Below, in pieces: positions 1 through 64,000 of a stretch of 64,000 bases of DNA (position 1 is the stretch's first letter; every line of letters starts with the position of its first letter). Location of the stretch: the NCBI GenBank assembly GCA_017626015.1, contig JAGAJO010000005.1, forward strand, positions 31,627 through 95,626, in the 5' to 3' direction. The notes under the pieces were generated by a model. That model ran no database searches. It was not told the DNA's origin and saw nothing but the letters and a program-made list of their open reading frames with translations. This DNA comes from Ruminococcus sp. (GTDB lineage: Bacteria; Bacillota; Clostridia; Oscillospirales; Ruminococcaceae). A program made the translations under genes and the position numbers.

Positions 1-608
1 TTTATGTCTATATAGCTCTTCATGAGCCTTACCGCACCTTCGATACCCGTCTTAGAGGTGTTTATGCACAGATCATAATTCTTAGCCTCGCCCCACTTCA
101 TATCGGTGTAATAGTTATAATACGAGGCTCTCCTCTTATCGGTCTTCTTGATAAAATCCTCCGCTTTGTTCTTTTCGATATCGTAACGCTGGAGGATCCT
201 CGCCTTTTTTTCCTTTATATTGCCCGAAACGAAGAAATTTATCACGTTGGGCATTCCCTTCAGGACATAATCCGCACATCTTCCGACTATAACGCACGGA
301 CCCTGCTCTCCCAGCTTTTTAATAGTCTCAAACTGGGCAAGAAAGATCTTATGGTTCAAGGGCATATCCGGATTTATCCTGCCGTCCGCCGTTACGGGAT
401 AATTTCCCATAACAAGCGAAAAGAGAAAGCTGTTGGTATAGGATTCGTCATTTTTCACAAACAGTTCCTGACAGATCCCGCTCTCCTTGGAAGCTATCTC
501 CAACAACTCCTTATCATAAAAGGGAATAGAGAAATCCTGTGCAAGTATTTTGCCTATTTCACGTCCTCCGCTGCCGAATTCACGGCTTATGGTAATAATG
601 GATCTCAT
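1..608 (-). CDS. Cytidylate kinase-like family protein (3' end cut by window)
   Basis: The reading frame starts at ATG 608 behind a good ribosome binding site (AAAGGGGAG) and stays open to the window edge, giving at least 202 residues. The N-terminus MRSIITISREFGSGGREIG is the P-loop (GSGGREIG) of the cytidylate-kinase-like family. A second conserved stretch, GPCVIVGRCADYVL, also belongs to this family. Members are 200-220 residues, so only a few residues are missing. They are soluble nucleoside-monophosphate-kinase relatives whose substrate is often unproven, so CMP kinase activity is not asserted. The gene diverges from the GH95 gene; about 200 bp of AT-rich sequence lies between them. Confidence 0.85.
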   Translation of the reverse strand, partial: MRSIITISREFGSGGREIGKILAQDFSIPFYDKELLEIASKESGICQELFVKNDESYTNSFLFSLVMGNYPVTADGRINPDMPLNHKIFLAQFETIKKLGEQGPCVIVGRCADYVLKGMPNVINFFVSGNIKEKKARILQRYDIEKNKAEDFIKKTDKRRASYYNYYTDMKWGEAKNYDLCINTSKTGIEGAVRLMKSYIDI

Positions 609-818
609 ATAACAACTCCCCTTTCATGCTTTTGTACTGTTTATATTATAGCACACTTTTTGTGTTTTGTATACAATTTTTCAAAAAATTCTTTCACAAA
701 TTTATGCATTTTAATTTGTGCAACTTTCATATACTTTTTAAATTTCATATAACAACATAGCTGTCAGCGTGCAAGTCTGAAATATTACAGATAATTACGA
801 ATAAGTTACAAATCGGGG

Positions 819-847
819 TTGTAATCTGAAAAAAATTATGTTATAAT
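819..847 (+). promoter_or_regulatory. Predicted sigma-A promoter of the GH95-GH26 operon
   Basis: TTGTAA at 819-824 and TATAAT at 842-847 are separated by exactly 17 bp, about 80 bp upstream of the GH95 start. The rest of the 609-928 intergenic stretch is AT-rich with no other feature seen. Confidence 0.65.
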
Positions 848-928
848 AATATAAATATTGATCAATAACGGTTTTGTGTACACTTTACTCCGCACCCTGC
901 GGTGTGCCGTCGCAAAAGGAGAATGAGA

Positions 929-3211
929 ATGAATTTTTCTAAGGTATTATGGTATAAAGACCCCGCCGATGACTGGAACAAGGCTCTGCCGGTGGGCAAC
1001 GGCAGAATAGGCGCAATGGTATTTTCCCAGCCGCTTAGGGAACGTATCCAGCTCAACGAGGACTCCGTCTGGTCGGGAGGATACAGGGAAAGAAACAATC
1101 CGTCCGCTTTGGAAAATCTTGAAAGGGTAAGACAGCTTATCCGCAGTGAAAAGATACCCGAAGCGGAGGCTGTTATATTCGATGCATTCTGCGGAACCCC
1201 CCCCAACGAAAGACATTATATGCCTCTGGGAGATATGACGGCAGAGCATTACGGGGAAGAAAACTGTGTTTTCAAAGCCCGCAGTCTTGATCTTGAAACT
1301 GCGATATGTCTTACAGAATATGAGATAAACGGCGTTAACTTCAAACGTGAGGTCATATGCTCGGCGCCGGATAATGCGCTTGTCATGAACATATCCGCCG
1401 ACAAAAAAGGGTCTGTCAGCGTAAGGATATCTATCGACGGACGTGACGATTATTTTGATTCCAACAGTCCTGTGAACGATACGGATATATCCTACTACGG
1501 CGGCTGCGGCGGAAACGGCGGGATCGGCTTTGCCGCATACATAAGAGTTGTGGGAAAGGGCGGAAAGGTACGCAGATACGGTAATTTCATTCAGGCCGAG
1601 CAGTGCGACGAGATAACGGTGATACTTACTGCACAGACAAGCTACCGCTATAAAAATTACAAGGAGCTTTGCAGGCTTCAGGCGGAAGAGTGTGCAAAAA
1701 AGGACTATGAAGCTATAAGATCGGCGCACATTGCCGATTACCGCAGCTACTTCGACAGGGCGGAATTATCCGTCTGCGACACGAGCGGCGGAAGCTCCCG
1801 TCTGCCTACCGACGAGCGGCTCGCCCTTGTCAGGGAGGGCAAAAGCGACAGCGAGCTTGTACGTCTGTATTTCGATTTCGGACGCTATCTTATGATCGCC
1901 GGAAGCAGGGAGGGTACGCTCCCCCTTAATCTTCAGGGAATCTGGAATCAGGATATGTGGCCGGCATGGGGCGGAAGATATACCGTAAACATCAATACGG
2001 AAATGAACTACTGGCCGGTGGAAAGCTGCAATCTGTCCGAGCTTCACACTCCCCTTTTTGCGCTTATTGAGAAAATGCGTCCCCACGGACGTGAAACGGC
2101 TAAAAAAATGTACGACTGCTCCGGCTTCGTATGTCATCACAACACCGACCTCTGGGGCGATACCGCTCCACAGGATCTATGGATACCCGCAACTCAGTGG
2201 CCTATGGGAGCGGCGTGGCTATGTCTGCACATATGGGAGCATTATCTGTTCACCTGCGATAAAGACTTCCTGTCGGAAAAATATGATACTATTAAAGAAG
2301 CGTCGGAATTTTTCACGGATTTTCTTATAGAGGACAAGTGCGGACGGCTCGTTACCTGCCCGTCACTTTCTCCCGAAAACACCTACATAACCCAGTCCGG
2401 ATCCAAAGGCTCGGTATGTATAGGTCCGTCAATGGACAGCCAGATAATCTACTCACTGTTCACCGCAGTGATATCGGCGGGAGAGATCCTTGACAGGGAT
2501 TCAGAATACTGCTCAAAGCTCCGTGAAATGAGAGAAAGGCTTCCGAAGCCGGAAGTGGGAAAATACGGTCAGATAAAGGAGTGGGCAGAGGACTACGATG
2601 AAGCGGAGCCGGGACACAGACATATATCTCAGCTTTTCGCTCTCTACCCTGCGGATCTGATATCAATGAGAAAAACGCCCGAGCTTGCAAAGGCTGCCAG
2701 AGCTACCCTTGAAAGACGTCTCTCCCACGGAGGAGGTCACACCGGCTGGTCGAGGGCATGGATAATCAATCACTGGGCGAGACTTTTCGACGGTGAAAGG
2801 GTGGAGGAGAATATCAACGCCCTGCTTTCCCATTCGACCTCGGACAATATGTTCGATATGCATCCGCCTTTCCAGATAGACGGAAATTTCGGCGGCTGTG
2901 CGGGAATTACCGAGTCTATGCTCCAAAGCGAAAACGGCGAGATCATACTGCTGCCCGCCCTCTGTCCCTCATGGCGCAGCGGCAGCTTCAGAGGACTGCG
3001 GGCAAGAGGCGGCTTTGAAGTTTCCTGCCGATGGAAGGAAGGAAAAGCCGAGTTATGCGAAGTAATATCCCTCTGCGGTAATAAGTGCAGGCTTGTGTGT
3101 CCGGAAAGCACGGAAATTTTCTGCGGAAACTCCCCTGTGAAATATCACTACAGCGACGGCGCTGCGGAATTTGAGACTATCAGGGGAAAGACATACAGCG
3201 TCAGGTTTTAG
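929..3211 (+). CDS. GH95 family glycoside hydrolase (alpha-L-fucosidase or alpha-L-galactosidase)
   Basis: A 760-residue protein of normal GH95 length, starting WYKDPADDWNKALPVGNGRIG as in family 95. The catalytic set is intact: the N-x-N pair N354/N356 (VNINTEMNYW), the general acid E483 (SPENTY) and D651 (FQIDGNFG). GH95 enzymes invert the anomeric centre and remove alpha-1,2-fucose or alpha-L-galactose from host or plant glycans. There is no signal peptide, so it probably acts in the cytoplasm on imported oligosaccharides. ATG 929 is chosen because AAAAGGAG (914-921) lies 7 nt upstream; GTG 902 and ATG 923 are badly placed. The GH26 lipoprotein gene follows after 21 nt and probably shares its transcript. 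Confidence 0.92.
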   Translation: MNFSKVLWYKDPADDWNKALPVGNGRIGAMVFSQPLRERIQLNEDSVWSGGYRERNNPSALENLERVRQLIRSEKIPEAEAVIFDAFCGTPPNERHYMPLGDMTAEHYGEENCVFKARSLDLETAICLTEYEINGVNFKREVICSAPDNALVMNISADKKGSVSVRISIDGRDDYFDSNSPVNDTDISYYGGCGGNGGIGFAAYIRVVGKGGKVRRYGNFIQAEQCDEITVILTAQTSYRYKNYKELCRLQAEECAKKDYEAIRSAHIADYRSYFDRAELSVCDTSGGSSRLPTDERLALVREGKSDSELVRLYFDFGRYLMIAGSREGTLPLNLQGIWNQDMWPAWGGRYTVNINTEMNYWPVESCNLSELHTPLFALIEKMRPHGRETAKKMYDCSGFVCHHNTDLWGDTAPQDLWIPATQWPMGAAWLCLHIWEHYLFTCDKDFLSEKYDTIKEASEFFTDFLIEDKCGRLVTCPSLSPENTYITQSGSKGSVCIGPSMDSQIIYSLFTAVISAGEILDRDSEYCSKLREMRERLPKPEVGKYGQIKEWAEDYDEAEPGHRHISQLFALYPADLISMRKTPELAKAARATLERRLSHGGGHTGWSRAWIINHWARLFDGERVEENINALLSHSTSDNMFDMHPPFQIDGNFGGCAGITESMLQSENGEIILLPALCPSWRSGSFRGLRARGGFEVSCRWKEGKAELCEVISLCGNKCRLVCPESTEIFCGNSPVKYHYSDGAAEFETIRGKTYSVRF

Positions 3212-3232
3212 TTTTGAAACGAGAGGTAGTCA

Positions 3233-5011
3233 ATGAAAACAAAGCATTTTGCAGCGATCGCAGCGGCAGTGTTGATCTCGGTCACACTGGCAGGCTGCGG
3301 AAATAAAATAGAAAAAAACAGTATGATACAGCCCCCTCCCGTGCAGGAGGACGATCCCTCCGTCGAGGATACAAGCAGTCTGACGGAACAGCAGGAGGAT
3401 CCGCCCGAGGAAGCTCCCGTGGAATTTGAGGAAGCTCAGATCACGGCGAAGGAAACGAAATATGTGAAATTCAGCAAGACCTATAACGCCGAAAGCGGCT
3501 CGATATCCGGCAAGGCAGTCCAGGAATCCGAAAGAGAAGGCTACAAGGGCAAGGGCTATGTAACGAACATTTCCAAACAAAGCGACTGGGAAATAGCGTT
3601 CGATCTCCCGGCGTCCCAGTATTATAATATTTCCATTACAGTCGCTTCGGACGATGCGGTGCAGAACGGCATAGCGTTAAACGGCGAAAAAATAAGCGAA
3701 TTCACCACAGGCGGAAAAGGAAAATTTGAGACCTTCACCTTTAAGAATATACATCTTGAGGAAGGGATAAGCAAGGTCTCCATAATCCCGGAAAACGGCG
3801 TGCTGGACGTAGACTATGTAGACGTGGACGCCAGCGAGGATATATCCAAGCTCAGCCTTAAGCTGAAGGATCCGTCCCTTTCAAACAAGGATTCGGGATA
3901 CAATGCCAAGGCTCTGTATAAATATCTGTGCGACAGCTTCGGAAAAACCGTAATTCTCGGACAGTACGACACCATGGGTACCACCTATGAGAGCGATCTG
4001 ATATTCCGCACCACAGGAAAAAAACCGGCGATCCGTTTCGGTGACTTGATGTGGGCGACTGCAAAGGACGGTTCTGCCGGAAGTCTGGAGGACGAGCTTG
4101 CGGCAGCAGAACAGTGGAGCAGCAGCGGCGGGATAGTAGGATATATGTGGAACTGGTACTCCCCCACCGAGCCTGAAAAAGCAGAAAGCTTCTATGCGGA
4201 GAACACATCCTTTGATCTTAAAAAAGCCGTTACAAAAGAAAAAATAGCGGACAAAACTCCCGAGGAGATCCAGAAGCTTGAAAAGGAAGGCAAGATCTCC
4301 AAGGAATGTGCGGCTGTTATCAGGGATATAGACGAAGTATCGGAAAAGCTGGCACGCCTGCGTGACAACGGCACAGCCGTTATCTGGAGACCCTTGCAGG
4401 AGGCGAGCAACGGATACTTCTGGTGGGGCAGCGATGAGGAATCCTATAAATGGCTGTGGAAGCTGCTTTACGAAAGGCAGACCAAATATCATCAGCTCAA
4501 CAACCTTATATGGGTGTGGTCGGCGCAGAATGCAAGCTGGTATGTAGGCGACAGCTACTGCGACGTTCTTTCGGCGGACGTTTACAGCGACTCCGGCAGC
4601 AAGGGAGGACAGGTCAATTTCCTGCTTCATCTGCAAAGCATATCGGCAAACAAGCCCATAGCCATGAGCGAGTGCGGAAGTCTCCCGCAGATACAGAACA
4701 TTGCGGACGAAAAAGCAATGTGGTCATATATCGGACAGTGGGGCGGAAATTTCATCGTTGACGAAAACGGAAAGCTTTCCGAAGAACACAACTCCGAGGC
4801 TGACCTTATTACAATGTATAACAACAACCTTACCGTCACTGCGGACAAGCTCCCCGATTTCATATCAATGGCAAACGAAATAAAGGAGCAGGAAGAAAAA
4901 TCGGCAACAGAGAAAAAGTCCGACGATACCGCAAGTGACAGCGGAAAGGATAAAAAAGACAGCAAAGACAGCAGTACAAGCGATAAAAACAGCGAAAGCA
5001 AAACAGAATAA
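3233..5011 (+). CDS. Lipoprotein with CBM35-like module and GH26 beta-mannanase domain
   Basis: A 592-residue secreted lipoprotein. The signal peptide ends in lipobox LAGC (Cys22), followed by an acidic linker. Residues about 80-200 form a beta-sandwich carbohydrate-binding module of CBM35/CBM6 type (YNAESG... ending DYVDVDA). The GH26 domain occupies about 210-555, with acid/base E390 in WRPLQEASNGYFWWG and nucleophile E480 in MSECGSLP. The last 40 residues are a charged Ser/Lys/Asp tail. Family 26 retains configuration and cleaves beta-mannan. The protein should be tethered to the outer face of the membrane. Ribosome binding site GAGAGGT; co-transcribed with GH95; a terminator follows. Confidence 0.9.
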   Translation: MKTKHFAAIAAAVLISVTLAGCGNKIEKNSMIQPPPVQEDDPSVEDTSSLTEQQEDPPEEAPVEFEEAQITAKETKYVKFSKTYNAESGSISGKAVQESEREGYKGKGYVTNISKQSDWEIAFDLPASQYYNISITVASDDAVQNGIALNGEKISEFTTGGKGKFETFTFKNIHLEEGISKVSIIPENGVLDVDYVDVDASEDISKLSLKLKDPSLSNKDSGYNAKALYKYLCDSFGKTVILGQYDTMGTTYESDLIFRTTGKKPAIRFGDLMWATAKDGSAGSLEDELAAAEQWSSSGGIVGYMWNWYSPTEPEKAESFYAENTSFDLKKAVTKEKIADKTPEEIQKLEKEGKISKECAAVIRDIDEVSEKLARLRDNGTAVIWRPLQEASNGYFWWGSDEESYKWLWKLLYERQTKYHQLNNLIWVWSAQNASWYVGDSYCDVLSADVYSDSGSKGGQVNFLLHLQSISANKPIAMSECGSLPQIQNIADEKAMWSYIGQWGGNFIVDENGKLSEEHNSEADLITMYNNNLTVTADKLPDFISMANEIKEQEEKSATEKKSDDTASDSGKDKKDSKDSSTSDKNSESKTE

Positions 5012-5015
5012 ACAT

Positions 5016-5053
5016 ATCCGGCTTAGCCTTATGCGGTAAAGCCGGATTTTTTT
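5016..5053 (+). terminator. Intrinsic terminator after GH26
   Basis: ATCCGGCTT (5016-5024) pairs with AAGCCGGAT (5039-5047), followed by a run of seven T. Confidence 0.85.
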
Positions 5054-5083
5054 CGTCGTATTGCACAATATTTTCAAATCATC

Positions 5084-5112
5084 TTGAAAAAATGAAAAAG
5101 ATATGATATAAT
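5084..5112 (+). promoter_or_regulatory. Predicted sigma-A promoter of the CE2 esterase gene
   Basis: TTGAAA (5084-5089), a 17-bp spacer and TATAAT (5107-5112), 41 bp upstream of the start codon. With the preceding terminator this makes the esterase a separate transcription unit. Confidence 0.75.
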
Positions 5113-5153
5113 GAGTTTCATATAAGGGGAAAAATAGAAAGGACGTATTATCT

Positions 5154-6608
5154 ATGAAAAATATCAGCAAAAAAATCGTTGCAGGACTTTGCAGCGCTGC
5201 CCTTGCGGCAGGTATGATGTCAATGGTATCGTTTGCAGAGCCGGAGGCTGCCGCAATGAAGTCCTATGAAGCAACAAGTGACTCCGTTAAGCTCATCGGA
5301 CGTACATACAGATACAACGATGACTCCACATGGATCATAAACTCGGCAAGCGGTGTTGAATTCAAATGCACCGGCACATCCGTAAGATTTAATCTCAGAC
5401 AGAGCGGAGATCCTACAAGAATTGCAGTGTATGTAAACGGCAAGCTTTCAAAGCTCGGTTACATCAAGGCAAATGCAAAGAAACCGGTTATCGATGCAGA
5501 GCTTGAGGACGGCGAGAACACCGTTAAGCTTATCAAGCTTTCAGAATCTGCACAGTCGGTCATCGCCATTGACAGCATAGAGATCGACGGCGACGCTCCG
5601 GTTCCTACCGCAGCAAAGGCTCACTCCGTTGAATTTATCGGCGACTCCATTACCTGCGGCTACGGCGCTGACGGAAGCCTGAGGGAAAGCTTCTCAACCA
5701 AAAATGAGAACGCTGCAAAGACATACGCTTATCTGACAGCTCAGAATCTTGATCTTGATTACAGCTTCTTCTCCAGAAGCGGAACGGGTATAATTTCCGG
5801 CTATACCAGCGGCGCAAGCAAGCAGGAAAACAACCTTATGCCCCCCGATTACGGCAAGGTCTGCTTTACATGGAACTGGATCGACGGAGTATGCCCCGCT
5901 GATTATGAGTGGGATTTCTCTCAGTATCAGCCTGAGCTTGTAGTTATAAATCTGGGTACGAACGACAACTCTTACACCAAGGGAGATCCTGACAAGTGCG
6001 CTGAGTTTACCGAGGGCTATGTTGCCTTCATCAAGCAGGTAAGAGAAAACAATCCCAATGCTACCATTCTCTGCACGCTGGGAATCATGGGACAGGAGCT
6101 TTATCCTCAGATCGAGGATGCTGTTGCCGCATACACCGAGGAAACAGGTGATACAAAGGTCGCTTCCTTTATGTTCAGCCAGCAGGACGGCAACACCAAC
6201 GGCTACGGTTCGGATTATCACCCCTCCGAGCAGTCCCACATAGAAGCTTCCGAGGAGCTTACAGCGAAGATCTCCGAGCTTATGGGCTGGGAGACAGCAG
6301 ATGTAACTGAAACAGGTATGGCAGGTACCGACAAGGCTAATGACCTTATCTTTGAGGATCTTCCTGCAACTGATGATCCTTCAAGCTCCGAGGCTGATCC
6401 AAGCAGCTCTGAATCTTCTTCCGAGACTTCGTCAGACGAATCTTCATCTTCTTCAGCAGCTTCGTCTTCCTCATCGAAGGCTTCATCAAGCAGTTCAAAG
6501 GCCGCAGCGTCTTCCACCACTTCTAACCCCTCAACAGGTGCAGCTACAGGACTTGCAGCTATCGCAGTTCTTTGCGGCGCAATAGTTACAACAAAGAGGA
6601 GAAAGTAA
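5154..6608 (+). CDS. CE2-type SGNH carbohydrate esterase with NPxTG wall-anchor tail
   Basis: A 484-residue exported protein. It has a signal peptide (cleavage near VSFA-EP), an N-terminal beta-sandwich (about 35-150), then an SGNH hydrolase domain with the CE2 signature FIGDSITCGYG. The nucleophile is S165, block III is NLGTND, and D354/H356 sit in SDYHPSEQSH. CE2 enzymes deacetylate xylans, mannans and gluco-oligosaccharides. After about residue 395 comes a roughly 60-residue Ser/Ala linker, then N458-P-S-T-G, a hydrophobic helix and KRRK. That is a sorting-signal layout for covalent wall attachment; no sortase gene is in the window. It follows the GH95-GH26 operon and fits joint attack on acetylated mannan. 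Confidence 0.88.
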   Translation: MKNISKKIVAGLCSAALAAGMMSMVSFAEPEAAAMKSYEATSDSVKLIGRTYRYNDDSTWIINSASGVEFKCTGTSVRFNLRQSGDPTRIAVYVNGKLSKLGYIKANAKKPVIDAELEDGENTVKLIKLSESAQSVIAIDSIEIDGDAPVPTAAKAHSVEFIGDSITCGYGADGSLRESFSTKNENAAKTYAYLTAQNLDLDYSFFSRSGTGIISGYTSGASKQENNLMPPDYGKVCFTWNWIDGVCPADYEWDFSQYQPELVVINLGTNDNSYTKGDPDKCAEFTEGYVAFIKQVRENNPNATILCTLGIMGQELYPQIEDAVAAYTEETGDTKVASFMFSQQDGNTNGYGSDYHPSEQSHIEASEELTAKISELMGWETADVTETGMAGTDKANDLIFEDLPATDDPSSSEADPSSSESSSETSSDESSSSSAASSSSSKASSSSSKAAASSTTSNPSTGAATGLAAIAVLCGAIVTTKRRK

Positions 6609-6637
6609 GCCTCACAACATAATTTTATATAAAAATC

Positions 6638-6672
6638 AACGTCTGCCGTGACTTATCCGGCAGACGTTTTTT
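6638..6672. terminator. Bidirectional intrinsic terminator between CE2 and the ABC permease gene
   Basis: AACGTCTGCCG (6638-6648) and CGGCAGACGTT (6658-6668) form a perfect 11-bp stem. A T run follows on the + strand and an A-rich flank lies on the other side, so it can serve both convergent genes. Confidence 0.85.
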
Positions 6673-6680
6673 ACTGATAT

Positions 6681-7418
6681 TCAGGCGTTTCTTTGGGCAA
6701 TGAGTTTTTTGGAGACGATCACCGCAGCAATAAACTCTGCCAGCACAAAAATGCAGAATACGGCAAAGATAAGCACGCTGTGAGGGATCAGGTCAAAATA
6801 TTCCGGTATCCCGCCGAAAATCTCCTCCAGCCTGCCGTCACTTACGGCTTTTTCGGCAGCTCTGACTGATGCTGTTTTGAAAAGAATATTCATAAAAATA
6901 TGAAAAGCTATTATCATGCCGGAACAGATATACCACCTCTTTTTGCTTGAAACGAAGGTCAGAGGTATATACGCAATGAGCACCGAGACCGCCTGTATCA
7001 GCGGCAGGATACTGCCGAGAGTCACCCCTGTGTCAGGAAAACTTGAGCGCATGACCGAAGCAGCCTCCGATGGACCGCAGCTTACATAACCGCAAAGAAT
7101 AAGCGCTGCGCAAAGCCATGCAAGCGCAATAAGCAATTCCGTAACCAGATTTATTATAACATACCTTACATATCTGCTCTTCTTCATAGGTATACAGTAA
7201 GAAAAAGAAGGTCTGTTCACAATGCTGTCGTAATAGACATACATACTGAACAAAGAAAAATAAATAAGTATAGCAAAAAAATTCAGCGATGAGGAGATAT
7301 AGAAGCTTGCATAAACCAGAACATTTATTGCAAATGCAATAAGATATAGCGAAAAACCTCGTCCACTGGCATTATCAAGCCTGACCGCTGTCTGAAACCG
7401 TCTGTACGTCATATTCAT
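6681..7418 (-). CDS. ABC-2 type transporter permease
   Basis: A 245-residue membrane protein with about six hydrophobic helices and a basic N-terminus, weakly conserved in sequence. It is one nucleotide downstream of the ABC ATPase gene and is the last gene of the regulator-ATPase-permease operon. This order is typical of YtrA-regulated exporters that respond to cell-wall-active peptides. The substrate cannot be told from sequence. Confidence 0.75.
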   Translation of the reverse strand: MNMTYRRFQTAVRLDNASGRGFSLYLIAFAINVLVYASFYISSSLNFFAILIYFSLFSMYVYYDSIVNRPSFSYCIPMKKSRYVRYVIINLVTELLIALAWLCAALILCGYVSCGPSEAASVMRSSFPDTGVTLGSILPLIQAVSVLIAYIPLTFVSSKKRWYICSGMIIAFHIFMNILFKTASVRAAEKAVSDGRLEEIFGGIPEYFDLIPHSVLIFAVFCIFVLAEFIAAVIVSKKLIAQRNA

Positions 7419-7419
7419 T

Positions 7420-8268
7420 CTAGGCTCTCCTTTCTGTAAAATGAAGCATTATTTCTTCAATAGTCGGAATGACCGCAGTGACCCCGGGTCTGCTGAATAT
7501 CTTCTCATCATCGGTAAGAGCCTCTACCCCGAAGGAGTTTTCATGTACGCCTATAAGCTTCCCTGTATCTATCGTGGAAAGTATGCTCTTATCTGTGCGT
7601 ATGAGCCTGTATCTGTCCTGAAGATCGACCTTGCTTTCGCTGAATACTATTTTCCCGTCGTCTATCAGAGTTATATAGTCTCCGATTTTGTCCAGATCAC
7701 CGGTTATATGCGTCGAGAGCATGACGGTATGCTCTTCGTCCATCATAAAATCCGAGATCAGATCTATTATCTCAGATCTGTCGGCGGGGTCTATACCTGT
7801 GGTAGGTTCGTCAAGGATAAGCACTGACGGTCTCATGCTCATAGCCGCAATAAGCTGCAATTTCTTTTTCATTCCAAAGGAAAGCTTAGATATCCGCTTA
7901 TATCTGTCTATTCTGAAAAAATCAAGATAAGTGTTAAAAAAATGGCTGTCAAAATCGGGACGTATCTTCATAAAAAGCTTTTCCAGCTTACCGACTTTGA
8001 AATAGTCATTATAAATCAACTTGTCGAACACTACAGCCAGATCGGAGAAAAATTTCACCCTGTCCTCACTGACGGTATTGCCGTTGATCCTTATTTCTCC
8101 TGCCTTTTTTTCAGTACAGTCGGCTATAGAGTTTATCAGCGTGCTTTTTCCTGCTCCGTTGCGTCCGATCAGACCCATAACAACGCCGGCAGGCACGTCG
8201 ATACTGACGTTGTCCAAGGTAAAGCCCTCCATCTGCACAGTAAGATTTTTTACCTCTATTCCGTTCAT
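7420..8268 (-). CDS. ABC transporter ATP-binding protein
   Basis: 282 residues with all nucleotide-binding motifs: Walker A GLIGRNGAGKST, a signature-like LSFGMKKKLQL, Walker B VLILDEPTTGID and the H-loop in LSTHI. The signature is LSFGM rather than LSGGQ, as in many ABC-2 exporter ATPases. A C-terminal extension of about 60 residues follows. The start ATG overlaps the stop of the YtrA-type regulator (ATGA, 8265-8268), so the two are translationally coupled. Confidence 0.9.
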   Translation of the reverse strand: MNGIEVKNLTVQMEGFTLDNVSIDVPAGVVMGLIGRNGAGKSTLINSIADCTEKKAGEIRINGNTVSEDRVKFFSDLAVVFDKLIYNDYFKVGKLEKLFMKIRPDFDSHFFNTYLDFFRIDRYKRISKLSFGMKKKLQLIAAMSMRPSVLILDEPTTGIDPADRSEIIDLISDFMMDEEHTVMLSTHITGDLDKIGDYITLIDDGKIVFSESKVDLQDRYRLIRTDKSILSTIDTGKLIGVHENSFGVEALTDDEKIFSRPGVTAVIPTIEEIMLHFTERRA

Positions 8269-8654
8269 TGTTCCATTTCTCCTTTTTCTTTATATATTTT
8301 TTCGATCAGCATTTCTATATCCTCCCGGGAGATCGAATACTGCCCGGCAAGGTTCGAAACGTCCCGCAGCTGCTCCTCTATCATCTGCAAATGCGCCGCT
8401 TTTACGTCATCTTCGTTTATCTCCCCTACAAAAACCCCCTTGCCGGGGTGGCTGACAAGCACACCCTCCCCGCACAGATCGTCATATGCCCGCTTACTGG
8501 TAATGACCCCGACCTTTAACTCCTTTGCAAGAGTCCGTATTGAGGGAAGCTGCTCACCGGGTTTCAGATCGCCGCTGAATACCTGTTCCTTTATCTGCTG
8601 TTTTATCTGTTCGTATATCGGTATCTGCGACAGAGCAGAAACCATTAGCTTCAT
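8265..8654 (-). CDS. GntR/YtrA-family transcriptional regulator
   Basis: 129 residues. The N-terminal winged helix has the GntR signature IYEQIKQQIKEQVFSGDLKPG and LPSIRTLAKELKV. The C-terminal part is short, as in the YtrA subfamily, instead of a ligand-binding domain. ATG 8654 is chosen because AAAGGAGGT lies 7 nt upstream; longer starts have no such site. It heads the ABC operon and probably represses it through the dyad at 8708-8749. Confidence 0.9.
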   Translation of the reverse strand: MKLMVSALSQIPIYEQIKQQIKEQVFSGDLKPGEQLPSIRTLAKELKVGVITSKRAYDDLCGEGVLVSHPGKGVFVGEINEDDVKAAHLQMIEEQLRDVSNLAGQYSISREDIEMLIEKIYKEKGEMEQ

Positions 8655-8707
8655 AACAATACCTCCTTTCCTTTGTTCTGCACATATTTTTTGTGGCACT
8701 GTATCTG

Positions 8708-8760
8708 CTGTATCTATCTGTCACTACTGTGATTATATCATAGATACAGTTATATGTCAA
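8708..8760 (-). promoter_or_regulatory. Consensus promoter with inverted-repeat operator for the YtrA-ABC operon
   Basis: On the minus strand, TTGACA (8760-8755), a 17-bp spacer and TATAAT (8737-8732) match the sigma-A consensus perfectly. Perfect 10-bp arms CTGTATCTAT (8708-8717) and ATAGATACAG (8740-8749) lie one inside the spacer and one just downstream of the start point. A bound dimer or tetramer would block the promoter. An extra half-site TGTATCT lies at about 8699. Confidence 0.75.
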
Positions 8761-8876
8761 GTAAAAAATTAAAACATATTGCAAGCGTTTTTGTGCATTT
8801 TGCACATATCTTTTCTTGATTTATTTGTCAGGAATAAAATAACGGCGTAATAACTTGTTAACTTTTATTAAAAAGG

Positions 8877-8905
8877 TTGAATAATGCAGAAAGATATGCT
8901 ATAAT
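8877..8905 (+). promoter_or_regulatory. Predicted promoter of the amino-acid ABC operon
   Basis: TTGAAT (8877-8882), 17-bp spacer, TATAAT (8900-8905), 65 bp before the binding-protein start. Confidence 0.7.
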
Positions 8906-8970
8906 ATTTTATGATCAAGTCCGTGGATATCGGGCAAATACATATTATAATGCTGAAAGGATAATGCTCT

Positions 8971-9753
8971 ATGAAAAAATTTATTGCAGGCATGGCGGCT
9001 TTTGCCGCTTCGGCTGTTATGCTGACAGGCTGCGGTGTTCCCGCCAACGAAGTACACTCTGTTGAAGATCTTAACGGAAAGACTATCGGCGTTCAGCTGG
9101 GAACTACCGGAGATACTCTTGCTGGAGATATCGAGGACGCTAAGGTTGAAAAGTACAACAAGGGCGCTGACGCTATCCAGGCTCTTAAGCAGGGCAAGGT
9201 GGATGCAGTAATTATCGACGCCGAGCCTGCCGGAGTTTTCGTTGATAAGAACGAGGATCTGGAAATACTTGACGAAGCATTCGCAGAGGAAGAATACGCT
9301 ATTGCAATGAAGCTTGACAATACCGAGCTTCAGACGGAGATCAACGGCGCTCTTAAGGAGCTTAAGGACGACGGAACTCTCCAGAAGATCAAGGACAATT
9401 ACGAAAGCGATGACGCAGGAAAAAGCGCTTATACCTCTCCCGAGGGAGTTGACCGCAGCAAGGGCACGCTGGTCATGGCTACAAACGCCGAATTTCCTCC
9501 CTACGAAAGCAAGGACGGAGACAAGATAATCGGCTTTGACGTAGATATGATGCAGGCTGTATGCGACAAGCTTGGCTACGATCTCCAGATAGACGATATG
9601 GCGTTCGATTCCATCATTCCCGCTGTTCAGTCGGGAAAAGCCGATGTAGGAGTTGCCGGTATGACGGCAACCGAGGACAGAAAGAAAAACGTGCTGTTCT
9701 CAGACACCTATGCTGTTACAAATCAGGTCATCGTTGTAAGAGCAGACAAGTAG
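8971..9753 (+). CDS. Amino-acid ABC transporter substrate-binding lipoprotein with circularly permuted domain order
   Basis: 260 residues with a lipoprotein signal (LTGC, Cys21). The mature protein is a polar-amino-acid binding protein (SBP family 3), but its halves are swapped. Residues 31-145 (VEDLNGKTIGVQLGTTGDT to LKDDGTLQKIKDNY) are what normally forms the second half. Residues 163-260 (KGTLVMATNAEFPPYE to NQVIVVRADK) are what normally forms the first half. A Gly/Ser/Pro-containing linker (146-162) joins the old C- and N-termini. The ligand-carboxylate arginine is kept (R237 in MTATEDRKK), so the protein should still bind. Permease and ATPase genes follow, so it belongs to a complete uptake system, probably for a polar amino acid. 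Confidence 0.88.
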   Translation: MKKFIAGMAAFAASAVMLTGCGVPANEVHSVEDLNGKTIGVQLGTTGDTLAGDIEDAKVEKYNKGADAIQALKQGKVDAVIIDAEPAGVFVDKNEDLEILDEAFAEEEYAIAMKLDNTELQTEINGALKELKDDGTLQKIKDNYESDDAGKSAYTSPEGVDRSKGTLVMATNAEFPPYESKDGDKIIGFDVDMMQAVCDKLGYDLQIDDMAFDSIIPAVQSGKADVGVAGMTATEDRKKNVLFSDTYAVTNQVIVVRADK

Positions 9754-9781
9754 TATCCGGAAAAATAAATTACATTGGATT

Positions 9782-9807
9782 GACAGCCGGTATATATCCC
9801 GGCTGTC
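9782..9807 (+). other. Stem-loop between binding-protein and permease genes
   Basis: GACAGCCGG (9782-9790) and CCGGCTGTC (9799-9807) form a perfect 9-bp stem with an 8-nt loop. No T run follows, so it is probably an mRNA-stabilising or partial-termination hairpin. Such a hairpin would let the binding protein be made in excess over the membrane parts, as in other ABC operons. Confidence 0.6.
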
Positions 9808-9817
9808 GGTCCTTGTT

Positions 9818-10528
9818 ATGACTGGAAGTGTTGAATTGGATAATTTTGTAGCGAGCTTTAAGCAAAATTTCATCGAAGAGAACCGCTGGCAGTATCTTGT
9901 TAACGGTCTCGGCACCACCCTTTTCATTACATTTTTTGCCGTGCTGCTCGGCATGATCCTGGGCTTTCTGGTAGCTATCGTGCGCTCGACCCACGATAAG
10001 ACAGGCAAAATGAAAGCACTTAACATTATCTGCAAGATATACCTCACCGTTATCAGAGGCACACCTGTAGTCGTTCAACTGCTGATAATTTACTTTGTTA
10101 TCTTTGCAAGCGTCCCGATAAGCAAGAATTTCGTAGCGGTCATAGCTTTCGGAATAAATTCAGGCGCATATGTGGCGGAGATCGTCCGTTCCGGTATTAT
10201 GTCCATCGACAACGGTCAGCTTGAAGCGGGCAGGAGCCTTGGTCTGAATTACCGTCAGACAATGATCTCGGTCATTATTCCGCAGGCGTTCAAAAACGTG
10301 CTTCCCGCACTTGCCAACGAATGCATCGTGCTGCTCAAGGAAACCTCGGTAGCAGGCTACATTGCCATACAGGATCTGACTAAGGGAGGAGACATTATAC
10401 GCTCCCAGACCTTTTCGGCGTTTATGCCGCTGATATCCGTAGCTGTGATCTATCTTATAATGGTAATGATCCTGACAAGACTGGTATCCAAGCTGGAAAG
10501 GAGGCTGTCCGCAAGTGATAGACGTTAG
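9818..10528 (+). CDS. Amino-acid ABC transporter permease (HisM/GlnP type)
   Basis: 236 residues, the usual length, with five or six membrane helices. The ABC contact (EAA) loop is [20 protein letters not shown], and the N-terminal [11 protein letters not shown] is typical of the polar-amino-acid family. ATG 9818 has a weak ribosome binding site; TTG 9836 in the same frame is a possible alternative. The gene end overlaps the ATPase start by 14 nt. Confidence 0.9.
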
Positions 10529-11240
10529 AGGACTGACAAAAGCCTTCGGAGACAACGAGGTACTTAAGGGCATAGACGAGCATATATCCAAAGGGGAAAA
10601 GGTCGTTATCGTGGGACCTTCAGGCTCGGGAAAATCCACATTTTTAAGATGTCTCAATCTTATGGAGATCCCTACCAGCGGAGAGATAATCTTCGAGGGC
10701 TCCGAGATCACCGGAGCATCGGAGCATGAGATCAATATGATCCGCCGCAGAATGGGAATGGTTTTCCAGCACTTTAATCTTTTCCCGCATCTTACCATAC
10801 AGAAAAACATTACGCTGGCTCCTGTAAAGCTGAAGCTCATGTCACAGGAGGAAGCGGATAAAAGGGCTATGGAGCTGCTGGAACGAGTAGGTCTGCCGGA
10901 CAAGGCTCAATCCTACCCGTCTATGCTTTCGGGCGGTCAGAAGCAGCGTATAGCTATAGCACGTTCCCTTGCAATGAATCCGGACGTTATGCTGTTTGAC
11001 GAACCTACCTCCGCACTTGACCCCGAAATGGTAGGCGAGGTACTGGAGCTTATGAAACAGCTTGCCAACGACGGAATGACCATGATAGTGGTAACTCACG
11101 AAATGGGTTTTGCAAGAGAAGTAGCGTCCAGAGTACTGTTTATGGCAGACGGTTACGTGCTTGAACAGAACACTCCGGAGAAATTTTTTGCAAATCCCGA
11201 AAATCCCAGACTTAAGGAATTTTTGTCAAAGATACTTTAA
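10515..11240 (+). CDS. Amino-acid ABC transporter ATP-binding protein (GlnQ type)
   Basis: 241 residues with Walker [10 protein letters not shown], signature [16 protein letters not shown], Walker [15 protein letters not shown] and H-loop [12 protein letters not shown], all typical of GlnQ/HisP ATPases. It starts at GTG 10515 inside the end of the permease gene. It powers import with the permuted binding protein and the permease. No clear terminator follows. Confidence 0.95.
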
Positions 11241-11375
11241 GATAAAATCAACAATAAGGAAAACGGCAAATTGTGCAAAAATACAAAATTCCCGAAATGT
11301 TGCAGCAAATTGTACTTATAAATACACTTACTATTTATAGGACTGTTGGAATTGCAGCTTTTTAGGAGGAATTTT

Positions 11376-12458
11376 ATGTTAAAAAAATACTTAGCGTTTG
11401 CCGTTTCTGTTGTGATCGCATTGGGAATAACGTCCTGTTCAAAGGGAAAGGAAAGCACGGATCCAAAAGCCGATTCCGGCATATCGGCTGAAATTACAGA
11501 GGAAGAAGATCAATACCTTTTTATGCCAGACGGAGTAAGTCTTGACGAGGAATACCAATACGATCCCGAGGAAGGCGTTTGGTCGGATTATAACAAGGGC
11601 ATTATAAAGTATACCGAGATATTTCCCGACGAGGAGGGTTATATCTCCTATGACCCTATGGGAGTGAGGTTTGCGCTGCCCGAAAAGTGCCATGCGTATT
11701 TGTTCCCGTACACTCTGGTGATGGATTATGAGAATTTCATTATAATAACAGACGAGTGGTTCCCCGATGCGAAAAACTATATAATGATCTCCACGGGAAC
11801 GTCATGCATGATGTCAGTAAGAGGATATGAAGGCGAAGCAAAAGAGAACTTCCCCGAGGTCAGTCAGTACAGATCTGCCGTAAAATCACAGCTTGAGCGG
11901 TGGCTGCCCATACTGAAATGGGGGGAAAGCATTTATATTTATGATTATTTCAATATCTCCGACAACAACATTGTCAATAAAGATAACGATGATGCATTGG
12001 ACGAAATGAATAAAGCCGGCAAAAATAAAACAATCTCTCTGATAGAAGGCTCTTACGGTGCAGCAGAGCGAGACTATGCTCCCGACAGCGAAATGTCCGA
12101 GATCGAAAGCGAGATCAAAGAGGACGGAAACAGGTTTGACGTAAATCTCAGATATTCCGTTAAGCGGTACGGTGTAGATATGGAAAAAAACGTCCATTGG
12201 CTGGCGGAAGCGCCGATTGACGATACCGATAGTACAATGGCAAAGCGTGTGGAATTTTCCTATGATACAAAAACCGATATACGCTTTGACGAGGAAAGCT
12301 TTTTATCAGAAGTCTCGGCGTATGTTCCCGAAAATTGGAGCGAGGGAGATTATTTTGTCCATAATTATTATGTTCCCGATAATATTTTGGGAGAGCTTTC
12401 GCCTATAACAGTCGAGTATAACAAGAAGAAGGAATTGGAAGAAAGGTGGACGCAGTAA
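11376..12458 (+). CDS. Lipoprotein of unknown function
   Basis: 360 residues, starting at ATG 11376 behind TTAGGAGGA. The signal peptide ends in ITSC (lipobox, Cys near 20). The mature part is strongly acidic, rich in Tyr, Asp and Glu, and looks globular without repeats. I do not recognise a family. It lies downstream of the amino-acid transporter but 135 bp away. The two soluble-protein genes that follow are unrelated. Confidence 0.75.
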   Translation: MLKKYLAFAVSVVIALGITSCSKGKESTDPKADSGISAEITEEEDQYLFMPDGVSLDEEYQYDPEEGVWSDYNKGIIKYTEIFPDEEGYISYDPMGVRFALPEKCHAYLFPYTLVMDYENFIIITDEWFPDAKNYIMISTGTSCMMSVRGYEGEAKENFPEVSQYRSAVKSQLERWLPILKWGESIYIYDYFNISDNNIVNKDNDDALDEMNKAGKNKTISLIEGSYGAAERDYAPDSEMSEIESEIKEDGNRFDVNLRYSVKRYGVDMEKNVHWLAEAPIDDTDSTMAKRVEFSYDTKTDIRFDEESFLSEVSAYVPENWSEGDYFVHNYYVPDNILGELSPITVEYNKKKELEERWTQ

Positions 12459-12504
12459 AATTCCGCCTTAAAGGCAGCCTAAATTCAATAGCGAGGTATT
12501 TTAA

Positions 12505-12930
12505 ATGAGCGGGTTTACAATGAAGATCAAAACGGGACTTGAAAACAATCCCGACGCAAAATTAATACGGGAGAACGTATTCATTCACGAGCAGGGCTTT
12601 GAAAACGAGTTTGACGATATAGACAAAAAAGCCGTCCATTGCGTTGTTTACGACGGAGGATTTCCCGTTGCCACCGGAAGAATGTTCGACTGCGACGGAA
12701 CTGCGCATATCGGCAGGATCGCCGTTGTAAAAGCGTACAGAGGCAGAGGTCTTGGCTCGGCAGTGGTCGGGGCGCTTGAGGATTTTTCCGCATCAAAGGG
12801 CTATAAGCAATGCGCTCTTTCGGCTCAGTTAAGGGCTGAGGATTTCTACAAAAAGCTGGGATACGAGCCTTTCGGCGAGATATACAAGGACGAATACTGC
12901 CCGCATATTATGATGAAAAAGGAACTTTAG
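12505..12930 (+). CDS. GNAT family N-acetyltransferase
   Basis: 141 residues. The acetyl-CoA loop IGRIAVVKAYRGRGLGSAVV matches the GNAT R/Q-x-x-G-x-G/A motif. The N-terminal VFIHEQGFENEFDDID is typical of the ElaA/YjcF-like subgroup. The C-terminal FYKKLGYEPFGEIYKDEYCPHI is also family-like. Substrate unknown. Ribosome binding site GCGAGGT. Confidence 0.88.
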   Translation: MSGFTMKIKTGLENNPDAKLIRENVFIHEQGFENEFDDIDKKAVHCVVYDGGFPVATGRMFDCDGTAHIGRIAVVKAYRGRGLGSAVVGALEDFSASKGYKQCALSAQLRAEDFYKKLGYEPFGEIYKDEYCPHIMMKKEL

Positions 12931-12964
12931 AACCGTACTCAAAAAGCAAATCAAGGAGAAGCAG

Positions 12965-13552
12965 ATGAAAAAAATATATATCCTTCTTACAAGATCAGAT
13001 ACGATAGTATCGAAGCTGATAAGCGCCGCCACATCGGACGAATATACTCACGTTTCAATTTGCTTCAACAGCTCTATGAAACTCTTTTACAGCTTTGCAA
13101 GAAAATATGTACACTCCCCTCTTCCTGCGGGACTTCGCAGGGAAAGGCTTGATAAGGGCTTCTTCAAGCTCAACCCGCATATTCCCTGCGCACTTTACTC
13201 GCTGGATGTTGAGGATGAGGCGTTTTACAAGGCAAAAAGCCATGTGAAGCTTATGATGAAGCATTCTGACAGCTATCGGTTCAATATTTACGGACTGTTT
13301 CTGTGCAAGATAAACATTCCTCTGAAACGAAAGCATCATTACTTCTGTTCGCAGTTTGTCAGCGAGGTGCTTAAGGAAAGCAACGCTATCAGGCTGCCCA
13401 AAGCTGCGTCGCTTATGCGTCCGGTGGATTATACCACATTGCCCGAGCTGAACGAGATCTACACCGGCTCTATAGGCGGACTGGTAAACTTCCTTTCACG
13501 CAGAAAAATAATACATACCAAGCAGATCATAACACATCAGCTGGCAAGGTAA
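12965..13552 (+). CDS. Permuted papain-like (YiiX/NlpC-P60 superfamily) protein
   Basis: 195 residues, no signal peptide. The catalytic His is early (EYTHVSICF) and the candidate Cys is late (YFCSQFVSEVL). This is the reversed order of circularly permuted NlpC/P60-like hydrolases (YiiX/YebB group), which act on lipids or amide bonds. The residues between are compact and basic. It follows the GNAT gene after 34 nt, with ribosome binding site AAGGAG, and may share its transcript. The substrate is unknown. Confidence 0.72.
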   Translation: MKKIYILLTRSDTIVSKLISAATSDEYTHVSICFNSSMKLFYSFARKYVHSPLPAGLRRERLDKGFFKLNPHIPCALYSLDVEDEAFYKAKSHVKLMMKHSDSYRFNIYGLFLCKINIPLKRKHHYFCSQFVSEVLKESNAIRLPKAASLMRPVDYTTLPELNEIYTGSIGGLVNFLSRRKIIHTKQIITHQLAR

Positions 13553-13596
13553 AAGCTTTTTACACGGCAGGGATCATTAAAATACGGTAATAATAT

Positions 13597-13629
13597 TATC
13601 AGGGGCGGATACGATATCCGCCCCTGATA
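13597..13629. terminator. 15-bp perfect hairpin between convergent genes
   Basis: TATCAGGGGCGGATA (13597-13611) and TATCCGCCCCTGATA (13615-13629) pair perfectly around a 3-nt loop. The T run is weak on both sides. It probably acts as a bidirectional terminator or 3' end protector. Confidence 0.65.
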
Positions 13630-13662
13630 TCTTATACTCCCCGAAGAGCCGGGACTTTCCGT

Positions 13663-15654
13663 TCAGAACTGCTCGTTGATCCAATCCACAATGCCTTGGA
13701 TATTGTCCTCTCTTTTTCCGACAAACGCCCTTATACAGTCCGCAGAAGCATATCCGCCGTGTATAGCTTCCTCGGCTGAGCCTGTACCGGGATATCTTTT
13801 GAAAAACTGATCCATAAGCGGTTCATACACGCTTACATATTCGTCGAGCTTACTGATAAGTGTCTCCTTTTTATAAGCTCCCGACGACAGCTCAAGCAGC
13901 CGTGAATTATAGTCCTCTCGGAAGCCCTGATTTGTCATAAGATACGCATAAGTCAGCACCGCCGGATTGTTCGTACCGAAATCAAGCAGTCCTAGTTCCT
14001 TGTAATTATCCTCCTTGACGGTGTTGGTATATGCGTCGCTTTCTCCGCTGACGCCTCCGAATTCCATATCATAGAACATAAATCTCCATCTGCCGTCGTC
14101 GTATTCCGAAGCATTTGCAGGCGAAGCCGTTTTCCACATAGACCAGTTTTTGCCCGGCCAGTCCCACTTGTTATTTATCCAGACCTCTGCGAGGAAATAA
14201 TCTCTTGCGCTTTCCGTGTCCACCAGCTTTGAAAACTCCTCAAGATCGGCATCGTCGGACAGATCCTTATGCTCCTTGAAAAACTCCAGCAGCTCTTCAA
14301 AATAATAGCTTTCGTTAGTCTCCCCTGCCGGAAGATCTCCCTCGTCGAGCTTATAACCAAGCTTCAGAGCCTCAGCGTCGCCTTTATAAACTATAACGCC
14401 GCTTTTGTCTACACCGTAACGATCCTCAAAATAGTCGTTGGAATAGTCCTCCTCCAGTATATAGAGTCCCCAGTATTCGCCGTTGAGATAAACTACGCAG
14501 GGACGTCCCGCCTTAGTAGAACAGTCCATTTCTTTGGACACGTCCTGCCAGTAGGTATCGTTGAATTTCGCAGTGAAGGCACAGTTTCCTCCCGCACGAA
14601 GCACAAGCGTCTTGAACTTGTCAAGGGTTTTGCCCGAGCTGTCCTTTACGCTGTCTCCGAAAACGGCATAGTTGAAATTGTTGTCGCCGTAGCTTTTTCT
14701 TGCATACAATCTCAGACCCTTCTGAAGATCGGACCGTGAATAATTTCCCTGTACTCTCACGCCGCAGTCCTGAGAAAGTACCGTCTCGGCTCCCTCAGTG
14801 TCCCATTCCATAAGCTCCATATGACAGCTTCTTTCCCATTCCCTGCCCTTTTGCTTATAGTTTGCGTCAAGCTTTCTTGCGGTCTCACCGTCAATATCCC
14901 CTCTGTATTCCTCAAAAGCCTTATCGAAAATATCGCCCTTTACGTATATGCCCTTCTTGGGATCGAAGAGATCTCCGTAATCCGCAGTAATACTCATTAC
15001 GGCAAGCTTCTGCCCGGAAGCCTCACAGTTTTCCTTAAGTCCTTGGATATGCTCCTCTGCCGTACCGAAATAATAAGCGCACGACGACGTCTGCGAAAAG
15101 GTCCCGTCATCAGCCTGAGCCGCTGCACGCACAACAGTGCATTTGTCCACGTCACTGTCGGAAGGCGCCGAAAGCTTAGATACAAAGGTGTTTTTTGCAC
15201 GGTCATAGTCGCAGAAGCTTCCTGCGATCTCCAGCGGATCAACAGCCGATACAACATTCGGGCGGTCACTCTGGTCTGTAACCTCAAACGCCCCGGTATA
15301 CTCCAGTCTGGTCTCGCTGTCCCTGGGGTCGCTGCCGTCAGTGGTATAGTATATCTTTCCGTTACCACCCGTCAGCTCAAGGGAAAAGCTATCCCCGAAG
15401 ATCCCGGAGGGCTGTGAAAATTCAACAATACTGTCGTTAAGTACAAACTCAGTCTCACTGACGGCATTTTCCTCACCGGCTTGATTTTCATCTGAGTTAT
15501 CCTTAATATTTTCCGTATCTTTTCCTGCCGCAGAGCTTTCCACGTTCTTTTGAGAGCTGTCCCCCTCCGCAGGAGTATTTGACAGCGAGCAGCCCGCAAG
15601 TATGACTGCCGCACAAGCGGCGCACATAATTTTCCTGATAAATACAGCGTTCAT
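13663..15654 (-). CDS. CotH-kinase-domain lipoprotein with chitobiase-like beta-sandwich
   Basis: 663 residues. Lipoprotein signal with LAGC (Cys22), a Glu/Ser linker, then a chitobiase/hexosaminidase C-terminal-type sandwich (IYYTTDGSDPR). The CotH kinase-like domain spans about 280-600, with landmarks LRLYARKSYGDNNF, KFKTLVLRAGGN, YLNGEYWGLYILEE and RFMFYDMEFGG. CotH proteins are atypical protein kinases. In Ruminococcus relatives such domains occur in surface and cellulosome-related proteins. Start ATG 15654 follows GGAAAGGAAAG. A promoter is placed at 15722-15751. Confidence 0.87.
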   Translation of the reverse strand: MNAVFIRKIMCAACAAVILAGCSLSNTPAEGDSSQKNVESSAAGKDTENIKDNSDENQAGEENAVSETEFVLNDSIVEFSQPSGIFGDSFSLELTGGNGKIYYTTDGSDPRDSETRLEYTGAFEVTDQSDRPNVVSAVDPLEIAGSFCDYDRAKNTFVSKLSAPSDSDVDKCTVVRAAAQADDGTFSQTSSCAYYFGTAEEHIQGLKENCEASGQKLAVMSITADYGDLFDPKKGIYVKGDIFDKAFEEYRGDIDGETARKLDANYKQKGREWERSCHMELMEWDTEGAETVLSQDCGVRVQGNYSRSDLQKGLRLYARKSYGDNNFNYAVFGDSVKDSSGKTLDKFKTLVLRAGGNCAFTAKFNDTYWQDVSKEMDCSTKAGRPCVVYLNGEYWGLYILEEDYSNDYFEDRYGVDKSGVIVYKGDAEALKLGYKLDEGDLPAGETNESYYFEELLEFFKEHKDLSDDADLEEFSKLVDTESARDYFLAEVWINNKWDWPGKNWSMWKTASPANASEYDDGRWRFMFYDMEFGGVSGESDAYTNTVKEDNYKELGLLDFGTNNPAVLTYAYLMTNQGFREDYNSRLLELSSGAYKKETLISKLDEYVSVYEPLMDQFFKRYPGTGSAEEAIHGGYASADCIRAFVGKREDNIQGIVDWINEQF

Positions 15655-15721
15655 AATAGCTTTCCTTTCCGATATCGTTTTAAATCAACGTACACAGCGG
15701 TTGGGTGATATTGCTTTAATA

Positions 15722-15751
15722 ATTATAGCATATAGCCGTATGTTTTTTCAA
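15722..15751 (-). promoter_or_regulatory. Predicted promoter of the CotH lipoprotein gene
   Basis: Minus-strand TTGAAA (15751-15746), 18-bp spacer, TATAAT (15727-15722). Confidence 0.6.
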
Positions 15752-15820
15752 CCGATAAAACATAGAAAAAGAACCCGTCAGGATGTTCATATTACACAAA
15801 AACCGGCTTGCATCTGCTTA

Positions 15821-16354
15821 TCAGTATTTTTTCAGTCTGCGTATGTAAGCAAAGGTTCTTGCCTCGCCCTTGTTTTTCAGCATTACAAGCAGCTTTTCAA
15901 GCAGCGCAGACGTCTCCGGATGTATGACCCTTGTCTTTTTTGCCTTCAGAAAATATTCCAGTGCAGAACCGTCGTTGTATTTATCCTTCATGTAGATCTT
16001 GCTTGCCGCTACCCTGTCGCAGAACATTTCCTTAACATATTTCAAAGGCATTTTTACAGGCGACATTTTTCTGGTAACAGGATCGTAGTCCGTCCAATAC
16101 TCAAAGTGATGCTTATTTCTGCCCTTATGGTGCATCCACGCATAGGAAAATCCGTAGGCTTCCCTTTCGCCCTCGTTGGGAGAGCGGTTTCCCTGATAAT
16201 ACCTAGCGCCCTTTAAAAACTCCTCCGGAAGATATTTTGAAAGATCGTGAAGCAGTCCCTGAACAGGTATACCCGCTCTGAAGCAGTTTACCACGACTGC
16301 ATGACGATGCTTTGTTATAGTCCAAAAATGCGCCGCAGCATTAGTCGTATTCAT
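15821..16354 (-). CDS. DUF5662-type protein
   Basis: 177 residues starting at ATG 16354, 7 nt after AGGAGGAC. The conserved blocks LLHDLSKYLPEEF, YYQGNRSPNEGERE and WMHHKGRNKHHFEYW are those I associate with DUF5662. They are rich in His and Asp, suggesting an HD-like metal site. It is soluble, with no signal peptide. The family is common in gut Firmicutes but its role is unknown. Confidence 0.8.
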   Translation of the reverse strand: MNTTNAAAHFWTITKHRHAVVVNCFRAGIPVQGLLHDLSKYLPEEFLKGARYYQGNRSPNEGEREAYGFSYAWMHHKGRNKHHFEYWTDYDPVTRKMSPVKMPLKYVKEMFCDRVAASKIYMKDKYNDGSALEYFLKAKKTRVIHPETSALLEKLLVMLKNKGEARTFAYIRRLKKY

Positions 16355-16548
16355 TATTCTGTCCTCCTGTTTAAAAGGTTTCTTTAAACAACGCCGCATA
16401 AAATGATCGTGCAGTGCTGTCTTAATGACATTATACTACATTCCGCAGGATTTGGCAAGAGAAATCCTGTTATTCACAACGGGTTTTGCCCGGATCAAGA
16501 AATCACGAACATAACAAATAATATTGTCCGGAATAATAGATATATTAT

Positions 16549-16584
16549 GTGTTTCTCCCCCGCCGTACGGCGGGGGAGAAACAC
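16549..16584. repeat. 36-bp perfect palindrome
   Basis: Two 18-nt arms (left 16549-16566, starting GTGTTTCTCCCCC; right 16567-16584) are exact reverse complements with no loop. The centre is GCCGTACGGC. It stands in a roughly 490-bp intergenic stretch between DUF5662 and the Xre cassette. A related hairpin with GTATCTCTCC/GGAGAGATAC arms lies at 34814-34848. Confidence 0.8.
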
Positions 16585-16733
16585 GAAAATCCATAAGAGC
16601 CTTACAGCGTTTCAATATTTTTTACGTCTCTATAACAAATAAATATCTTACTGATATGTATGCGTAACCTGAGCTTATTAACAGATCATGCAAAAATGTC
16701 GATTATCCTATGTAATATTTGTGCAAGTCTCCA

Positions 16734-16816
16734 AAAGTGATAAATTTATCACTTTGTCTATTGACAGTCAGCAATAAAAGTGATATTATTATCACATTAG
16801 GTGATAAATAAGTCAC
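16734..16816 (+). promoter_or_regulatory. Promoter with three GTGAT-N6-ATCAC operators for the Xre cassette
   Basis: The promoter is TTGACA (16761-16766), 17 bp, TATTAT (16784-16789). Operator 1 is a perfect 22-bp palindrome around GTGATAAATTTATCAC (16737-16752). Operator 2, GTGATATTATTATCAC (16780-16795), covers the -10 box. Operator 3, GTGATAAATAAGTCAC (16801-16816), lies at about the start point. Operators 2 and 3 are centred 21 bp apart (two turns) and 1 and 2 are 43 bp apart (four turns), so the protein would bind one face of the helix. Confidence 0.82.
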
Positions 16817-16845
16817 TTAATAACATTCAGGAAGGACGATAAATT

Positions 16846-17349
16846 ATGGAGAACAAAACAAAGGAGACAAACAAAATGAAGAAAGCAGCAGCAGTAAAGG
16901 AAAAAATTTCACTTTACAAGTATCACAAGTCAAAGTTTATGGCGTGGATATTGGTATTTGTTACCGAGATCTACATGGCTGTGACCGAATACGCAAAGGC
17001 TGATGACAAAATGTGGGCGGTAATTATTATGATCCTGCTGCTGCTTGCATCGGCGGTATTTATTACTTTATGGCTGGCTAACTGTCTGTCAAAGGAGCTT
17101 GACAAAGATGACGAGCTTTCAAAGGCTAATATGACCAAAGCTCATGAAAGTATTGCGTCATTTATGCTGTTTGTTTTTGCGGGAGTCGTATTATTCACGA
17201 TATTCTGGAGAGACAGTATTACAGTGACGATCGACCATGAATTTGTAATGAATAGCTGGCTTATAGTTTACAGTTTTTATAATGCTCTTGAAAGCGGATT
17301 TTTCCTGCATTATGAGGGCAGGGAAAGCGAATGCGAGGAAGATGAGTAG
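16846..17349 (+). CDS. Membrane protein of Xre cassette (paralogue A)
   Basis: 167 residues with a basic, soluble N-terminal 35 residues and four hydrophobic segments, ending in an acidic tail. The loop SKELDKDDELSKANMTKAHE resembles [20 protein letters not shown] of the next gene, so the two are paralogues. I do not recognise a named family. Ribosome binding site AGGAAGGA. First gene of a three-gene operon ending in a small Xre regulator. Confidence 0.75.
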   Translation: MENKTKETNKMKKAAAVKEKISLYKYHKSKFMAWILVFVTEIYMAVTEYAKADDKMWAVIIMILLLLASAVFITLWLANCLSKELDKDDELSKANMTKAHESIASFMLFVFAGVVLFTIFWRDSITVTIDHEFVMNSWLIVYSFYNALESGFFLHYEGRESECEEDE

Positions 17350-17369
17350 TACATTAAGGAGAGATTGTT

Positions 17370-17747
17370 ATGAAAAAGGAAACCAAAATAAAGTCACTCA
17401 GGTCATACCACGCATTTTTAGCTGCATTGTCACTGTTGACCATGCTGATCATCATATTTATGGACAATTGGGGTGACTGGTTCCACGTTTTGCCGATATT
17501 AGTAGCGATATGCTTTGAGGGCAAGTTTGAGAAAAATGATGAGCTTGCAAGGCAGCATCTTGCCAAAGCGAATACTGCCGTCATGTGGGCGCTGATTGCT
17601 GTACTTGTCATGTCGTATTTGCGCGGACGCTTTCACCCTATACCTGCTTCTCGATATCTTATTTTCATCTGTGCAGCTCTTTTTTTGCGAAGCGTGCTGT
17701 TTCTTATTTTCGACAGAGTGCTGGAAATCGAGGAAAAGGGTGAATAA
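17370..17747 (+). CDS. Membrane protein of Xre cassette (paralogue B)
   Basis: 125 residues with four hydrophobic segments and the same KNDELxxxxxxKA loop as its neighbour. The start is 20 nt after the stop of paralogue A, with AAGGAGAG just upstream. Its last codon overlaps the start of the regulator gene by one base. Function unknown. Confidence 0.75.
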
Positions 17748-17950
17748 TGGCTGAGCTAAAAACGAAGATCAAAGAGCATCGGGCACGGCTGAACATGAAG
17801 CAGGGTGAGCTTGCAGAGCTTGTGGGCGTCCGCCGTGAAACTATTATCCGTCTTGAAAAGGGTCAGTATAACCCATCGCTTAAGCTTGCAATGGACATAG
17901 CAAAAGTGTTCGGAGTAACGGTGGAGGAATTGTTTTTCTTTGAGGAATAA
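17747..17950 (+). CDS. Small Xre/Cro-type HTH regulator
   Basis: 67 residues, almost entirely the helix-turn-helix domain: [41 protein letters not shown] and [13 protein letters not shown]. This is the YozG-like minimal repressor class found beside small membrane proteins in Firmicutes. Translationally coupled (TAATG) to the upstream gene. It probably represses the operon through the operators at 16734-16816. Confidence 0.92.
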
Positions 17951-17998
17951 TTAAGCAAAAAACGCAGACCGAAATGATCTGCGCCGGAGAACTTAATT

Positions 17999-18589
17999 TT
18001 ATTTCTTTTCTGCCGTACCGCCCAGAAGTCTTGCCGTCTGGGGTATTTTAAAAAGGATATATGCGCCAATTCCCGTGAAGATCATTTCGGGGAGCATATA
18101 CGATCCGTTGTAGAGGAAGCTGTACAGATATGTATTGTCTGTGGAGAAGCCGTCCCAAAGCGCTCCGAAGGACTTCCAGATGATAACTCCGCTGCCGAAG
18201 TGACAGGCAAATCTCAGGAACAGTGCAAACATAGTTCCGAACAGCTTGCCGGCGGCGCCTTTGTTTCTGAAAATTCCCGCAAAGCCAAGTACCGTATACG
18301 CAAGAATGTAGTCAAGCAGAATGCAGGCAATGAGCATAACAGGCGTCAGTCCCCAGCCGAAAAGTCCGTCTGTAACACCTTGAATAAACTGAACGAGCGA
18401 GAATACAAACGCCGCTCCCACACCTGCCTTAATGCCACGTCTTATGCTGTAAACTGCGATCGGAAGCATTGACAGCAGCGTTATCGAACCGCCCCAAGGG
18501 AGCTTGTACACTCTGATAAAGCTCAGCACCGTTGAAAGAGCAACCATGATCGCGCCCTCAACAAGCGCTAATGTTTTTGAGTTTTTCAT
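17999..18589 (-). CDS. thiT: ThiT, thiamine-specific S component of an ECF transporter
   Basis: 196 residues and six membrane helices. Motifs VEGAIMVALSTVLS near the start and the tryptophan-containing LPWGGSITLLSMLPI and FGWGLTPVMLI fit the thiamine-binding S component. It works with the shared EcfA-A'-T module, which is not in this window. A TPP riboswitch with a terminator precedes it, which supports thiamine as substrate. Confidence 0.93.
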   Translation of the reverse strand: MKNSKTLALVEGAIMVALSTVLSFIRVYKLPWGGSITLLSMLPIAVYSIRRGIKAGVGAAFVFSLVQFIQGVTDGLFGWGLTPVMLIACILLDYILAYTVLGFAGIFRNKGAAGKLFGTMFALFLRFACHFGSGVIIWKSFGALWDGFSTDNTYLYSFLYNGSYMLPEMIFTGIGAYILFKIPQTARLLGGTAEKK

Positions 18590-18644
18590 AAAATATCCTT
18601 TCTGCTGAATGGATTTAAATTTAATGCTTTTGCGGACGGAAAAT

Positions 18645-18673
18645 AAAAAAGCGCATACCGCTAAGGTATACGC
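18645..18673 (-). terminator. Riboswitch-controlled terminator in the thiT leader
   Basis: On the minus strand GCGTATACC (18673-18665) pairs with GGTATGCGC (18659-18651), followed by TTTTTT, between the TPP aptamer and the gene. TPP binding should favour this terminator. Confidence 0.85.
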
Positions 18674-18684
18674 AATTACTCCGT

Positions 18685-18775
18685 ATAATTCCCTACGCTG
18701 GCATTACCCATATCAGGTGCGGTCAGAGCGTCAATTCGCTCTATCTCAGCCGAAAAACATTCAGCTCCCGTTTTT
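18685..18775 (-). ncRNA. TPP riboswitch (THI element)
   Basis: Read on the minus strand, the conserved elements appear in order: GGGAGC, GGCTGAGATAG, ACCGCACCTGAT, then GGGTAATGCCAGCGTAGGGA. These are the P2 and P4 core sequences of the thiamine pyrophosphate riboswitch. It lies in the 5' leader of thiT, upstream of an intrinsic terminator. Confidence 0.95.
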
Positions 18776-18783
18776 ACAATGAT

Positions 18784-18812
18784 ATTATACCACATTCCGA
18801 CGAAAAAATCAA
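18784..18812 (-). promoter_or_regulatory. Predicted promoter of riboswitch-thiT transcript
   Basis: Minus-strand TTGATT (18812-18807), 17-bp spacer, TATAAT (18789-18784), placing the start just ahead of the TPP aptamer. Confidence 0.75.
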
Positions 18813-18909
18813 GTATGCGGAATTTGACTGACTGATGATTTTTACACAGTTTTCATTTTACTTTTTGTTAATTTTCACATAATATACAAAATAAAGCTGT
18901 ATTATATTA

Positions 18910-19168
18910 TCAAGGTCAAAGGGACGCCTAAAGATACCGCAGCATCTGCAGCGGTACGGCATCTGACATTATTACACAGTCACGCAAAAGTCCCGTCAAC
19001 CAATAATTTTCTTTTCATATATTTTTTCTCCACCTTCTTCCGTTCGGCGGCGGTTATCTCCGCTGCCGGCATACGGAAGAAAAACAAAAGCTTTCTATCA
19101 TACTTTTTTCTTCATATATACTTCTATACTTCGCAAAAAATCCCGCCGGATCACCGGGGGGATTTTTT
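18910..19168 (+). ncRNA. Candidate structured RNA, family unknown
   Basis: No protein-coding signal is seen between thiT's promoter and 19218. GGGAC (18921-18925) can pair with GTCCC (18990-18994), GCC (18926-18928) with GGC (18958-18960), and TACCGC with GCGGTA inside. A second long hairpin has arms TTCTTCCGT (19035-19043) and ACGGAAGAA (19073-19081), with an inner CGGCGGCGG/CCGCTGCCG stem. A terminator follows at 19135-19168. It may be a small RNA, but no promoter could be fixed and no known riboswitch matched. Confidence 0.35.
19135..19168. terminator. Bidirectional intrinsic terminator
   Basis: AAAAAATCCC-CCGG (19135-19149) pairs with CCGG-GGGATTTTTT (19154-19168). T runs lie on both strands. 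On the minus strand it lies 50 bp beyond the stop of the small membrane protein gene. Confidence 0.85.
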
Positions 19169-19217
19169 GTTTTGGAAATATCATCGGTTTATACACATCT
19201 GCAAGAGCTGTATAAAG

Positions 19218-19448
19218 TCATGCCTGTTTTTCACGGCGGCTCCTTCTTATGTCCGTCAGATACAGCTCCCAACTTATAAAGCACGACAGTCCCACCACAG
19301 CCAGAAGAAGCGTTTCTCCGGGATTTCTGTATGCCTGCACGGCGGCAGCTCCCAGAACAGCAAGGCTCTTGACTGTATTGATACCCCATAGCTCTCCGCT
19401 TTTGTACTGGTTTATAAGCAAAACCGTTAATGCAATTATCCACATCAT
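19218..19448 (-). CDS. Small membrane protein, unknown
   Basis: 76 residues with a hydrophobic N-terminal helix, two further apolar segments (LAVLGAAAVQAY and LLLAVVGLSCFISW) and a basic tail. GAAAGGATG lies upstream of tandem ATG codons and TATAAT lies about 35 bp before the start. A terminator follows on the same strand. These signals support a real gene; no family is recognised. Confidence 0.55.
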   Translation of the reverse strand: MMWIIALTVLLINQYKSGELWGINTVKSLAVLGAAAVQAYRNPGETLLLAVVGLSCFISWELYLTDIRRSRREKQA

Positions 19449-19496
19449 TTTTCATACATCCTTTCAATATCGATAACTGTATTATATCACACTATT

Positions 19497-19845
19497 TTGC
19501 ATTTGTGGGGAAATTTTTTGGACAGTTCACTATTATGCATTTTAAGGGTAATTTTTTGGACATTTAACGAAATTTTCGTCTTTTTCCATAGGACGCATAC
19601 CTCCGGCAATGTTCATAAAAGGAATGATCATGCAGTTCGGTCAAAAACCGTCGGAATTTTCTCGTGGAGATCGATTTTCCAAATAACGAACAAATTTTTT
19701 GTATATTTTTGCTTTCCTTTAACCGACGTACGGCGGTTAAAGGAAAACTCAGACTCCTATATTTCGGACAAAGGTATGATGTTTTGCTGTAATTAAAATA
19801 TTTAATTGTTAAAATTGATTTCCGTGGGAATTTTCTTTTTAGCTA
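19497..19845. other. Non-coding stretch with direct repeat and hairpin upstream of purB
   Basis: AT-rich DNA without a credible gene. AATTTTTTGGACA occurs twice (19512-19524 and 19550-19562). TTTCCTTTAACCG (19713-19725) and CGGTTAAAGGAAA (19734-19746) form a perfect 13-bp stem with loop ACGTACGG. Confidence 0.6.
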
Positions 19846-19874
19846 TTGTAAAAATATTCTTTGTATGCTATAAT
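19846..19874 (+). promoter_or_regulatory. Predicted purB promoter
   Basis: TTGTAA (19846-19851), 17-bp spacer, TATAAT (19869-19874). No purine riboswitch is seen in the roughly 40-nt leader. Confidence 0.7.
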
Positions 19875-19920
19875 AAATATGTATATTTGTAAAAACAAAC
19901 ACTGAAAGAGGTTGATAATC

Positions 19921-21357
19921 ATGACAAACAGCTATGAAAGCCCGTTCTGCACACGGTATGCAAGTAAGGAAATGCAGTATATTTTTTCTGCGGACAAGAA
20001 GTTTACCACATGGAGAAAGCTTTGGGTAGCTCTTGCCAGAGCGGAAATGAAGCTGGGTCTGCCGGTCACTCAGGAGCAGGTGGACGAGCTTGAAGCCAAC
20101 GTTGAAAATATCGACTACGCCGTTGCGGCAGAGCGTGAAAAGCTTGTCCGCCACGACGTTATGTCCCATGTATACGCATACGGAAAGGTCTGCCCGAAGG
20201 CTGCGGGGATCATACATCTGGGAGCTACCTCATGCTATGTCGGAGACAATACCGACGTCATTATAATGCGGGACGCTCTGAAGGTTGTAAAAAGAAAACT
20301 TGTAAAGGTCATAGATCAACTTGCAAAATTTGCGGACAAGTATAAGGCTCTGCCCTGTCTCGCCTATACGCACCTTCAGCCCGCACAGCTCACCACTGTG
20401 GGAAAGAGAGCCACGCTATGGTGCAACGAGCTGCTTATGGATCTGGAGGATCTGGACTTCCGTCTTGCAAGCCTTAAGCTTTTAGGCTCTAAGGGAACGA
20501 CCGGGACCCAGGCGTCGTTTATGGAGCTTTTTGAAGGTGACACCAATAAGATCAAGGAGCTTGAAAGAATGATCGCCGACGAAATGGGATTTGACGCTGT
20601 TGTACCCGTATCCGGTCAGACCTATTCCAGAAAAATGGATTTCCAGGTATGCTCCGTACTGGCAGGAATTGCTCAGTCCGCAAGCAAGTTCTCCAACGAC
20701 ATAAGGATCCTTCAGTCCTTCAAGGAGATCGAGGAGCCGTTTGAAAAAAATCAGATAGGCTCATCTGCAATGGCATATAAGAGAAATCCCATGAGAGATG
20801 AGAGAATAACGTCCCTTGCAAGATATGTGATGTGCGATGTGCTTAATCCTGCGTTTACGGCAGGCACACAGTGGTTCGAGAGAACGCTTGACGACTCGGC
20901 AAACAAGAGGATTTCCGTGGCCGAGGCTTTCCTCGGAGTTGACGCTATCCTCAATATCATGCTCAACGTTACAGACCCTGAAAACGGTCTTGTGGTTTAC
21001 GATAAGATCATCACCAGACGTGTCATGGCTGAACTGCCGTTTATGGCGACGGAAAATATTATGATGGACGCTGTCAAAAAGGGAGGAAACCGACAGGAGC
21101 TTCACGAGAGGATAAGAGAATACTCAATGCAGGCTGGAGCAAGAGTCAAGAAAGAGGGACTTGACAACAATCTCTGTGAGCTTATCCTTGCCGATCCCAT
21201 GTTTATGATAACAAAGGAAGAAATGGACGCTATTATGAAGCCTGAGAACTTCATTGGAAGATGTCCTCAGCAGGTAGATGAATTTATTGAAAACTGCGTA
21301 AAACCTGTTGTTGAGGAGAACGGAGTTTCCGACGATGTTGCGGAGATAAATGTCTGA
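19921..21357 (+). CDS. purB: Adenylosuccinate lyase
   Basis: 478 residues, the usual length. It cleaves succinylo-AICAR and adenylosuccinate to release fumarate in purine synthesis. Family landmarks are HDVMSHVYAYG, HLGATSCYVGDNTD, AYTHLQPAQLTTVGKR and the fumarase/aspartase signature GSSAMAYKRNPMRDE. The signature Ser and Lys are present. ATG 19921 follows GAAAGAGG by 9 nt. It stands alone, without other pur genes nearby. Confidence 0.97.
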   Translation: MTNSYESPFCTRYASKEMQYIFSADKKFTTWRKLWVALARAEMKLGLPVTQEQVDELEANVENIDYAVAAEREKLVRHDVMSHVYAYGKVCPKAAGIIHLGATSCYVGDNTDVIIMRDALKVVKRKLVKVIDQLAKFADKYKALPCLAYTHLQPAQLTTVGKRATLWCNELLMDLEDLDFRLASLKLLGSKGTTGTQASFMELFEGDTNKIKELERMIADEMGFDAVVPVSGQTYSRKMDFQVCSVLAGIAQSASKFSNDIRILQSFKEIEEPFEKNQIGSSAMAYKRNPMRDERITSLARYVMCDVLNPAFTAGTQWFERTLDDSANKRISVAEAFLGVDAILNIMLNVTDPENGLVVYDKIITRRVMAELPFMATENIMMDAVKKGGNRQELHERIREYSMQAGARVKKEGLDNNLCELILADPMFMITKEEMDAIMKPENFIGRCPQQVDEFIENCVKPVVEENGVSDDVAEINV

Positions 21358-21440
21358 AATTCAGGCATACTGACGTAATTTGGCAATGTGACGGAAAAAT
21401 ATACAGCGTTTAACCAAGATTAAGCGCCGCAAAACGCACG

Positions 21441-21478
21441 AAAAGCCGTCAGTCGGTCGTTATGCGTTATTGCCTTTA
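21441..21478 (+). repeat. Copy of dispersed repeat (AGCCGTCAG...TGCGTTATTGCC)
   Basis: AAAAGCCGTCAG, then CGGTCGT and TGCGTTATTGCCTTTA, match the sequence upstream of asnB (46553-46585) block by block. The copies lie 25 kb apart in non-coding DNA. Confidence 0.6.
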
Positions 21479-21502
21479 TTATATGGATAAGGAGAGAGCT
21501 AT

Positions 21503-21709
21503 ATGAACTGTCCCCGCTGCGGAGGGTTCTGCACAATTATAAACGAAACCGAAACGACGTACGGAAGCTACGGTCTCGGAAAAGGCTGCTGCGGATATAT
21601 TATTTTCGGCTGGGTTGGGTTGCTTTGCGGTCTGCTGGGAATGAAGCCTAGATCCAAATCAAGATCATACTGGGTGTGTCAGAGCTGTGGAAAGAAATTC
21701 AAGGTATAA
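21503..21709 (+). CDS. Small zinc-ribbon protein with glycine-rich hydrophobic core
   Basis: 68 residues. An N-terminal CPRC and a C-terminal CQSC pair should bind one zinc. Between them is a Gly-rich apolar stretch (GKGCCGYIIFGWVGLLCGLLG) that may insert into or lie on the membrane. The layout is common in Firmicutes small proteins of unknown role. Ribosome binding site AAGGAGAG. The DUF2085 gene starts one base after its stop. Confidence 0.8.
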   Translation: MNCPRCGGFCTIINETETTYGSYGLGKGCCGYIIFGWVGLLCGLLGMKPRSKSRSYWVCQSCGKKFKV

Positions 21710-21710
21710 A

Positions 21711-22082
21711 ATGACATCAGCTGAAACAAAGTGGATAAAGCTTATGGAGCTAGGCGAGAGACTTGGGTGTCACCAAATGCCGGACAGGAGCTTTTTCATA
21801 AAGGGCTGGCAGTTCCCTGTGTGCGCAAGGTGTACGGGAGTTATTATCGGTCAGGCGGCAGGTACAGCCGTTTGTCTCAGAAAGAAAATTCCGCTGTATA
21901 TATCTGCCATATGTTGTGAAATAACTCTGCTGGACTGGTCCTTGCAGCAAGCCGGTATCAAGCAGTCAACTAATCTTCGCAGACTTGTCACTGGCATTCT
22001 GGGGGGCTTTGGGTTAACGGCAGTATACTCCAGTGCGGTGAGATTTGTTTTGGAAACGAGGCGTAACCAAAATGGCGGCTAA
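21711..22082 (+). CDS. DUF2085 family membrane protein
   Basis: 123 residues. The motif CHQMPDRSFFIKGWQFPVCA with RCTG is diagnostic of DUF2085. Three or four membrane helices follow. ATG 21711, preceded by AAGG, is preferred over the upstream start inside the previous gene. Role unknown; the Cys/His motif suggests metal or redox binding. Confidence 0.88.
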   Translation: MTSAETKWIKLMELGERLGCHQMPDRSFFIKGWQFPVCARCTGVIIGQAAGTAVCLRKKIPLYISAICCEITLLDWSLQQAGIKQSTNLRRLVTGILGGFGLTAVYSSAVRFVLETRRNQNGG

Positions 22083-22563
22083 AGCGATACTGATATGCGG
22101 TAAAATATGCAGCGGTAAAAGTACCTACGCCGAGAAGCTTAAAAAACAGAACAATGCGGTACTGTTATCCGTTGACGAGATAACGCTGTCGGTATTTGAC
22201 GGCGATCTGGGAGAAAAGCATGATGAGATCACAGGACGCATTCAAAAGTATCTGTTTGAAAAATCCGTTCAGATAATAGAAAGCGGTACCTCCGTTATTC
22301 TGGACTGGGGATTCTGGCGAAAAAGCGACCGTAAGCTTGCCCGTGATTTTTATGAGAGCAGGAGCATTCCCTGTGAGCTTCATTACATTGATATTTCTGA
22401 GGATACTCACAGGCTGAACATTGCCCAACGGAACAGGGCGGTATCTGAGGGCAGAATATCGGCTTACTTTGTTGACGAGGGACTTTACAGGAAATTCTGC
22501 GAAATATTTGAATGTCCGCAGGAAAACGAGATCGACGTCCGATACGGATATGAAAGATGGTAA
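22072..22563 (+). CDS. P-loop ATP-binding protein (AAA_33/zeta-like kinase)
   Basis: 163 residues. The P-loop is ILICGKICSGKSTYAEKL. VILDWGFWRKSDR and the basic lid AQRNRAVSEG are typical of the small kinases that phosphorylate nucleosides, sugars or antibiotics. ATG 22072 overlaps the end of the DUF2085 gene by 11 nt. The substrate is unknown. Confidence 0.82.
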   Translation: MAAKAILICGKICSGKSTYAEKLKKQNNAVLLSVDEITLSVFDGDLGEKHDEITGRIQKYLFEKSVQIIESGTSVILDWGFWRKSDRKLARDFYESRSIPCELHYIDISEDTHRLNIAQRNRAVSEGRISAYFVDEGLYRKFCEIFECPQENEIDVRYGYERW

Positions 22564-22581
22564 TTTTTCGGAGGTGTAAAA

Positions 22582-23196
22582 ATGGACATAACAAAGCTCC
22601 GGAATGGTGCAGGAGAGGTACTTGTCAGGACGGTAAACGCTATGAAGGGCGGTACGGGACAGGTTCACCCTCAGTCGCTGCTGTGCGCTTTAGGCTCACT
22701 GGCAGGATATGCCTGTCAGCAGGACGTCAGAAACGTCTATATGAAAAATAAAGGTATGGCGGAGGACACGGTCTTTACCGTCATGGAAAATAAGCAGGGC
22801 AGGAAATTCTTTTTCGGCGACCTGCTGAACGAGCCGCTTGTGAATGAAAGATACTCCGTCTGGTCTATGATCGGGGGAGCGGTGCATAGAGCGGGGGCTA
22901 AGCTTCCCGATGTAAATGACATATTCAGATATGTTTCATATGTTGTGGGAGGCGAGCAGTTCGGCAGAGTTCGCAGCTGTGAGACAGGCGACGATATGGA
23001 GACCTACGTCAGAAATCTATGGAGACCTCTTGCGGCGATAGCTGAGAATTACGCACAGGATGGCGAGCTGCATATTGTTTTCGGACTTGCGCTCCAAAAG
23101 TCTGTAATTTCATGCAAAGGGGTAACTGATATTACGGAAGCGGCAAGGATAGCTATGGAAAGCGCAGTTTCCATGTCAAAAATAGAATTAAATTAG
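22582..23196 (+). CDS. Conserved protein of unknown function
   Basis: 204 residues, soluble, behind CGGAGGTG. The sequence has mixed alpha character with blocks LLCALGSLAGYACQQDVR and DITEAARIAMESAVSMSK. I recognise no domain. It follows the kinase gene after 18 nt and precedes the lipoprotein gene by 11 nt, so a shared operon with these is likely. Confidence 0.75.
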   Translation: MDITKLRNGAGEVLVRTVNAMKGGTGQVHPQSLLCALGSLAGYACQQDVRNVYMKNKGMAEDTVFTVMENKQGRKFFFGDLLNEPLVNERYSVWSMIGGAVHRAGAKLPDVNDIFRYVSYVVGGEQFGRVRSCETGDDMETYVRNLWRPLAAIAENYAQDGELHIVFGLALQKSVISCKGVTDITEAARIAMESAVSMSKIELN

Positions 23197-23207
23197 GGGT
23201 GAAAATA

Positions 23208-24308
23208 ATGAAAAAAATTGCGGTCACGGTTATTTGTGCAGCTATGCTTTGCAGCTGCGGGTCAACAGACGGCGGGAGCTCTTCAAGCAAAGCAGAAAAG
23301 CCCAATGCATCGGCAAGCTCATCAAAAAGCAGCTCTGCGTCAGATACGCAGAAGGATCCTGAATCCGACAGTTCCGAGACTGTACCCGATAAAAAAGAGC
23401 GGACCGTGACCCTTGACAGCTTTACCGAGGACAAGGGAGCATTCAGGTCAATAACCTTCAGCGGGGTGAGCGGAAGCAGGATAGGCTTAGCGCAGAATTC
23501 CGGAAACGTTCTGCACAACGGCGTTGTGGGAATAGTCGGAGTACCCTTCGTGGTCATGTTCAACTCCATTGAAAACGGCAGGATAACCATTACGGTCGAT
23601 CCCGAAAATCTTAACGGCATTCCCCTGAAAAATCTTCTGCTGCTGCACTACAACGAGAATGACGCCAACTACGAGGAGATCTGGTGCGATGCAAACGAGG
23701 CGGAAAACTCTATCTCGGCGGACATAACCGCAGACGGAGACTATGTTGTCGCCGACTGGTATCAATGGGGAGCTGCGTGGGGATTTGACACTTCGGAATA
23801 TGCGCACGATGTCACATATAACAGCGATGCTCCGTTTGAGAATATAGAATACCCGTTTTCGGTGACTGTTCCCACAGGCTGCGATGGCTTTGAACATACA
23901 GAGGAATATACATATGAAAACTTCGACTACAAAACAGTCTACCGTATTGCAGGAGAATATGTCTACACATTTACGGATATTTCCTATATAACTCCTCATA
24001 CCGAGGACGGAGAAATCACCCTTGACGACTTTACGGAAATTATGAAGGAAGCCATAGAAAACGAATTTGAATGGCGGGACGGGATATTATCGGAAGAAAA
24101 GATCACCTCTTCTGACGGAACAGAGGGCGTAAAGTTCACCTCCGTACACAAATACATCAGCGGCGACGACTATACCTACGCTGAGGATATTCTTGTTTAC
24201 TACCCGGACGGAAACGGCGGATTTTTCGAGATCGAATGCGAACACGCCGAAAAGGACGAATATGTGGAGATTTACGACCAAATTATTTCAAGCTTTAAGG
24301 TTTTGTAA
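23208..24308 (+). CDS. Lipoprotein of unknown function
   Basis: 366 residues with signal peptide ending LCSC, then a Ser/Lys/Ala linker of about 40 residues and a folded acidic domain. The first part of the domain may be a beta-sandwich (GVVGIVGVPFVVMFNS). The second part resembles surface stress-type lipoproteins only in composition. ATG 23208 is preferred over GTG 23199 because GGGGTG lies just upstream. Confidence 0.75.
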   Translation: MKKIAVTVICAAMLCSCGSTDGGSSSSKAEKPNASASSSKSSSASDTQKDPESDSSETVPDKKERTVTLDSFTEDKGAFRSITFSGVSGSRIGLAQNSGNVLHNGVVGIVGVPFVVMFNSIENGRITITVDPENLNGIPLKNLLLLHYNENDANYEEIWCDANEAENSISADITADGDYVVADWYQWGAAWGFDTSEYAHDVTYNSDAPFENIEYPFSVTVPTGCDGFEHTEEYTYENFDYKTVYRIAGEYVYTFTDISYITPHTEDGEITLDDFTEIMKEAIENEFEWRDGILSEEKITSSDGTEGVKFTSVHKYISGDDYTYAEDILVYYPDGNGGFFEIECEHAEKDEYVEIYDQIISSFKVL

Positions 24309-24336
24309 TAAATATTTTTGAAAGGATCTGATTGAA

Positions 24337-25602
24337 ATGAAAATTGAAACACAATGCTTACATGAGGGCTATACTCCCAAAAACGGAGAACCTAGAGTTG
24401 TTCCGATAGTTCAGAGTACGACCTACGTTTATGACTCCACCGATGAGGTAGCGGCGGTTTTTGATGACCCTACCAGAAGCCTGATCTACTCTCGTTTTGA
24501 GAATCCCACCACCGACGCTGTTGAAAAGAAGATAGCAGCTCTTGAGGGCGGTGCTGCGGCTATGTGTACCTCCTCGGGACAGGCGGCGACCCTTTGCAGT
24601 ATCCTCAATATCTGTCAGGCTGGGGACAGCTTTATTTCCTCCACCTCCATTTACGGCGGAACTATAAATCTGTTCAGCATCACAATGAAAAAGCTTGGTA
24701 TCGAGTGCATTTACGTTGATCCCGACTGCACGGAGGAGGAGCTTAATGCGGCGTTCAAGCCAAACACAAAGCTTGTTTTCGGAGAGACTATCGCAAATCC
24801 TGCGCTGACAGTCCTTGATATTGAAAAGTTTGCAAATGCCGCTCACGCAAACGGAGTTCCGCTTATTGTGGACAACACCTTTGCGACCCCTTACCTTTGC
24901 AGACCTATCGAGTGGGGCGCAGATATCGTTATACACTCCACCTCAAAATACATGGACGGTCATGCAGTTCAGGTAGGCGGAGTTATTGTGGATTCGGGAA
25001 AATTCGACTGGACTCAGGGTAAGTTCCCCTGCATGACGGAGCCTGACGAGAGCTATCACGGCACTGTATACACCGAAAAGTATCCGTTCGCTCCTTACAT
25101 CGTAAAGGCAAGAATGCAGCTGATGAGAGACTTTGGCTGCTATCCTGCTGCAAATTCCTCTTTCCTGCTTAACCTGGGACTTGAAACTCTCCCGGTAAGA
25201 ATGAAGCAGTATGTTGAAAATGCAAAAATAGTCGCAAAGTATCTTGATGAGAACGATAAGGTCGAGTCGGTATTCTATCCGGGACTTGAGGGAAACAAGT
25301 ATTATCCGCTGGTTCAGAAGTATCTTCCCCTTGGCTGCTCTGGAGTCATCTCATTCTCCATTAAGGGCGGAAGAGACACGGCTGTGAGGTTTATGGACAG
25401 CTTAAAGCTTGCATCAAACGAGGTCCATGTTGCGGATATCCGCACCTGCGTGCTTCACCCGGCTTCCGCAACCCACAGACAGCTTACCGATGAACAGCTG
25501 GCAGCCGCCGGTATCGACGGAGGAATGATAAGATTCTCCGTGGGACTTGAAAATGTGGAGGATATTCTTGCTGATCTTAAGCAGGCATTCGATAAGATCT
25601 GA
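24337..25602 (+). CDS. metY: O-acetylhomoserine sulfhydrylase-type PLP enzyme
   Basis: 421 residues of the Cys/Met metabolism PLP family. It starts IETQCLHEGYTPKNGEPRVV, typical of O-acetylhomoserine aminocarboxypropyltransferase. The cofactor lysine is K204 in HSTSKYMDGHA. YSRFENPTTDAVEKKIAALEG and LHPASATHRQL also match. It makes homocysteine (or methionine/cysteine) from O-acetylhomoserine and sulfide. It could also be a related gamma-lyase. A strong terminator follows. Confidence 0.9.
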   Translation: MKIETQCLHEGYTPKNGEPRVVPIVQSTTYVYDSTDEVAAVFDDPTRSLIYSRFENPTTDAVEKKIAALEGGAAAMCTSSGQAATLCSILNICQAGDSFISSTSIYGGTINLFSITMKKLGIECIYVDPDCTEEELNAAFKPNTKLVFGETIANPALTVLDIEKFANAAHANGVPLIVDNTFATPYLCRPIEWGADIVIHSTSKYMDGHAVQVGGVIVDSGKFDWTQGKFPCMTEPDESYHGTVYTEKYPFAPYIVKARMQLMRDFGCYPAANSSFLLNLGLETLPVRMKQYVENAKIVAKYLDENDKVESVFYPGLEGNKYYPLVQKYLPLGCSGVISFSIKGGRDTAVRFMDSLKLASNEVHVADIRTCVLHPASATHRQLTDEQLAAAGIDGGMIRFSVGLENVEDILADLKQAFDKI

Positions 25603-25634
25603 AACTAAGGAAACGCACCTAAATACATTGCATG

Positions 25635-25676
25635 GGAAGCAGTGAGTTTTAAAGCAGCGATTTGATCAGTGCTTCC
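25635..25676. other. Near-perfect hairpin downstream of metY
   Basis: GGAAGCAGTGA and TCAGTGCTTCC can pair with one mismatch around a roughly 20-nt loop. No T run follows. Confidence 0.45.
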
Positions 25677-25698
25677 TAAATATTTTATCACAAACAAT

Positions 25699-25738
25699 AA
25701 AAACGCTCCGCTTGGCATATCCCGGCGGAGCGTTTTTT
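25699..25738 (+). terminator. Intrinsic terminator after metY
   Basis: AACGCTCCGC (25702-25711) pairs with GCGGAGCGTT (25725-25734), followed by a T run. Confidence 0.9.
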
Positions 25739-25789
25739 GTACATCTTGCATTGAATAGCTGCAATAATTGCATTGAGCCTTGTGGATCT

Positions 25790-25850
25790 ATACAATATTT
25801 TAAATTGCATACAATATTGTATTGACAAATAATATTATATGTCATATAAT
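25790..25850 (+). promoter_or_regulatory. Consensus promoter with PadR-type operator
   Basis: TTGACA (25822-25827), 17 bp, TATAAT (25845-25850). A perfect 14-bp palindrome ATACAATATTGTAT (25809-25822) abuts the -35 box. ATACAATATT is repeated at 25790-25799, and ATATTGTAC recurs near 25867. These are plausible sites for the PadR repressor encoded just downstream. Confidence 0.75.
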
Positions 25851-25938
25851 ATATACAACGATATAATATTGTACAGGACAAATGAAACAAGACAATAAAA
25901 TGCCGCATTTGCTGCGGCAGCGGAAAGGAGCTAGAAAC

Positions 25939-26259
25939 ATGGGATTTCCTGTTAGCGCAGGTCTGCTGGATTCGATGGTGCTTTCGGTTGTGGAACGTGA
26001 AGACACCTACGGCTATGAGATCACCCAGTACCTCAGGCGGGCAGTTGACGTATCCGAATCGACGCTGTATCCGGTTCTCAGAAGACTGCAAAAAAACGAA
26101 CTGCTTGAAACCTACGACAAGGAGTATATGGGAAGAAACAGAAGATACTACCGTGTCACGGACAAGGGAATGAACGCACTTGAGGATTACAGACACCAGT
26201 GGACAGAACATAAAATTAAGGTAGACAGTATATTAATGAATGAGGGTGAGAAATTATGA
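25939..26259 (+). CDS. PadR family transcriptional regulator
   Basis: 106 residues, a single winged-helix PadR domain: LLDSMVLSVVEREDTYGYEI, STLYPVLRRLQKNELLETY and RYYRVTDKGMNALEDY. ATG 25939 follows AAAGGAG. It overlaps the DUF1700 gene by ATGA. In Firmicutes this pair controls envelope-associated DUF1700/DUF4097 proteins. Confidence 0.95.
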   Translation: MGFPVSAGLLDSMVLSVVEREDTYGYEITQYLRRAVDVSESTLYPVLRRLQKNELLETYDKEYMGRNRRYYRVTDKGMNALEDYRHQWTEHKIKVDSILMNEGEKL

Positions 26260-26936
26260 GCAGGCTTGAATTTCTTATGAATATGAGATCCTGCCTTGAT
26301 AAGGGAGGACTCCCGAAAAATGAAATGGACGAGGCGCTTCGCTATTACGAGGAGATTTTTCTTGACGCCGGCCCGGAAAAGGAAGATGAAACGGCTGCCG
26401 GTCTTGGAGATCCCGAGGACATTGCAAGAGAAATACTTATTGAAAACGGTCTGCACCCCGACGGCACTCCTGAATTTCAGATGGAGGACGTAAAAAATCC
26501 TGCCCAAGGAAGTCAGAATGATCAGCAGTACGACAAACGGTATAATTATAATTACAGTGAAAATAACGGTCAGAAGCAGCGAAACGACAACCTGTTGAAG
26601 CTGGTGCTTATACTGGTAACCAGCCCCATATGGATACCCTGCGCAGCCGCTTTGCTGGGCATAATGGTTGCGGTGGCAGCCGTAATTTTCGCACTTTTTG
26701 TAGCTCTTGCTGCGATCGGCTTCGGACTTACAGTGGGAGGGATCGCCGGACTTTTCAGCGTTCCGCCTATAGGCATCTGCCTGCTGGGCTGCGGACTTAT
26801 AGGTCTGGGACTTTTCGGTCTGATTGCCGTTCCCATGCTTAAGATCTGTTTCAGAGCGGCGGCAAGTATAATAAACGGTATCGTTACTGTTATAAGAAAA
26901 ATTTTCAGGATCGGGGAGGCGAAAGCAAATGGCTAA
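26256..26936 (+). CDS. DUF1700 family membrane protein
   Basis: 226 residues. The N-terminal cytosolic half (RLEFLMNMRSCL, MDEALRYYEEIFLDAG, LGDPEDIAREI) is the DUF1700 signature. The second half has four hydrophobic helices. It overlaps the next gene by 8 nt. It probably acts with PadR and the DUF4097 protein in sensing or responding to envelope state. Confidence 0.9.
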   Translation: MSRLEFLMNMRSCLDKGGLPKNEMDEALRYYEEIFLDAGPEKEDETAAGLGDPEDIAREILIENGLHPDGTPEFQMEDVKNPAQGSQNDQQYDKRYNYNYSENNGQKQRNDNLLKLVLILVTSPIWIPCAAALLGIMVAVAAVIFALFVALAAIGFGLTVGGIAGLFSVPPIGICLLGCGLIGLGLFGLIAVPMLKICFRAAASIINGIVTVIRKIFRIGEAKANG

Positions 26937-27831
26937 ATATGACGCTGCAGGTGACAGGATCGAAAGAAGATTTCCCATATTTCCCGTTGTGCTTATGGCG
27001 GCGGGAGCGGTACTTCTCACAGTCGGAATAATCGTATGCAAAAACACGGATATGAGCAAATACGAATCAAAAATGCAAAAGGGAATTACGATAGACCAGA
27101 ACTACGACGGTTCTTCCGTAAAAAATATCGATCTGGAATACGGCTACGGAGATCTTACAGTAGACAAAAGCTCCGACGGAAACATTTATGTTAAGGGTGA
27201 AAATGTTCCCGACTATTATACCATAGGCTTGAACGGAAATACCTTCGAGATCAAAAGCCGCAAAAATCATTTTAGTTTATGGGATATAGGCACATGGGGC
27301 TTCGGATTATGGAATAACAATGATGTCTCTCTTACGGTTTATCTTCCCGAAAAGATCTACGACGAAGTAAGCATTGACTCCGGCGCAGGAGAGGTCATAC
27401 TCAACGGTTTAAGCTGCAATGAATTTGATATCGACTCGGGCGCGGGAGACTGTACTGTAACGTCAATGAGTTGCAACGACTTTTCCGTCGATCTGGGAGC
27501 CGGTGACTGCGATATAATTTCATCGACGATCGAAGGTACTGTTGAAGCAGATGCGGGTGCAGGAAACCTGACAATGCAAAGCTGTTCTGCCGGCGGTCTT
27601 GATATAGATCTGGGTGCGGGGGATTTTGAATTTTTCGGAAGTGTAAACGGAAATATCAATATCGACAGCGGCGCAGGAGACTGTACGATCGATCTTTACG
27701 GAGATGAAAGCGACTACCGCTTTGTGGGCGACCGCAAGAATCGCTACGGATCCCGTGACGGAAAATACACCGTCGATATCGACAGCGGCGTTGGAGATAT
27801 AGATTTCACCTTCGGAAATACCAAAGAATAA
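26929..27831 (+). CDS. DUF4097-type beta-helix membrane protein
   Basis: 300 residues. One N-terminal membrane helix (VVLMAAGAVLLTVGIIV) is followed by an external repeat domain. The motif D-[SLA]-G-[AV]-G-[DEN] recurs seven times at roughly 20-residue intervals (DSGAGE, DSGAGD, DLGAGD, DAGAGN, DLGAGD, DSGAGD, DSGVGD). This pattern predicts a right-handed parallel beta-helix as in DUF4097 putative adhesins. It ends the PadR-controlled trio. Confidence 0.88.
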   Translation: MAKYDAAGDRIERRFPIFPVVLMAAGAVLLTVGIIVCKNTDMSKYESKMQKGITIDQNYDGSSVKNIDLEYGYGDLTVDKSSDGNIYVKGENVPDYYTIGLNGNTFEIKSRKNHFSLWDIGTWGFGLWNNNDVSLTVYLPEKIYDEVSIDSGAGEVILNGLSCNEFDIDSGAGDCTVTSMSCNDFSVDLGAGDCDIISSTIEGTVEADAGAGNLTMQSCSAGGLDIDLGAGDFEFFGSVNGNINIDSGAGDCTIDLYGDESDYRFVGDRKNRYGSRDGKYTVDIDSGVGDIDFTFGNTKE

Positions 27832-27861
27832 CACCTACAACAGTTTACAGGAGGAGAAAAT

Positions 27862-28044
27862 ATGAGAAAAACGCTTTACAAAATCAGGCAGGGAAGGATC
27901 ATCTGCGGCGTTTGCAACGGACTTGCGGAGTATTTTGACGTTGATGTCAACGTTGTAAGGCTGGGTACCGTCATACTTGCCTGCTGCAGCGGAGTAGGAC
28001 TGGTAGCGTACATCGTGGCGGCGGTCATACTTCCCGAAGCATAG
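27862..28044 (+). CDS. PspC domain small membrane protein
   Basis: 60 residues: KIRQGRIICGVCNGLAEYFD and VNVVRLGTVILACCSGVGL form a complete PspC domain with one membrane helix. PspC domains take part in phage-shock type envelope stress responses. It follows DUF4097 after 30 nt behind AGGAGGAG and probably belongs to the same operon. Confidence 0.93.
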   Translation: MRKTLYKIRQGRIICGVCNGLAEYFDVDVNVVRLGTVILACCSGVGLVAYIVAAVILPEA

Positions 28045-28056
28045 ACAGACAGCAAT

Positions 28057-28089
28057 ACGCACATCGGTATGAGATATGCCGATGTGCGT
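28057..28089 (+). terminator. Hairpin terminator after the PspC gene
   Basis: ACGCACATCGG (28057-28067) and CCGATGTGCGT (28079-28089) form a perfect 11-bp stem; the following T run is interrupted. Confidence 0.7.
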
Positions 28090-28115
28090 AATTCTTTATA
28101 TACATTTTTTTAAGA

Positions 28116-28802
28116 TCACTGATAGTTTACAATGCCCGCTCCCCTGTTGTCCTGGTGAGCAATATCTCCGAAGCCGTGAAGGCGGAAATTCACCAGCTCA
28201 CCGAATCGGTCGTCTGTACACAGCGTAGCTATAGCGGTAGGCTCTGCGCTGAAGCCCTGGAGGGCTACTATTGGGGATATCCCCAGCAGATGAGCTATAA
28301 TAACGCAGGTCGCTCCGAAATGACAAAACAGAGCAAGAGTTTCGTTGCAGGCAGAAGCTTTGCGGTATACTCCACCCTCACGGACAAGTCCGTAGTCTGC
28401 CAGCAGCGAATCAAGTCCACAGCATACGGCATCAAACCTTTCCTTTATACCGCTGCCCTGCATACCCGGGGACAAAAAGAATTTTTTTCTGTCATAAAGG
28501 CTGTCATCAGATGTCCAGTTTTTTGGACAAATATCCCATGTATGTACCGGCTCCGACTTATCGCTGTCATGTACCTTCACATCAAATTCATGCAGCCAGT
28601 CACATTGGGTCAAGGAAATATTTTTTCCATTCACACAAATTTCAGCAGTCTCCCTTGCCCTGCCCATAGGCGACATATATGCGGCTGTTATATTCTCGGT
28701 TTCAAGACGGGCAGCAAGCTTTTTCGCCTGCAAAATACCGTTAGCGGTAAGACAGTCCGACTCATAATCCGGCTCTCCGTGGCGGATGATCAAAAGCTTC
28801 AT
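28116..28802 (-). CDS. Histidine phosphatase family protein
   Basis: 228 residues. LLIIRHGEPDYE carries the catalytic RHG motif, MSPMGRARETAEI the second conserved Arg, and LFCHFGATC the second catalytic His. Phosphoglycerate-mutase-like fold; the substrate is unknown. It is transcribed towards the PspC operon. Confidence 0.9.
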   Translation of the reverse strand: MKLLIIRHGEPDYESDCLTANGILQAKKLAARLETENITAAYMSPMGRARETAEICVNGKNISLTQCDWLHEFDVKVHDSDKSEPVHTWDICPKNWTSDDSLYDRKKFFLSPGMQGSGIKERFDAVCCGLDSLLADYGLVREGGVYRKASACNETLALFCHFGATCVIIAHLLGISPIVALQGFSAEPTAIATLCTDDRFGELVNFRLHGFGDIAHQDNRGAGIVNYQ

Positions 28803-28845
28803 GATGATATACCTTCCCTGTATCAGATATTTGTTACAAGCATTT

Positions 28846-28878
28846 AAAGGCCTTCGTCCGCTGCGGTCGAAAGCCTTT
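28846..28878. terminator. Hairpin after the CotH gene
   Basis: AAAGGCCTTCGTCCG (28846-28860) pairs with CGGTCGAAAGCCTTT (28864-28878) with two mismatches. It sits just after the CotH stop on the minus strand. The T run is weak. Confidence 0.55.
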
Positions 28879-28886
28879 ATTTCTGC

Positions 28887-30611
28887 TTATTTCTTCTTTT
28901 TATTTACAACTGCAACTGCGCAGGCAAAAGCGCAGAGCGCCAATGACAGCTGTGCTGCTCCCGTTTTAGGATTTTCGGAGGACGCAGTGTTTTTGTTCGC
29001 AGATGACGAAGATTCCGGCTTAGCGGTCTCCGCCTTGGACGAGCTGTCAGCGGAGCTGCTTTCGTCTGAGCTATTGCTTTCGTCTGAGCTGCTGCTTTCA
29101 GGCGTACTGCTTTCCTGAGGATCGCTGTCGTCCGGCTTTGATGAATTATCATCTACAGGAGGCTCACTCACTGTAAAGGTCTTATCCATCCATACCATTC
29201 TTTTGTCTATCCATTCAAGGAGCTTGTTTGCGTCGTTTATTGCATTTTCGCTTGTTTTTGTAAGATCCTCGGGATAATCGGCGAGAATTCCTCTCTCCTC
29301 CATTATAGCAGCCTTGACATTTGAGGTTTCCGCTGTCCACTTATCGGCACAGAGATCCATGAACCAGTCCTCCTTGGCAAGCAGTATGAACCACGGATTG
29401 GATCTGTCGCCGTTCTGATTAGCAAACCATCTTTCACAGAATGCGCCTGCCCAGTATCTTGACGTACTGTCATTATAAGCCCAGTTAAAATCCCACGGCG
29501 ATGTAAACTGCAATTTAGGAGTCTGACTTCCCTCTGCAAAATCAACGCACATATAGAAGCTGCCCTCGCCGCAGTCATAATCGTGTACTATCTCGTAAAG
29601 CAGATACATATCTACAACGGATTCGATATCCATAACGGCGGTAATGGTTTCTTCTGCCGTAGTGTAATCCGACTCGATAAGATCAAAGTTCTCATCAAAG
29701 GTAAGATACTCTCCCTTTTCTACAGCCTTATAAAGTATCTCAAAGGAATTGTTCAGATATTTATTTATGAAATCTACCTGCTCCTGAGAATAAACGTCGT
29801 TCTTGACCGAATAATCGGCAGGTACGAACTGTCTTGTTTCTCCTCTTATGTCGGTAACGGTAGCTCCCTCATAATCCATAGTAAAGTAGATATTGTCAGG
29901 CTCACGATCCGCATAGTTGTCAAGCTCCAGATAATAACCTATGTCCGTACCCTGATAACCCTCCTCAGGCTCCGTAACATTTACTCTGTGTTTGTTTACC
30001 TGATTCTGTTCGCACAAAACATAAATGCCCTTAAATTGATCGTTGACATAAAGATGCACGAGCTGTGAATCGCTGACGTAAGCTGTATCTCCGAAAATAG
30101 TTCTTCCCATCCTCAAAGCGATATCGTTTCTTATCAGATCCCAGTCGGATTTCAGAAGCACCCAGCTCTTGCACTGCGCACCGTCGTTAAGGCCCAGCAT
30201 ATTCGTCTTACTGTCAAATTTGATACGGTATGGAACGGGATTCTTCTTTATCTGCTCAACGTCTCCGAAATAGGCGCTTGAATTTCCTCTTACCCTTATT
30301 CCCGCAGAGACCTCGTCCAGCTCGTAATCCTCGTCTACGTTGAAAACGTCCACAACGCATTCGGTATAGATCTCCTTTGACAGTATCAGCTCGCTGTTGT
30401 TATTTGTGGTAACGTTTATAACGGGCAGCTTGGTCTGGGACGCTATCTTCTCCTCAAAGCTTTTCTTAGCCTCGGCATCGACTGAAAGCGACTCATATGT
30501 ATTAATATCAGCCGCCGAAGCGTTTACAGTCCCGAACATACTGAATGTCATAACCAGCGCAGCAGATAACGCCGCCGCCTTCCGGCACATACCCTTGGTA
30601 TCAGTTTTCAT
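28887..30611 (-). CDS. Secreted CotH-domain protein with NPKTG wall-anchor tail
   Basis: 574 residues. Start ATG 30611 follows GAGGAGGAG. A signal peptide (AALSAALVMTFSMFG... ASAA) leads to a CotH domain (about 60-460) with RVRGNSSAYFG, SWVLLKSDWDLIRNDIA and YVNDQFKGIYVLCEQ. A Ser/Asp/Glu linker follows, then N547-P-K-T-G, a hydrophobic helix and KKKK. The tail layout is the same as in the CE2 esterase. It is the second gene after the GH26 mannanase (25 nt gap) and may bind or modify surface partners of that enzyme. Confidence 0.88.
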   Translation of the reverse strand: MKTDTKGMCRKAAALSAALVMTFSMFGTVNASAADINTYESLSVDAEAKKSFEEKIASQTKLPVINVTTNNNSELILSKEIYTECVVDVFNVDEDYELDEVSAGIRVRGNSSAYFGDVEQIKKNPVPYRIKFDSKTNMLGLNDGAQCKSWVLLKSDWDLIRNDIALRMGRTIFGDTAYVSDSQLVHLYVNDQFKGIYVLCEQNQVNKHRVNVTEPEEGYQGTDIGYYLELDNYADREPDNIYFTMDYEGATVTDIRGETRQFVPADYSVKNDVYSQEQVDFINKYLNNSFEILYKAVEKGEYLTFDENFDLIESDYTTAEETITAVMDIESVVDMYLLYEIVHDYDCGEGSFYMCVDFAEGSQTPKLQFTSPWDFNWAYNDSTSRYWAGAFCERWFANQNGDRSNPWFILLAKEDWFMDLCADKWTAETSNVKAAIMEERGILADYPEDLTKTSENAINDANKLLEWIDKRMVWMDKTFTVSEPPVDDNSSKPDDSDPQESSTPESSSSDESNSSDESSSADSSSKAETAKPESSSSANKNTASSENPKTGAAQLSLALCAFACAVAVVNKKKK

Positions 30612-30636
30612 ACTTCTCCTCCTCAATAATAAAATT

Positions 30637-31692
30637 TTATTTTATTTCACCCTGAAAATCCGGCAGCTCGTCAAGGGTGATAACCTTGTCACTGTTATAA
30701 ACCTCTGTCAGATTCGTCTTGTCGTTAGCCATAATGTGATCCGTGTGCCATATCATAAACCATGCCCACATATCGCCGTCAAGCTCAAATTCCTTAACGC
30801 TTGGCACCTTTCCGCATTCATGGAACGCCATAGGCTTGTCCGCAACGTCAAGCAGCTTGTTCCAAGCCTTGATGTTGGTGCTGTTATCATAGGTATCCGA
30901 GCCAATAACGTCAACATACTCGTCTCCTGGATACCAGCCGTTTTTTACCTCGCCGGAATATCCCAGGACCCATATAAGGTTGTTAAGCCCGTATTCGTTT
31001 GTGAATTTATCATACATAAGCTGCCATAGCTTGATGAAATTGTCGTTACCGCCCTTGCCCCACCAGAACCATTGTCCGTCAAATTCGTGGAAGGGTCTCC
31101 AGAGTACAGGTATGTCCGCATCACGAAGTTCCTGTAACGCTTTTGCCGCATTGTCCCAGCTCTTCATCATGGATTCATATTCGTCCGTTCCCTCAGTCAG
31201 AAGCTTGTCAAAGTCGGGATCCTCGTCAAGGGATTCCTGATAGCCGCTGCCGCTTACGCCTGTATGCCAGCATATAGTGACTATTCCGCCTTTTTCGTCC
31301 CATTCCTTTGAACGCTGAACAACTCCGTCAAAATCGTTGTTCATAAAATCTAGACCTCTCATCGCAGGCAGCTTGCCCGTCGTTTCGAGAATGTAGTCCA
31401 TTTCGTAATCAGGCGAAGTCATCCATGTGGACTCCTGCTGACAGGTCAGCATATTTTCGCCGAAGTTTTCGCATATATAATCGTATATCCGCCGTGTTTT
31501 TTCCGTGGACTCCGGATTTGCAAGCTTGTTTTTTGACGCAAAGCCTTCTTTATCCGGATCTTCATAGACTGCTCCGGATCCTGAAGATACCTCCGACAAG
31601 CTGTCCGAAGTCTCTTTTCCCGCACAGGCACACAGCAATGTAAGCACAAATACAGATGTCATCACTACAGAAACAGCTTTTAAATATTTCAA
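30637..31692 (-). CDS. GH26 beta-mannanase lipoprotein
   Basis: 351 residues. Lipobox LCAC (Cys23), short linker, then the GH26 catalytic domain from about 55 to the end. Acid/base is E203 in WRPFHEFDGQWFWWG; nucleophile is E292 in AFHECGKVP. Unlike the other GH26 here it has no binding module and belongs to the compact class. Initiation is at TTG 31692, 10 nt after a strong GGGGGGAG site; no ATG fits. It is divergent from an AraC regulator, with which it probably forms a mannan-response locus. Confidence 0.9.
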   Translation of the reverse strand: MKYLKAVSVVMTSVFVLTLLCACAGKETSDSLSEVSSGSGAVYEDPDKEGFASKNKLANPESTEKTRRIYDYICENFGENMLTCQQESTWMTSPDYEMDYILETTGKLPAMRGLDFMNNDFDGVVQRSKEWDEKGGIVTICWHTGVSGSGYQESLDEDPDFDKLLTEGTDEYESMMKSWDNAAKALQELRDADIPVLWRPFHEFDGQWFWWGKGGNDNFIKLWQLMYDKFTNEYGLNNLIWVLGYSGEVKNGWYPGDEYVDVIGSDTYDNSTNIKAWNKLLDVADKPMAFHECGKVPSVKEFELDGDMWAWFMIWHTDHIMANDKTNLTEVYNSDKVITLDELPDFQGEIK

Positions 31693-31737
31693 TCTGACCG
31701 ATCTCCCCCCATATTAACTTAAATATATTATATCATA

Positions 31738-31766
31738 TTGACAAAGATATTTAAATGATATATAAT
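31738..31766 (+). promoter_or_regulatory. Promoter of the araC-type gene; divergent control region
   Basis: TTGACA (31738-31743), 17 bp, TATAAT (31761-31766). A minus-strand TATAAT for the GH26 gene lies at 31732-31727, so the two promoters nearly touch and can be co-controlled. Confidence 0.75.
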
Positions 31767-31800
31767 ATGTTTGATTTAACTTTTTAAAGGTTGTGTTATC

Positions 31801-32574
31801 ATGTTTACCATTAAATACATGGGGTGCGATTACAGACATGACAAAGATTTCTATACAGAACGACAGCTCGGATATGACTTTTATCTTGCGCTTTTTATCA
31901 AAAGCAGATGCGTTATAGGAGTCAGTGAAAATGTAACCGAATACGAACCTGACACATTTGTCCTATTTAACAAAAACTCTCCTCAGTTCTACGGAGCCTG
32001 CGGAGAGGATTATACTGACGACTGGATAGTGTTTTCGGCGGACGAGTCGTTTATATCGGGACTTAATATCGAATTTGGCAAGCCGGTGCATATAGGCAAG
32101 CGCTTTGACCTTGGCAGCTACTTCCGCATTATACAAAGCTATTTTTTCAGATGCAACAACAGCAACGCCACGCTCTATCACATAATGTCGGCTATGTTTA
32201 TGGAGATCTCTGAATGTATAGAAAACACCGACACAGCCGTTCCGCATATTTCAAAGCTTCGTGAGCTTCGCATCAGGATATATTACGAGCCTCAGCTTGA
32301 CTGGAATATAAGCTGCATGGCGGAGGAGCTTCACGTCAGCGAACCGTATATACAGGAAATCTACCGCCGGGCATTCGGCGTATCCTGTATGTCAGACGTT
32401 ATACACAGCCGGATAAACAAGGCGAAAAACCTGCTTGCAGGTACCGATAAAAATATAGACGAAATATGCACGGAATGCGGATACAACAGCTCCGTTCATT
32501 TTTCAAGGCAGTTCAAGCAGCAAACGGGATATGCCCCCTCGGTGTGGAGAAAGATCAAAAGCATTACAAAGTAG
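31801..32574 (+). CDS. AraC family transcriptional regulator
   Basis: 257 residues. The N-terminal part is a cupin-like sensing domain (about 1-150). The C-terminal 100 residues hold two helix-turn-helix motifs: NISCMAEELHVSEPYIQEIY and NIDEICTECGYNSSVHFSRQ, ending FKQQTGYAPSVWRK. Such regulators usually activate glycan-use genes on sugar binding. It is divergent from GH26-CotH, which are the likely targets. Confidence 0.92.
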   Translation: MFTIKYMGCDYRHDKDFYTERQLGYDFYLALFIKSRCVIGVSENVTEYEPDTFVLFNKNSPQFYGACGEDYTDDWIVFSADESFISGLNIEFGKPVHIGKRFDLGSYFRIIQSYFFRCNNSNATLYHIMSAMFMEISECIENTDTAVPHISKLRELRIRIYYEPQLDWNISCMAEELHVSEPYIQEIYRRAFGVSCMSDVIHSRINKAKNLLAGTDKNIDEICTECGYNSSVHFSRQFKQQTGYAPSVWRKIKSITK

Positions 32575-32586
32575 ATGTAAAAACAT

Positions 32587-32627
32587 AAAGGCAATACCGC
32601 ACACAATGACTGTGCAGTATTGCCTTT
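32587..32627. repeat. Dispersed hairpin repeat (GGCAATACCGCACA type)
   Basis: AAAGGCAATACCGCACA (32587-32603) pairs with TGTGCAGTATTGCCTTT (32611-32627) with a single mismatch. It lies between convergent araC-type and hslO genes. Related copies lie at 46381-46420 and 46534-46585. Confidence 0.7.
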
Positions 32628-32683
32628 GATATGCGTTACCTGTGAAAGCGTCCCGAGCATTTGAAATTCCTGCGAATATCTTT

Positions 32684-33565
32684 CTAAGTATTTTTTTCAG
32701 CCAGAGCCAGTATTTCCTCAGAAGTAAAATGATATCTGGTACGGCAGAAATTGCAGGTCACGTCTGTTCCTCCGTCTCTGGATATTTCCTCCAGCTGATC
32801 CTTTCCCAAGGAAATAAGTACCTTTTCCGTCCGCTCTCTGGAGCAGCCGCAGCGATATTCCACCTGAAAATCGTCAAGCACCTCCGGCTCCAGTCCGGCA
32901 AGAGCCATAAGAGCAATATCCTTTTCCGTCTTTCCTTCCTCCATAAGCTGAGTGACCGACTGCATCTGCTGTATATTTTTTTCTATCTGAGAGATGACCT
33001 CCTCCCCCGCAAAGGGCAGAAGCTGGACAAGAAAGCCTCCCGCCTTTTTTACCGACATATCGGTATCTACCAGAACTCCCAAAGCGCACACGCTGGGGAT
33101 CTGCTCGCTTATGGCAAGATAGCTGGTGATATCCTCGGCAATTTCCCCGGAAGCTATCGGTATCTGCCCGCAGTACGGCTCCTTAAGCCCCATATCCTTT
33201 ATGACGCTGAGCGTTCCGTCCGTGCCTACCGCTCCCCTTACGTCAAGCTTACCCTTACTGTTAAGAGGCAGCTCCACCCCGGGATTGGCAACGTCCGCCT
33301 TGACGTTTCCGTAGCTGTCGGCAACGCACAGAAGCAATCCAGCAGGACCGTTTCCGTCCATACGGACTGTAATGCTGTCATCGCTGCCCTTAAGCCCGAA
33401 GCCCAGCAGCGACGTACCCATAGCCAGCCTGCCCAGCGCAGCCGTAACCACCGCTGATGTATTGTGTATCCTTCTTATCTCGGAAACGATATCCATACCG
33501 TCAATAGCGCTGCAAACCGCCGATGCATCCTTGGATATAGTTCTAACAATTCTTCCCATATACAT
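32684..33565 (-). CDS. hslO: Redox-regulated chaperone Hsp33
   Basis: 293 residues. The C-terminal zinc/redox switch is complete: C239-G-C241 (YRCGCSRERTEK) and C271-NF-C274 (TCNFCRTRYHF). On oxidation these release zinc and the protein holds unfolding clients. The start follows the upstream stop directly (TAA-ATG). ATG 33559 is better spaced from GCGAGG and may be the true start. It is the last gene after the methyltransferase and the TrpR-like regulator. Confidence 0.95.
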   Translation of the reverse strand: MYMGRIVRTISKDASAVCSAIDGMDIVSEIRRIHNTSAVVTAALGRLAMGTSLLGFGLKGSDDSITVRMDGNGPAGLLLCVADSYGNVKADVANPGVELPLNSKGKLDVRGAVGTDGTLSVIKDMGLKEPYCGQIPIASGEIAEDITSYLAISEQIPSVCALGVLVDTDMSVKKAGGFLVQLLPFAGEEVISQIEKNIQQMQSVTQLMEEGKTEKDIALMALAGLEPEVLDDFQVEYRCGCSRERTEKVLISLGKDQLEEISRDGGTDVTCNFCRTRYHFTSEEILALAEKNT

Positions 33566-34318
33566 TTACCTCGCTGATCTTCTGCAAACATACAATATCC
33601 TCTGGCTTTCATCACAAGGAGGTTCCTTAGAAAAGCCGTCAAATCTGCCGATCATCTCAAAATGATTTTTACTGAGACAGTCCTCTATAAATTCCGGCGA
33701 AAAAACGATCTCCCTGAACTCCTCGCCGTACCTTGAATAGCTTCCGTCATCACGCTCTTCAAAAAAATCAAGGGCGATATTTACGCTTCCGTCCTCCAGG
33801 GCCTCATTGCGCCACACGCAGAAAAGTCCGTCAGGATCATAGCAAAAGACATTATCCCCCAGGATCACACGGTGCTTGTAAAGAGTGTTGACATCAAAAA
33901 TAAACAGTCCGCCGTCGCAGGTGAACATAGAAACTCTTTCCACCGTTTTTGCAAGATCATCTGCACAGGACAGATGATTAAGGCTGTCAAGAACGCAGAT
34001 AACAACATCTGCCGCTCCGTACAGATCAAGCTCGGTCATATCCTGACAGATATAGCTGATATCAAGTCCTTTGTCGTATTTTTTCTCCAAAGCCTCGTTA
34101 AGCATATCCTGCGACAAGTCGACGCCGATAACGTCGTAGCCCAGTTTGTACATTTCCTCGCTGAGATTTCCTGTGCCGCAGGCAAGATCCACCACGACCT
34201 CGTTTTCCGAGCTGTATTCTTTTATAAATTCATCGAAAAGCTTAGCCATTTCAGCATAAGGCACGTCCTGCTGGAGCTTATCGTAAACCTGAGCAAACCT
34301 GCCGTAAGCGCCGCTCAT
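33566..34318 (-). CDS. Class I SAM-dependent methyltransferase
   Basis: 250 residues. Motif I is VVDLACGTGNLSEEM; post-I acidic residue is in VIGVDLSQDML; motif II-like DVVICVLDSLNHL. The N-terminal YGRFAQVYDKLQQDVPY is typical of the small-molecule methyltransferases next to hslO or ybeB in Firmicutes. The substrate is unknown. It overlaps the TrpR-like gene by one base. Confidence 0.88.
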   Translation of the reverse strand: MSGAYGRFAQVYDKLQQDVPYAEMAKLFDEFIKEYSSENEVVVDLACGTGNLSEEMYKLGYDVIGVDLSQDMLNEALEKKYDKGLDISYICQDMTELDLYGAADVVICVLDSLNHLSCADDLAKTVERVSMFTCDGGLFIFDVNTLYKHRVILGDNVFCYDPDGLFCVWRNEALEDGSVNIALDFFEERDDGSYSRYGEEFREIVFSPEFIEDCLSKNHFEMIGRFDGFSKEPPCDESQRILYVCRRSAR

Positions 34319-34629
34319 CAGTCCCCAGCCTGCTCTTTCTTTTTATCAAGCTTGTCAAAAACAATATTATATCCGCCGCTGCCATCGTAGGAAAGGGAAC
34401 GGTTGACTCTGCTTATAGTAGCAGTGGAAGCTCCCGTCTCCTTGACGATGTCGCTGTAAACGTAGTTATCAGTAAGCATTTTAGCCACCTGAAATCTCTG
34501 AGAAAAGGATTTCAGCTCGGGTATCGTACATAAGTCCTTAAAAAACAGTCTGCACTCTTCCACCGTTTCAAGGCAGAGTATAGCCTCATACAGATCGTCA
34601 AGATTTTTTATTTCCAGTTTTTCTCTCAT
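34318..34629 (-). CDS. YerC/YecD family TrpR-like regulator
   Basis: 103 residues. LDDLYEAILCLETVEECRLF and LKSFSQRFQVAKMLTDNYVYSD with TGASTATISRVNRSL match the TrpR-fold YerC/YecD family. The start at ATG 34629 follows AAAGGAG. No corepressor is known for this family. A dyad overlaps its own promoter, suggesting autoregulation. Confidence 0.9.
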   Translation of the reverse strand: MREKLEIKNLDDLYEAILCLETVEECRLFFKDLCTIPELKSFSQRFQVAKMLTDNYVYSDIVKETGASTATISRVNRSLSYDGSGGYNIVFDKLDKKKEQAGD

Positions 34630-34673
34630 AACAAAAACTCCTTTACATCCGGATAGTGTTTTCATATTGTAAA

Positions 34674-34720
34674 GTGCTAAACTATGATAATATTTTAGCA
34701 CATTACGATCCAAATGTAAA
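34674..34720 (-). promoter_or_regulatory. Promoter and dyad operator of the TrpR-like operon
   Basis: Minus-strand TTTACA (34720-34715), 17-bp spacer, TAAAAT (34697-34692). GTGCTAAA (34674-34681) and TTTAGCAC (34694-34701) are perfect 8-bp arms covering the -10 box and start point. Confidence 0.65.
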
Positions 34721-34813
34721 GGGGATTTAATAACTTTTTATTTAATTTTAATAATTTTATTTTGCGATCGCTTTTCTGCCATACCTTGGATAAGTTAAGA
34801 CAATGCCGATCAA

Positions 34814-34848
34814 TGTATCTCTCCTCTCCAAAGACGGGGAGAGATACA
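34814..34848. repeat. Intergenic hairpin (TGTATCTCTCC arms)
   Basis: TGTATCTCTCC (34814-34824) and GGAGAGATACA (34838-34848) pair perfectly. The arms resemble the outer arms of the palindrome at 16549-16584 (GTTTCTCCCC/GGGGAGAAAC), suggesting one repeat family. Confidence 0.55.
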
Positions 34849-34893
34849 CCTAAATATGTTATCTGCAAGACAATTGAATTTTAAGGCAATACC

Positions 34894-35595
34894 TCATTTT
34901 CTCCTGTTAGGCGTCAAAAACCCCGAAAAAGGCTTTGGAGGAGTATCGTCATTGCCGTCCTCAAAGTCCTCGTCAAATTCTCCGCATTCCTCGGGCGGAA
35001 TTATCTCCGCACCCTCGGCAATCTCCTCGATTATCGCTCTGACCTCCTCGACGCCCTCGCCCGTTACCGTGGAAAATGGTACGCAGGTAATGTCCTCAAA
35101 GCAGGGAATTTCCGTCCTGAAAGCATCCATTCTCGCCTTTCTCGCCGTAGGCTTCAGCTTGTCCGCCTTGGTGAAAATGATAACGAATGGAATTTCGCAG
35201 TCGATAAGATAATCTATCATCTGAAGATCGTCCTTACTGGGCGGGTGTCGCATATCTATCAGCTGGAAAACCAGTGCAAGCTCCCGCTCGCCGTCCCCCA
35301 GATAGCCGCCGATAAGATCTCCCCACTTAGCCTTTTCCGTCTTGGAAACATTGGCGTAGCCGTAGCCCGGCAGATCGACGATATAAATATTCTCCAGTGA
35401 AAAGAAATTTATCGTCACCGTTTTGCCGGGAACAGCGCTCACCCTTGCAAGATTTTTTCTGTTCAGCAGCTTGTTTATCAGCGAAGATTTCCCCACGTTT
35501 GACCTGCCCGAAAAGGCAAATTCCAGTCTGTCCGACTTGGGTATCTGACTGAATCTGCCGTAGGAGGTCACAAATTCTGCCTTGTTATAATTCAT
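34894..35595 (-). CDS. ysxC: Ribosome-biogenesis GTP-binding protein YsxC/EngB
   Basis: 233 residues. G1 GRSNVGKSSLIN, G3 DLPGYGYANV, G4 TKADK are all present. It helps assemble the large ribosomal subunit. The family is usually about 195-210 residues; here there is a C-terminal tail of about 35 residues rich in Glu and Asp, ending FLTPNRRK. It follows lon after 14 nt, an arrangement common in Firmicutes. Confidence 0.95.
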   Translation of the reverse strand: MNYNKAEFVTSYGRFSQIPKSDRLEFAFSGRSNVGKSSLINKLLNRKNLARVSAVPGKTVTINFFSLENIYIVDLPGYGYANVSKTEKAKWGDLIGGYLGDGERELALVFQLIDMRHPPSKDDLQMIDYLIDCEIPFVIIFTKADKLKPTARKARMDAFRTEIPCFEDITCVPFSTVTGEGVEEVRAIIEEIAEGAEIIPPEECGEFDEDFEDGNDDTPPKPFSGFLTPNRRK

Positions 35596-35609
35596 ATAAA
35601 CCCTTTCTT

Positions 35610-38030
35610 CTATACGGTAAGCTTGGGCTTTCTTTCCGACGTCTTATGATTTATAAGCTCCAGCGGAAGCTGCCCGGGAACCTTGTCCTCCAGAGCCGTA
35701 TCAAGAACGTCACTGATATTCTTTGCAAACACAAAGTCAAGTCCCAGCTTTACCGTATCGTCTATCTCGTCAAGATCTCCCCTGTTGGCTTCCGGCACAA
35801 TTACGGTGCTTATTCCCGCCTTATATGCCGCCATTGTCTTTTCACGCAGTCCGCCTATGGGCAGGACTCTGCCTGTAAGCGTGATCTCTCCCGTCATCGC
35901 AACGTCGGAGCGCACTCTTATCCCGCTGAGAGCGGAAACTATAGCCGTTATCATAGTAACGCCGGCAGACGGACCGTCCTTTGGCACAGCCCCTTCGGGA
36001 GCATGGATATGTATATCCTTTTTCTCGTAAAAATCCTTGTCGATACCGTACTTGTCCGCTATACTGCGGCAGTAGCTTACCGCAATTTTTGCAGACTCCT
36101 TCATAACGTCACCCAGCGAACCGGTAAGCTCTATCTTACCCTTACCGTCCAGCACAAGTACCTCCAGCGGCATAAGAACTCCGCCTACAGATGTCCATGC
36201 CAATCCGTTTACACAGCCCACTGAATTTTCCTGTGACGCCATATCGGGTAAATACTTGCGGTGTCCCAGATAATCAGGGATATTGTCCGCCTTGAAGGTG
36301 ACACGCTTCACGCCGTCCTCAACGATCTCCTTAGCCGCCTTTCTGCACAGCGAACCTATGGTGCGTTCAAGGCTTCTCACTCCGGCTTCCCTTGTGTAGC
36401 CGTCAATAAGACTGTAGATACCGTCCTTGCTTATTCTGACCATATTGGCGTTCAGACCGTGCTTTTCCAGCTGCTTTTTAACAAGATGCTCCTTGGCGAT
36501 ATGGAATTTTTCCTCTCTTGTATAGCTTGTAAGCTCTATGATCTCCATACGGTCAAGCAGCGGAGCGGCAACGGTATCAAGAGAATTTGCCGTTGTGATA
36601 AACAGCACGCTGCTGAGATCGTAAGGCACTTCGATATAGTGGTCACGGAAAGCGTTGTTCTGTTCGCTGTCAAGCACCTCAAGCATAGCCGAGGAGGGGT
36701 CTCCCCTGAAATCATTGCTCATCTTATCGATCTCATCCAGCAGCATGACCGGATTTGAGGATCCTGCAAGCTTCATTGCATTTATAATCCTGCCAGGCAT
36801 AGAGCCGACATAGGTCTTTCTGTGACCTCTTATATCGCTTTCGTCCTTGACGCCGCCCAGCGAGACCCTTACGAACTTTCTTCCGAGTGCAGCCGCCACG
36901 GATCTCGCAACAGAAGTCTTTCCTACTCCCGGAGGACCCACAAGGCAGATTATCTGACCCTTAAGATCGGGAGTAAGCGCCCTTACCGCAAGATTTTCAA
37001 TTATTCTTTCCTTTACCTTCTTCATTCCGTAGTGATCTCTGTCCAGCACCTTCTGCGCCTTTTTGACGTCGGTGTTATCCTGAGTATAAACACCCCAGGG
37101 AAGCGCCAGAACAGTATCGAGGTATCCCCTTATTACCACAGCCTCCTGAGAAGCCGAAGCCATTCTTGAAAGTCTCTTTACTTCGCCTTCAAGCTTTTCC
37201 TTTGTCTCGTCGGACGCAGACATTGCGCCTATCTTTTCGTAATACGCCTGTATCTCGTTTTCGTCCGAGCCGTCGGGATTTCCCTCACCCAGCTCATTCT
37301 GCAGAGCCTTTATCTGTTCACGTATGTAATACTCACGCTGTCCGTCGGCGATCTGGTTCTGCACCTGCTCATGTATCTGGCTTTCCAGTGACAGTATCTC
37401 GATCTCCCTTGCAAGAACGGTCATAAGCAGCACAAGCTTTTCTCCCACAGAGGGAGCCTCCAGCAAAGCTTGCTTATCCGCAAAGGAAAGGGGAACGTTA
37501 AAGGCTATGCTCTCATAAAGCTCCTCAGGTTTTTTCGCCCCCATAACGGAAGTATATATCTCCTGAGGCATTTTAGGAAGCATTCTTGCAAACTCCTCAA
37601 AAGCGCTGCAAACCTCCCTGGCAACAGCCTGAAGCTCTGCGCCGTCCAGCTTTTCCGCTGAATAATTGGGCATTCTTCTTACGGAAGCCTCATAACAGTC
37701 GCCTCGGTCAAAAAGCTCCTTGAGCCTTGCCTTTCTCAGACCGTTAACAACGCATCTGTAGATTCCCGACGGAGTTTTGACAACCTGCTTGATGTCGGCA
37801 ATAGTACCTATTTTATACATATCCTTAAACTCCGGACGCTCTACGTTAACGTCCTGCTGAGCGCAGAGAAAGACCTTGCCGCCTGCATCTCTGGCATTGA
37901 GCATACTTTTTATGGAGATCTCCCTTCCCACGTCGAAATGAACCGTCATTCCGGGGAAAACCACCAGATCTCTGGTAGGTATCATTGGTATGATACCGTT
38001 ATTTTCTTTTATATCTATCCGCTCTTTCAT
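35610..38030 (-). CDS. lon: ATP-dependent protease La (Lon)
   Basis: 806 residues. The N-terminal LAN domain, AAA+ module (Walker A GPPGVGKTS, Walker B LLDEIDKM) and Ser-Lys protease domain are complete. The catalytic Ser is in KDGPSAGVTM and the catalytic Lys in LREKTMAAYKAG. It degrades misfolded and regulatory proteins in the cytoplasm. ATG 38030 follows AAAGGAG. It lies just upstream of ysxC. Confidence 0.97.
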   Translation of the reverse strand: MKERIDIKENNGIIPMIPTRDLVVFPGMTVHFDVGREISIKSMLNARDAGGKVFLCAQQDVNVERPEFKDMYKIGTIADIKQVVKTPSGIYRCVVNGLRKARLKELFDRGDCYEASVRRMPNYSAEKLDGAELQAVAREVCSAFEEFARMLPKMPQEIYTSVMGAKKPEELYESIAFNVPLSFADKQALLEAPSVGEKLVLLMTVLAREIEILSLESQIHEQVQNQIADGQREYYIREQIKALQNELGEGNPDGSDENEIQAYYEKIGAMSASDETKEKLEGEVKRLSRMASASQEAVVIRGYLDTVLALPWGVYTQDNTDVKKAQKVLDRDHYGMKKVKERIIENLAVRALTPDLKGQIICLVGPPGVGKTSVARSVAAALGRKFVRVSLGGVKDESDIRGHRKTYVGSMPGRIINAMKLAGSSNPVMLLDEIDKMSNDFRGDPSSAMLEVLDSEQNNAFRDHYIEVPYDLSSVLFITTANSLDTVAAPLLDRMEIIELTSYTREEKFHIAKEHLVKKQLEKHGLNANMVRISKDGIYSLIDGYTREAGVRSLERTIGSLCRKAAKEIVEDGVKRVTFKADNIPDYLGHRKYLPDMASQENSVGCVNGLAWTSVGGVLMPLEVLVLDGKGKIELTGSLGDVMKESAKIAVSYCRSIADKYGIDKDFYEKKDIHIHAPEGAVPKDGPSAGVTMITAIVSALSGIRVRSDVAMTGEITLTGRVLPIGGLREKTMAAYKAGISTVIVPEANRGDLDEIDDTVKLGLDFVFAKNISDVLDTALEDKVPGQLPLELINHKTSERKPKLTV

Positions 38031-38210
38031 AAAAGCTCCTTTCAATGTGCCTGTTCAAAAACAAATGCATATCCATGCGGTCCCTGTGGGGACCTAATAA
38101 ATTATATCACAGTATGCCATGCTTTTCAACCCCTAAAACGGTGGCAATTCAAGAAAATACTGCATAAAGCCTTACTTTTCTGCAGTGCTTTCCTGGACTG
38201 CCCCGAAAAA

Positions 38211-38241
38211 ACAAAAAGAGGTATCCCGTTAAGGATACCTC
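38211..38241 (-). terminator. Terminator of the rpsF-ssb-rpsR operon
   Basis: On the minus strand GAGGTATCC (38241-38233) pairs with GGGATACCTC, followed by TTTTTGTTTTTT. Confidence 0.9.
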
Positions 38242-38255
38242 CAGATCTGCTTTAA

Positions 38256-38501
38256 TTAGTCAGAAACATAAGGAAGAAGCGCTACGTGACGAGCTCTCTT
38301 GATAGCAGAGGTAAGCTCTCTCTGATGATAAGCGCAAGTTCCTGTCACACGACGGGGGAGAATTTTAGCTCTCTCTGTCATGCACTTTCTGAGCTTAGCG
38401 ATATCCTTATAATCGATCTTCTCGGCTCTGTCTACACAGAACATACAAACCTTTTTACGGCCTCTCTTGATAGGTCTGCCGGAATTTCTTTCCTTCTCCA
38501 T
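38256..38501 (-). CDS. rpsR: 30S ribosomal protein S18
   Basis: 81 residues. [20 protein letters not shown] and [20 protein letters not shown] are S18 hallmarks. The Cys residues (C-M-F-C ... C ... C) mark the zinc-binding C+ form. It binds with S6 on the 30S platform. Third gene of rpsF-ssb-rpsR. Confidence 0.98.
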
Positions 38502-38556
38502 GGTAAATTTCCCTCCTTACAGGAATTTTCACAATTCAAAATTTTAGTTCATCAAA

Positions 38557-39108
38557 TCAGAACGGTACTCCGTCGTCGCTTAATACCTCTTCAAAATCCG
38601 CCAGATCGCCAATAGACAAAGCGTCATTTGCAGGGGCGCCGTTATTGTTATAGTTGGAATTATTATTTGCGGGAGCCTGCTGCTGATATCCGTTATTACG
38701 GTATCCTCCGCCCTGCTGGTATCCGCCGTTATTATTCTGATAATTTCCTCCGCCGTAATTATTGGAATAGGTCCCGTTACCCTGCTGCTTAGGCTCGCCG
38801 GTAAACGAAGCGTTATCCACATACACGTCGGTAACGTAATGCCTTGAACCGTTTTTATCGTCATATGTGCTTGTACGCAGATTTCCTTCAATAGCGATCA
38901 TTCTGCCCTTGCCGAAAAACCTTGCGATAAATTCGGCAGTCTGACGCCAGGCAACACACCTGATAAAGTCGCTCTGCCTTTCCTCGCCCTGTCTTACAAA
39001 ATTTCTTTCCACAGCAACCGTAAAGGTAAGCGAAGGAACACCCGACGGCGTCTGTCTCACTTCAAGGTCATGTGTTATTCTTCCCATTAAAATAACTTTA
39101 TTAAGCAT
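38557..39108 (-). CDS. ssb: Single-stranded DNA-binding protein
   Basis: 183 residues. OB fold in 1-110 (MLNKVILMGRITHDLEVRQT, FIRCVAWRQTAEFI), then a Gly/Asn/Gln/Tyr-rich disordered linker. The acidic tip ends DDGVPF, matching the partner-binding C-terminal peptide DDxxPF. It coats ssDNA during replication and repair. Confidence 0.97.
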   Translation of the reverse strand: MLNKVILMGRITHDLEVRQTPSGVPSLTFTVAVERNFVRQGEERQSDFIRCVAWRQTAEFIARFFGKGRMIAIEGNLRTSTYDDKNGSRHYVTDVYVDNASFTGEPKQQGNGTYSNNYGGGNYQNNNGGYQQGGGYRNNGYQQQAPANNNSNYNNNGAPANDALSIGDLADFEEVLSDDGVPF

Positions 39109-39130
39109 TGCATTTCCCTTCTCTTTCAGC

Positions 39131-39421
39131 TTACTTTACCGTGATCAGGAAACGGATAACACCGTCTGTGATCTTGAGAACTCTCTCAAGCTCAGCGGGA
39201 AAATCTGTCTTGCTGGTGAAAGACCACAGCACATAGGTACCCTCTGTTTCATAGTTAATAGCGTAAGCAAGCTTGCGCTTTCCCCAGTTGTTGAGAGTAA
39301 CGTCTTCAGCGTTTGCCTCGATCATGCCGTTGAACTTGTCTGTAAGCGCAGTCACAGCCTCCTCGTCAAGCTTGGAGCTGAAAATTACCATTGCCTCGTA
39401 AGACTCATTGATTTTTGCCAT
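39131..39421 (-). CDS. rpsF: 30S ribosomal protein S6
   Basis: 96 residues. YEAMVIFSSKLDEEAV, NWGKRKLAYAINYETEGTYV and LERVLKITDGVIRFLI are S6 signatures. Start ATG 39421 follows AAGGAGGTG. First gene of the operon with ssb and rpsR. Confidence 0.97.
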   Translation of the reverse strand: MAKINESYEAMVIFSSKLDEEAVTALTDKFNGMIEANAEDVTLNNWGKRKLAYAINYETEGTYVLWSFTSKTDFPAELERVLKITDGVIRFLITVK

Positions 39422-39513
39422 TACAATTGCACCTCCTTCTGGATTTCGCCTGTACCCAATGTACAAGCAAGGATTAACTTAATTATTATATCATATTGCT
39501 ATTTTTCTGTCAA
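39422..39513 (-). promoter_or_regulatory. rpsF promoter and leader hairpin
   Basis: Minus-strand TTGACA (39513-39508), 17 bp, TATAAT (39490-39485) is full consensus. In the leader, CTTGTAC and GTACAGG form a 7-bp stem around ATTGG. It could be the site where S6:S18 feeds back on translation, as reported for rpsF leaders in other bacteria. I could not verify the known motif. Confidence 0.6.
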
Positions 39514-39551
39514 GATTGGTCAAACTTTGAAAAATTAATTTTTTGTAAATT

Positions 39552-40514
39552 TTACATCAATCTGCCCATAAGCATAACAGAACCTATTGATATTACGGAA
39601 TACACTGTAAAGCCTATTATCACTCCTGCCCACGAAACTCCGCCCTTATCGGCGATCCTGCGGGAGGTCTCGGCGTCGTCCGATCCGGGTGAGTCGTCCC
39701 GTATGACTGTAATATCCTTTTTTGCCTGCTTATAGTAAATGTAGTTTGCAAAAAGCCCCGCAAGGATCTTCACCAGCAGCGTGACGTAGGTCGCCGCATT
39801 ATAGATCAGCAAAAACTGCCGTGACTTAAGATCTATATCCATATTAAGCGTTATGCCGTATTCACCGGATCCGAAATAATAGATCATGCTGGGTATGCTC
39901 AGCAAAGCGAAGACCAGCATTGACATTATCCCCCACGCATTCATCTTTCTGTACAGGAAATAGACCTCGGGAAAAATAAATGCTCCGATGTTCAGGGAGA
40001 TCTTTCCGCCGAATTTGCCGAAACGTATAAAATTGGAAAGAAAGCTTATCGGATTGCTTCCGACATATTTAGCGTAATCTCCCAGCTTTACGCCGTCTAT
40101 CTCAGAATTCTGGTCAAAAACGATCCTTCCGTTCTGAGCGGCGCCGTTCTCGCTGCCGTATCTGAACTGATCCTGATTTTTAGCCTCCCCGCTGACCGTG
40201 TTGAAGGGAGCAGGCTCACTTCCCATTTTCATAAGAGGCGTTCCGCATTTTTCGCAGAAAAGCTTATCCGGCGTATTTTCAAATCCGCATCTTATGCACC
40301 TTACGCCCTCTGCCTTTTCTTCCTCCGGGATCTCCTCCGTCTCCTCAGTCCAGCTCTGACCCGATTCATGAAGAGCATCGTTTATACATCTGCCCTCTTT
40401 CAAATAGCACTCTCTGTGATAAGGAGTTCCGCAGTCGGGACAAACTACAACATCGTCGCCGTCTTTAAAGATCTCGCCGCAGGATATACATTTTGCGCCG
40501 GTATAATTTCCCAT
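39552..40514 (-). CDS. Membrane protein with N-terminal RING-like and zinc-ribbon domains
   Basis: 320 residues. The N-terminal CISCGEIFKDGDDVVVCPDC with YHRECY is a prokaryotic RING-like finger (Cys/His pattern C-C-C-C-H-C). A second ribbon follows: CIRCGFENTPDKLFCEKC. After an unstructured linker there are about four membrane helices (about 170-320), resembling the DUF2628 region. It probably binds zinc in the cytosol and sits in the membrane. Function unknown; RING does not imply ubiquitin-like transfer here. Confidence 0.85.
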   Translation of the reverse strand: MGNYTGAKCISCGEIFKDGDDVVVCPDCGTPYHRECYLKEGRCINDALHESGQSWTEETEEIPEEEKAEGVRCIRCGFENTPDKLFCEKCGTPLMKMGSEPAPFNTVSGEAKNQDQFRYGSENGAAQNGRIVFDQNSEIDGVKLGDYAKYVGSNPISFLSNFIRFGKFGGKISLNIGAFIFPEVYFLYRKMNAWGIMSMLVFALLSIPSMIYYFGSGEYGITLNMDIDLKSRQFLLIYNAATYVTLLVKILAGLFANYIYYKQAKKDITVIRDDSPGSDDAETSRRIADKGGVSWAGVIIGFTVYSVISIGSVMLMGRLM

Positions 40515-40672
40515 ATCTGTTTTCCTTTCATTATACTAAAATAGGATTTAATATATTATAACATATTTTTTTTATAAATGCTAGACTTTTTCACATTTTT
40601 TTCTTTACTTTTTGAAAAAAAAGTTTTATAATATAGTGTAAGACTAAAATGTGATCAAAAGGAGAAAATATT

Positions 40673-41800
40673 ATGGTATTTTTAGAAAACCTTAAATCCG
40701 AGCTGGAAAGCTGCCGTCCCAAGCTCCATGAGCTGCACGACGTGTATGACATAGACAACTGCGGAGAAAAGATAGACGAGCTTCACGAAAAGGCAGCCGA
40801 ACCGGGCTTCTGGGACGATCTTGAGAGATCCCAGCAGGTACTTCAGCAGACAAGGCAGCTTGAAAGCAAAATGGAGCGTTACAATAAATTCAGATCATCA
40901 TTTGAGGACATAGAGGTCATGCTGGAAATGGCAGCAGAGGAGGACGAGGATACTCAGGCGGAAATGACGGACGAGATACGTCAGGAGATCGACAAGCTCC
41001 AGGCGGAGCTTGAGGCGGCGTCCCTTGAAACGCTTCTCACCGGCGAATATGACGCAAGCAACGCAATTTTGAATTTCCATGCCGGTGCAGGAGGAACCGA
41101 GGCGCAGGACTGGACGGAAATGCTTATAAGAATGTACACAAAGTGGGCTGACTCTCATGGATTCAAGGCGAAGACCCTGGATATTCTCGAAGGCGGCGAC
41201 GCAGGAATAAAAAGCTGTTCGATGATCATCGAGGGCGAAAATGCATACGGCTATCTTAAAAGCGAGTCCGGCATTCACCGCCTTGTAAGGATCTCTCCCT
41301 TTGACAGCTCCGGAAGCAGACACACATCGTTCTCCGCAGTGGAGGTCATGCCGGAGCTTGACGAAAAGATCGAGGTGGACATTCGTCCCGAAGACATTGA
41401 AATGGAGGTTTACAGAGCCAGCGGTGCAGGCGGACAGCACATAAACAAAACCTCATCCGCAGTAAGACTTATCCACAAGCCCACCGGTATCGTGACCGCC
41501 TGTCAGACTCAGCGTTCGCAGTTCCAGAATAAGGATTACGCAATGAAAATGCTCAAAGCAAAGCTGATCGAGATCAAGGAGAGAGAGCATCTGGAAAAGA
41601 TCGAGGATATAAAGGGCGTGCAGAAGGAGATAGCCTGGGGCGCACAGATACGCTCTTATGTATTTATGCCGTACACGCTGGTAAAGGATCACAGGACCGG
41701 CTACGAATACAACAATGTAAACGCAGTTATGGACGGTGATCTGGACGGTTTTATAAACGCATATCTTAAGTCCCTTTCTCTTGGGGAGATCGAGAGGTAG
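40673..41800 (+). CDS. prfB: Peptide chain release factor 2
   Basis: 375 residues in one uninterrupted frame. The peptide anticodon region is ISPFDSSGSRHTSF (SPF), and the GGQ loop is RASGAGGQHINKTSSAV. It releases peptides at UGA and UAA. Many bacteria carry an in-frame UGA and +1 frameshift site near codon 26 for autocontrol; none is present here (ESCRPKLHELHDVYDID). Ribosome binding site AAAAGGAG. Confidence 0.97.
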   Translation: MVFLENLKSELESCRPKLHELHDVYDIDNCGEKIDELHEKAAEPGFWDDLERSQQVLQQTRQLESKMERYNKFRSSFEDIEVMLEMAAEEDEDTQAEMTDEIRQEIDKLQAELEAASLETLLTGEYDASNAILNFHAGAGGTEAQDWTEMLIRMYTKWADSHGFKAKTLDILEGGDAGIKSCSMIIEGENAYGYLKSESGIHRLVRISPFDSSGSRHTSFSAVEVMPELDEKIEVDIRPEDIEMEVYRASGAGGQHINKTSSAVRLIHKPTGIVTACQTQRSQFQNKDYAMKMLKAKLIEIKEREHLEKIEDIKGVQKEIAWGAQIRSYVFMPYTLVKDHRTGYEYNNVNAVMDGDLDGFINAYLKSLSLGEIER

Positions 41801-41854
41801 CATTGCTGCTTATATGTACCGGGCTTCAGACAGATACTCATATCGAAGTTCAAG

Positions 41855-41893
41855 CCATAGTACTTCTGATTTCTGTGGCAGGAAGTACTATGG
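41855..41893. repeat. CCATAGTACTTC hairpin repeat, copy 1
   Basis: CCATAGTACTTC (41855-41866) and GAAGTACTATGG (41882-41893) form a perfect 12-bp stem. A diverged copy lies at 46019-46056. Confidence 0.65.
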
Positions 41894-41957
41894 CGTTATT
41901 ATTGACAAAGCCATGACTTTTAAATATAATGTTTGCTAGGTTAAATCGGAATTTAGG

Positions 41958-42299
41958 GTGATAAAAGTGTATTGCAAATTATATTTTCATAGTTCTTCCG
42001 TTGAGTCTGCTATTTTAATTTTTGAAAGTCAATATGGCATTGCAAGAAAAGAGCTTAACAATTATTATTTTAAGCAGTTCGATATTCATATTTGTAAGAA
42101 CAAAGAAACCGATACCAATAAGCTCTGTACCTATCCTGACGGATTTCTTTATTATGAGATAATAGCAGATGTGTGTATTTATGATAATTATATTCAAATT
42201 ACAGATACAATTCTGCGATTGCTTTGGCAGAATAATATGCCTACTGTTGTTTCTTGTGACTATGAAAAAGAATTAAACGATTATATTTTCAAGTTGTAA
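41958..42299 (+). CDS. Orphan AT-rich gene, unknown protein
   Basis: 113 residues from GTG 41958, behind GGGTG-like sequence. The protein is rich in Tyr, Ile, Lys and Asp with no signal or membrane segment. The first third (KVYCKLYFHSS, YGIARKEL) and last third (TVVSCDYEKELNDYIF) look folded. Its AT content is much higher than its neighbours', suggesting recent arrival. No family is recognised; small immunity-like or phage proteins look similar in composition only. Confidence 0.55.
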   Translation: MIKVYCKLYFHSSSVESAILIFESQYGIARKELNNYYFKQFDIHICKNKETDTNKLCTYPDGFLYYEIIADVCIYDNYIQITDTILRLLWQNNMPTVVSCDYEKELNDYIFKL

Positions 42300-42334
42300 A
42301 TTCTGATTTATGCTAGTAAATGAATAAATAAAAC

Positions 42335-42376
42335 AAGCCCGAAAGAGGTTATTTATGACCGCTTTCGGGCTTAATA
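42335..42376. terminator. Terminator shared by nrdG and the orphan gene
   Basis: AAGCCCGAAAG (42335-42345) pairs with CTTTCGGGCTT (42362-42372). The T-rich flank lies on the minus-strand side (TTGTTTTATTT). Confidence 0.75.
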
Positions 42377-42416
42377 ATTCTTATAATACGGGTAACACCC
42401 GGCAGCACAGACACCG

Positions 42417-42944
42417 CTACACGCTGTCGCCGTTTACGCTTTTCGCCAGAACAGCCCTGCCCTGGACAAGTGATTTTTTTACGTCCAGAAACCGCTGATT
42501 TCTGCTGCCCCTGAATTTAAGCTCCAGACTTCGCTGCTCCTCGATAAATCTTCCGTCCACAAGATAGTCGATGCTTTGCAGCAAATTCCGACAACCCTCG
42601 ATCTTATCGGCGTTTTCCAGCAGATACTCAAAGGTATAGCCTGTATAGCTGATAATATTCAGCTTACGGGGCAGAGCATTGATCTTCTCAGCCAGCTCCG
42701 CAAGAGGCTTACACTGACAAAAAGGCTCTCCCCCGCTGAAGGTCACTCCGTCCAGCAAAGGATCCGCATTTATTTCCTTGAGAAAATCATCGGTATCGGC
42801 GAAATATCCGCCGCTGAAATCGTGAGTCTGAGGATTGTGACAGCCCTTGCAGTGATGAGGACAGCCCTGTGTGAATATAGTATATCTGAACCCGGGTCCG
42901 TCAACTATCGACTCCCCCGCTATCCCCGCTATTCTGATCTTCAT
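42417..42944 (-). CDS. nrdG: Anaerobic ribonucleotide reductase activating protein
   Basis: 175 residues, the normal length. The radical-SAM cluster motif is C28-PHH-C32-KG-C35; GGEP (SGGEPFCQC) binds SAM. It generates the glycyl radical on NrdD. The start codon follows GGGAGGTGCGG, which lies right after a terminator separating it from nrdD. Confidence 0.95.
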   Translation of the reverse strand: MKIRIAGIAGESIVDGPGFRYTIFTQGCPHHCKGCHNPQTHDFSGGYFADTDDFLKEINADPLLDGVTFSGGEPFCQCKPLAELAEKINALPRKLNIISYTGYTFEYLLENADKIEGCRNLLQSIDYLVDGRFIEEQRSLELKFRGSRNQRFLDVKKSLVQGRAVLAKSVNGDSV

Positions 42945-42956
42945 ACCGCACCTCCC

Positions 42957-42999
42957 AAAAAAAAGATCTCCTGTACAATTAAATGGACAGGAGATCTTT
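42957..42999 (-). terminator. Strong terminator between nrdD and nrdG
   Basis: On the minus strand AAAGATCTCCTGT (42999-42987) pairs with ACAGGAGATCTTT (42974-42962), then a run of eight T. The loop is short. It should lower nrdG transcription relative to nrdD. Confidence 0.88.
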
Positions 43000-43006
43000 G
43001 ATATCG

Positions 43007-45271
43007 TTATTCGGATCCTTTCTCCGCAGCATCTGTCCTGATACGTGGGATCCTCTCATGCACCGAACGGTGATGCTCAGCCTCGGTACGTCCGCACTTA
43101 GGACATCTGTCTCCTATTATTCCCGTATAGCCGCACTCCGGATCCCTGTCAACAGGGTGATTTATAGATCCGTAGCCTATGCCTACCTCTTTCATGTATC
43201 TTACTACCTTTTCAAAGGCGGAAAGATTGTTCAGCGGATCTCCGTCAAGCTCAACATAGCTTATATGTCCGGCATTGGTAAGCTCGTGGTAGGGAGCTTC
43301 GATCTTCAGCTTTTCAAAGGCATTTATCGGATAATACACAGGCACATGGAAGGAATTTGTATAATAATCCCTGTCGGTAACGCCCGCTATGGAACCGTAA
43401 CGCTCTCTGTCCATTTTGACAAAACGTCCCGAAAGTCCCTCGGCAGGGGTGGCAAGCAAGGAGAAATTCAATCCTCTGATACGGCTTTCCTCGTCCATTC
43501 TCTCACGCATATGAGATATTATCTCATATCCAAGCTTAGCGGACTCCTCCGACTCGCCGTGATGCTTTCCGGTAAGTATCTTAAGGCACTCAGCCAGACC
43601 GATAAAGCCCACTGAAAGAGTTCCGTGCTTAAGGACCTCTTCCACCGTATCCTCGTATGAAAGCTTTTCAGAATCAAGCCACACGCCCTGTCCCATAAGG
43701 AACGGGAAATTCTTCACCTTTTTCGAGCACTGTATTTTAAATCTGTGGAGAAGCTGTGCAACGCACAAATCGAGCATTTCGTCAAGCTGCCTGTAAAATT
43801 CGTTAATGTCGTAATGCGACTTTATACCCAATCTGGGCAGATTGATAGTCGTAAAGCTGAGGTTTCCTCTTCCTGTGACTATTTCTCTGGAAGGATCATA
43901 AACGTTTCCGATAACTCTGGTGCGGCAGCCCATATATGCGATCTCAGTATCCGGGTCGCCCTCTTTATAATATTGCAGATTGTACGGAGCGTCGATAAAG
44001 GAGAAATTCGGGAAAAGCCTCTTTGCCGAGACCCTGCACGCAAGCTTGAAAAGGTCATAGTTGGGATCCGACGGATTGAAGTTCACGCCTTCCTTGACCT
44101 TGAAAATATGTATCGGGAATATTGGCGTTTCTCCGTTGCCCAGACCTGCCTCCTCAGCCAGCAGAATATTTTTGATGACCATTCTGCCCTCGATAGAGGT
44201 ATCTGTACCGTAATTTATAGAGCTGAAAGGTGTCTGAGCGCCCGCCCTGGAATTCATGGTGTTCAGATTATGCACCAGCGCCTCCATAGCCTGATATGTA
44301 GCCCTGTCAGTCTCACGCACCGATGTCTTATATGCATAATTCTGTATCTTTTTTACTACCTTTGCATCCGCATAGGAGGACAAAAGCTGGGCTTCCTCCT
44401 CCTGATAGCCGTTATCATTGGCAAGCGTGGGAACAAATCCCCTTTTATCCAGAAAATCCGCACACCTCTTGGCTATGTCCGGATTTTCAGGAACGTCAGC
44501 CAGTAAAGCCAGTCCCCTGCGGATATTGTCACGGTAGCGGTGTCTGAACGTCTTTTTTACGCCCTCCGCCATATCGTAATCGAACTTCGGTATAGACTGT
44601 CCGCCGTGCTGGTCGTTCTGGTTGGACTGTATCGCTATGCAGGCAAGAGCAGCGTAGCTGGATATTTCATTGGGTGTCCTGAGATAACCGTGACCGGTGG
44701 AAAAACCGTTTTTGAACAGCTTTGTAAGGTCTATCTGAGTACAGGTAGTGGTAAGGGTGTAAAAATCCATATCGTGTATATGGATATCCCCTTCCTCATG
44801 AGCACGGGTATGCTCGGGATCGAGAACGTACATCTCATAAAATTCCTTCGCTCCCACAGAGCCATATTTAAGCATTGTACCCATAGCGGTATCGCCGTCA
44901 ATATTGGCGTTCTCACGCTTAAGGTCACTGTCGCTGGCAGCCTTGAAGGTAAGATCCTCGTAAGCCTTCATGAGCCTTGTACTCATCTCTCTGGATCTGG
45001 TCCTCTCGGAACGGTAAAGGATATAGGACTTAGCCGTTGCGGCGTGTCCCTCCTCGATAAGCACCTTTTCAACGCAGTCCTGTATCTGCTCCACCGTAGG
45101 AGTCTGGATATTCTTTTCCATAAGCATATCCACGACCTTGCCGGAAAGATCAAGCGCAGTTTCGTAATCGCTTCCTCCCACCGACTGGGCAGCCTTATAG
45201 ATCGCATTTGCTATCTTTTCAATATTAAAGGTTACGGTACGTCCGTCCCTTTTTATTATCTTGACTATCAT
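43007..45271 (-). CDS. nrdD: Anaerobic ribonucleoside-triphosphate reductase, lacking a visible glycyl-radical motif
   Basis: 754 residues. An N-terminal ATP-cone (about 1-95, VKIIKRDGRTVTFNIEKIA) precedes the barrel with GDIHIHDMDFY, FSINYGTDTS, FPNFSFIDAPYN and YMGCRTRV. The zinc site near the end is C-G-Y-T-G-I-I-G-D-R-CPKCGR. Family members then carry a glycyl-radical loop (R-x-x-GYL) and about 25 more residues. Here the end is HERIPRIRTDAAEKGSE with no such Gly. Neither other frame encodes it. nrdG follows. The protein may be truncated, or misassembled, or need a separate radical partner. Confidence 0.9.
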   Translation of the reverse strand: MIVKIIKRDGRTVTFNIEKIANAIYKAAQSVGGSDYETALDLSGKVVDMLMEKNIQTPTVEQIQDCVEKVLIEEGHAATAKSYILYRSERTRSREMSTRLMKAYEDLTFKAASDSDLKRENANIDGDTAMGTMLKYGSVGAKEFYEMYVLDPEHTRAHEEGDIHIHDMDFYTLTTTCTQIDLTKLFKNGFSTGHGYLRTPNEISSYAALACIAIQSNQNDQHGGQSIPKFDYDMAEGVKKTFRHRYRDNIRRGLALLADVPENPDIAKRCADFLDKRGFVPTLANDNGYQEEEAQLLSSYADAKVVKKIQNYAYKTSVRETDRATYQAMEALVHNLNTMNSRAGAQTPFSSINYGTDTSIEGRMVIKNILLAEEAGLGNGETPIFPIHIFKVKEGVNFNPSDPNYDLFKLACRVSAKRLFPNFSFIDAPYNLQYYKEGDPDTEIAYMGCRTRVIGNVYDPSREIVTGRGNLSFTTINLPRLGIKSHYDINEFYRQLDEMLDLCVAQLLHRFKIQCSKKVKNFPFLMGQGVWLDSEKLSYEDTVEEVLKHGTLSVGFIGLAECLKILTGKHHGESEESAKLGYEIISHMRERMDEESRIRGLNFSLLATPAEGLSGRFVKMDRERYGSIAGVTDRDYYTNSFHVPVYYPINAFEKLKIEAPYHELTNAGHISYVELDGDPLNNLSAFEKVVRYMKEVGIGYGSINHPVDRDPECGYTGIIGDRCPKCGRTEAEHHRSVHERIPRIRTDAAEKGSE

Positions 45272-45300
45272 ATTTTATCCTCCGGACTATTTTTATATAC

Positions 45301-45371
45301 GCAAAAGTACAACATCTTGTATTTTTGCAAAAGCCTAAATCCAGTATACAGTATAACGGTTATAAAGTCAA
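45301..45371 (-). promoter_or_regulatory. nrdD promoter and near-perfect dyad
   Basis: Minus-strand TTGACT (45371-45366), 17 bp, TATACT (45348-45343). Downstream, GCAAAAGTACAA (45301-45312) and TTGTATTTTTGC (45317-45328) form a dyad with one mismatch, core TACAA-N4-TTGTA. It could be an NrdR-like operator or an mRNA hairpin. Confidence 0.6.
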
Positions 45372-45433
45372 GAGAGTTTATGACAAAATGCGACTAAGAT
45401 ATTTGTATAGCTTGCACAAAGCACCCGCAGACA

Positions 45434-45473
45434 AAGCCCCGAAGCTATTATCAGATCTCTTCGGGGCTTGTTT
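45434..45473. terminator. Hairpin terminator downstream of the VOC gene
   Basis: AAGCCCCGAAG (45434-45444) and CTTCGGGGCTT (45459-45469) form a perfect stem; the flanks are moderately T/A-rich. Confidence 0.7.
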
Positions 45474-45535
45474 ATATTATTTGATCACTTGTATAAATCA
45501 GAATTTATTGATCGAATGTTTTATTTTTCATATTA

Positions 45536-45922
45536 TTAAATTGCGATCCACCAGCAAACACCAAATTTGTCTATAACGGTGGCACAATATTTGTTCCATG
45601 GAAGTTCATGAATTGGCTCAATAACAACTCCTCCTTTACTCAAAACACGAAACGCAGTATCAACTGCTTCTTTACTTCCCAAATCAAAGGCATTAAAAGT
45701 CATGGTTTCCCATTTCTGTTTATGAACCACCTCAATATCACAAGGATTTGCAACTTCAGCCAACGCTAAAATTCCTTCACCATTCACGGATAATTCACAG
45801 TGCTCATAAGCAGTATCATTATCGTTTTTGAACTCTCGGATTATCTCCGCACCAAAAGCCTTACAATACATTTTTGCAGCTTCATAACTGTTTTTCACAT
45901 AAACTTGAGTGTAACATTTCAT
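45536..45922 (-). CDS. VOC/PhnB-like family protein
   Basis: 128 residues. VYVKNSYEAAKMYCKAFGAE at the N-terminus and VIEPIHELPWNKYCATVIDK with FGVCWWI at the C-terminus match the PhnB-like branch of the vicinal-oxygen-chelate fold. Usual members are 120-150 residues. The ligand is unknown. AT content is higher than that of its neighbours, so it may have been acquired. Confidence 0.85.
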   Translation of the reverse strand: MKCYTQVYVKNSYEAAKMYCKAFGAEIIREFKNDNDTAYEHCELSVNGEGILALAEVANPCDIEVVHKQKWETMTFNAFDLGSKEAVDTAFRVLSKGGVVIEPIHELPWNKYCATVIDKFGVCWWIAI

Positions 45923-46018
45923 ATTTTCGTCCCCTTTTCTACAATACCTGAACTTGATGAGCTACGATTTTTCTTACTGAGATTATGCCGCTAAACAACA
46001 GCTATGTCAATAAAAACA

Positions 46019-46056
46019 CCATAGCACTTCCGGCTGTTAAACCGGAAATACTATGG
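46019..46056. repeat. CCATAGTACTTC hairpin repeat, copy 2
   Basis: CCATAGCACTTCCGG (46019-46033) pairs with CCGGAAATACTATGG (46042-46056) with two mismatches. Arms match the copy at 41855-41893. Confidence 0.6.
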
Positions 46057-46107
46057 CTGGAACTTCTTTATAAGCGCCGTAAACTCCGGCGGGGATTGAC
46101 GCATTTC

Positions 46108-46293
46108 TTATTTTTCGTAGGTATAATCGTGAGTAACTATAGATTCACCGTATTCCCCTTCCAGCACGTCCTCGAGATCCGTATTTATCATATATGCCGA
46201 AAAGGAAACTATCAGCAGGAAAAACGCTATGATAAGCGCAATATCCAGTCTGAAACGCTTTTTCTTTTTGACTTTTTTATTTTTACCGCTCAC
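46108..46293 (-). CDS. Small single-pass membrane protein
   Basis: 61 residues from GTG 46293, behind GGGGAGG. A Lys-rich N-terminus (KNKKVKKKKRFR), one membrane helix (LDIALIIAFFLLIVSFSAYM) and an acidic external tail. The charge pattern predicts an inside N-terminus. Unknown role. Confidence 0.6.
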   Translation of the reverse strand: MSGKNKKVKKKKRFRLDIALIIAFFLLIVSFSAYMINTDLEDVLEGEYGESIVTHDYTYEK

Positions 46294-46380
46294 AGCAATT
46301 CCTCCCCTTTGTTTTTATTATACTATATACTTTTAAAATTTGCAATAGCTTTTATAAAATTTCCCGCATATACTGGATAT

Positions 46381-46420
46381 TAAGGCAACACCGCACAATG
46401 GCTGTAAGGCATTGCCTTAA
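46381..46420. repeat. Dispersed repeat copy (GGCAACACCGCACA)
   Basis: TAAGGCAACACCGCACAATG and GGCATTGCCTTAA form outer arms like the element at 32587-32627. Confidence 0.6.
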
Positions 46421-46494
46421 AGAAAAACTGCGGATATTATGAAACGATATACAAAAGTCCCCTTACATTTTTGTATATTTTTACGATTTTGCTA

Positions 46495-46523
46495 TTGCAA
46501 ATATCACCGGATTGGTGTATAAT
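46495..46523 (+). promoter_or_regulatory. Predicted asnB promoter
   Basis: TTGCAA (46495-46500), 17-bp spacer, TATAAT (46518-46523). Confidence 0.7.
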
Positions 46524-46533
46524 TAAAAGGTAT

Positions 46534-46585
46534 AGGCAATACCGAACACAAAGCCGTCAGGCAGCGGTCGTACTGCGTTGCCTGT
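46534..46585 (+). repeat. Dispersed repeat copy in the asnB leader
   Basis: AGGCAATACCGAACACAAAG, CCGTCAG, CGGTCGT, TGCGTTGCCTGTA in order. The first part matches 32587-32603; the second part matches 21441-21478. It lies between promoter and gene, so it is transcribed. Confidence 0.65.
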
Positions 46586-46611
46586 AATACTTATTGAAAC
46601 GAGGTCAGATT

Positions 46612-48447
46612 ATGTGTGGATTTGTAGGCTTTACAAATAAGATCAACGACGCATCCATTGTTCTTGGAAAAATGATGGACAGGATCAGGCACCGTGGTCC
46701 CGATTCGGACGGAAAGTACGTTGACGATAAGGTCGCTATGGGTTTCCGCCGTCTTTCTATTATAGATCTGTCGGACGTAGGCAGCCAGCCGATCTTCAAC
46801 GAGGATAAATCTATGGTTCTCACCTTCAACGGCGAGATTTACAATTATAAGGATCTAAGAAACGAGCTTTTAGAAGCGGGTCATGAATTTTACACTCAGA
46901 CAGATTCCGAGGTGCTTATTCACGGCTACGAGCAGTGGGGCGAAGGACTTCTGAATAAACTCAGAGGAATGTTTGCCTTTGTAATTTTTGACAAAAACAA
47001 AAATGAGCTTTTCGGCGCAAGGGATTTCTTCGGTATCAAGCCCCTTTATTACGCTCAGATGGGCGAGACCCTTATGTGGGGCTCGGAAATAAAAAGCTTT
47101 CTGGATCACCCCCACTTCAAAAAGGAGCTTAATACGGACGTCCTCGAAACGTACCTCACCTTCCAGTACTCCCCTACGTCGGACACCTTTTTTAAGGGAG
47201 TATGCAAGCTGCCCGCCGCACACTGCTTTACATACAGAAACGGCAGGCTCGACGTCAGAAGATACTGGGAAGTAAAATTCGATCCCGACAACGGACCGGA
47301 GCTGGAGGAATGGGTAAACAGGATCTCCGAGACCTTTAAAAATTCCGTAAATGTACACAAATTTGCAGACGTAGAAGTAGGCTCTTTCCTCTCCAGCGGA
47401 GTTGATTCAAGCTATGTCGCAGCAGTTGCGGACGTTGACAAGACATTTACCGTGGGATTCGGCGAGGACGAAAAGTACAACGAGATAGGTTATGCAAAGG
47501 AGTTTTCCAAATACATTCACAAGGATAACTTTTCAGAGGTTATCACTCCCGAGGAGTATTGGGGAAATCTTTCAAAAATACAGTACCACATGGACGAACC
47601 CCTTGCAGATCCGGCGGCAATAGCTCTTTTCTTTGTTTGCAGACTTGCTTCAAGACAGGTCAAGGCTGTGCTTTCCGGTGAAGGAGCCGACGAAATTTTC
47701 GGAGGATACAACATTTATCACAACCCTGCGGACATGGCAGCTTACTTTAAAATACCCAGACCTATAAGAAAGGCAGTGGGAGCAGCAGCCGAAAAGCTCC
47801 CTCACAAGCACGGAATAAATTACCTTATAAGAGGCTCAAAGGATCTTGACGAACGTTTTATAGGAAACGCATATATCTTTTCGGAAAAAGAGCGCAAGGC
47901 TCTGCTGAAAATAAAGACCGGCGCTCCCGACGCAATGGCTATCACAAAGCCGTTTTATGACAAAGTGCGTGATCAGGATCAGGTAACGCAAATGCAGTAC
48001 ATCGATCTTCACCTGTGGATGACGGGCGACATTCTCCTTAAGGCAGATAAGATGAGCATGGCTCATTCGCTGGAGCTGAGAGTACCGTTCCTTGACAAGG
48101 AGGTTATGGCGCTGGCGGAAAAGATACCTGCCAAGCACAGAGTTACCCCTGAAAACACCAAATATGCAATGAGGATCGCCGCCCTCAAGGCTTGTCCTCC
48201 TCAGACAGCCAATAAGAAGAAGCTCGGCTTTCCCGTTCCTATACGTGTATGGCTCAAGGAAGACAAATATTACAATATTGTCAAGGAGAAATTCACCTCG
48301 CCGGAATCGGAGCAGTTTTTTAACACAGATGTTCTTGTGGGACTTCTGGACGACCACAGAGCAGGCAAATACGACTACTCACGTAAGATCTGGACGGTGT
48401 TCTCATTCCTCATATGGTACGACGTATATTTCAAAGAAAATATCTGA
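46612..48447 (+). CDS. asnB: Asparagine synthase (glutamine-hydrolysing)
   Basis: 611 residues. Met-Cys2 (MCGFVGF) supplies the N-terminal glutaminase nucleophile after Met removal. The synthetase domain has the PP-loop FLSSGVDSSYVAAVAD and SGEGADEIFGGY. It transfers glutamine nitrogen to aspartate with ATP. ATG 46612 follows ACGAGG by 7 nt. Terminators follow. Confidence 0.96.
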   Translation: MCGFVGFTNKINDASIVLGKMMDRIRHRGPDSDGKYVDDKVAMGFRRLSIIDLSDVGSQPIFNEDKSMVLTFNGEIYNYKDLRNELLEAGHEFYTQTDSEVLIHGYEQWGEGLLNKLRGMFAFVIFDKNKNELFGARDFFGIKPLYYAQMGETLMWGSEIKSFLDHPHFKKELNTDVLETYLTFQYSPTSDTFFKGVCKLPAAHCFTYRNGRLDVRRYWEVKFDPDNGPELEEWVNRISETFKNSVNVHKFADVEVGSFLSSGVDSSYVAAVADVDKTFTVGFGEDEKYNEIGYAKEFSKYIHKDNFSEVITPEEYWGNLSKIQYHMDEPLADPAAIALFFVCRLASRQVKAVLSGEGADEIFGGYNIYHNPADMAAYFKIPRPIRKAVGAAAEKLPHKHGINYLIRGSKDLDERFIGNAYIFSEKERKALLKIKTGAPDAMAITKPFYDKVRDQDQVTQMQYIDLHLWMTGDILLKADKMSMAHSLELRVPFLDKEVMALAEKIPAKHRVTPENTKYAMRIAALKACPPQTANKKKLGFPVPIRVWLKEDKYYNIVKEKFTSPESEQFFNTDVLVGLLDDHRAGKYDYSRKIWTVFSFLIWYDVYFKENI

Positions 48448-48464
48448 TCTCAGACAAATAATAA

Positions 48465-48495
48465 ATCGGACGGCATAAATTGTGTGCCGTCCGAT
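48465..48495 (+). terminator. Hairpin after asnB
   Basis: ATCGGACGGCA (48465-48475) pairs perfectly with TGCCGTCCGAT (48485-48495); T-poor tail. Confidence 0.65.
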
Positions 48496-48540
48496 CTGCT
48501 TTATGTTGATCCGTTCGTCATATCCGTTGCTTTAACATAA

Positions 48541-48576
48541 AAAATAACCGCCGAGCTTTCGGCGGTTATATTTTTT
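48541..48576. terminator. Bidirectional terminator between asnB and the BspA-like gene
   Basis: TAACCGCCG (48545-48553) pairs with CGGCGGTTA (48560-48568), followed by TTTTTT; an A run lies on the other side for the minus-strand gene. Confidence 0.88.
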
Positions 48577-48595
48577 CTGTCAGACCGATTCAGTA

Positions 48596-51500
48596 TCAGC
48601 CGTTATAAGTAACTGTCTTTGTGCCTGTAAGATTGTTCTTTCCGGTAAGAGTTACAGTGCCCTTTCCGTTCTTAACATTGTAAGTTACGGTATAGTTGCC
48701 GCTGTAAATATCACGTCCGAAATAAGTTACCTTAACGATAGGCTTATTAGCGTCCTTGGTATTCTTTGTAAGAGTTACGGTGCAGGTCGCTACAGAGCGG
48801 GGGTTGATCTTAAAGGTCTTTGTTACGGTTCCCTTAAGATTGCCCGTACCGGTAAGCGTAACTGTTGCCGTTCCGGCAGAAAGATTATCTGCATATGTAG
48901 CAACATAATTGCCGTTAAATATAGTCTTGTCTCCTACTGAAACCGTTACGGCAGGCTTAACCCTGGAACCGGTGAAGTAGTATTTATCCTGATCGAAAGT
49001 AATATTGCAGTTTGCAATGGATCTGGGAACTATCTTAAAGGTCTTGGTAACCTCGCCCTTCAGGTTGTTCTGTCCCTTGATGGTCATTGTTGCAGTACCG
49101 CATGAGAGATTGTTTACGCAGGAAACTGTGTAATTTCCCTTGTAAAGCTCTACGCCGTTGGTGTAAACCTTTATAGAAGGAACGATCCTGGAGCCATTGA
49201 AGTTGTAGCTGTCAAGCATCTCAATATCGCAGTTGCCAACAGAACGCTGAACGATCTTAAAGGTCTTTACAACGGATCCCTTAAGGTTTCCCTTACCTGT
49301 AATTGTTACAGTCGCAGTTCCTACCGAGAGATTATCCTTGTATACAGCCGTATAGTTAGCCGAGCTGATCGTTACGCCGTTGTTAGTTACCTTAACGGTA
49401 GGCTTTGCTCTTACTCCGGAGAAGTTTCTGGAATATGAGCTGAGCTCCGTCACGCAGTTAGCTATAGAACGCTGAGTGATAGTAAACGTCTTTTTGAGAG
49501 TTCCGTTGAATGCGCCCTTACCTGTAACGGTCACGGTAGCCGTTCCGACATTTACATTGGAAGTATACGAAACTGTGTAATCAGTACCCTCTGTGAGAGC
49601 TGTATCGCCGCTCTTTACAGTTACCTTGGGCTTAAGAGCCGAACCGGTATAAACGCAGGATGAAGCGGAAAGTGTCACGGTACACTTGGAGAAATCAGCA
49701 TTTCCGATAGTAAAGTTCTTTGTAATGCTTCCTGCATATGCACCCTTACCCGTAATGGTCATAGTTGCCGTTCCGGGATTGACGTTATTGGAGTAGCTTA
49801 CGGTATAATCCGTGCCCTGAACAAGCGTCTTGCTGACCGTACCTGACGTATAGGTTACGGTAGGAACCGGCTTTACAGCAGAACCTGTATACGGATATGT
49901 GCTGCTTATTCCGGTAATTTCACAGGTATTGGCATCAATAGCCGAAGCGACCTTTATAGTGATAGAAGCGGTAAGCTTTGAAGCCGTTGTTACAGTGATC
50001 TTTGCGCTGCCCGAAGCGTTTGCCTTTACGGTCACCTTACCATTATTATCGACAGTTGCAAAGGTAACATCACTTGAAGTCCACTTAAGAACGTCGGTAG
50101 CCGCATCTCCGGCGCTGTTGAGAACAACAGGGGTAAGCTGGACCGTCTGATTTTTGTTGCTTGAAGGTACTGAATATACAGAGCCTTCCTTGATCGATAT
50201 AGACGCAGCAGCAAGGTCGTTGTCAAGGAACTTGACGTTTGAAGCCGAATACTTTGAAGCAGTAGAATCTGCCTGAGCAAACAGGTAAACAGGCGTAGCG
50301 GCAGTTCCGGTAATGCATCCCGAATTAAGCGTTACGGTAGAATTGGAACCGAAATAGATCGAATAAAGCTTTGCAAGCTTTGTGAATGCGCCCTTTCCTA
50401 TAGACGAAAGATTTTCATTGAGCGTTACCTTTTCAAGATACTGGTTAGCCATGAATGCGCCGTCGCCGATCGTCAGAACTGTGTTGGGGACCGTATATCT
50501 TGTGGTGGTTTTCATGTAAGGATACAACAGAAGCTGAGTTTTATCCTTATTAAAGAGAACTCCGCCGCTGCTGCTGTAGTTTGTGTTCGCAGAATCAACC
50601 GTAACAGCCTTGAGCGGCTTATACTTTCCGCTGTCCAGATCTTCCTGAGAATATGTAAGAGTAATATTGAAAGCACTGAGTGCGATATTCTTTACGCTTG
50701 CGGGAATGATCAGTTCTGACATACAGTGGTTATTCTTGAAGGCAGTTGCATTGATCGTGACCAGATTGGCGGGGAGATTGTATGTTCCGGCAGTTGTACT
50801 GTTGATCATGCTGAGCTTTACGCAATCTGCAAATGCGTTAACATCAATTGTATTCAGCGTGCTCGGGAGCTTAACGGATACAAGCCCATCATCTGATGCA
50901 AAGGCATTGGCGCTAAGAGTTGAAAGATTGGTTTCCGACAGATCCGCATTGACAAGCGAATCACAATTCTGGAACGCACCGATTCCGATAGTCGTATAAG
51001 CGGTAGGATCTGAGGACTTCACGATCTTTATATCAGTAAGAGCGGTTTCTTTAAAAGCAGCAACTCCGATAGATGAAAGCTTGCCCGGGAATTTCGATAC
51101 GCTTCCGCTTGCTGTTGTGGACGCAAGCTTAAGAGACGTACAGCCGCTGAAAGCATTGTTGCCGATGGTATCCACATTGCTTGCGCCTGTAAACTGAACT
51201 CTTTCAAGTGCAGTACAGTTGGAGAAAGCATTATCGCTGATAGTTGTAACGCTTGCGGGGATCTCTGCATAGGTCAGGCTGCTGCAGCCGCTGAATACAA
51301 ACTTGTTAAGCATTTCAAGCTGAGAAAGAGCCGTTTTGCCTGTTGTTGTCAAAGGCATATTCTGAAGCTTCTTGCAGTTTCTGAACGCATATGAACCAAG
51401 CGATGTGATAGTCGGGTTAACTGTTACGTTTGTCAGACTCTCGCAGCCGTCGAAAGCATAATCGCCGATAGTTGTAACATTACCGCTGAAAGTAATGCTG

Positions 51501-53371
51501 TCAAGAGACGAACACTTGTTGAAAGCATTATCCTGAATTACTATAACAGTATCCGGGAATTCGATCGTATTGTTGGCAGTTCCGTCAACGCAGGAGCCTG
51601 AAAGCGAGGTGCAGCCCATAAACGATCTGTCGGCAATAATAGCAAAGTTGGTAGAACCCTTGCTGTCCTGAAGAATGTTCATGTATTTGATATTTGAGCA
51701 ATTTTCAAAAGCTCCGGCATTAGAACTTGCAATATATTTTTTTCCGTCCTGTCCTACTACCTCGTGAGGCGGAAGCGTACCGCTGCAGGTAGAGGGGATC
51801 TGGATAGTTCCGGAATACTTCTTGACTCCATGAGGAGTAAGGCTGTCAAGCGAGGTGCAGCCTCTGAAAGCGCCGCCCCAGATATTCTGCAGCTTGCTGG
51901 AAACCGCAACGTCCTTAAGGAGGGTACAATCCTCGAATGTGCAGTCGTTGATTTCGGTTACAACCTCGGGAATATCTATGGAAGTAAGAGATTTACAGCC
52001 TGCAAATGCAGCTGAATTAATTGTCTGGACCTTATTCAGATCTACAGCTTTGATTCCCGTACAGTCCTCAAAACAGCTGATGTCAACAATAGTCCATGCG
52101 TCCGGAAGAGCTACCTTATTTGCATAAGACGAAGCAGAAGACGCCTTGCTTCTCGGATAAAGTGAAAGCTGAGTACATCCAGTAAAGCAGCCGGGCCATA
52201 CAAGAGAAAGATCGTCCGATACAACTACCTTGGAAAGCGATGTGCAGTATTCAAAAGTATACGAACCCAATGCAACGCAGGTAGCCGGCATTTCAATAGC
52301 CCTGAGCGATGAGCATTTGCTGAAAGCCTGTGTGTCTATAATCGAAACGATGCTGCCCTTTCCGAAAGAAAATGTTGCCAGATTGGTACAGCCGCTGAAT
52401 GCCTGCTTGTTTATAACCTCGCACTTGGAGTTATCCGCAAAGGACACATCGGCAAGACTTACGCATCCCATAAACATAGCTTCGTTGACTCTTGTCATAT
52501 TTACCGGTATCTTAAAGCTCTGCAGCGCCGTACAGCCGGTAAACACCTTTTTACCTACGCCATCTGTAAGGGAATCAGGAAGGGTATTCGATGTTCCGTT
52601 AGCAGTTATGGTTCTGAGAGAGGTACACTTTTCAAAAGCCTGATCGCCGAGAGACGCAAGCATTGAGCCTTCTGCAAAGGTTATATCGGTCAGCGAGGTA
52701 CAGCCGCTGAATGCCTGAGCAGCTACGGTTTCAACCGAAGCAGGGAATTCTACCGACTTAAGAGCGATACATCCCAAGAATGCGCTTTTGTTGATAACGG
52801 CTGCATTGGAGCCGAAGTTTACTCCTACCAGTTTCTTGCAGTTCTTAAATGCACTCTCTCCCACTGTTTCCACTTTGTTGAGCTGTACAGTGTTGTTGCT
52901 TAAGCTTCCTACAAAATTCGTACAGCCGTTGAATGCGTTCGCACCGATGGAAGTGATCGAATCGGAAAGCGTTACGGTCTGAAGGTTTGTACAGTCCTTA
53001 AACATATTTGCGGAGATCTCAGTGATAAAATTATCCTTGAAAATAACGTGCGCAAGAACCAGATTCTTGGTAAATCCGCTGGCGCTGACTGATATCGTAT
53101 AATCAGTCAGGTCATATCCGCTGTTCAGAAGAGTTGTCCTTACGGACGATGTATCGATCTCGACAGTCGTTGTTGTAGCCTTAAAATCTCCCGATATCAC
53201 AACGGTTTTCTTATTTTCGTCAATCGTTGCGGTATAATCCCCGCATTCCACAGAAGCGACTGCGCTTGCGGAAATGGCGAAATCCGGAATAACGTTGACG
53301 ATCTCCGTCATCGGGAGTGCGGCTGCGGTCATAAGCAGCGCTACAACCGACGCCATAATTTTCTTTTTCAT
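48596..53371 (-). CDS. BspA-like leucine-rich-repeat surface protein with Ig-like and six C-terminal repeats
   Basis: 1,591 residues. Signal peptide (AISASA). From about 100 to 1040 there are many LRR_5/BspA repeats (pattern AF-x-GC-x-SL-x-x-I-x-x-P). A Big_2-like Ig domain follows (about 1060-1145). Then six repeats of about 75 residues follow, each opening with a Cys (CTVTL, CNITF and so on) and containing NYTVxYxxNLSxGTATVTI and LKGxVTKTFKI. There is no sorting motif or C-terminal helix, so it is secreted or held non-covalently. BspA-like proteins bind host or microbial surfaces. Confidence 0.92.
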   Translation of the reverse strand: MKKKIMASVVALLMTAAALPMTEIVNVIPDFAISASAVASVECGDYTATIDENKKTVVISGDFKATTTTVEIDTSSVRTTLLNSGYDLTDYTISVSASGFTKNLVLAHVIFKDNFITEISANMFKDCTNLQTVTLSDSITSIGANAFNGCTNFVGSLSNNTVQLNKVETVGESAFKNCKKLVGVNFGSNAAVINKSAFLGCIALKSVEFPASVETVAAQAFSGCTSLTDITFAEGSMLASLGDQAFEKCTSLRTITANGTSNTLPDSLTDGVGKKVFTGCTALQSFKIPVNMTRVNEAMFMGCVSLADVSFADNSKCEVINKQAFSGCTNLATFSFGKGSIVSIIDTQAFSKCSSLRAIEMPATCVALGSYTFEYCTSLSKVVVSDDLSLVWPGCFTGCTQLSLYPRSKASSASSYANKVALPDAWTIVDISCFEDCTGIKAVDLNKVQTINSAAFAGCKSLTSIDIPEVVTEINDCTFEDCTLLKDVAVSSKLQNIWGGAFRGCTSLDSLTPHGVKKYSGTIQIPSTCSGTLPPHEVVGQDGKKYIASSNAGAFENCSNIKYMNILQDSKGSTNFAIIADRSFMGCTSLSGSCVDGTANNTIEFPDTVIVIQDNAFNKCSSLDSITFSGNVTTIGDYAFDGCESLTNVTVNPTITSLGSYAFRNCKKLQNMPLTTTGKTALSQLEMLNKFVFSGCSSLTYAEIPASVTTISDNAFSNCTALERVQFTGASNVDTIGNNAFSGCTSLKLASTTASGSVSKFPGKLSSIGVAAFKETALTDIKIVKSSDPTAYTTIGIGAFQNCDSLVNADLSETNLSTLSANAFASDDGLVSVKLPSTLNTIDVNAFADCVKLSMINSTTAGTYNLPANLVTINATAFKNNHCMSELIIPASVKNIALSAFNITLTYSQEDLDSGKYKPLKAVTVDSANTNYSSSGGVLFNKDKTQLLLYPYMKTTTRYTVPNTVLTIGDGAFMANQYLEKVTLNENLSSIGKGAFTKLAKLYSIYFGSNSTVTLNSGCITGTAATPVYLFAQADSTASKYSASNVKFLDNDLAAASISIKEGSVYSVPSSNKNQTVQLTPVVLNSAGDAATDVLKWTSSDVTFATVDNNGKVTVKANASGSAKITVTTASKLTASITIKVASAIDANTCEITGISSTYPYTGSAVKPVPTVTYTSGTVSKTLVQGTDYTVSYSNNVNPGTATMTITGKGAYAGSITKNFTIGNADFSKCTVTLSASSCVYTGSALKPKVTVKSGDTALTEGTDYTVSYTSNVNVGTATVTVTGKGAFNGTLKKTFTITQRSIANCVTELSSYSRNFSGVRAKPTVKVTNNGVTISSANYTAVYKDNLSVGTATVTITGKGNLKGSVVKTFKIVQRSVGNCDIEMLDSYNFNGSRIVPSIKVYTNGVELYKGNYTVSCVNNLSCGTATMTIKGQNNLKGEVTKTFKIVPRSIANCNITFDQDKYYFTGSRVKPAVTVSVGDKTIFNGNYVATYADNLSAGTATVTLTGTGNLKGTVTKTFKINPRSVATCTVTLTKNTKDANKPIVKVTYFGRDIYSGNYTVTYNVKNGKGTVTLTGKNNLTGTKTVTYNG

Positions 53372-53433
53372 TAGTTATACTCCTCCTAATAATATTTTTC
53401 ACATCTTTTTCATAGTTAGATACTACTTTATTA

Positions 53434-53462
53434 ATTATAAAGCACATCAAGAAAAAAATCAA
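53434..53462 (-). promoter_or_regulatory. Predicted promoter of the BspA-like gene
   Basis: Minus-strand TTGATT (53462-53457), 17-bp spacer, TATAAT (53439-53434); ribosome binding site TTAGGAGGAG lies closer to the gene. Confidence 0.65.
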
Positions 53463-53597
53463 TAGTTTAAAAAAATATTTTAAGTTTTTTACAAATATTT
53501 TTCAGTATATTGTGCATATTTAATAAACAAACATTGTTAAATAGTCCGCCGAATACCAGTTATTGTGCCGATCAGTTGAATTTCTTCTGTTTCGCAA

Positions 53598-54419
53598 CTA
53601 TATGTTGACATCATGCAACTCCGGGTTGGTACGGATATAATGGAACAGATACTGCTGTGCGATCCCCTCCACGCCCTTTACACAGTCGGGCAGTCCGTCT
53701 GGATACCATTTTTCCATAACACGCTTCACCCAAACGTCAACCGGAAAAGCCTCCGTCCTGTAAAAGCCGAAAAGCAATGTGCATTCCGCAACCTTGGGAC
53801 CTACGCCTTTTATTGTCTGCAAAGCCTTTCTTGCGTCGGCGATATTCATTTTTGCGATCCCGTCAAGATTTATCTCTCCCCGTGAGATCTTTGAAACGGC
53901 GTCAACAAGATATTTAGCACGGAAGCCGGAGCGCAGATATCCCAGCGTGTCCGCAGTTTCCTCTGTCATGTCGGTGTATGATGGATAACCTCCGTAATTT
54001 TCGCACAGTCTGCCTATGATCCCTTTTATTCTGGGTATATTGTTGTTCTGGCTTATAATAAATGAAGAAAGTGCCTCCCACCTGTCCTGCCGGAGTATCC
54101 TTATCCCTCCGGCGTATCTGCACGCTTTGGAAAGCGTTTCGTCCTCGCTGAAACGCTTTTTCAGCTCTCCGTAATCAACTGAAAGATCAAAATAGTCCGC
54201 CCAGATATTTTCCATATCCTCCGGAGTAGTGTTATGCAGTCTGAAAAGGTCTGTGCCGTTTTCGCAACTTATGGTAAGCGGTCTGTTAAGAAAAGCGCCG
54301 CTGTATGTATTCTCCCCTGTCTTTTCCCACCGGAAAGCCTGACCGCAGTCAAGAGTCTCGTCAAGATCAAAATCCGGCTGCCGCAGGAGAATGTCGCTTC
54401 CGTCCTTAGTATAATCCAT
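53598..54419 (-). CDS. ogg: 8-oxoguanine DNA glycosylase (OGG1 type)
   Basis: 273 residues. The N-terminal domain has the OGG-like LDCGQAFRWEK. The helix-hairpin-helix-GPD domain has LQTIKGVGPKVAECTLL (catalytic Lys209) and FPVDVWVKR (Asp228). It excises oxidised guanine and nicks the strand. It lacks a C-terminal iron-sulfur cluster, as expected for OGG. Confidence 0.93.
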   Translation of the reverse strand: MDYTKDGSDILLRQPDFDLDETLDCGQAFRWEKTGENTYSGAFLNRPLTISCENGTDLFRLHNTTPEDMENIWADYFDLSVDYGELKKRFSEDETLSKACRYAGGIRILRQDRWEALSSFIISQNNNIPRIKGIIGRLCENYGGYPSYTDMTEETADTLGYLRSGFRAKYLVDAVSKISRGEINLDGIAKMNIADARKALQTIKGVGPKVAECTLLFGFYRTEAFPVDVWVKRVMEKWYPDGLPDCVKGVEGIAQQYLFHYIRTNPELHDVNI

Positions 54420-54500
54420 GCTTTCTCAGAACTCCTTCTACATATAACGCCGCACAAAAACGGCGGTATCATTTTAATTTTCCTTTTTCTAAAAAATAGC

Positions 54501-54529
54501 TTGAAAAATCCTTACAAAACCATTATACT
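54501..54529 (+). promoter_or_regulatory. Predicted promoter of the DUF6062 gene
   Basis: TTGAAA (54501-54506), 17-bp spacer, TATACT (54524-54529). Confidence 0.65.
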
Positions 54530-54584
54530 ATAAACAGCGATATTTTTCAATACAGTGAAAAAGAAATCTGAAAGGACTGACTTT

Positions 54585-55268
54585 ATGAGAGAAAGCATAC
54601 TGACCATACCCGTAAGCGAGATTTTTGAGCCGAAATGCGGCTGCCCTATATGCCGTCTCAGGGACACGCTGGAGCAAAGAACGGTGGAATACATAATGGG
54701 TGCGGCTATGATGGAACCTGACGTGCGCATAGAAACAAATAAACAGGGATTCTGCAAAACTCATTTTGAACAGATGAGAGCCTGCAAAAACCGACTTTCC
54801 CTTGCCCTTATGCTCCAGACGCATTTGCAGGAGCTTCAGAAAAACGTCCTGACCCGCAAAAGCATCTTTGAAGGAAGATCTGCCAAGCAGAAACGTGTTT
54901 CCGCCGTCAACACCGACTGCTTTGTGTGCAATAAGATCGAATGGGGAATGTCCAGAATACTTGTAACGCTGTTTGAAATGTACGTTCAGCAGCGGGAATT
55001 CCGTGAGCTTTTTAAGCAGCAGGAGCTGCTTTGTCTCCCCCACTATGATATGCTGACCTCCGCCTGCGCCGAACATATGGATAAGAAATTCCAGAAGCAG
55101 TTTTCCGATGACTGCGCCGCCCTGACGGAAAAATATCTGAGCGAGCTGGAGAAGGACGTTTCGCACTACTGCAAAATGTACGATTACAGGAACACCGGAG
55201 CTAACGCCGACTGGGGGAACTCAAAGGATTCGATAGAACGTGCGATCAGGTTCCTGACGACAAGATAA
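54585..55268 (+). CDS. DUF6062 family protein with paired CxxC motifs
   Basis: 227 residues. Cys/His pairs: CGCPICR, then FCKTHFEQM; CFVCNKIE, then LCLPHYDML. The spacing suggests two zinc sites, each made of CxxC and CxxH-like ligands. VEYIMGAAMMEPDVRIETNK is the block I associate with DUF6062. Start at ATG 54585, with GAAAGGAC 7 nt upstream. It is soluble; function unknown. Confidence 0.82.
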   Translation: MRESILTIPVSEIFEPKCGCPICRLRDTLEQRTVEYIMGAAMMEPDVRIETNKQGFCKTHFEQMRACKNRLSLALMLQTHLQELQKNVLTRKSIFEGRSAKQKRVSAVNTDCFVCNKIEWGMSRILVTLFEMYVQQREFRELFKQQELLCLPHYDMLTSACAEHMDKKFQKQFSDDCAALTEKYLSELEKDVSHYCKMYDYRNTGANADWGNSKDSIERAIRFLTTR

Positions 55269-55610
55269 TTTCGTTACGATTTGTTACTTTTCGTTTTTTT
55301 CTGACATTATCCGAGCCGATATACGCAGTATAAATGTCCTGTTAATTGTACAGACTTTCATTAAAGGCTGATTTTTATGCACCATCAGATCTTCTGTACT
55401 TAAAATCGGACAGAAATGTGATTTTTTTACCCTAACAAATTCATATCGACTGTAATTCACGGAATTTTAGGGATCTGAAAAATAATTATCCGCTGAGGAG
55501 CCTTGCGTTTATAAATTATTCATATTTCAAATCCCGAAAATTTTTTCGCCGCTTAGTTTTTCAGTAGCATAAAGTACATATTTTTGAACAGCTTGACCCT
55601 GAAAAGTTTT
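55269..55610. other. Long AT-rich intergenic stretch
   Basis: No gene, terminator or clear repeat seen in this part between DUF6062 and the heptamer cluster. Confidence 0.5.
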
Positions 55611-55737
55611 TTTCAACATCTGCAAACCGTTGAAAATTACGCATCTTTCAACTATTTCAACAGAGTTTTCAACAAAAATGTTGTTCTGAGCCTATTTTCG
55701 GTAAAGTTTTCAACATTTCAACCCCGTTTTGTTGAAA
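55611..55737. repeat. Cluster of eight TTTCAAC heptamers
   Basis: Six forward TTTCAAC (starts 55611, 55646, 55655, 55667, 55708, 55716) and two reversed GTTGAAA (55629, 55731) within 127 bp. Several extend to GTTTTCAACA. By chance one would expect almost none in this length. They directly precede the promoter of the tail-anchored protein gene. Confidence 0.8.
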
Positions 55738-55770
55738 ACCTTTTGCTGGCTGTTGATAATATGTAAAAAC

Positions 55771-55779
55771 TGTTATAAT
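55771..55779 (+). promoter_or_regulatory. Extended -10 promoter of the tail-anchored protein gene
   Basis: TGTTATAAT is an extended -10 box with no good -35, implying that an activator (or the heptamer cluster upstream) may help. Confidence 0.55.
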
Positions 55780-55804
55780 CTGAAAAATGGAGCGAACAAA
55801 TAGT

Positions 55805-56071
55805 ATGATCAAAGGAATAAGTAAACAAATCATTGAGATTAAATGTCCGAATAATGAATATTTTGAAAAAGCTTTGTTGTTTGTAAACACAAAAAATCAG
55901 ATGTATTCAGCCAAGGTGCTTAAGGCTCAGGCAAAAATCTTTTCAAGGCAGCTGGACGGAGACAAAAACGCAAAAAAGTGCCGCAGCGATCTTGCTTCAG
56001 CAAAGATCCTGTGCGCAGCCGTAATATCCGTTCTTGCCGTGATTGCGGCAGCGCTTGCGCTGCTTCTCTGA
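55805..56071 (+). CDS. Small tail-anchored protein, unknown
   Basis: 88 residues. The soluble part is basic with a likely helix (KALLFVNTKNQMYSAKVLKA). A single hydrophobic helix ends the protein (ILCAAVISVLAVIAAALALLL), leaving almost nothing outside, as in tail-anchored proteins. ATG 55805 follows GGAGCG; ATG 55787 lies too near the predicted transcription start. No family is recognised. Confidence 0.7.
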   Translation: MIKGISKQIIEIKCPNNEYFEKALLFVNTKNQMYSAKVLKAQAKIFSRQLDGDKNAKKCRSDLASAKILCAAVISVLAVIAAALALLL

Positions 56072-56194
56072 AAAAACTACGGAAGATACGCATACGGCAG
56101 CTCTGCTATTGCCGCAGCCGTTTTGCCTTGCTTTTTAAAAGGAAAAACAGAGAAATATAAACAAAAAACACTTTTCAAATTGGTTAAACTGTAA

Positions 56195-56230
56195 AAAATC
56201 CTTGAAAGCTATTGGCTTTTAGGGATTTTT
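56195..56230 (+). terminator. Terminator overlapping the next promoter
   Basis: AAAATCCTTGAAAGC (56195-56209) pairs with GCTTTTAGGGATTTT (56215-56229), two mismatches, with five T. It overlaps the -35 box of the rlmB promoter. Confidence 0.75.
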
Positions 56231-56240
56231 GTGATATAAT
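56212..56240 (+). promoter_or_regulatory. Predicted promoter of the rRNA methyltransferase gene
   Basis: TTGGCT (56212-56217), 17-bp spacer, TATAAT (56235-56240). Confidence 0.65.
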
Positions 56241-56298
56241 ACAAATTGGTAATGCCGTATTGCGGCGTAATAAATTAAATCACAAAAGGAATTGCCTT

Positions 56299-57093
56299 AT
56301 GAACGACAGCAAGAGAAATACCAAAAACGATCACAGAGCCAAACGCAAGGAGAACGAAGAGGAAAAACAGCTTATTATAGGCAGGAATCCCGTTATTGAA
56401 GCCCTTAAAGCAGGCAAGCTCATAGACATGATCTTTGTCAACCCGGAGGCGACCGGATCGGTATCGCTTATATGCAAAATGGCACGGGAAAGAGATATTC
56501 CCGTCAAGCAGGTGAACGACTACAAGCTTGACCGCATGGCGGAGGGGGCATCACATCAGGGTGTTATCGCAGAGGGAGCCTGCGCAGAATACGTTTCAGT
56601 GGAAGACATACTGAAAATTGCCGCCGACAGGGGCGAGGATCCTTTCATCATAATCTGCGACGAAATAGAAGACCCTCACAATCTTGGTGCGATCATACGT
56701 ACTGCCGAGGCTGCGGGCGCTCACGGGATCATCATTCCCAAAAGGCGCAGCGCATCGCTTAATCATACGGTTTTCAAAACCTCTGCCGGAGCAGCAAGCT
56801 GGCTGCCCGCAGCGAGAGTCCCGAATCTTCCTGCGGCAGTGGATCTGCTCAAGAAAAACGGAGTGTGGATATACGGCACAGACGGAGCGGGAGAAAGCTA
56901 TGAGGGCGTCGATCTTACCGGTCCTGTCGGGATCATTATCGGCTCGGAGGGCTTTGGAATGAGCAGGCTCATCAAGGAAAAATGCGATTTTCTCCTCAGT
57001 CTCCCCATGAAAGGAAAAGTTACTTCTCTGAATGCGTCGGTAGCTGCCGGCATTTTTATGTACGAAGTTGTTAGACAGCGCAATCTCAAGTAG
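56299..57093 (+). CDS. rlmB: SpoU/TrmH family 23S rRNA 2'-O-methyltransferase
   Basis: 264 residues. After a charged N-terminus comes the substrate-binding domain (LIIGRNPVIEALKAG). The SPOUT knot follows with motif 1 DEIEDPHNLGAIIRTAEAAG, motif 2 GIIIGSEGFGMS and motif 3 LPMKGKVTSLNASVAAGI. Closest known role is Gm2251 methylation by RlmB/YacO; other TrmH targets are possible. ATG 56299 follows AAAAGGA. Confidence 0.92.
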   Translation: MNDSKRNTKNDHRAKRKENEEEKQLIIGRNPVIEALKAGKLIDMIFVNPEATGSVSLICKMARERDIPVKQVNDYKLDRMAEGASHQGVIAEGACAEYVSVEDILKIAADRGEDPFIIICDEIEDPHNLGAIIRTAEAAGAHGIIIPKRRSASLNHTVFKTSAGAASWLPAARVPNLPAAVDLLKKNGVWIYGTDGAGESYEGVDLTGPVGIIIGSEGFGMSRLIKEKCDFLLSLPMKGKVTSLNASVAAGIFMYEVVRQRNLK

Positions 57094-57110
57094 GATTTGG
57101 AGTGATAGAT

Positions 57111-59423
57111 TTGACGGATAAATTTTCTGTGGACGATATTTTGTCCGAGTATAACGCAAGGAAAAACGGAGAAGACCCGGACGAAAACGAGATCGGGGAG
57201 ACTTCGGATAACATATCCTCCGCTGAAGAAGACGGCGGTGATATGAACGATATTTATTTCGGTGCACAGGACAGCGAAGCTTCCCCGGATATCCCGGAGG
57301 ACTCCGGCGAGGACGAAGACGAATATATGCCACGCAGGGCGTCCGACTTTGACGCCGAGGCTGCCGAAACCGCTGCAAGAGCCGAAAAAGCCGCCGAAAA
57401 GATCAAGGGACTTTCCGGAAGGGTCAGAAGCGGACGCAGGCAAAAGGACTCTCCCGTGAACCGCCCCAGCGTAAAGGATATAGATCTGGAGCTTACGGGA
57501 AAGATCATTCCGGAGGAAACGGAGGATACCGTTATCCCCGATGACGCAGACCTTGCCGAAAAATCGGCGGCGCTGCACGAAAGCAGAAAAAAGAAGGTAG
57601 AAGAGTTCGTGCTTGACACTTCAGCCGCTGAAAAATCCGGGGCTGAAAAGGACGAAAAAATAGTATCGGGGCAAAAGGAATTTGAAAGCTACAGCGAAGC
57701 AACCAGAATACAAAACGACATTCTTCAGGTCAAAAGCAACCTGTTTTTAAGACTGTGCGTTTTACTGTTCACAGGAATTTTCAGCCTGCTTATAACTATC
57801 GCCAACGACCTTGAGCTGCCGCTGATCAAAACCTTTGACAGAGCCGTATCCCCCTCGGCATATCTGTTTACAAACACCATACTCGGTCTGATAGCGCTGG
57901 GCGTATCGTATACGGTCATGATGTCGGGAATGAAAAATATGTTCAAGCGCAGACCTGACTGCGATTCCATAGCCGCCATAGGTATATTCGTTACAGTAAT
58001 TTCGGGTATAGTTACCCTTTTCGAGCCGGAAAGCCTCAGAGAGGGCTATTATCATGTATATATCTGTGCGGCGATCATCGGGCTGATCTTCAACACATTG
58101 GGAAAAATGATGATCGTACAGCGCACCGAAAAAAATTTCCGATACGTTGCCGGAGAATTTGACAGATACGCAGTTAAGATCACAGACGAGGACGCTGCGG
58201 TCAATTTTGCCAAAGGAGCCGATGTTCCTCCTGCGGCGACAGCAGTCATGCAGAAAACAGAATTTGTGGACGACTTTATGAAAAACAGCTATGAGCCTGA
58301 TATTTCCGACGAGTTTGCGGGAAGGGTTTCCCCGTTCATACTTATTGCAGGCATAGCGGTCGCACTTCTCTCACTGATCTTCGACAAGGGCGCTTCAAAT
58401 GCGGCTGAAAAATGCTTTGTCGCACTTGCCGCCTTTTCAGGAACGGTAACTCTCTGCTCGTCGTTTTCTCTTATGCTTGCGGTAAACGTCCCTATTAACC
58501 GTGCGTCGAACAAGCTTTTGCAATCCTCTTCGGTAATGCTCGGCTACAGCGCAGCGGACAAATACTCGGAGGTCGGTTCGGTCTTAGTGAATGCAGAACA
58601 GCTTTTCCCGAAGGAAAGCGTGGAGCTTATTAATCTCAAGCTGCTTTCAGGTACCTCTCTGGAGGAATGTATCCTTATGGCAGCAAGCCTTTCCTGTCAG
58701 GCGGACAGCGTGCTGAAAAATCCTTTCTACAGGATACTTAAGGGCAAGACCGAAATGCTTTATCCTGTTGAAAGCTACGTTTTTGAGGACGGGCTGGGAC
58801 TCTCCGGCTGGATAAACAACAAACGTGTCCTTCTGGGAACAAGGCGTCATATGGAAAACCATTCCGTAGACGGACTTCCCTCTGTTGCAAAAGAGAATGA
58901 ATACGGCGGAAACAATATCGTGCTGTATCTTTCTGTTTCGGGTATTATGTCCACAATGTTCGTTATACGAGTTTCTGCGGCGATATCCGTAAAAAAATGG
59001 CTTCAGGAGCTTGAAAGCGAGGGCGTAAGCGTTCTTGTAAGAAACGTTGACGGATTTCTTTCGGAAAATTTCATCGCAGAGCTTTTTGATCTGGATAATG
59101 ACACTGTAAGAATACTTCCTTTCAGATGTCACAAGGAATACGCAGATCAGACTGAGTATACCGGAAGAGTTTCGTCCTCTATGCTTTGCGGCGGACATTT
59201 TACTTCCTTTGCAATGCTTATTGTTGCGGCGAAAAGAATAAAGGCGTCTGCACAGTTCGGCGTGGCTATACAGCTCGGAGCCGTCATTCTGGGAGCGGTG
59301 ATCGCAGCAGTTTCCATGATACTGGGCTCCTTCTCACAGATCACTCCGTCGGTAGTCGTAGCCTACAATATCGCATTTGCGGCAGTTTCTCTTCTTGTTT
59401 TAAACGGCAAGAAAATAGTTTGA
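57111..59423 (+). CDS. Degenerate P1B-type ATPase-like membrane protein (pseudoenzyme) with acidic N-terminal extension
   Basis: 770 residues from TTG 57111 (GGAG 8 nt upstream; GTG 57102 overlaps that site). Residues 1-205 are acidic and probably disordered. Then come membrane helices, an actuator-like region, and LCSSFSLMLAVNVPINRASN, which occupies the place of the CPC metal-site helix. The phosphorylation motif DKTGT is replaced by VLVNAEQLF. The nucleotide-domain motif survives in form (EDGLGLSGWINNKRVLLG). The hinge TGD is replaced by VRNVD. The final helix VVAYNIAFAAVSLLVLNGKK matches P1B ends. It cannot be phosphorylated and probably does not transport. It follows rlmB by 17 nt. Confidence 0.82.
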   Translation: MTDKFSVDDILSEYNARKNGEDPDENEIGETSDNISSAEEDGGDMNDIYFGAQDSEASPDIPEDSGEDEDEYMPRRASDFDAEAAETAARAEKAAEKIKGLSGRVRSGRRQKDSPVNRPSVKDIDLELTGKIIPEETEDTVIPDDADLAEKSAALHESRKKKVEEFVLDTSAAEKSGAEKDEKIVSGQKEFESYSEATRIQNDILQVKSNLFLRLCVLLFTGIFSLLITIANDLELPLIKTFDRAVSPSAYLFTNTILGLIALGVSYTVMMSGMKNMFKRRPDCDSIAAIGIFVTVISGIVTLFEPESLREGYYHVYICAAIIGLIFNTLGKMMIVQRTEKNFRYVAGEFDRYAVKITDEDAAVNFAKGADVPPAATAVMQKTEFVDDFMKNSYEPDISDEFAGRVSPFILIAGIAVALLSLIFDKGASNAAEKCFVALAAFSGTVTLCSSFSLMLAVNVPINRASNKLLQSSSVMLGYSAADKYSEVGSVLVNAEQLFPKESVELINLKLLSGTSLEECILMAASLSCQADSVLKNPFYRILKGKTEMLYPVESYVFEDGLGLSGWINNKRVLLGTRRHMENHSVDGLPSVAKENEYGGNNIVLYLSVSGIMSTMFVIRVSAAISVKKWLQELESEGVSVLVRNVDGFLSENFIAELFDLDNDTVRILPFRCHKEYADQTEYTGRVSSSMLCGGHFTSFAMLIVAAKRIKASAQFGVAIQLGAVILGAVIAAVSMILGSFSQITPSVVVAYNIAFAAVSLLVLNGKKIV

Positions 59424-59483
59424 GCCGTAAAACCAAGCGTTCAAGCATTAATGCAGTCTAAGAGGTAAGCAATTTAATAAAGC

Positions 59484-59521
59484 ACGGTGTGAACAGTTAT
59501 GGTATCACACCGTTTTCTTTT
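59484..59521 (+). terminator. Terminator after the P-type ATPase-like gene
   Basis: ACGGTGTGA (59484-59492) pairs with TCACACCGT (59505-59513), then TTTTCTTTTT. Confidence 0.88.
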
Positions 59522-59590
59522 TACTTCGCCATGCAAAATTCTATGTCAAATGAAGTAATTGTCAGCCGCAGGCAGGCTGTTATGCCGGAC

Positions 59591-59619
59591 TTGACAAAAC
59601 GGCGTTTCCGTGTTAAAAT
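59591..59619 (+). promoter_or_regulatory. tRNA-Leu promoter
   Basis: TTGACA (59591-59596), 17-bp spacer, TAAAAT (59614-59619); a leader of about 105 bp with partly paired GC-rich arms separates it from the tRNA. Confidence 0.75.
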
Positions 59620-59730
59620 GTATATGCTGAGTTAATTAAAAGCTCTGCCGCTCCGTAACAACCGTTTTTTGCAAAAGCATGATAGGGATCAGCGAAACAG
59701 CTGTTAAGCGGAGCAGAGAAGATCTGATAT

Positions 59731-59815
59731 GCGGGTGTGGTGAAATTGGCAGACACGTTAGATTTAGGTTCTAATGCCCTATGGTGTGCAGGTTCAAGTC
59801 CTGTCACCCGCACCA
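59731..59815 (+). tRNA. tRNA-Leu (anticodon UAG)
   Basis: GCGGGTG pairs with CACCCGC; anticodon stem TTAGA/TCTAA with loop TTTAGGT gives anticodon TAG. A long variable arm marks class II, and GGTTCAAGTCC is the T-loop. CCA is encoded (59813-59815). Confidence 0.97.
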
Positions 59816-59846
59816 TATTGGTGAGACCAAATGGATGCTCACCTCA

Positions 59847-59872
59847 AAAAGCCCGTATTTACGGGCTTTTTT
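59847..59872 (+). terminator. Terminator of tRNA-Leu
   Basis: AAAAGCCCGTA (59847-59857) pairs with TACGGGCTTTT (59860-59870), T run follows. Confidence 0.92.
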
Positions 59873-59976
59873 CATGCTTTTCAGCCGAAAATTTCAAGGT
59901 GAAAACCATGGATGCTTTTTAATGATTTTCACCGACTGGAAGGATTTGAACGCTACACAATTAAATATTGTCAAAT

Positions 59977-60024
59977 AAATCGGAAAGCCTTGAGCAGATT
60001 TTGCTCTCAGCCTGCCGATTTTTT
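59977..60024 (+). terminator. Hairpin terminator at element border
   Basis: AAATCGG (59977-59983) pairs with CCGATTT (60015-60021), with an inner TGAGCA/TGCTCTCA stem and T run. Confidence 0.65.
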
Positions 60025-60048
60025 ATGAAAAAACATTCACAAAGTTTG

Positions 60049-60105
60049 AAAGACCGTTTTGTTTAATATCACGAAATGTGATAAACGACAAAGCGGTCTT
60101 TTTTA
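60049..60105 (+). terminator. Long hairpin with T run upstream of element genes
   Basis: AAAGACCG (60049-60056) pairs with CGGTCTTT, with inner ATCAC/GTGAT arms, followed by TTTTTT. It precedes a tiny reading frame, a layout suited to attenuation. Confidence 0.7.
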
Positions 60106-60130
60106 TTTCTCAAAGAAGGACGTGATACCC

Positions 60131-60151
60131 ATGTGGCAGATATACTATTAA
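60131..60151 (+). CDS. Possible six-residue leader peptide
   Basis: ATG TGG CAG ATA TAC TAT TAA (MWQIYY) with AAGGA upstream, between the hairpin and the first element gene. It could couple translation to expression downstream, but could also be chance. Confidence 0.25.
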   Translation: MWQIYY

Positions 60152-60184
60152 AAAGGAAAAATAAAACGAACGGAGGAAAAGTCA

Positions 60185-61018
60185 ATGAATGAAAAATTGA
60201 TAATCAACACCAATCTGCTTCGCAAGGAGTTAGAATTTAAGACAAAGTCCTGTGCGGTGGAGAAAGCGATAGCAGTTTCTCATGCTGAATTTGATAATCT
60301 GAAAAGGCGTCCCTTGCAGGACAACGACCTGATTGCTGGGAACACAGATTTGATGTACTGTGACAGTGATGATATTTATCATTGTCTTCTGATCTACGAT
60401 GAGGAACAGGGTGACGGTCTGCTGATCGAAGCTGAAGGCTCATCTTATGCAAGATACGCCCAGTATATTCCAAATGCCAAACTGCTTTACGAAAATCATA
60501 TTCAGACGCATTTGCAGGAAATGAAATTTTACTGTCCCCTTGAAATCAATAGAGTACCGGAATGTTGGGATGTCGAGGAATACGAAGAAATCTCTTCCTA
60601 TGAGGCTTCTGCTTACGAATCGGAGATAAATCATTTTATCAGCGATTTCAATTTGCCCGAAGAAAAAGAGCGAGGTCTAATGTATTGGTACGATAGGGGC
60701 AACTCTGTTGATCGGAAAGTATTTTCCGCATTTATGTCGGTTGAAGAACATGACGGAGAGCTTGTGGGAGTGGTCACAGCAAGCGTTCACGGGCAGCTTA
60801 CGGAAGATGAACTTGAGGATCTCCGTGAATATTGTACCGGGCAGCTAAGCGACGGCGCAGGAGAGAGTCTGGAGCAAAGACCGATAAAAACTCCCGACGG
60901 CGAGATTTATGTCAGCTTCTGGAATTCCGACAAATGGTTTTTGCAGACGGAGGAAGAAATGAACGGCAGTCAGTCCGAGGACATGACCGAAGAACCCGAT
61001 ATGGGAATGACGATGTGA
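60185..61018 (+). CDS. Element-encoded protein of unknown function (DUF6329-like?)
   Basis: 277 residues behind CGGAGG. Acidic, soluble, with an N-terminal part rich in Cys/Lys (LEFKTKSCAVEKAIAVSHAE) and a C-terminal half (REYCTGQLSDGAGESLEQRP, GEIYVSFWNS) resembling proteins that sit ahead of DUF4314 genes in clostridial mobile elements. The family name is uncertain. Confidence 0.75.
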   Translation: MNEKLIINTNLLRKELEFKTKSCAVEKAIAVSHAEFDNLKRRPLQDNDLIAGNTDLMYCDSDDIYHCLLIYDEEQGDGLLIEAEGSSYARYAQYIPNAKLLYENHIQTHLQEMKFYCPLEINRVPECWDVEEYEEISSYEASAYESEINHFISDFNLPEEKERGLMYWYDRGNSVDRKVFSAFMSVEEHDGELVGVVTASVHGQLTEDELEDLREYCTGQLSDGAGESLEQRPIKTPDGEIYVSFWNSDKWFLQTEEEMNGSQSEDMTEEPDMGMTM

Positions 61019-61026
61019 GGTAGAAT

Positions 61027-61344
61027 ATGATTTACAACGAAAAGAAGATAGAAATGCTCAGGCAGAGGTATCCCGAAGGCACACGAATTTGCCTTGACCA
61101 TATGGAGGACTTGTGTCCCGTGGAAAGCGGAACTTGCGGAACGGTTCAGTTCGTGGACGATGCCGGTACTTTGCACTGTAAATTTGATGACGGCAGAACG
61201 CTTGGCGTTATCACAGATGTGGATAAATTTCATAAAATCGATCAGGAACAAGCTCTGCCTGATATGCAAACAGAGGAAAATTCTGAAGAAATCACAGAAA
61301 CAGAGGATATTGAAGAATTTGAAGAAATGGAAATGTCAATGTAA
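61027..61344 (+). CDS. DUF4314-like element protein
   Basis: 105 residues. RYPEGTRICLDHMEDLCPVE and GTCGTVQFVDDAGTLHCKFD match DUF4314, a small beta-barrel-like domain seen in conjugative elements. The C-terminal 35 residues are strongly acidic. Starts 8 nt after the previous stop. Confidence 0.82.
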   Translation: MIYNEKKIEMLRQRYPEGTRICLDHMEDLCPVESGTCGTVQFVDDAGTLHCKFDDGRTLGVITDVDKFHKIDQEQALPDMQTEENSEEITETEDIEEFEEMEMSM

Positions 61345-61378
61345 CGGTTAAGTTTTGAAAAGACTTAGCCGTTTTTTT
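61343..61378 (+). terminator. Terminator after the DUF4314-like gene
   Basis: AACGGTTAAG (61343-61352) pairs with CTTAGCCGTT (61364-61373, one wobble), then seven T. Confidence 0.85.
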
Positions 61379-61408
61379 ATTACACAAACAAGAAAGGATC
61401 GGTGATAA

Positions 61409-62680
61409 ATGATAAAATATTTTGATATCTTTGCAGGCATCGGCGGATTCCGCTCAGGACTTGAAAAAGCAGGCGGATTTGAGTGCGTCGGTTACTGCGA
61501 GATTGACCGATATGCCAAAAAAGCATACGAAACAATGTACGATACGGAAGGCGAGGTGTATTACGATGACGCAAGAAAAATTGACCCAAACGAGTTACCC
61601 GATTTCGACCTTATTTCAGGAGGCTTCCCTTGCCAAAGCTTTTCGATCGCTGGAAAAAGGGGCGGATTTGACGACGCAAGAGGAACTCTGTTCTTTGAAA
61701 TTGCCAGAATCGCTGCCGTTAAAAAACCTAAATATCTGCTGCTTGAGAACGTTCCCGGATTGTTATCGCATGACTCAGGCAGGACGTTTGCGACCATCCT
61801 CAGTTCATTGGATGAATTGGGGTACGATGTCGCATGGCAGGTGCTTAACAGCGCAAATTTTAGAGTCGCCCAATCCCGAAAGAGAGTGTTCATTATCGGA
61901 TTTCTTAGAGAAAAATGCGCCGGAAAAGTACTGTCTTTCACGGACGCAAATCCAAAAACTCTTGTACAGCGCATACCCGGACGAGAGGGATGCAGAGTGT
62001 ACTCAGCCGACGGACTGAGCATAACGCTTACGGGAACGGCAGGAGGCTTCGGAGGAAAGACAGGACTTTACGAGATCATAGGACTTCCGATCAAGGTCAA
62101 AACCAAGTCGGGCTATCAGTTAGCATTGCCGGGTGATAGTATCGATCTTGCATATCCGAATCTTAACTCAAGGCGAGGTCGGGTAGGTCACGATGTAGCA
62201 CACACGCTGACAACAAGCTGTAATCAGGGATATTACGCTATGTGTATAGATATGAATCCCGAACCGAGGGTGACTGAACTTGCGAGGTGCATAACGTCAA
62301 GGCAGGACAGCGGAATAGGTCACCATAAAGGAGAAAAGTCGGGGGTGATCGTGATTAGCGATCCGATAGCGGTGCTTACTCCTGCTAAAGAAAAGGTTAG
62401 ACAGCAAGGTAGACGGTTCAAGCTTCCCGATGAACCGATGTTTACGATAACTGTCACCGATAAACACGGGGTGATCTACTGCGGATATATCCGCAGGCTC
62501 ATGCCTTTGGAATGCTGGCGTTTGCAGGGATTTACAGACGAGCAGTTCAACAAGGTGGCGGCAACCGGAATGTCCGACGCACAGCTTTACAAGCAGGCAG
62601 GAAATGCCGTGACTACGAACGTTATCGAGGCTCTTGCAAGGCTTATTTTAGAAATTGACAAGGAGAATGCAGATGAATAA
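61409..62680 (+). CDS. DNA (cytosine-5) methyltransferase, solitary
   Basis: 423 residues. Motif I FDIFAGIGGFRSGLEKAG, motif IV PCQ (catalytic C75 in GFPCQSFSIAGKR), motif VI ENVPGLL, motif VIII QSRKRVFIIG and motif X-like QAGNAVTTNVIEALA are intact. The target recognition region spans about 180-370. No restriction endonuclease gene is adjacent in the window, so it may protect the element from host restriction. Ribosome binding site AAAGGATCGG. Confidence 0.95.
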   Translation: MIKYFDIFAGIGGFRSGLEKAGGFECVGYCEIDRYAKKAYETMYDTEGEVYYDDARKIDPNELPDFDLISGGFPCQSFSIAGKRGGFDDARGTLFFEIARIAAVKKPKYLLLENVPGLLSHDSGRTFATILSSLDELGYDVAWQVLNSANFRVAQSRKRVFIIGFLREKCAGKVLSFTDANPKTLVQRIPGREGCRVYSADGLSITLTGTAGGFGGKTGLYEIIGLPIKVKTKSGYQLALPGDSIDLAYPNLNSRRGRVGHDVAHTLTTSCNQGYYAMCIDMNPEPRVTELARCITSRQDSGIGHHKGEKSGVIVISDPIAVLTPAKEKVRQQGRRFKLPDEPMFTITVTDKHGVIYCGYIRRLMPLECWRLQGFTDEQFNKVAATGMSDAQLYKQAGNAVTTNVIEALARLILEIDKENADE

Positions 62681-63446
62681 TATGATAAAGATATTTGAAA
62701 ATGAAGAATTCGGCAAAGTGAGAACAGTCATTAAGGACGGTGAACCGTGGCTTGTAGGAAAAGATGTGGCTGTGATATTAGGTTATGCAAAGCCCGAAAA
62801 TGCTATTGCAGCGCACGTTGACAGTGAGGATAAAACCACTACCCTAATTCAGGGTACTGGTTCAAATTACAAGAGCAAGACCACTATCATCAATGAAAGC
62901 GGCTTTTACAGCTTAGTCCTTTCAAGCAAAATGCCGAGAGCCAAGGAGTTTAAGCGTTGGGTCACCGCCACGATTTTACCAACTTTGAGGAGAACAGGCG
63001 GTTACGTCAGCAACGAAGAAATGTTTATAGAAAACTACCTCCCATTCCTCGACGAGCCGTATCAGAATCTTTTCCGCTTGCAGATGATGGCGATAAATCA
63101 GCTCAACGAGCGTATCCGTCATGATCAGCCGCTGGTGGAGTTCGCAAATCAGGTGTCAAACACCGATAATCTTATCGACATGAACGCTATGGCAAAGCTT
63201 GCAAGAGCCGAAAATATCCCCGTCGGCAGGAACAAGCTCTACGGCTGGCTCAAAGGAAAAGGCGTGCTTATGGCGAATAATCTCCCCTATCAGGCTTTTA
63301 TCGACCGCGGATATTTTTCGGTCAAGGAGTCGGTGTTTGAAACTCCGACTATGATCAAGACTTATCAGCAGACGTTTGTTACGGGCAAGGGGCAGCAGTT
63401 CGTCATAAATCTGCTGAAAAAATATTACGGGAAGGAGTCTGCATAA
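62673..63446 (+). CDS. Phage antirepressor (BRO-N plus ANT)
   Basis: 257 residues. N-terminal BRO domain (VRTVIKDGEPWLVGKDVAVI, LGYAKPENAI, GFYSLVLSSKMPRAKEFKRW) and C-terminal ANT domain (LARAENIPVGRNKLYGWLKG). Antirepressors inactivate phage or element repressors. ATG 62673 overlaps the methyltransferase end by 8 nt, after AAGGAG. Confidence 0.93.
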   Translation: MNNMIKIFENEEFGKVRTVIKDGEPWLVGKDVAVILGYAKPENAIAAHVDSEDKTTTLIQGTGSNYKSKTTIINESGFYSLVLSSKMPRAKEFKRWVTATILPTLRRTGGYVSNEEMFIENYLPFLDEPYQNLFRLQMMAINQLNERIRHDQPLVEFANQVSNTDNLIDMNAMAKLARAENIPVGRNKLYGWLKGKGVLMANNLPYQAFIDRGYFSVKESVFETPTMIKTYQQTFVTGKGQQFVINLLKKYYGKESA

Positions 63447-63694
63447 TGTCAAATAAACCCAAATGTCCGCTGATAGGTCAGAACGGAAATATCTTCAATC
63501 TTATGGGAATAGCTTCAAAAACGCTTAAAAAGAACGGTATGGCAGACGAGGCAAAGGAAATGTGCGACCGTATCACTTCCTCAGGCAGCTACAACGAGGC
63601 TCTGAGTATTATTGACGAATATGTGGAAATTACTTCGGCTGACGAGGTAGAGTATGAGGAAGAAACCGAGGATTTTGGAATGGTGATGATGTAA
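63446..63694 (+). CDS. Small element protein, unknown
   Basis: 82 residues, soluble; N-terminus CPLIGQNGNIFNLMGIASKT. Acidic C-terminus ending MVMM, similar in style to the DUF4314-like neighbours. Coupled to both neighbours by TAATG overlaps. Confidence 0.75.
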   Translation: MSNKPKCPLIGQNGNIFNLMGIASKTLKKNGMADEAKEMCDRITSSGSYNEALSIIDEYVEITSADEVEYEEETEDFGMVMM

Positions 63695-63834
63695 TGACGT
63701 ATTTATTCACAGGAATGATAATCGGCGGTATTATCGGACTGATGGTTGGAGGTCTTGCTGTAGCTTTTAAGGCAGCGGAAAAAGAGCTCGCACGTCTGGA
63801 CAAGGAGGTAAGTGATGCACACAAACAGAATTAA
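63694..63834 (+). CDS. Small membrane protein of the element
   Basis: 46 residues: one glycine-rich membrane helix (MIIGGIIGLMVGGLAVAF) then a charged coiled-coil-like tail (KAAEKELARLDKEV). Its stop lies inside the next gene's start region. Confidence 0.7.
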   Translation: MTYLFTGMIIGGIIGLMVGGLAVAFKAAEKELARLDKEVSDAHKQN

Positions 63835-64000
63835 AGCAAAAGTGGACTTCAAGTTCTGCCTCGGCAGTATTCCCGCAATGCTGAGAGCCACAAAGCCCGT
63901 ACTTTCGGAACGGCAATACAAGGAGCTGTGCAGCGAGGTCAATAAAGCCAACGGATATATTGAGCAGAAACGCATCATCTTTTCGTACGTCGACCCTATA
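63815..64000 (+). CDS. Element protein, start of gene (cut by window)
   Basis: 62 codons from ATG 63815, behind AAGGAGG, with the frame open at the edge. Sequence MHTNRIKAKVDFKFCLGSIP ... ERQYKELCSEV. No family is recognised; the end is outside. Confidence 0.7.
   Translation, partial: MHTNRIKAKVDFKFCLGSIPAMLRATKPVLSERQYKELCSEVNKANGYIEQKRIIFSYVDPI

Follow-up and report, generated by a model that had tools for sequence, protein, structure and literature searches.

A naturally circularly permuted amino-acid-binding lipoprotein from Ruminococcus, and evidence that suggests repeated cyclic reordering in its Clostridia transporter family

The window (the whole 64,000-nucleotide stretch of Ruminococcus sp. 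DNA that was analysed) carries a gene that an initial annotation had placed at 8971..9753 and had read as a solute-binding protein (SBP) with its two halves exchanged. An open frame of 260 amino acids was recovered on the plus strand with the same boundaries, ahead of a permease and an ATPase gene. For parsing, the SBP domain was split into three segments, namely A, which covers the initial part of lobe 1, B, which is lobe 2, and C, made up of hinge 2 and the tail of lobe 1. The features of the locus are as follows (the ends of the linker overlap the cut-outs of segments C and A):

8971..9753, plus strand: circularly permuted family-3 amino-acid-binding lipoprotein of 260 aa with the order B-C-A, from the open frame, Pfam, PDB alignments and a structural model
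8971..9033, plus strand: signal peptide with a lipobox whose last residue is Cys21 (codon 9031-9033), which is conserved and presumably lipidated
9046..9255, plus strand: segment B (lobe 2), aa 26-95, carrying Asp83; part of the second half in ordinary proteins
9256..9414, plus strand: segment C, aa 96-148, comprising hinge strand 2 and the tail of lobe 1, with a strand at 97-113 in the model
9403..9459, plus strand: 19-residue linker joining the old C-terminus to the old N-terminus, aa 145-163, placed from HMM edges
9454..9738, plus strand: segment A, aa 162-256, the initial part of lobe 1, carrying Arg237; ordinarily N-terminal
9818..10528, plus strand: permease subunit (BPD_transp_1; the best NCBIfam model is GlnP, with a score under its cut-off)
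10515..11240, plus strand: ATPase subunit (ABC_tran; the best NCBIfam model is GlnQ, with a score under its cut-off)

The Pfam family SBP_bac_3 (PF00497) matches the protein with 124.7 bits (cut-off 26.4), in two stretches and not in one, and the usual second half (aa 26-148) stands before the usual first half (aa 162-256). In the alignment with 4zv1, residues 163-257 of the query correspond to residues 8-103 of the chain and residues 27-143 to residues 108-229 (domain E-values of 1.9e-24 and 6.9e-20, respectively), and the same swap is present in all PDB alignments listed (3 of the 114 matched chains), none of them showing the normal order. When the halves were restored to their normal order, SBP_bac_3 and the leading NCBIfam models each gave a single continuous match. 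The swapped alignments and the one-stretch match after reordering put the permutation far beyond chance, and the exchange of halves proposed by the initial annotation is thereby borne out. The assignment to SBP_bac_3 is accompanied by no match to a type I SBP family among the four families listed at E ≤10, and PF04069 (OpuAC) is likewise not listed at that threshold, although HMMER filters can drop very weak matches. A search of the window's own genome returned five matches, which fall on the window gene and on two SBP loci on other contigs, both with their halves in the normal order (parsed as A-B-C).

An AlphaFold2 model, the check suggested by the initial annotation, is confident (pLDDT 95.1) and displays the two-lobed type II (cluster F) fold. 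Judged from the sequence, a short linker joins the old ends, the new ends lie at the first hinge crossover, the swap point that had been predicted, and each lobe is formed by one continuous stretch; the alignment and the secondary structure of the model agree on this position. With the cut at hinge 1, the lobes are joined by one covalent crossing instead of the usual two: the remaining one is the strand 97-113, while the other hinge strand (248-257), in which segment A finishes, is now the C-terminal end of the model. Lobe 2 begins approximately six residues past Cys21, so that the presumed lipid anchor leads into the other lobe, also as anticipated. Cys21, Asp83 and Arg237, the last of which had been claimed as retained, are identical in all 56 aligned B-C-A relatives. 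By analogy with HisJ and GlnH, we take Arg237 and Asp83 to be ligand-binding residues. The protein thus resembles GlnH, HisJ, ArtJ, Thermotoga ArgBP and AncQR (family-3, type II, cluster F) in sequence family and predicted fold, and shares with family-3 SBPs such as GlnH and HisJ the conserved Arg and Asp and its place as the lipoprotein of a permease/ATPase operon. It differs from ordinary members in the exchanged halves with termini at hinge 1, in the single lobe crossing, and in an anchor that leads into lobe 2.

The fold could in principle be completed between chains, with segments B and C of one molecule supplying what segment A of another lacks, to give a domain-swapped dimer with two anchored chains and two sites. 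The short linker and the position of the hinge-1 strand at the end of the chain are compatible with such an arrangement, and in tandem B-C-A arrays segment A could pair with the next B-C as it does in the normal order. However, the single-chain model is confident, the 135 parsed B-C-A open reading frames (ORFs) carry one unit each, and the C-to-A linker of B-C-A proteins (14-25 residues) resembles the spacers of normal-order tandem arrays (approximately 13-17 residues between units in L216-L218). We therefore regard an obligate swapped dimer as improbable.

With a lipobox signal peptide and adjoining permease and ATPase genes, the window gene has the attributes of an importer receptor. Two ligand-specific models fell short of their cut-offs, both as the protein stands and after reordering of the halves: TIGR01096 (Lys/Arg/Orn-binding) gave 154 bits, and 169 after reordering, against 256, and NF007029 (GlnH) gave 129 bits, and 141 after reordering, against 303, so these models provide no ligand name. 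The dN/dS ratio in two pairs (YN00, dS >1) was 0.04 and 0.12, low values with which selection for function is consistent.

A match spanning both halves is present in 15 of the 29 genomes of the genus, including the window's own (in one of the 15, G026, the match goes no further than query residue 219, close to where the contig ends). Across partly overlapping genome draws, the counts, made by hand, were about 90 of 396 genomes for the family (E ≤1e-28), at least 27 of 394 for the order and at least 23 of 391 for the class (both E ≤1e-38, own genome included), and the matches span 16 family codes of the class. In a phylum-wide draw of 398 genomes (E ≤1e-30), three both-half matches lie outside the class (G1225, G1241 and G1422), of which G1241 and G1422 are cut differently from the window protein. 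Plasmid-borne spread was considered and rejected, since only 1 of 72,556 plasmid records matched (E ≤1e-20), an SBP/permease protein with 31% identity. As a Gram-negative control, the phylum of Helicobacter pullorum was searched with one query, and matches were obtained in 60 of 150 genomes (E ≤1e-14; a single query and a single phylum), with no permutant seen among them. The two both-half matches in this set (L236 and L237) contain stop codons and pair normal genes that lie in one frame, 12 bases apart, and hence are not permutants; fusion and permutation could start from tandem normal genes of this kind.

The 224 parsed ORFs comprise 135 with the B-C-A order of the window protein, 53 with the normal A-B-C order and 14 with C-A-B, a second permutation of the same SBP family that is cut at hinge 2, occurs in 14 genomes (L176-L189) and has a predicted structure with a pLDDT of 89.8. 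Rarer permuted ORFs are cut inside lobe 2, and others are fusions of a permease with permuted units in tandem; overall, at least four different cut points are present. Cuts inside lobe 2 were observed at L194:2890-3696 and L195:654-1550, whose two genomes are related and lie outside the class. Arrays with between two and five permuted SBP units and a fused permease domain, as long as 1544 aa, were seen at L226:2247-6098, L227:2011-5082, L220:649-5283 and L067:5980-8205. Beside one C-A-B receptor, the ORF in the permease position (L183:3881-4981) starts with an apparent zinc-ribbon (CxxC...CxxC) segment, and the corresponding ORF of L186 is likewise enlarged.

Many of the sources are metagenome-assembled genomes (Ruminococcus sp. 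L061-L066 are among the loci with a both-half match), which could raise the suspicion that the order was created by assembly or gene calling. However, it is shared by 111 B-C-A units that are mutually less than 90% identical, it is found in one-contig genomes (e.g., G144 and G211), and the linkers are constant in length and the dN/dS is low. Given that the order recurs in so many genomes, an artefact was rejected, and we consider its probability negligible.

The initial annotation had also proposed a search for homologues with the same order as a sign of a clade trait; the order proved widespread, but B-C-A as a single clade did not hold. Trees were built with the segments of all units set in one common order, initially as a quick tree of 147 rows and then as a careful tree of 85 rows, in which the B-C-A sequences were thinned at 66% identity and from which 15 specified rows that were long or divergent (6 A-B-C, 4 B-C-A and 5 tandem units) and 20 further permuted tandem units were omitted. 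The careful tree needs 11 order changes, 7 for B-C-A (bootstrap range 6-8), and its well-supported branches require at least 4 B-C-A, 5 A-B-C and 2 C-A-B changes. B-C-A formed one clade in 0 of 200 bootstrap trees, and the AU test rejected such a clade with all segments (p 4.7e-6), with segment A alone (p 0.002) and with a 31-row core selected once the tree was known (p 1e-7). Trees of segment A alone and of segments B and C alone require 12 and 14 changes, respectively. A tree of the permease and ATPase, from which the SBP was excluded, calls for 15 (a quick tree with a simpler model, on the 71 of 85 rows with both genes). The sister pair L169 (B-C-A) and L212 (A-B-C) has a support of 100/98 in the SBP tree and 100 in the permease/ATPase tree, and the closest pair of unlike order, L235 (A-B-C) and L169, is 72% identical.

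One ancient B-C-A permutation followed by reversion in the normal-order genes, or recombination between paralogues that confuses the trees, might produce a similar pattern: the trees count order changes and leave their direction aside, so that gain and loss look alike, the C-A-B proteins could be one clade (AU test, p 0.117), and the B-C-A locus L130 may be a hybrid (its B and C segments are closest to L208 and its segment A to L207). Against this stand the rejection of the B-C-A clade, the changes demanded by the permease/ATPase tree and the existence of at least four distinct cut points, and we view these alternatives as unlikely. Rejection of the clade and the many changes in the permease/ATPase tree indicate that the order changed repeatedly, which suggests that the window permutation is no one-off and that cyclic reordering took place several times in this Clostridia transporter family.

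The simplest route to the permutants appears to be an in-frame duplication whose outer pieces were later lost. A tandem copy of the SBP domain would give A-B-C-A-B-C, and once its outer segments were gone, the positions of the new ends would decide between B-C-A and C-A-B. The spacers between the units of normal-order arrays are close in length to the B-C-A linkers, and the same-frame neighbours of the Helicobacter phylum demonstrate that such gene pairs exist; tandem arrays were seen in relatives, and no intermediate directly ancestral to the window gene was found. Taken jointly, the observations are best explained (with a probability of about 0.85) by a receptor that serves an ABC importer of polar amino acids and is a natural B-C-A permutant, presumably functional as a fly-trap, probably of duplication origin, and one of several such reorderings. 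The protein would still close as a Venus fly-trap, with Arg237 gripping the carboxylate of the ligand and Asp83 its amine, and would pass the ligand to the adjoining permease and ATPase, while its tether would run into lobe 2, close to the hinge, and no longer into lobe 1.

Permutation among SBPs has precedents. A circular-permutation relation between the glycine-betaine-binding proteins OpuAC (2b4l) and ProX (1r9l and 1sw1) was reported from a structure search with CPSARST in 2008, and was seen from structures with less than 24% identity (PMC2395249). The window protein belongs to a different sequence family, in which the identity between genes of normal and of permuted order reaches 72%. TpMglB-2 (Tp0684) of Treponema pallidum is, like the window protein, a natural, lipid-anchored permutant, termed 'type Ic', and its authors name membrane anchoring as a possible reason favouring the topology (PMC4990184); that protein is of type I, with three hinge crossings to which the permutation adds a fourth, whereas the window protein is of type II and has lost one. 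In GlnPQ, tandem substrate-binding domains are reported to be fused to the permease (PMC8025302). A GlnPQ tandem pair (6h30) is the sole both-half match of the B-C-A profile among the 60 PDB chains listed: a slice across the unit junction reads B-C-A, but each unit is itself a normal A-B-C. No solved permuted family-3 SBP is present among 60 of the 212 chains matched by the B-C-A profile or 60 of the 95 matched by the C-A-B profile, and among the matches listed from open full-text literature, which mostly excludes subscription papers, there is no report of permuted family-3 SBPs or of repeated permutation in any SBP family. What appears to be new is that the kind of permutation known from glycine-betaine-binding proteins now appears in another sequence family, recurrently, with several cuts and between forms that are still close.

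The permuted and normal forms reach 72% identity, have related permease/ATPase neighbours and include cuts at both hinges. They therefore provide testable natural pairs, with which one could ask how a binding protein is affected by the connectivity of its hinge and the position of its anchor. By comparison, the natural SBP permutants described in the cited papers are deep, structure-level relations. We tentatively raise the possibility that Clostridia family-3 SBPs are a natural permutation experiment (A-B-C, B-C-A, C-A-B and rarer cuts, mostly at hinges), in which receptors cut at a hinge might be favoured by selection, as having only one crossing, or an anchor on the hinge side, would alter opening, stability or docking in receptors tethered to the membrane. 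The tether lengths follow no clear rule, with medians of 8 (B-C-A), 7.5 (C-A-B) and 12 (A-B-C) residues and overlapping ranges. In practical terms, permuted receptors can be misread by one-stretch profiles and sequential structure searches, and the natural cut sites, which preserve the predicted fold, could be of use in biosensor design.

The surroundings of the SBP operon in the window were also inspected. Just upstream and divergent from it, 6681-8699 on the minus strand encode a GntR regulator, an ABC ATPase and a protein without a Pfam match, and 3233-6608 on the plus strand encode a GH26 glycoside hydrolase with a CBM35, followed by a carbohydrate-esterase-2-like protein.
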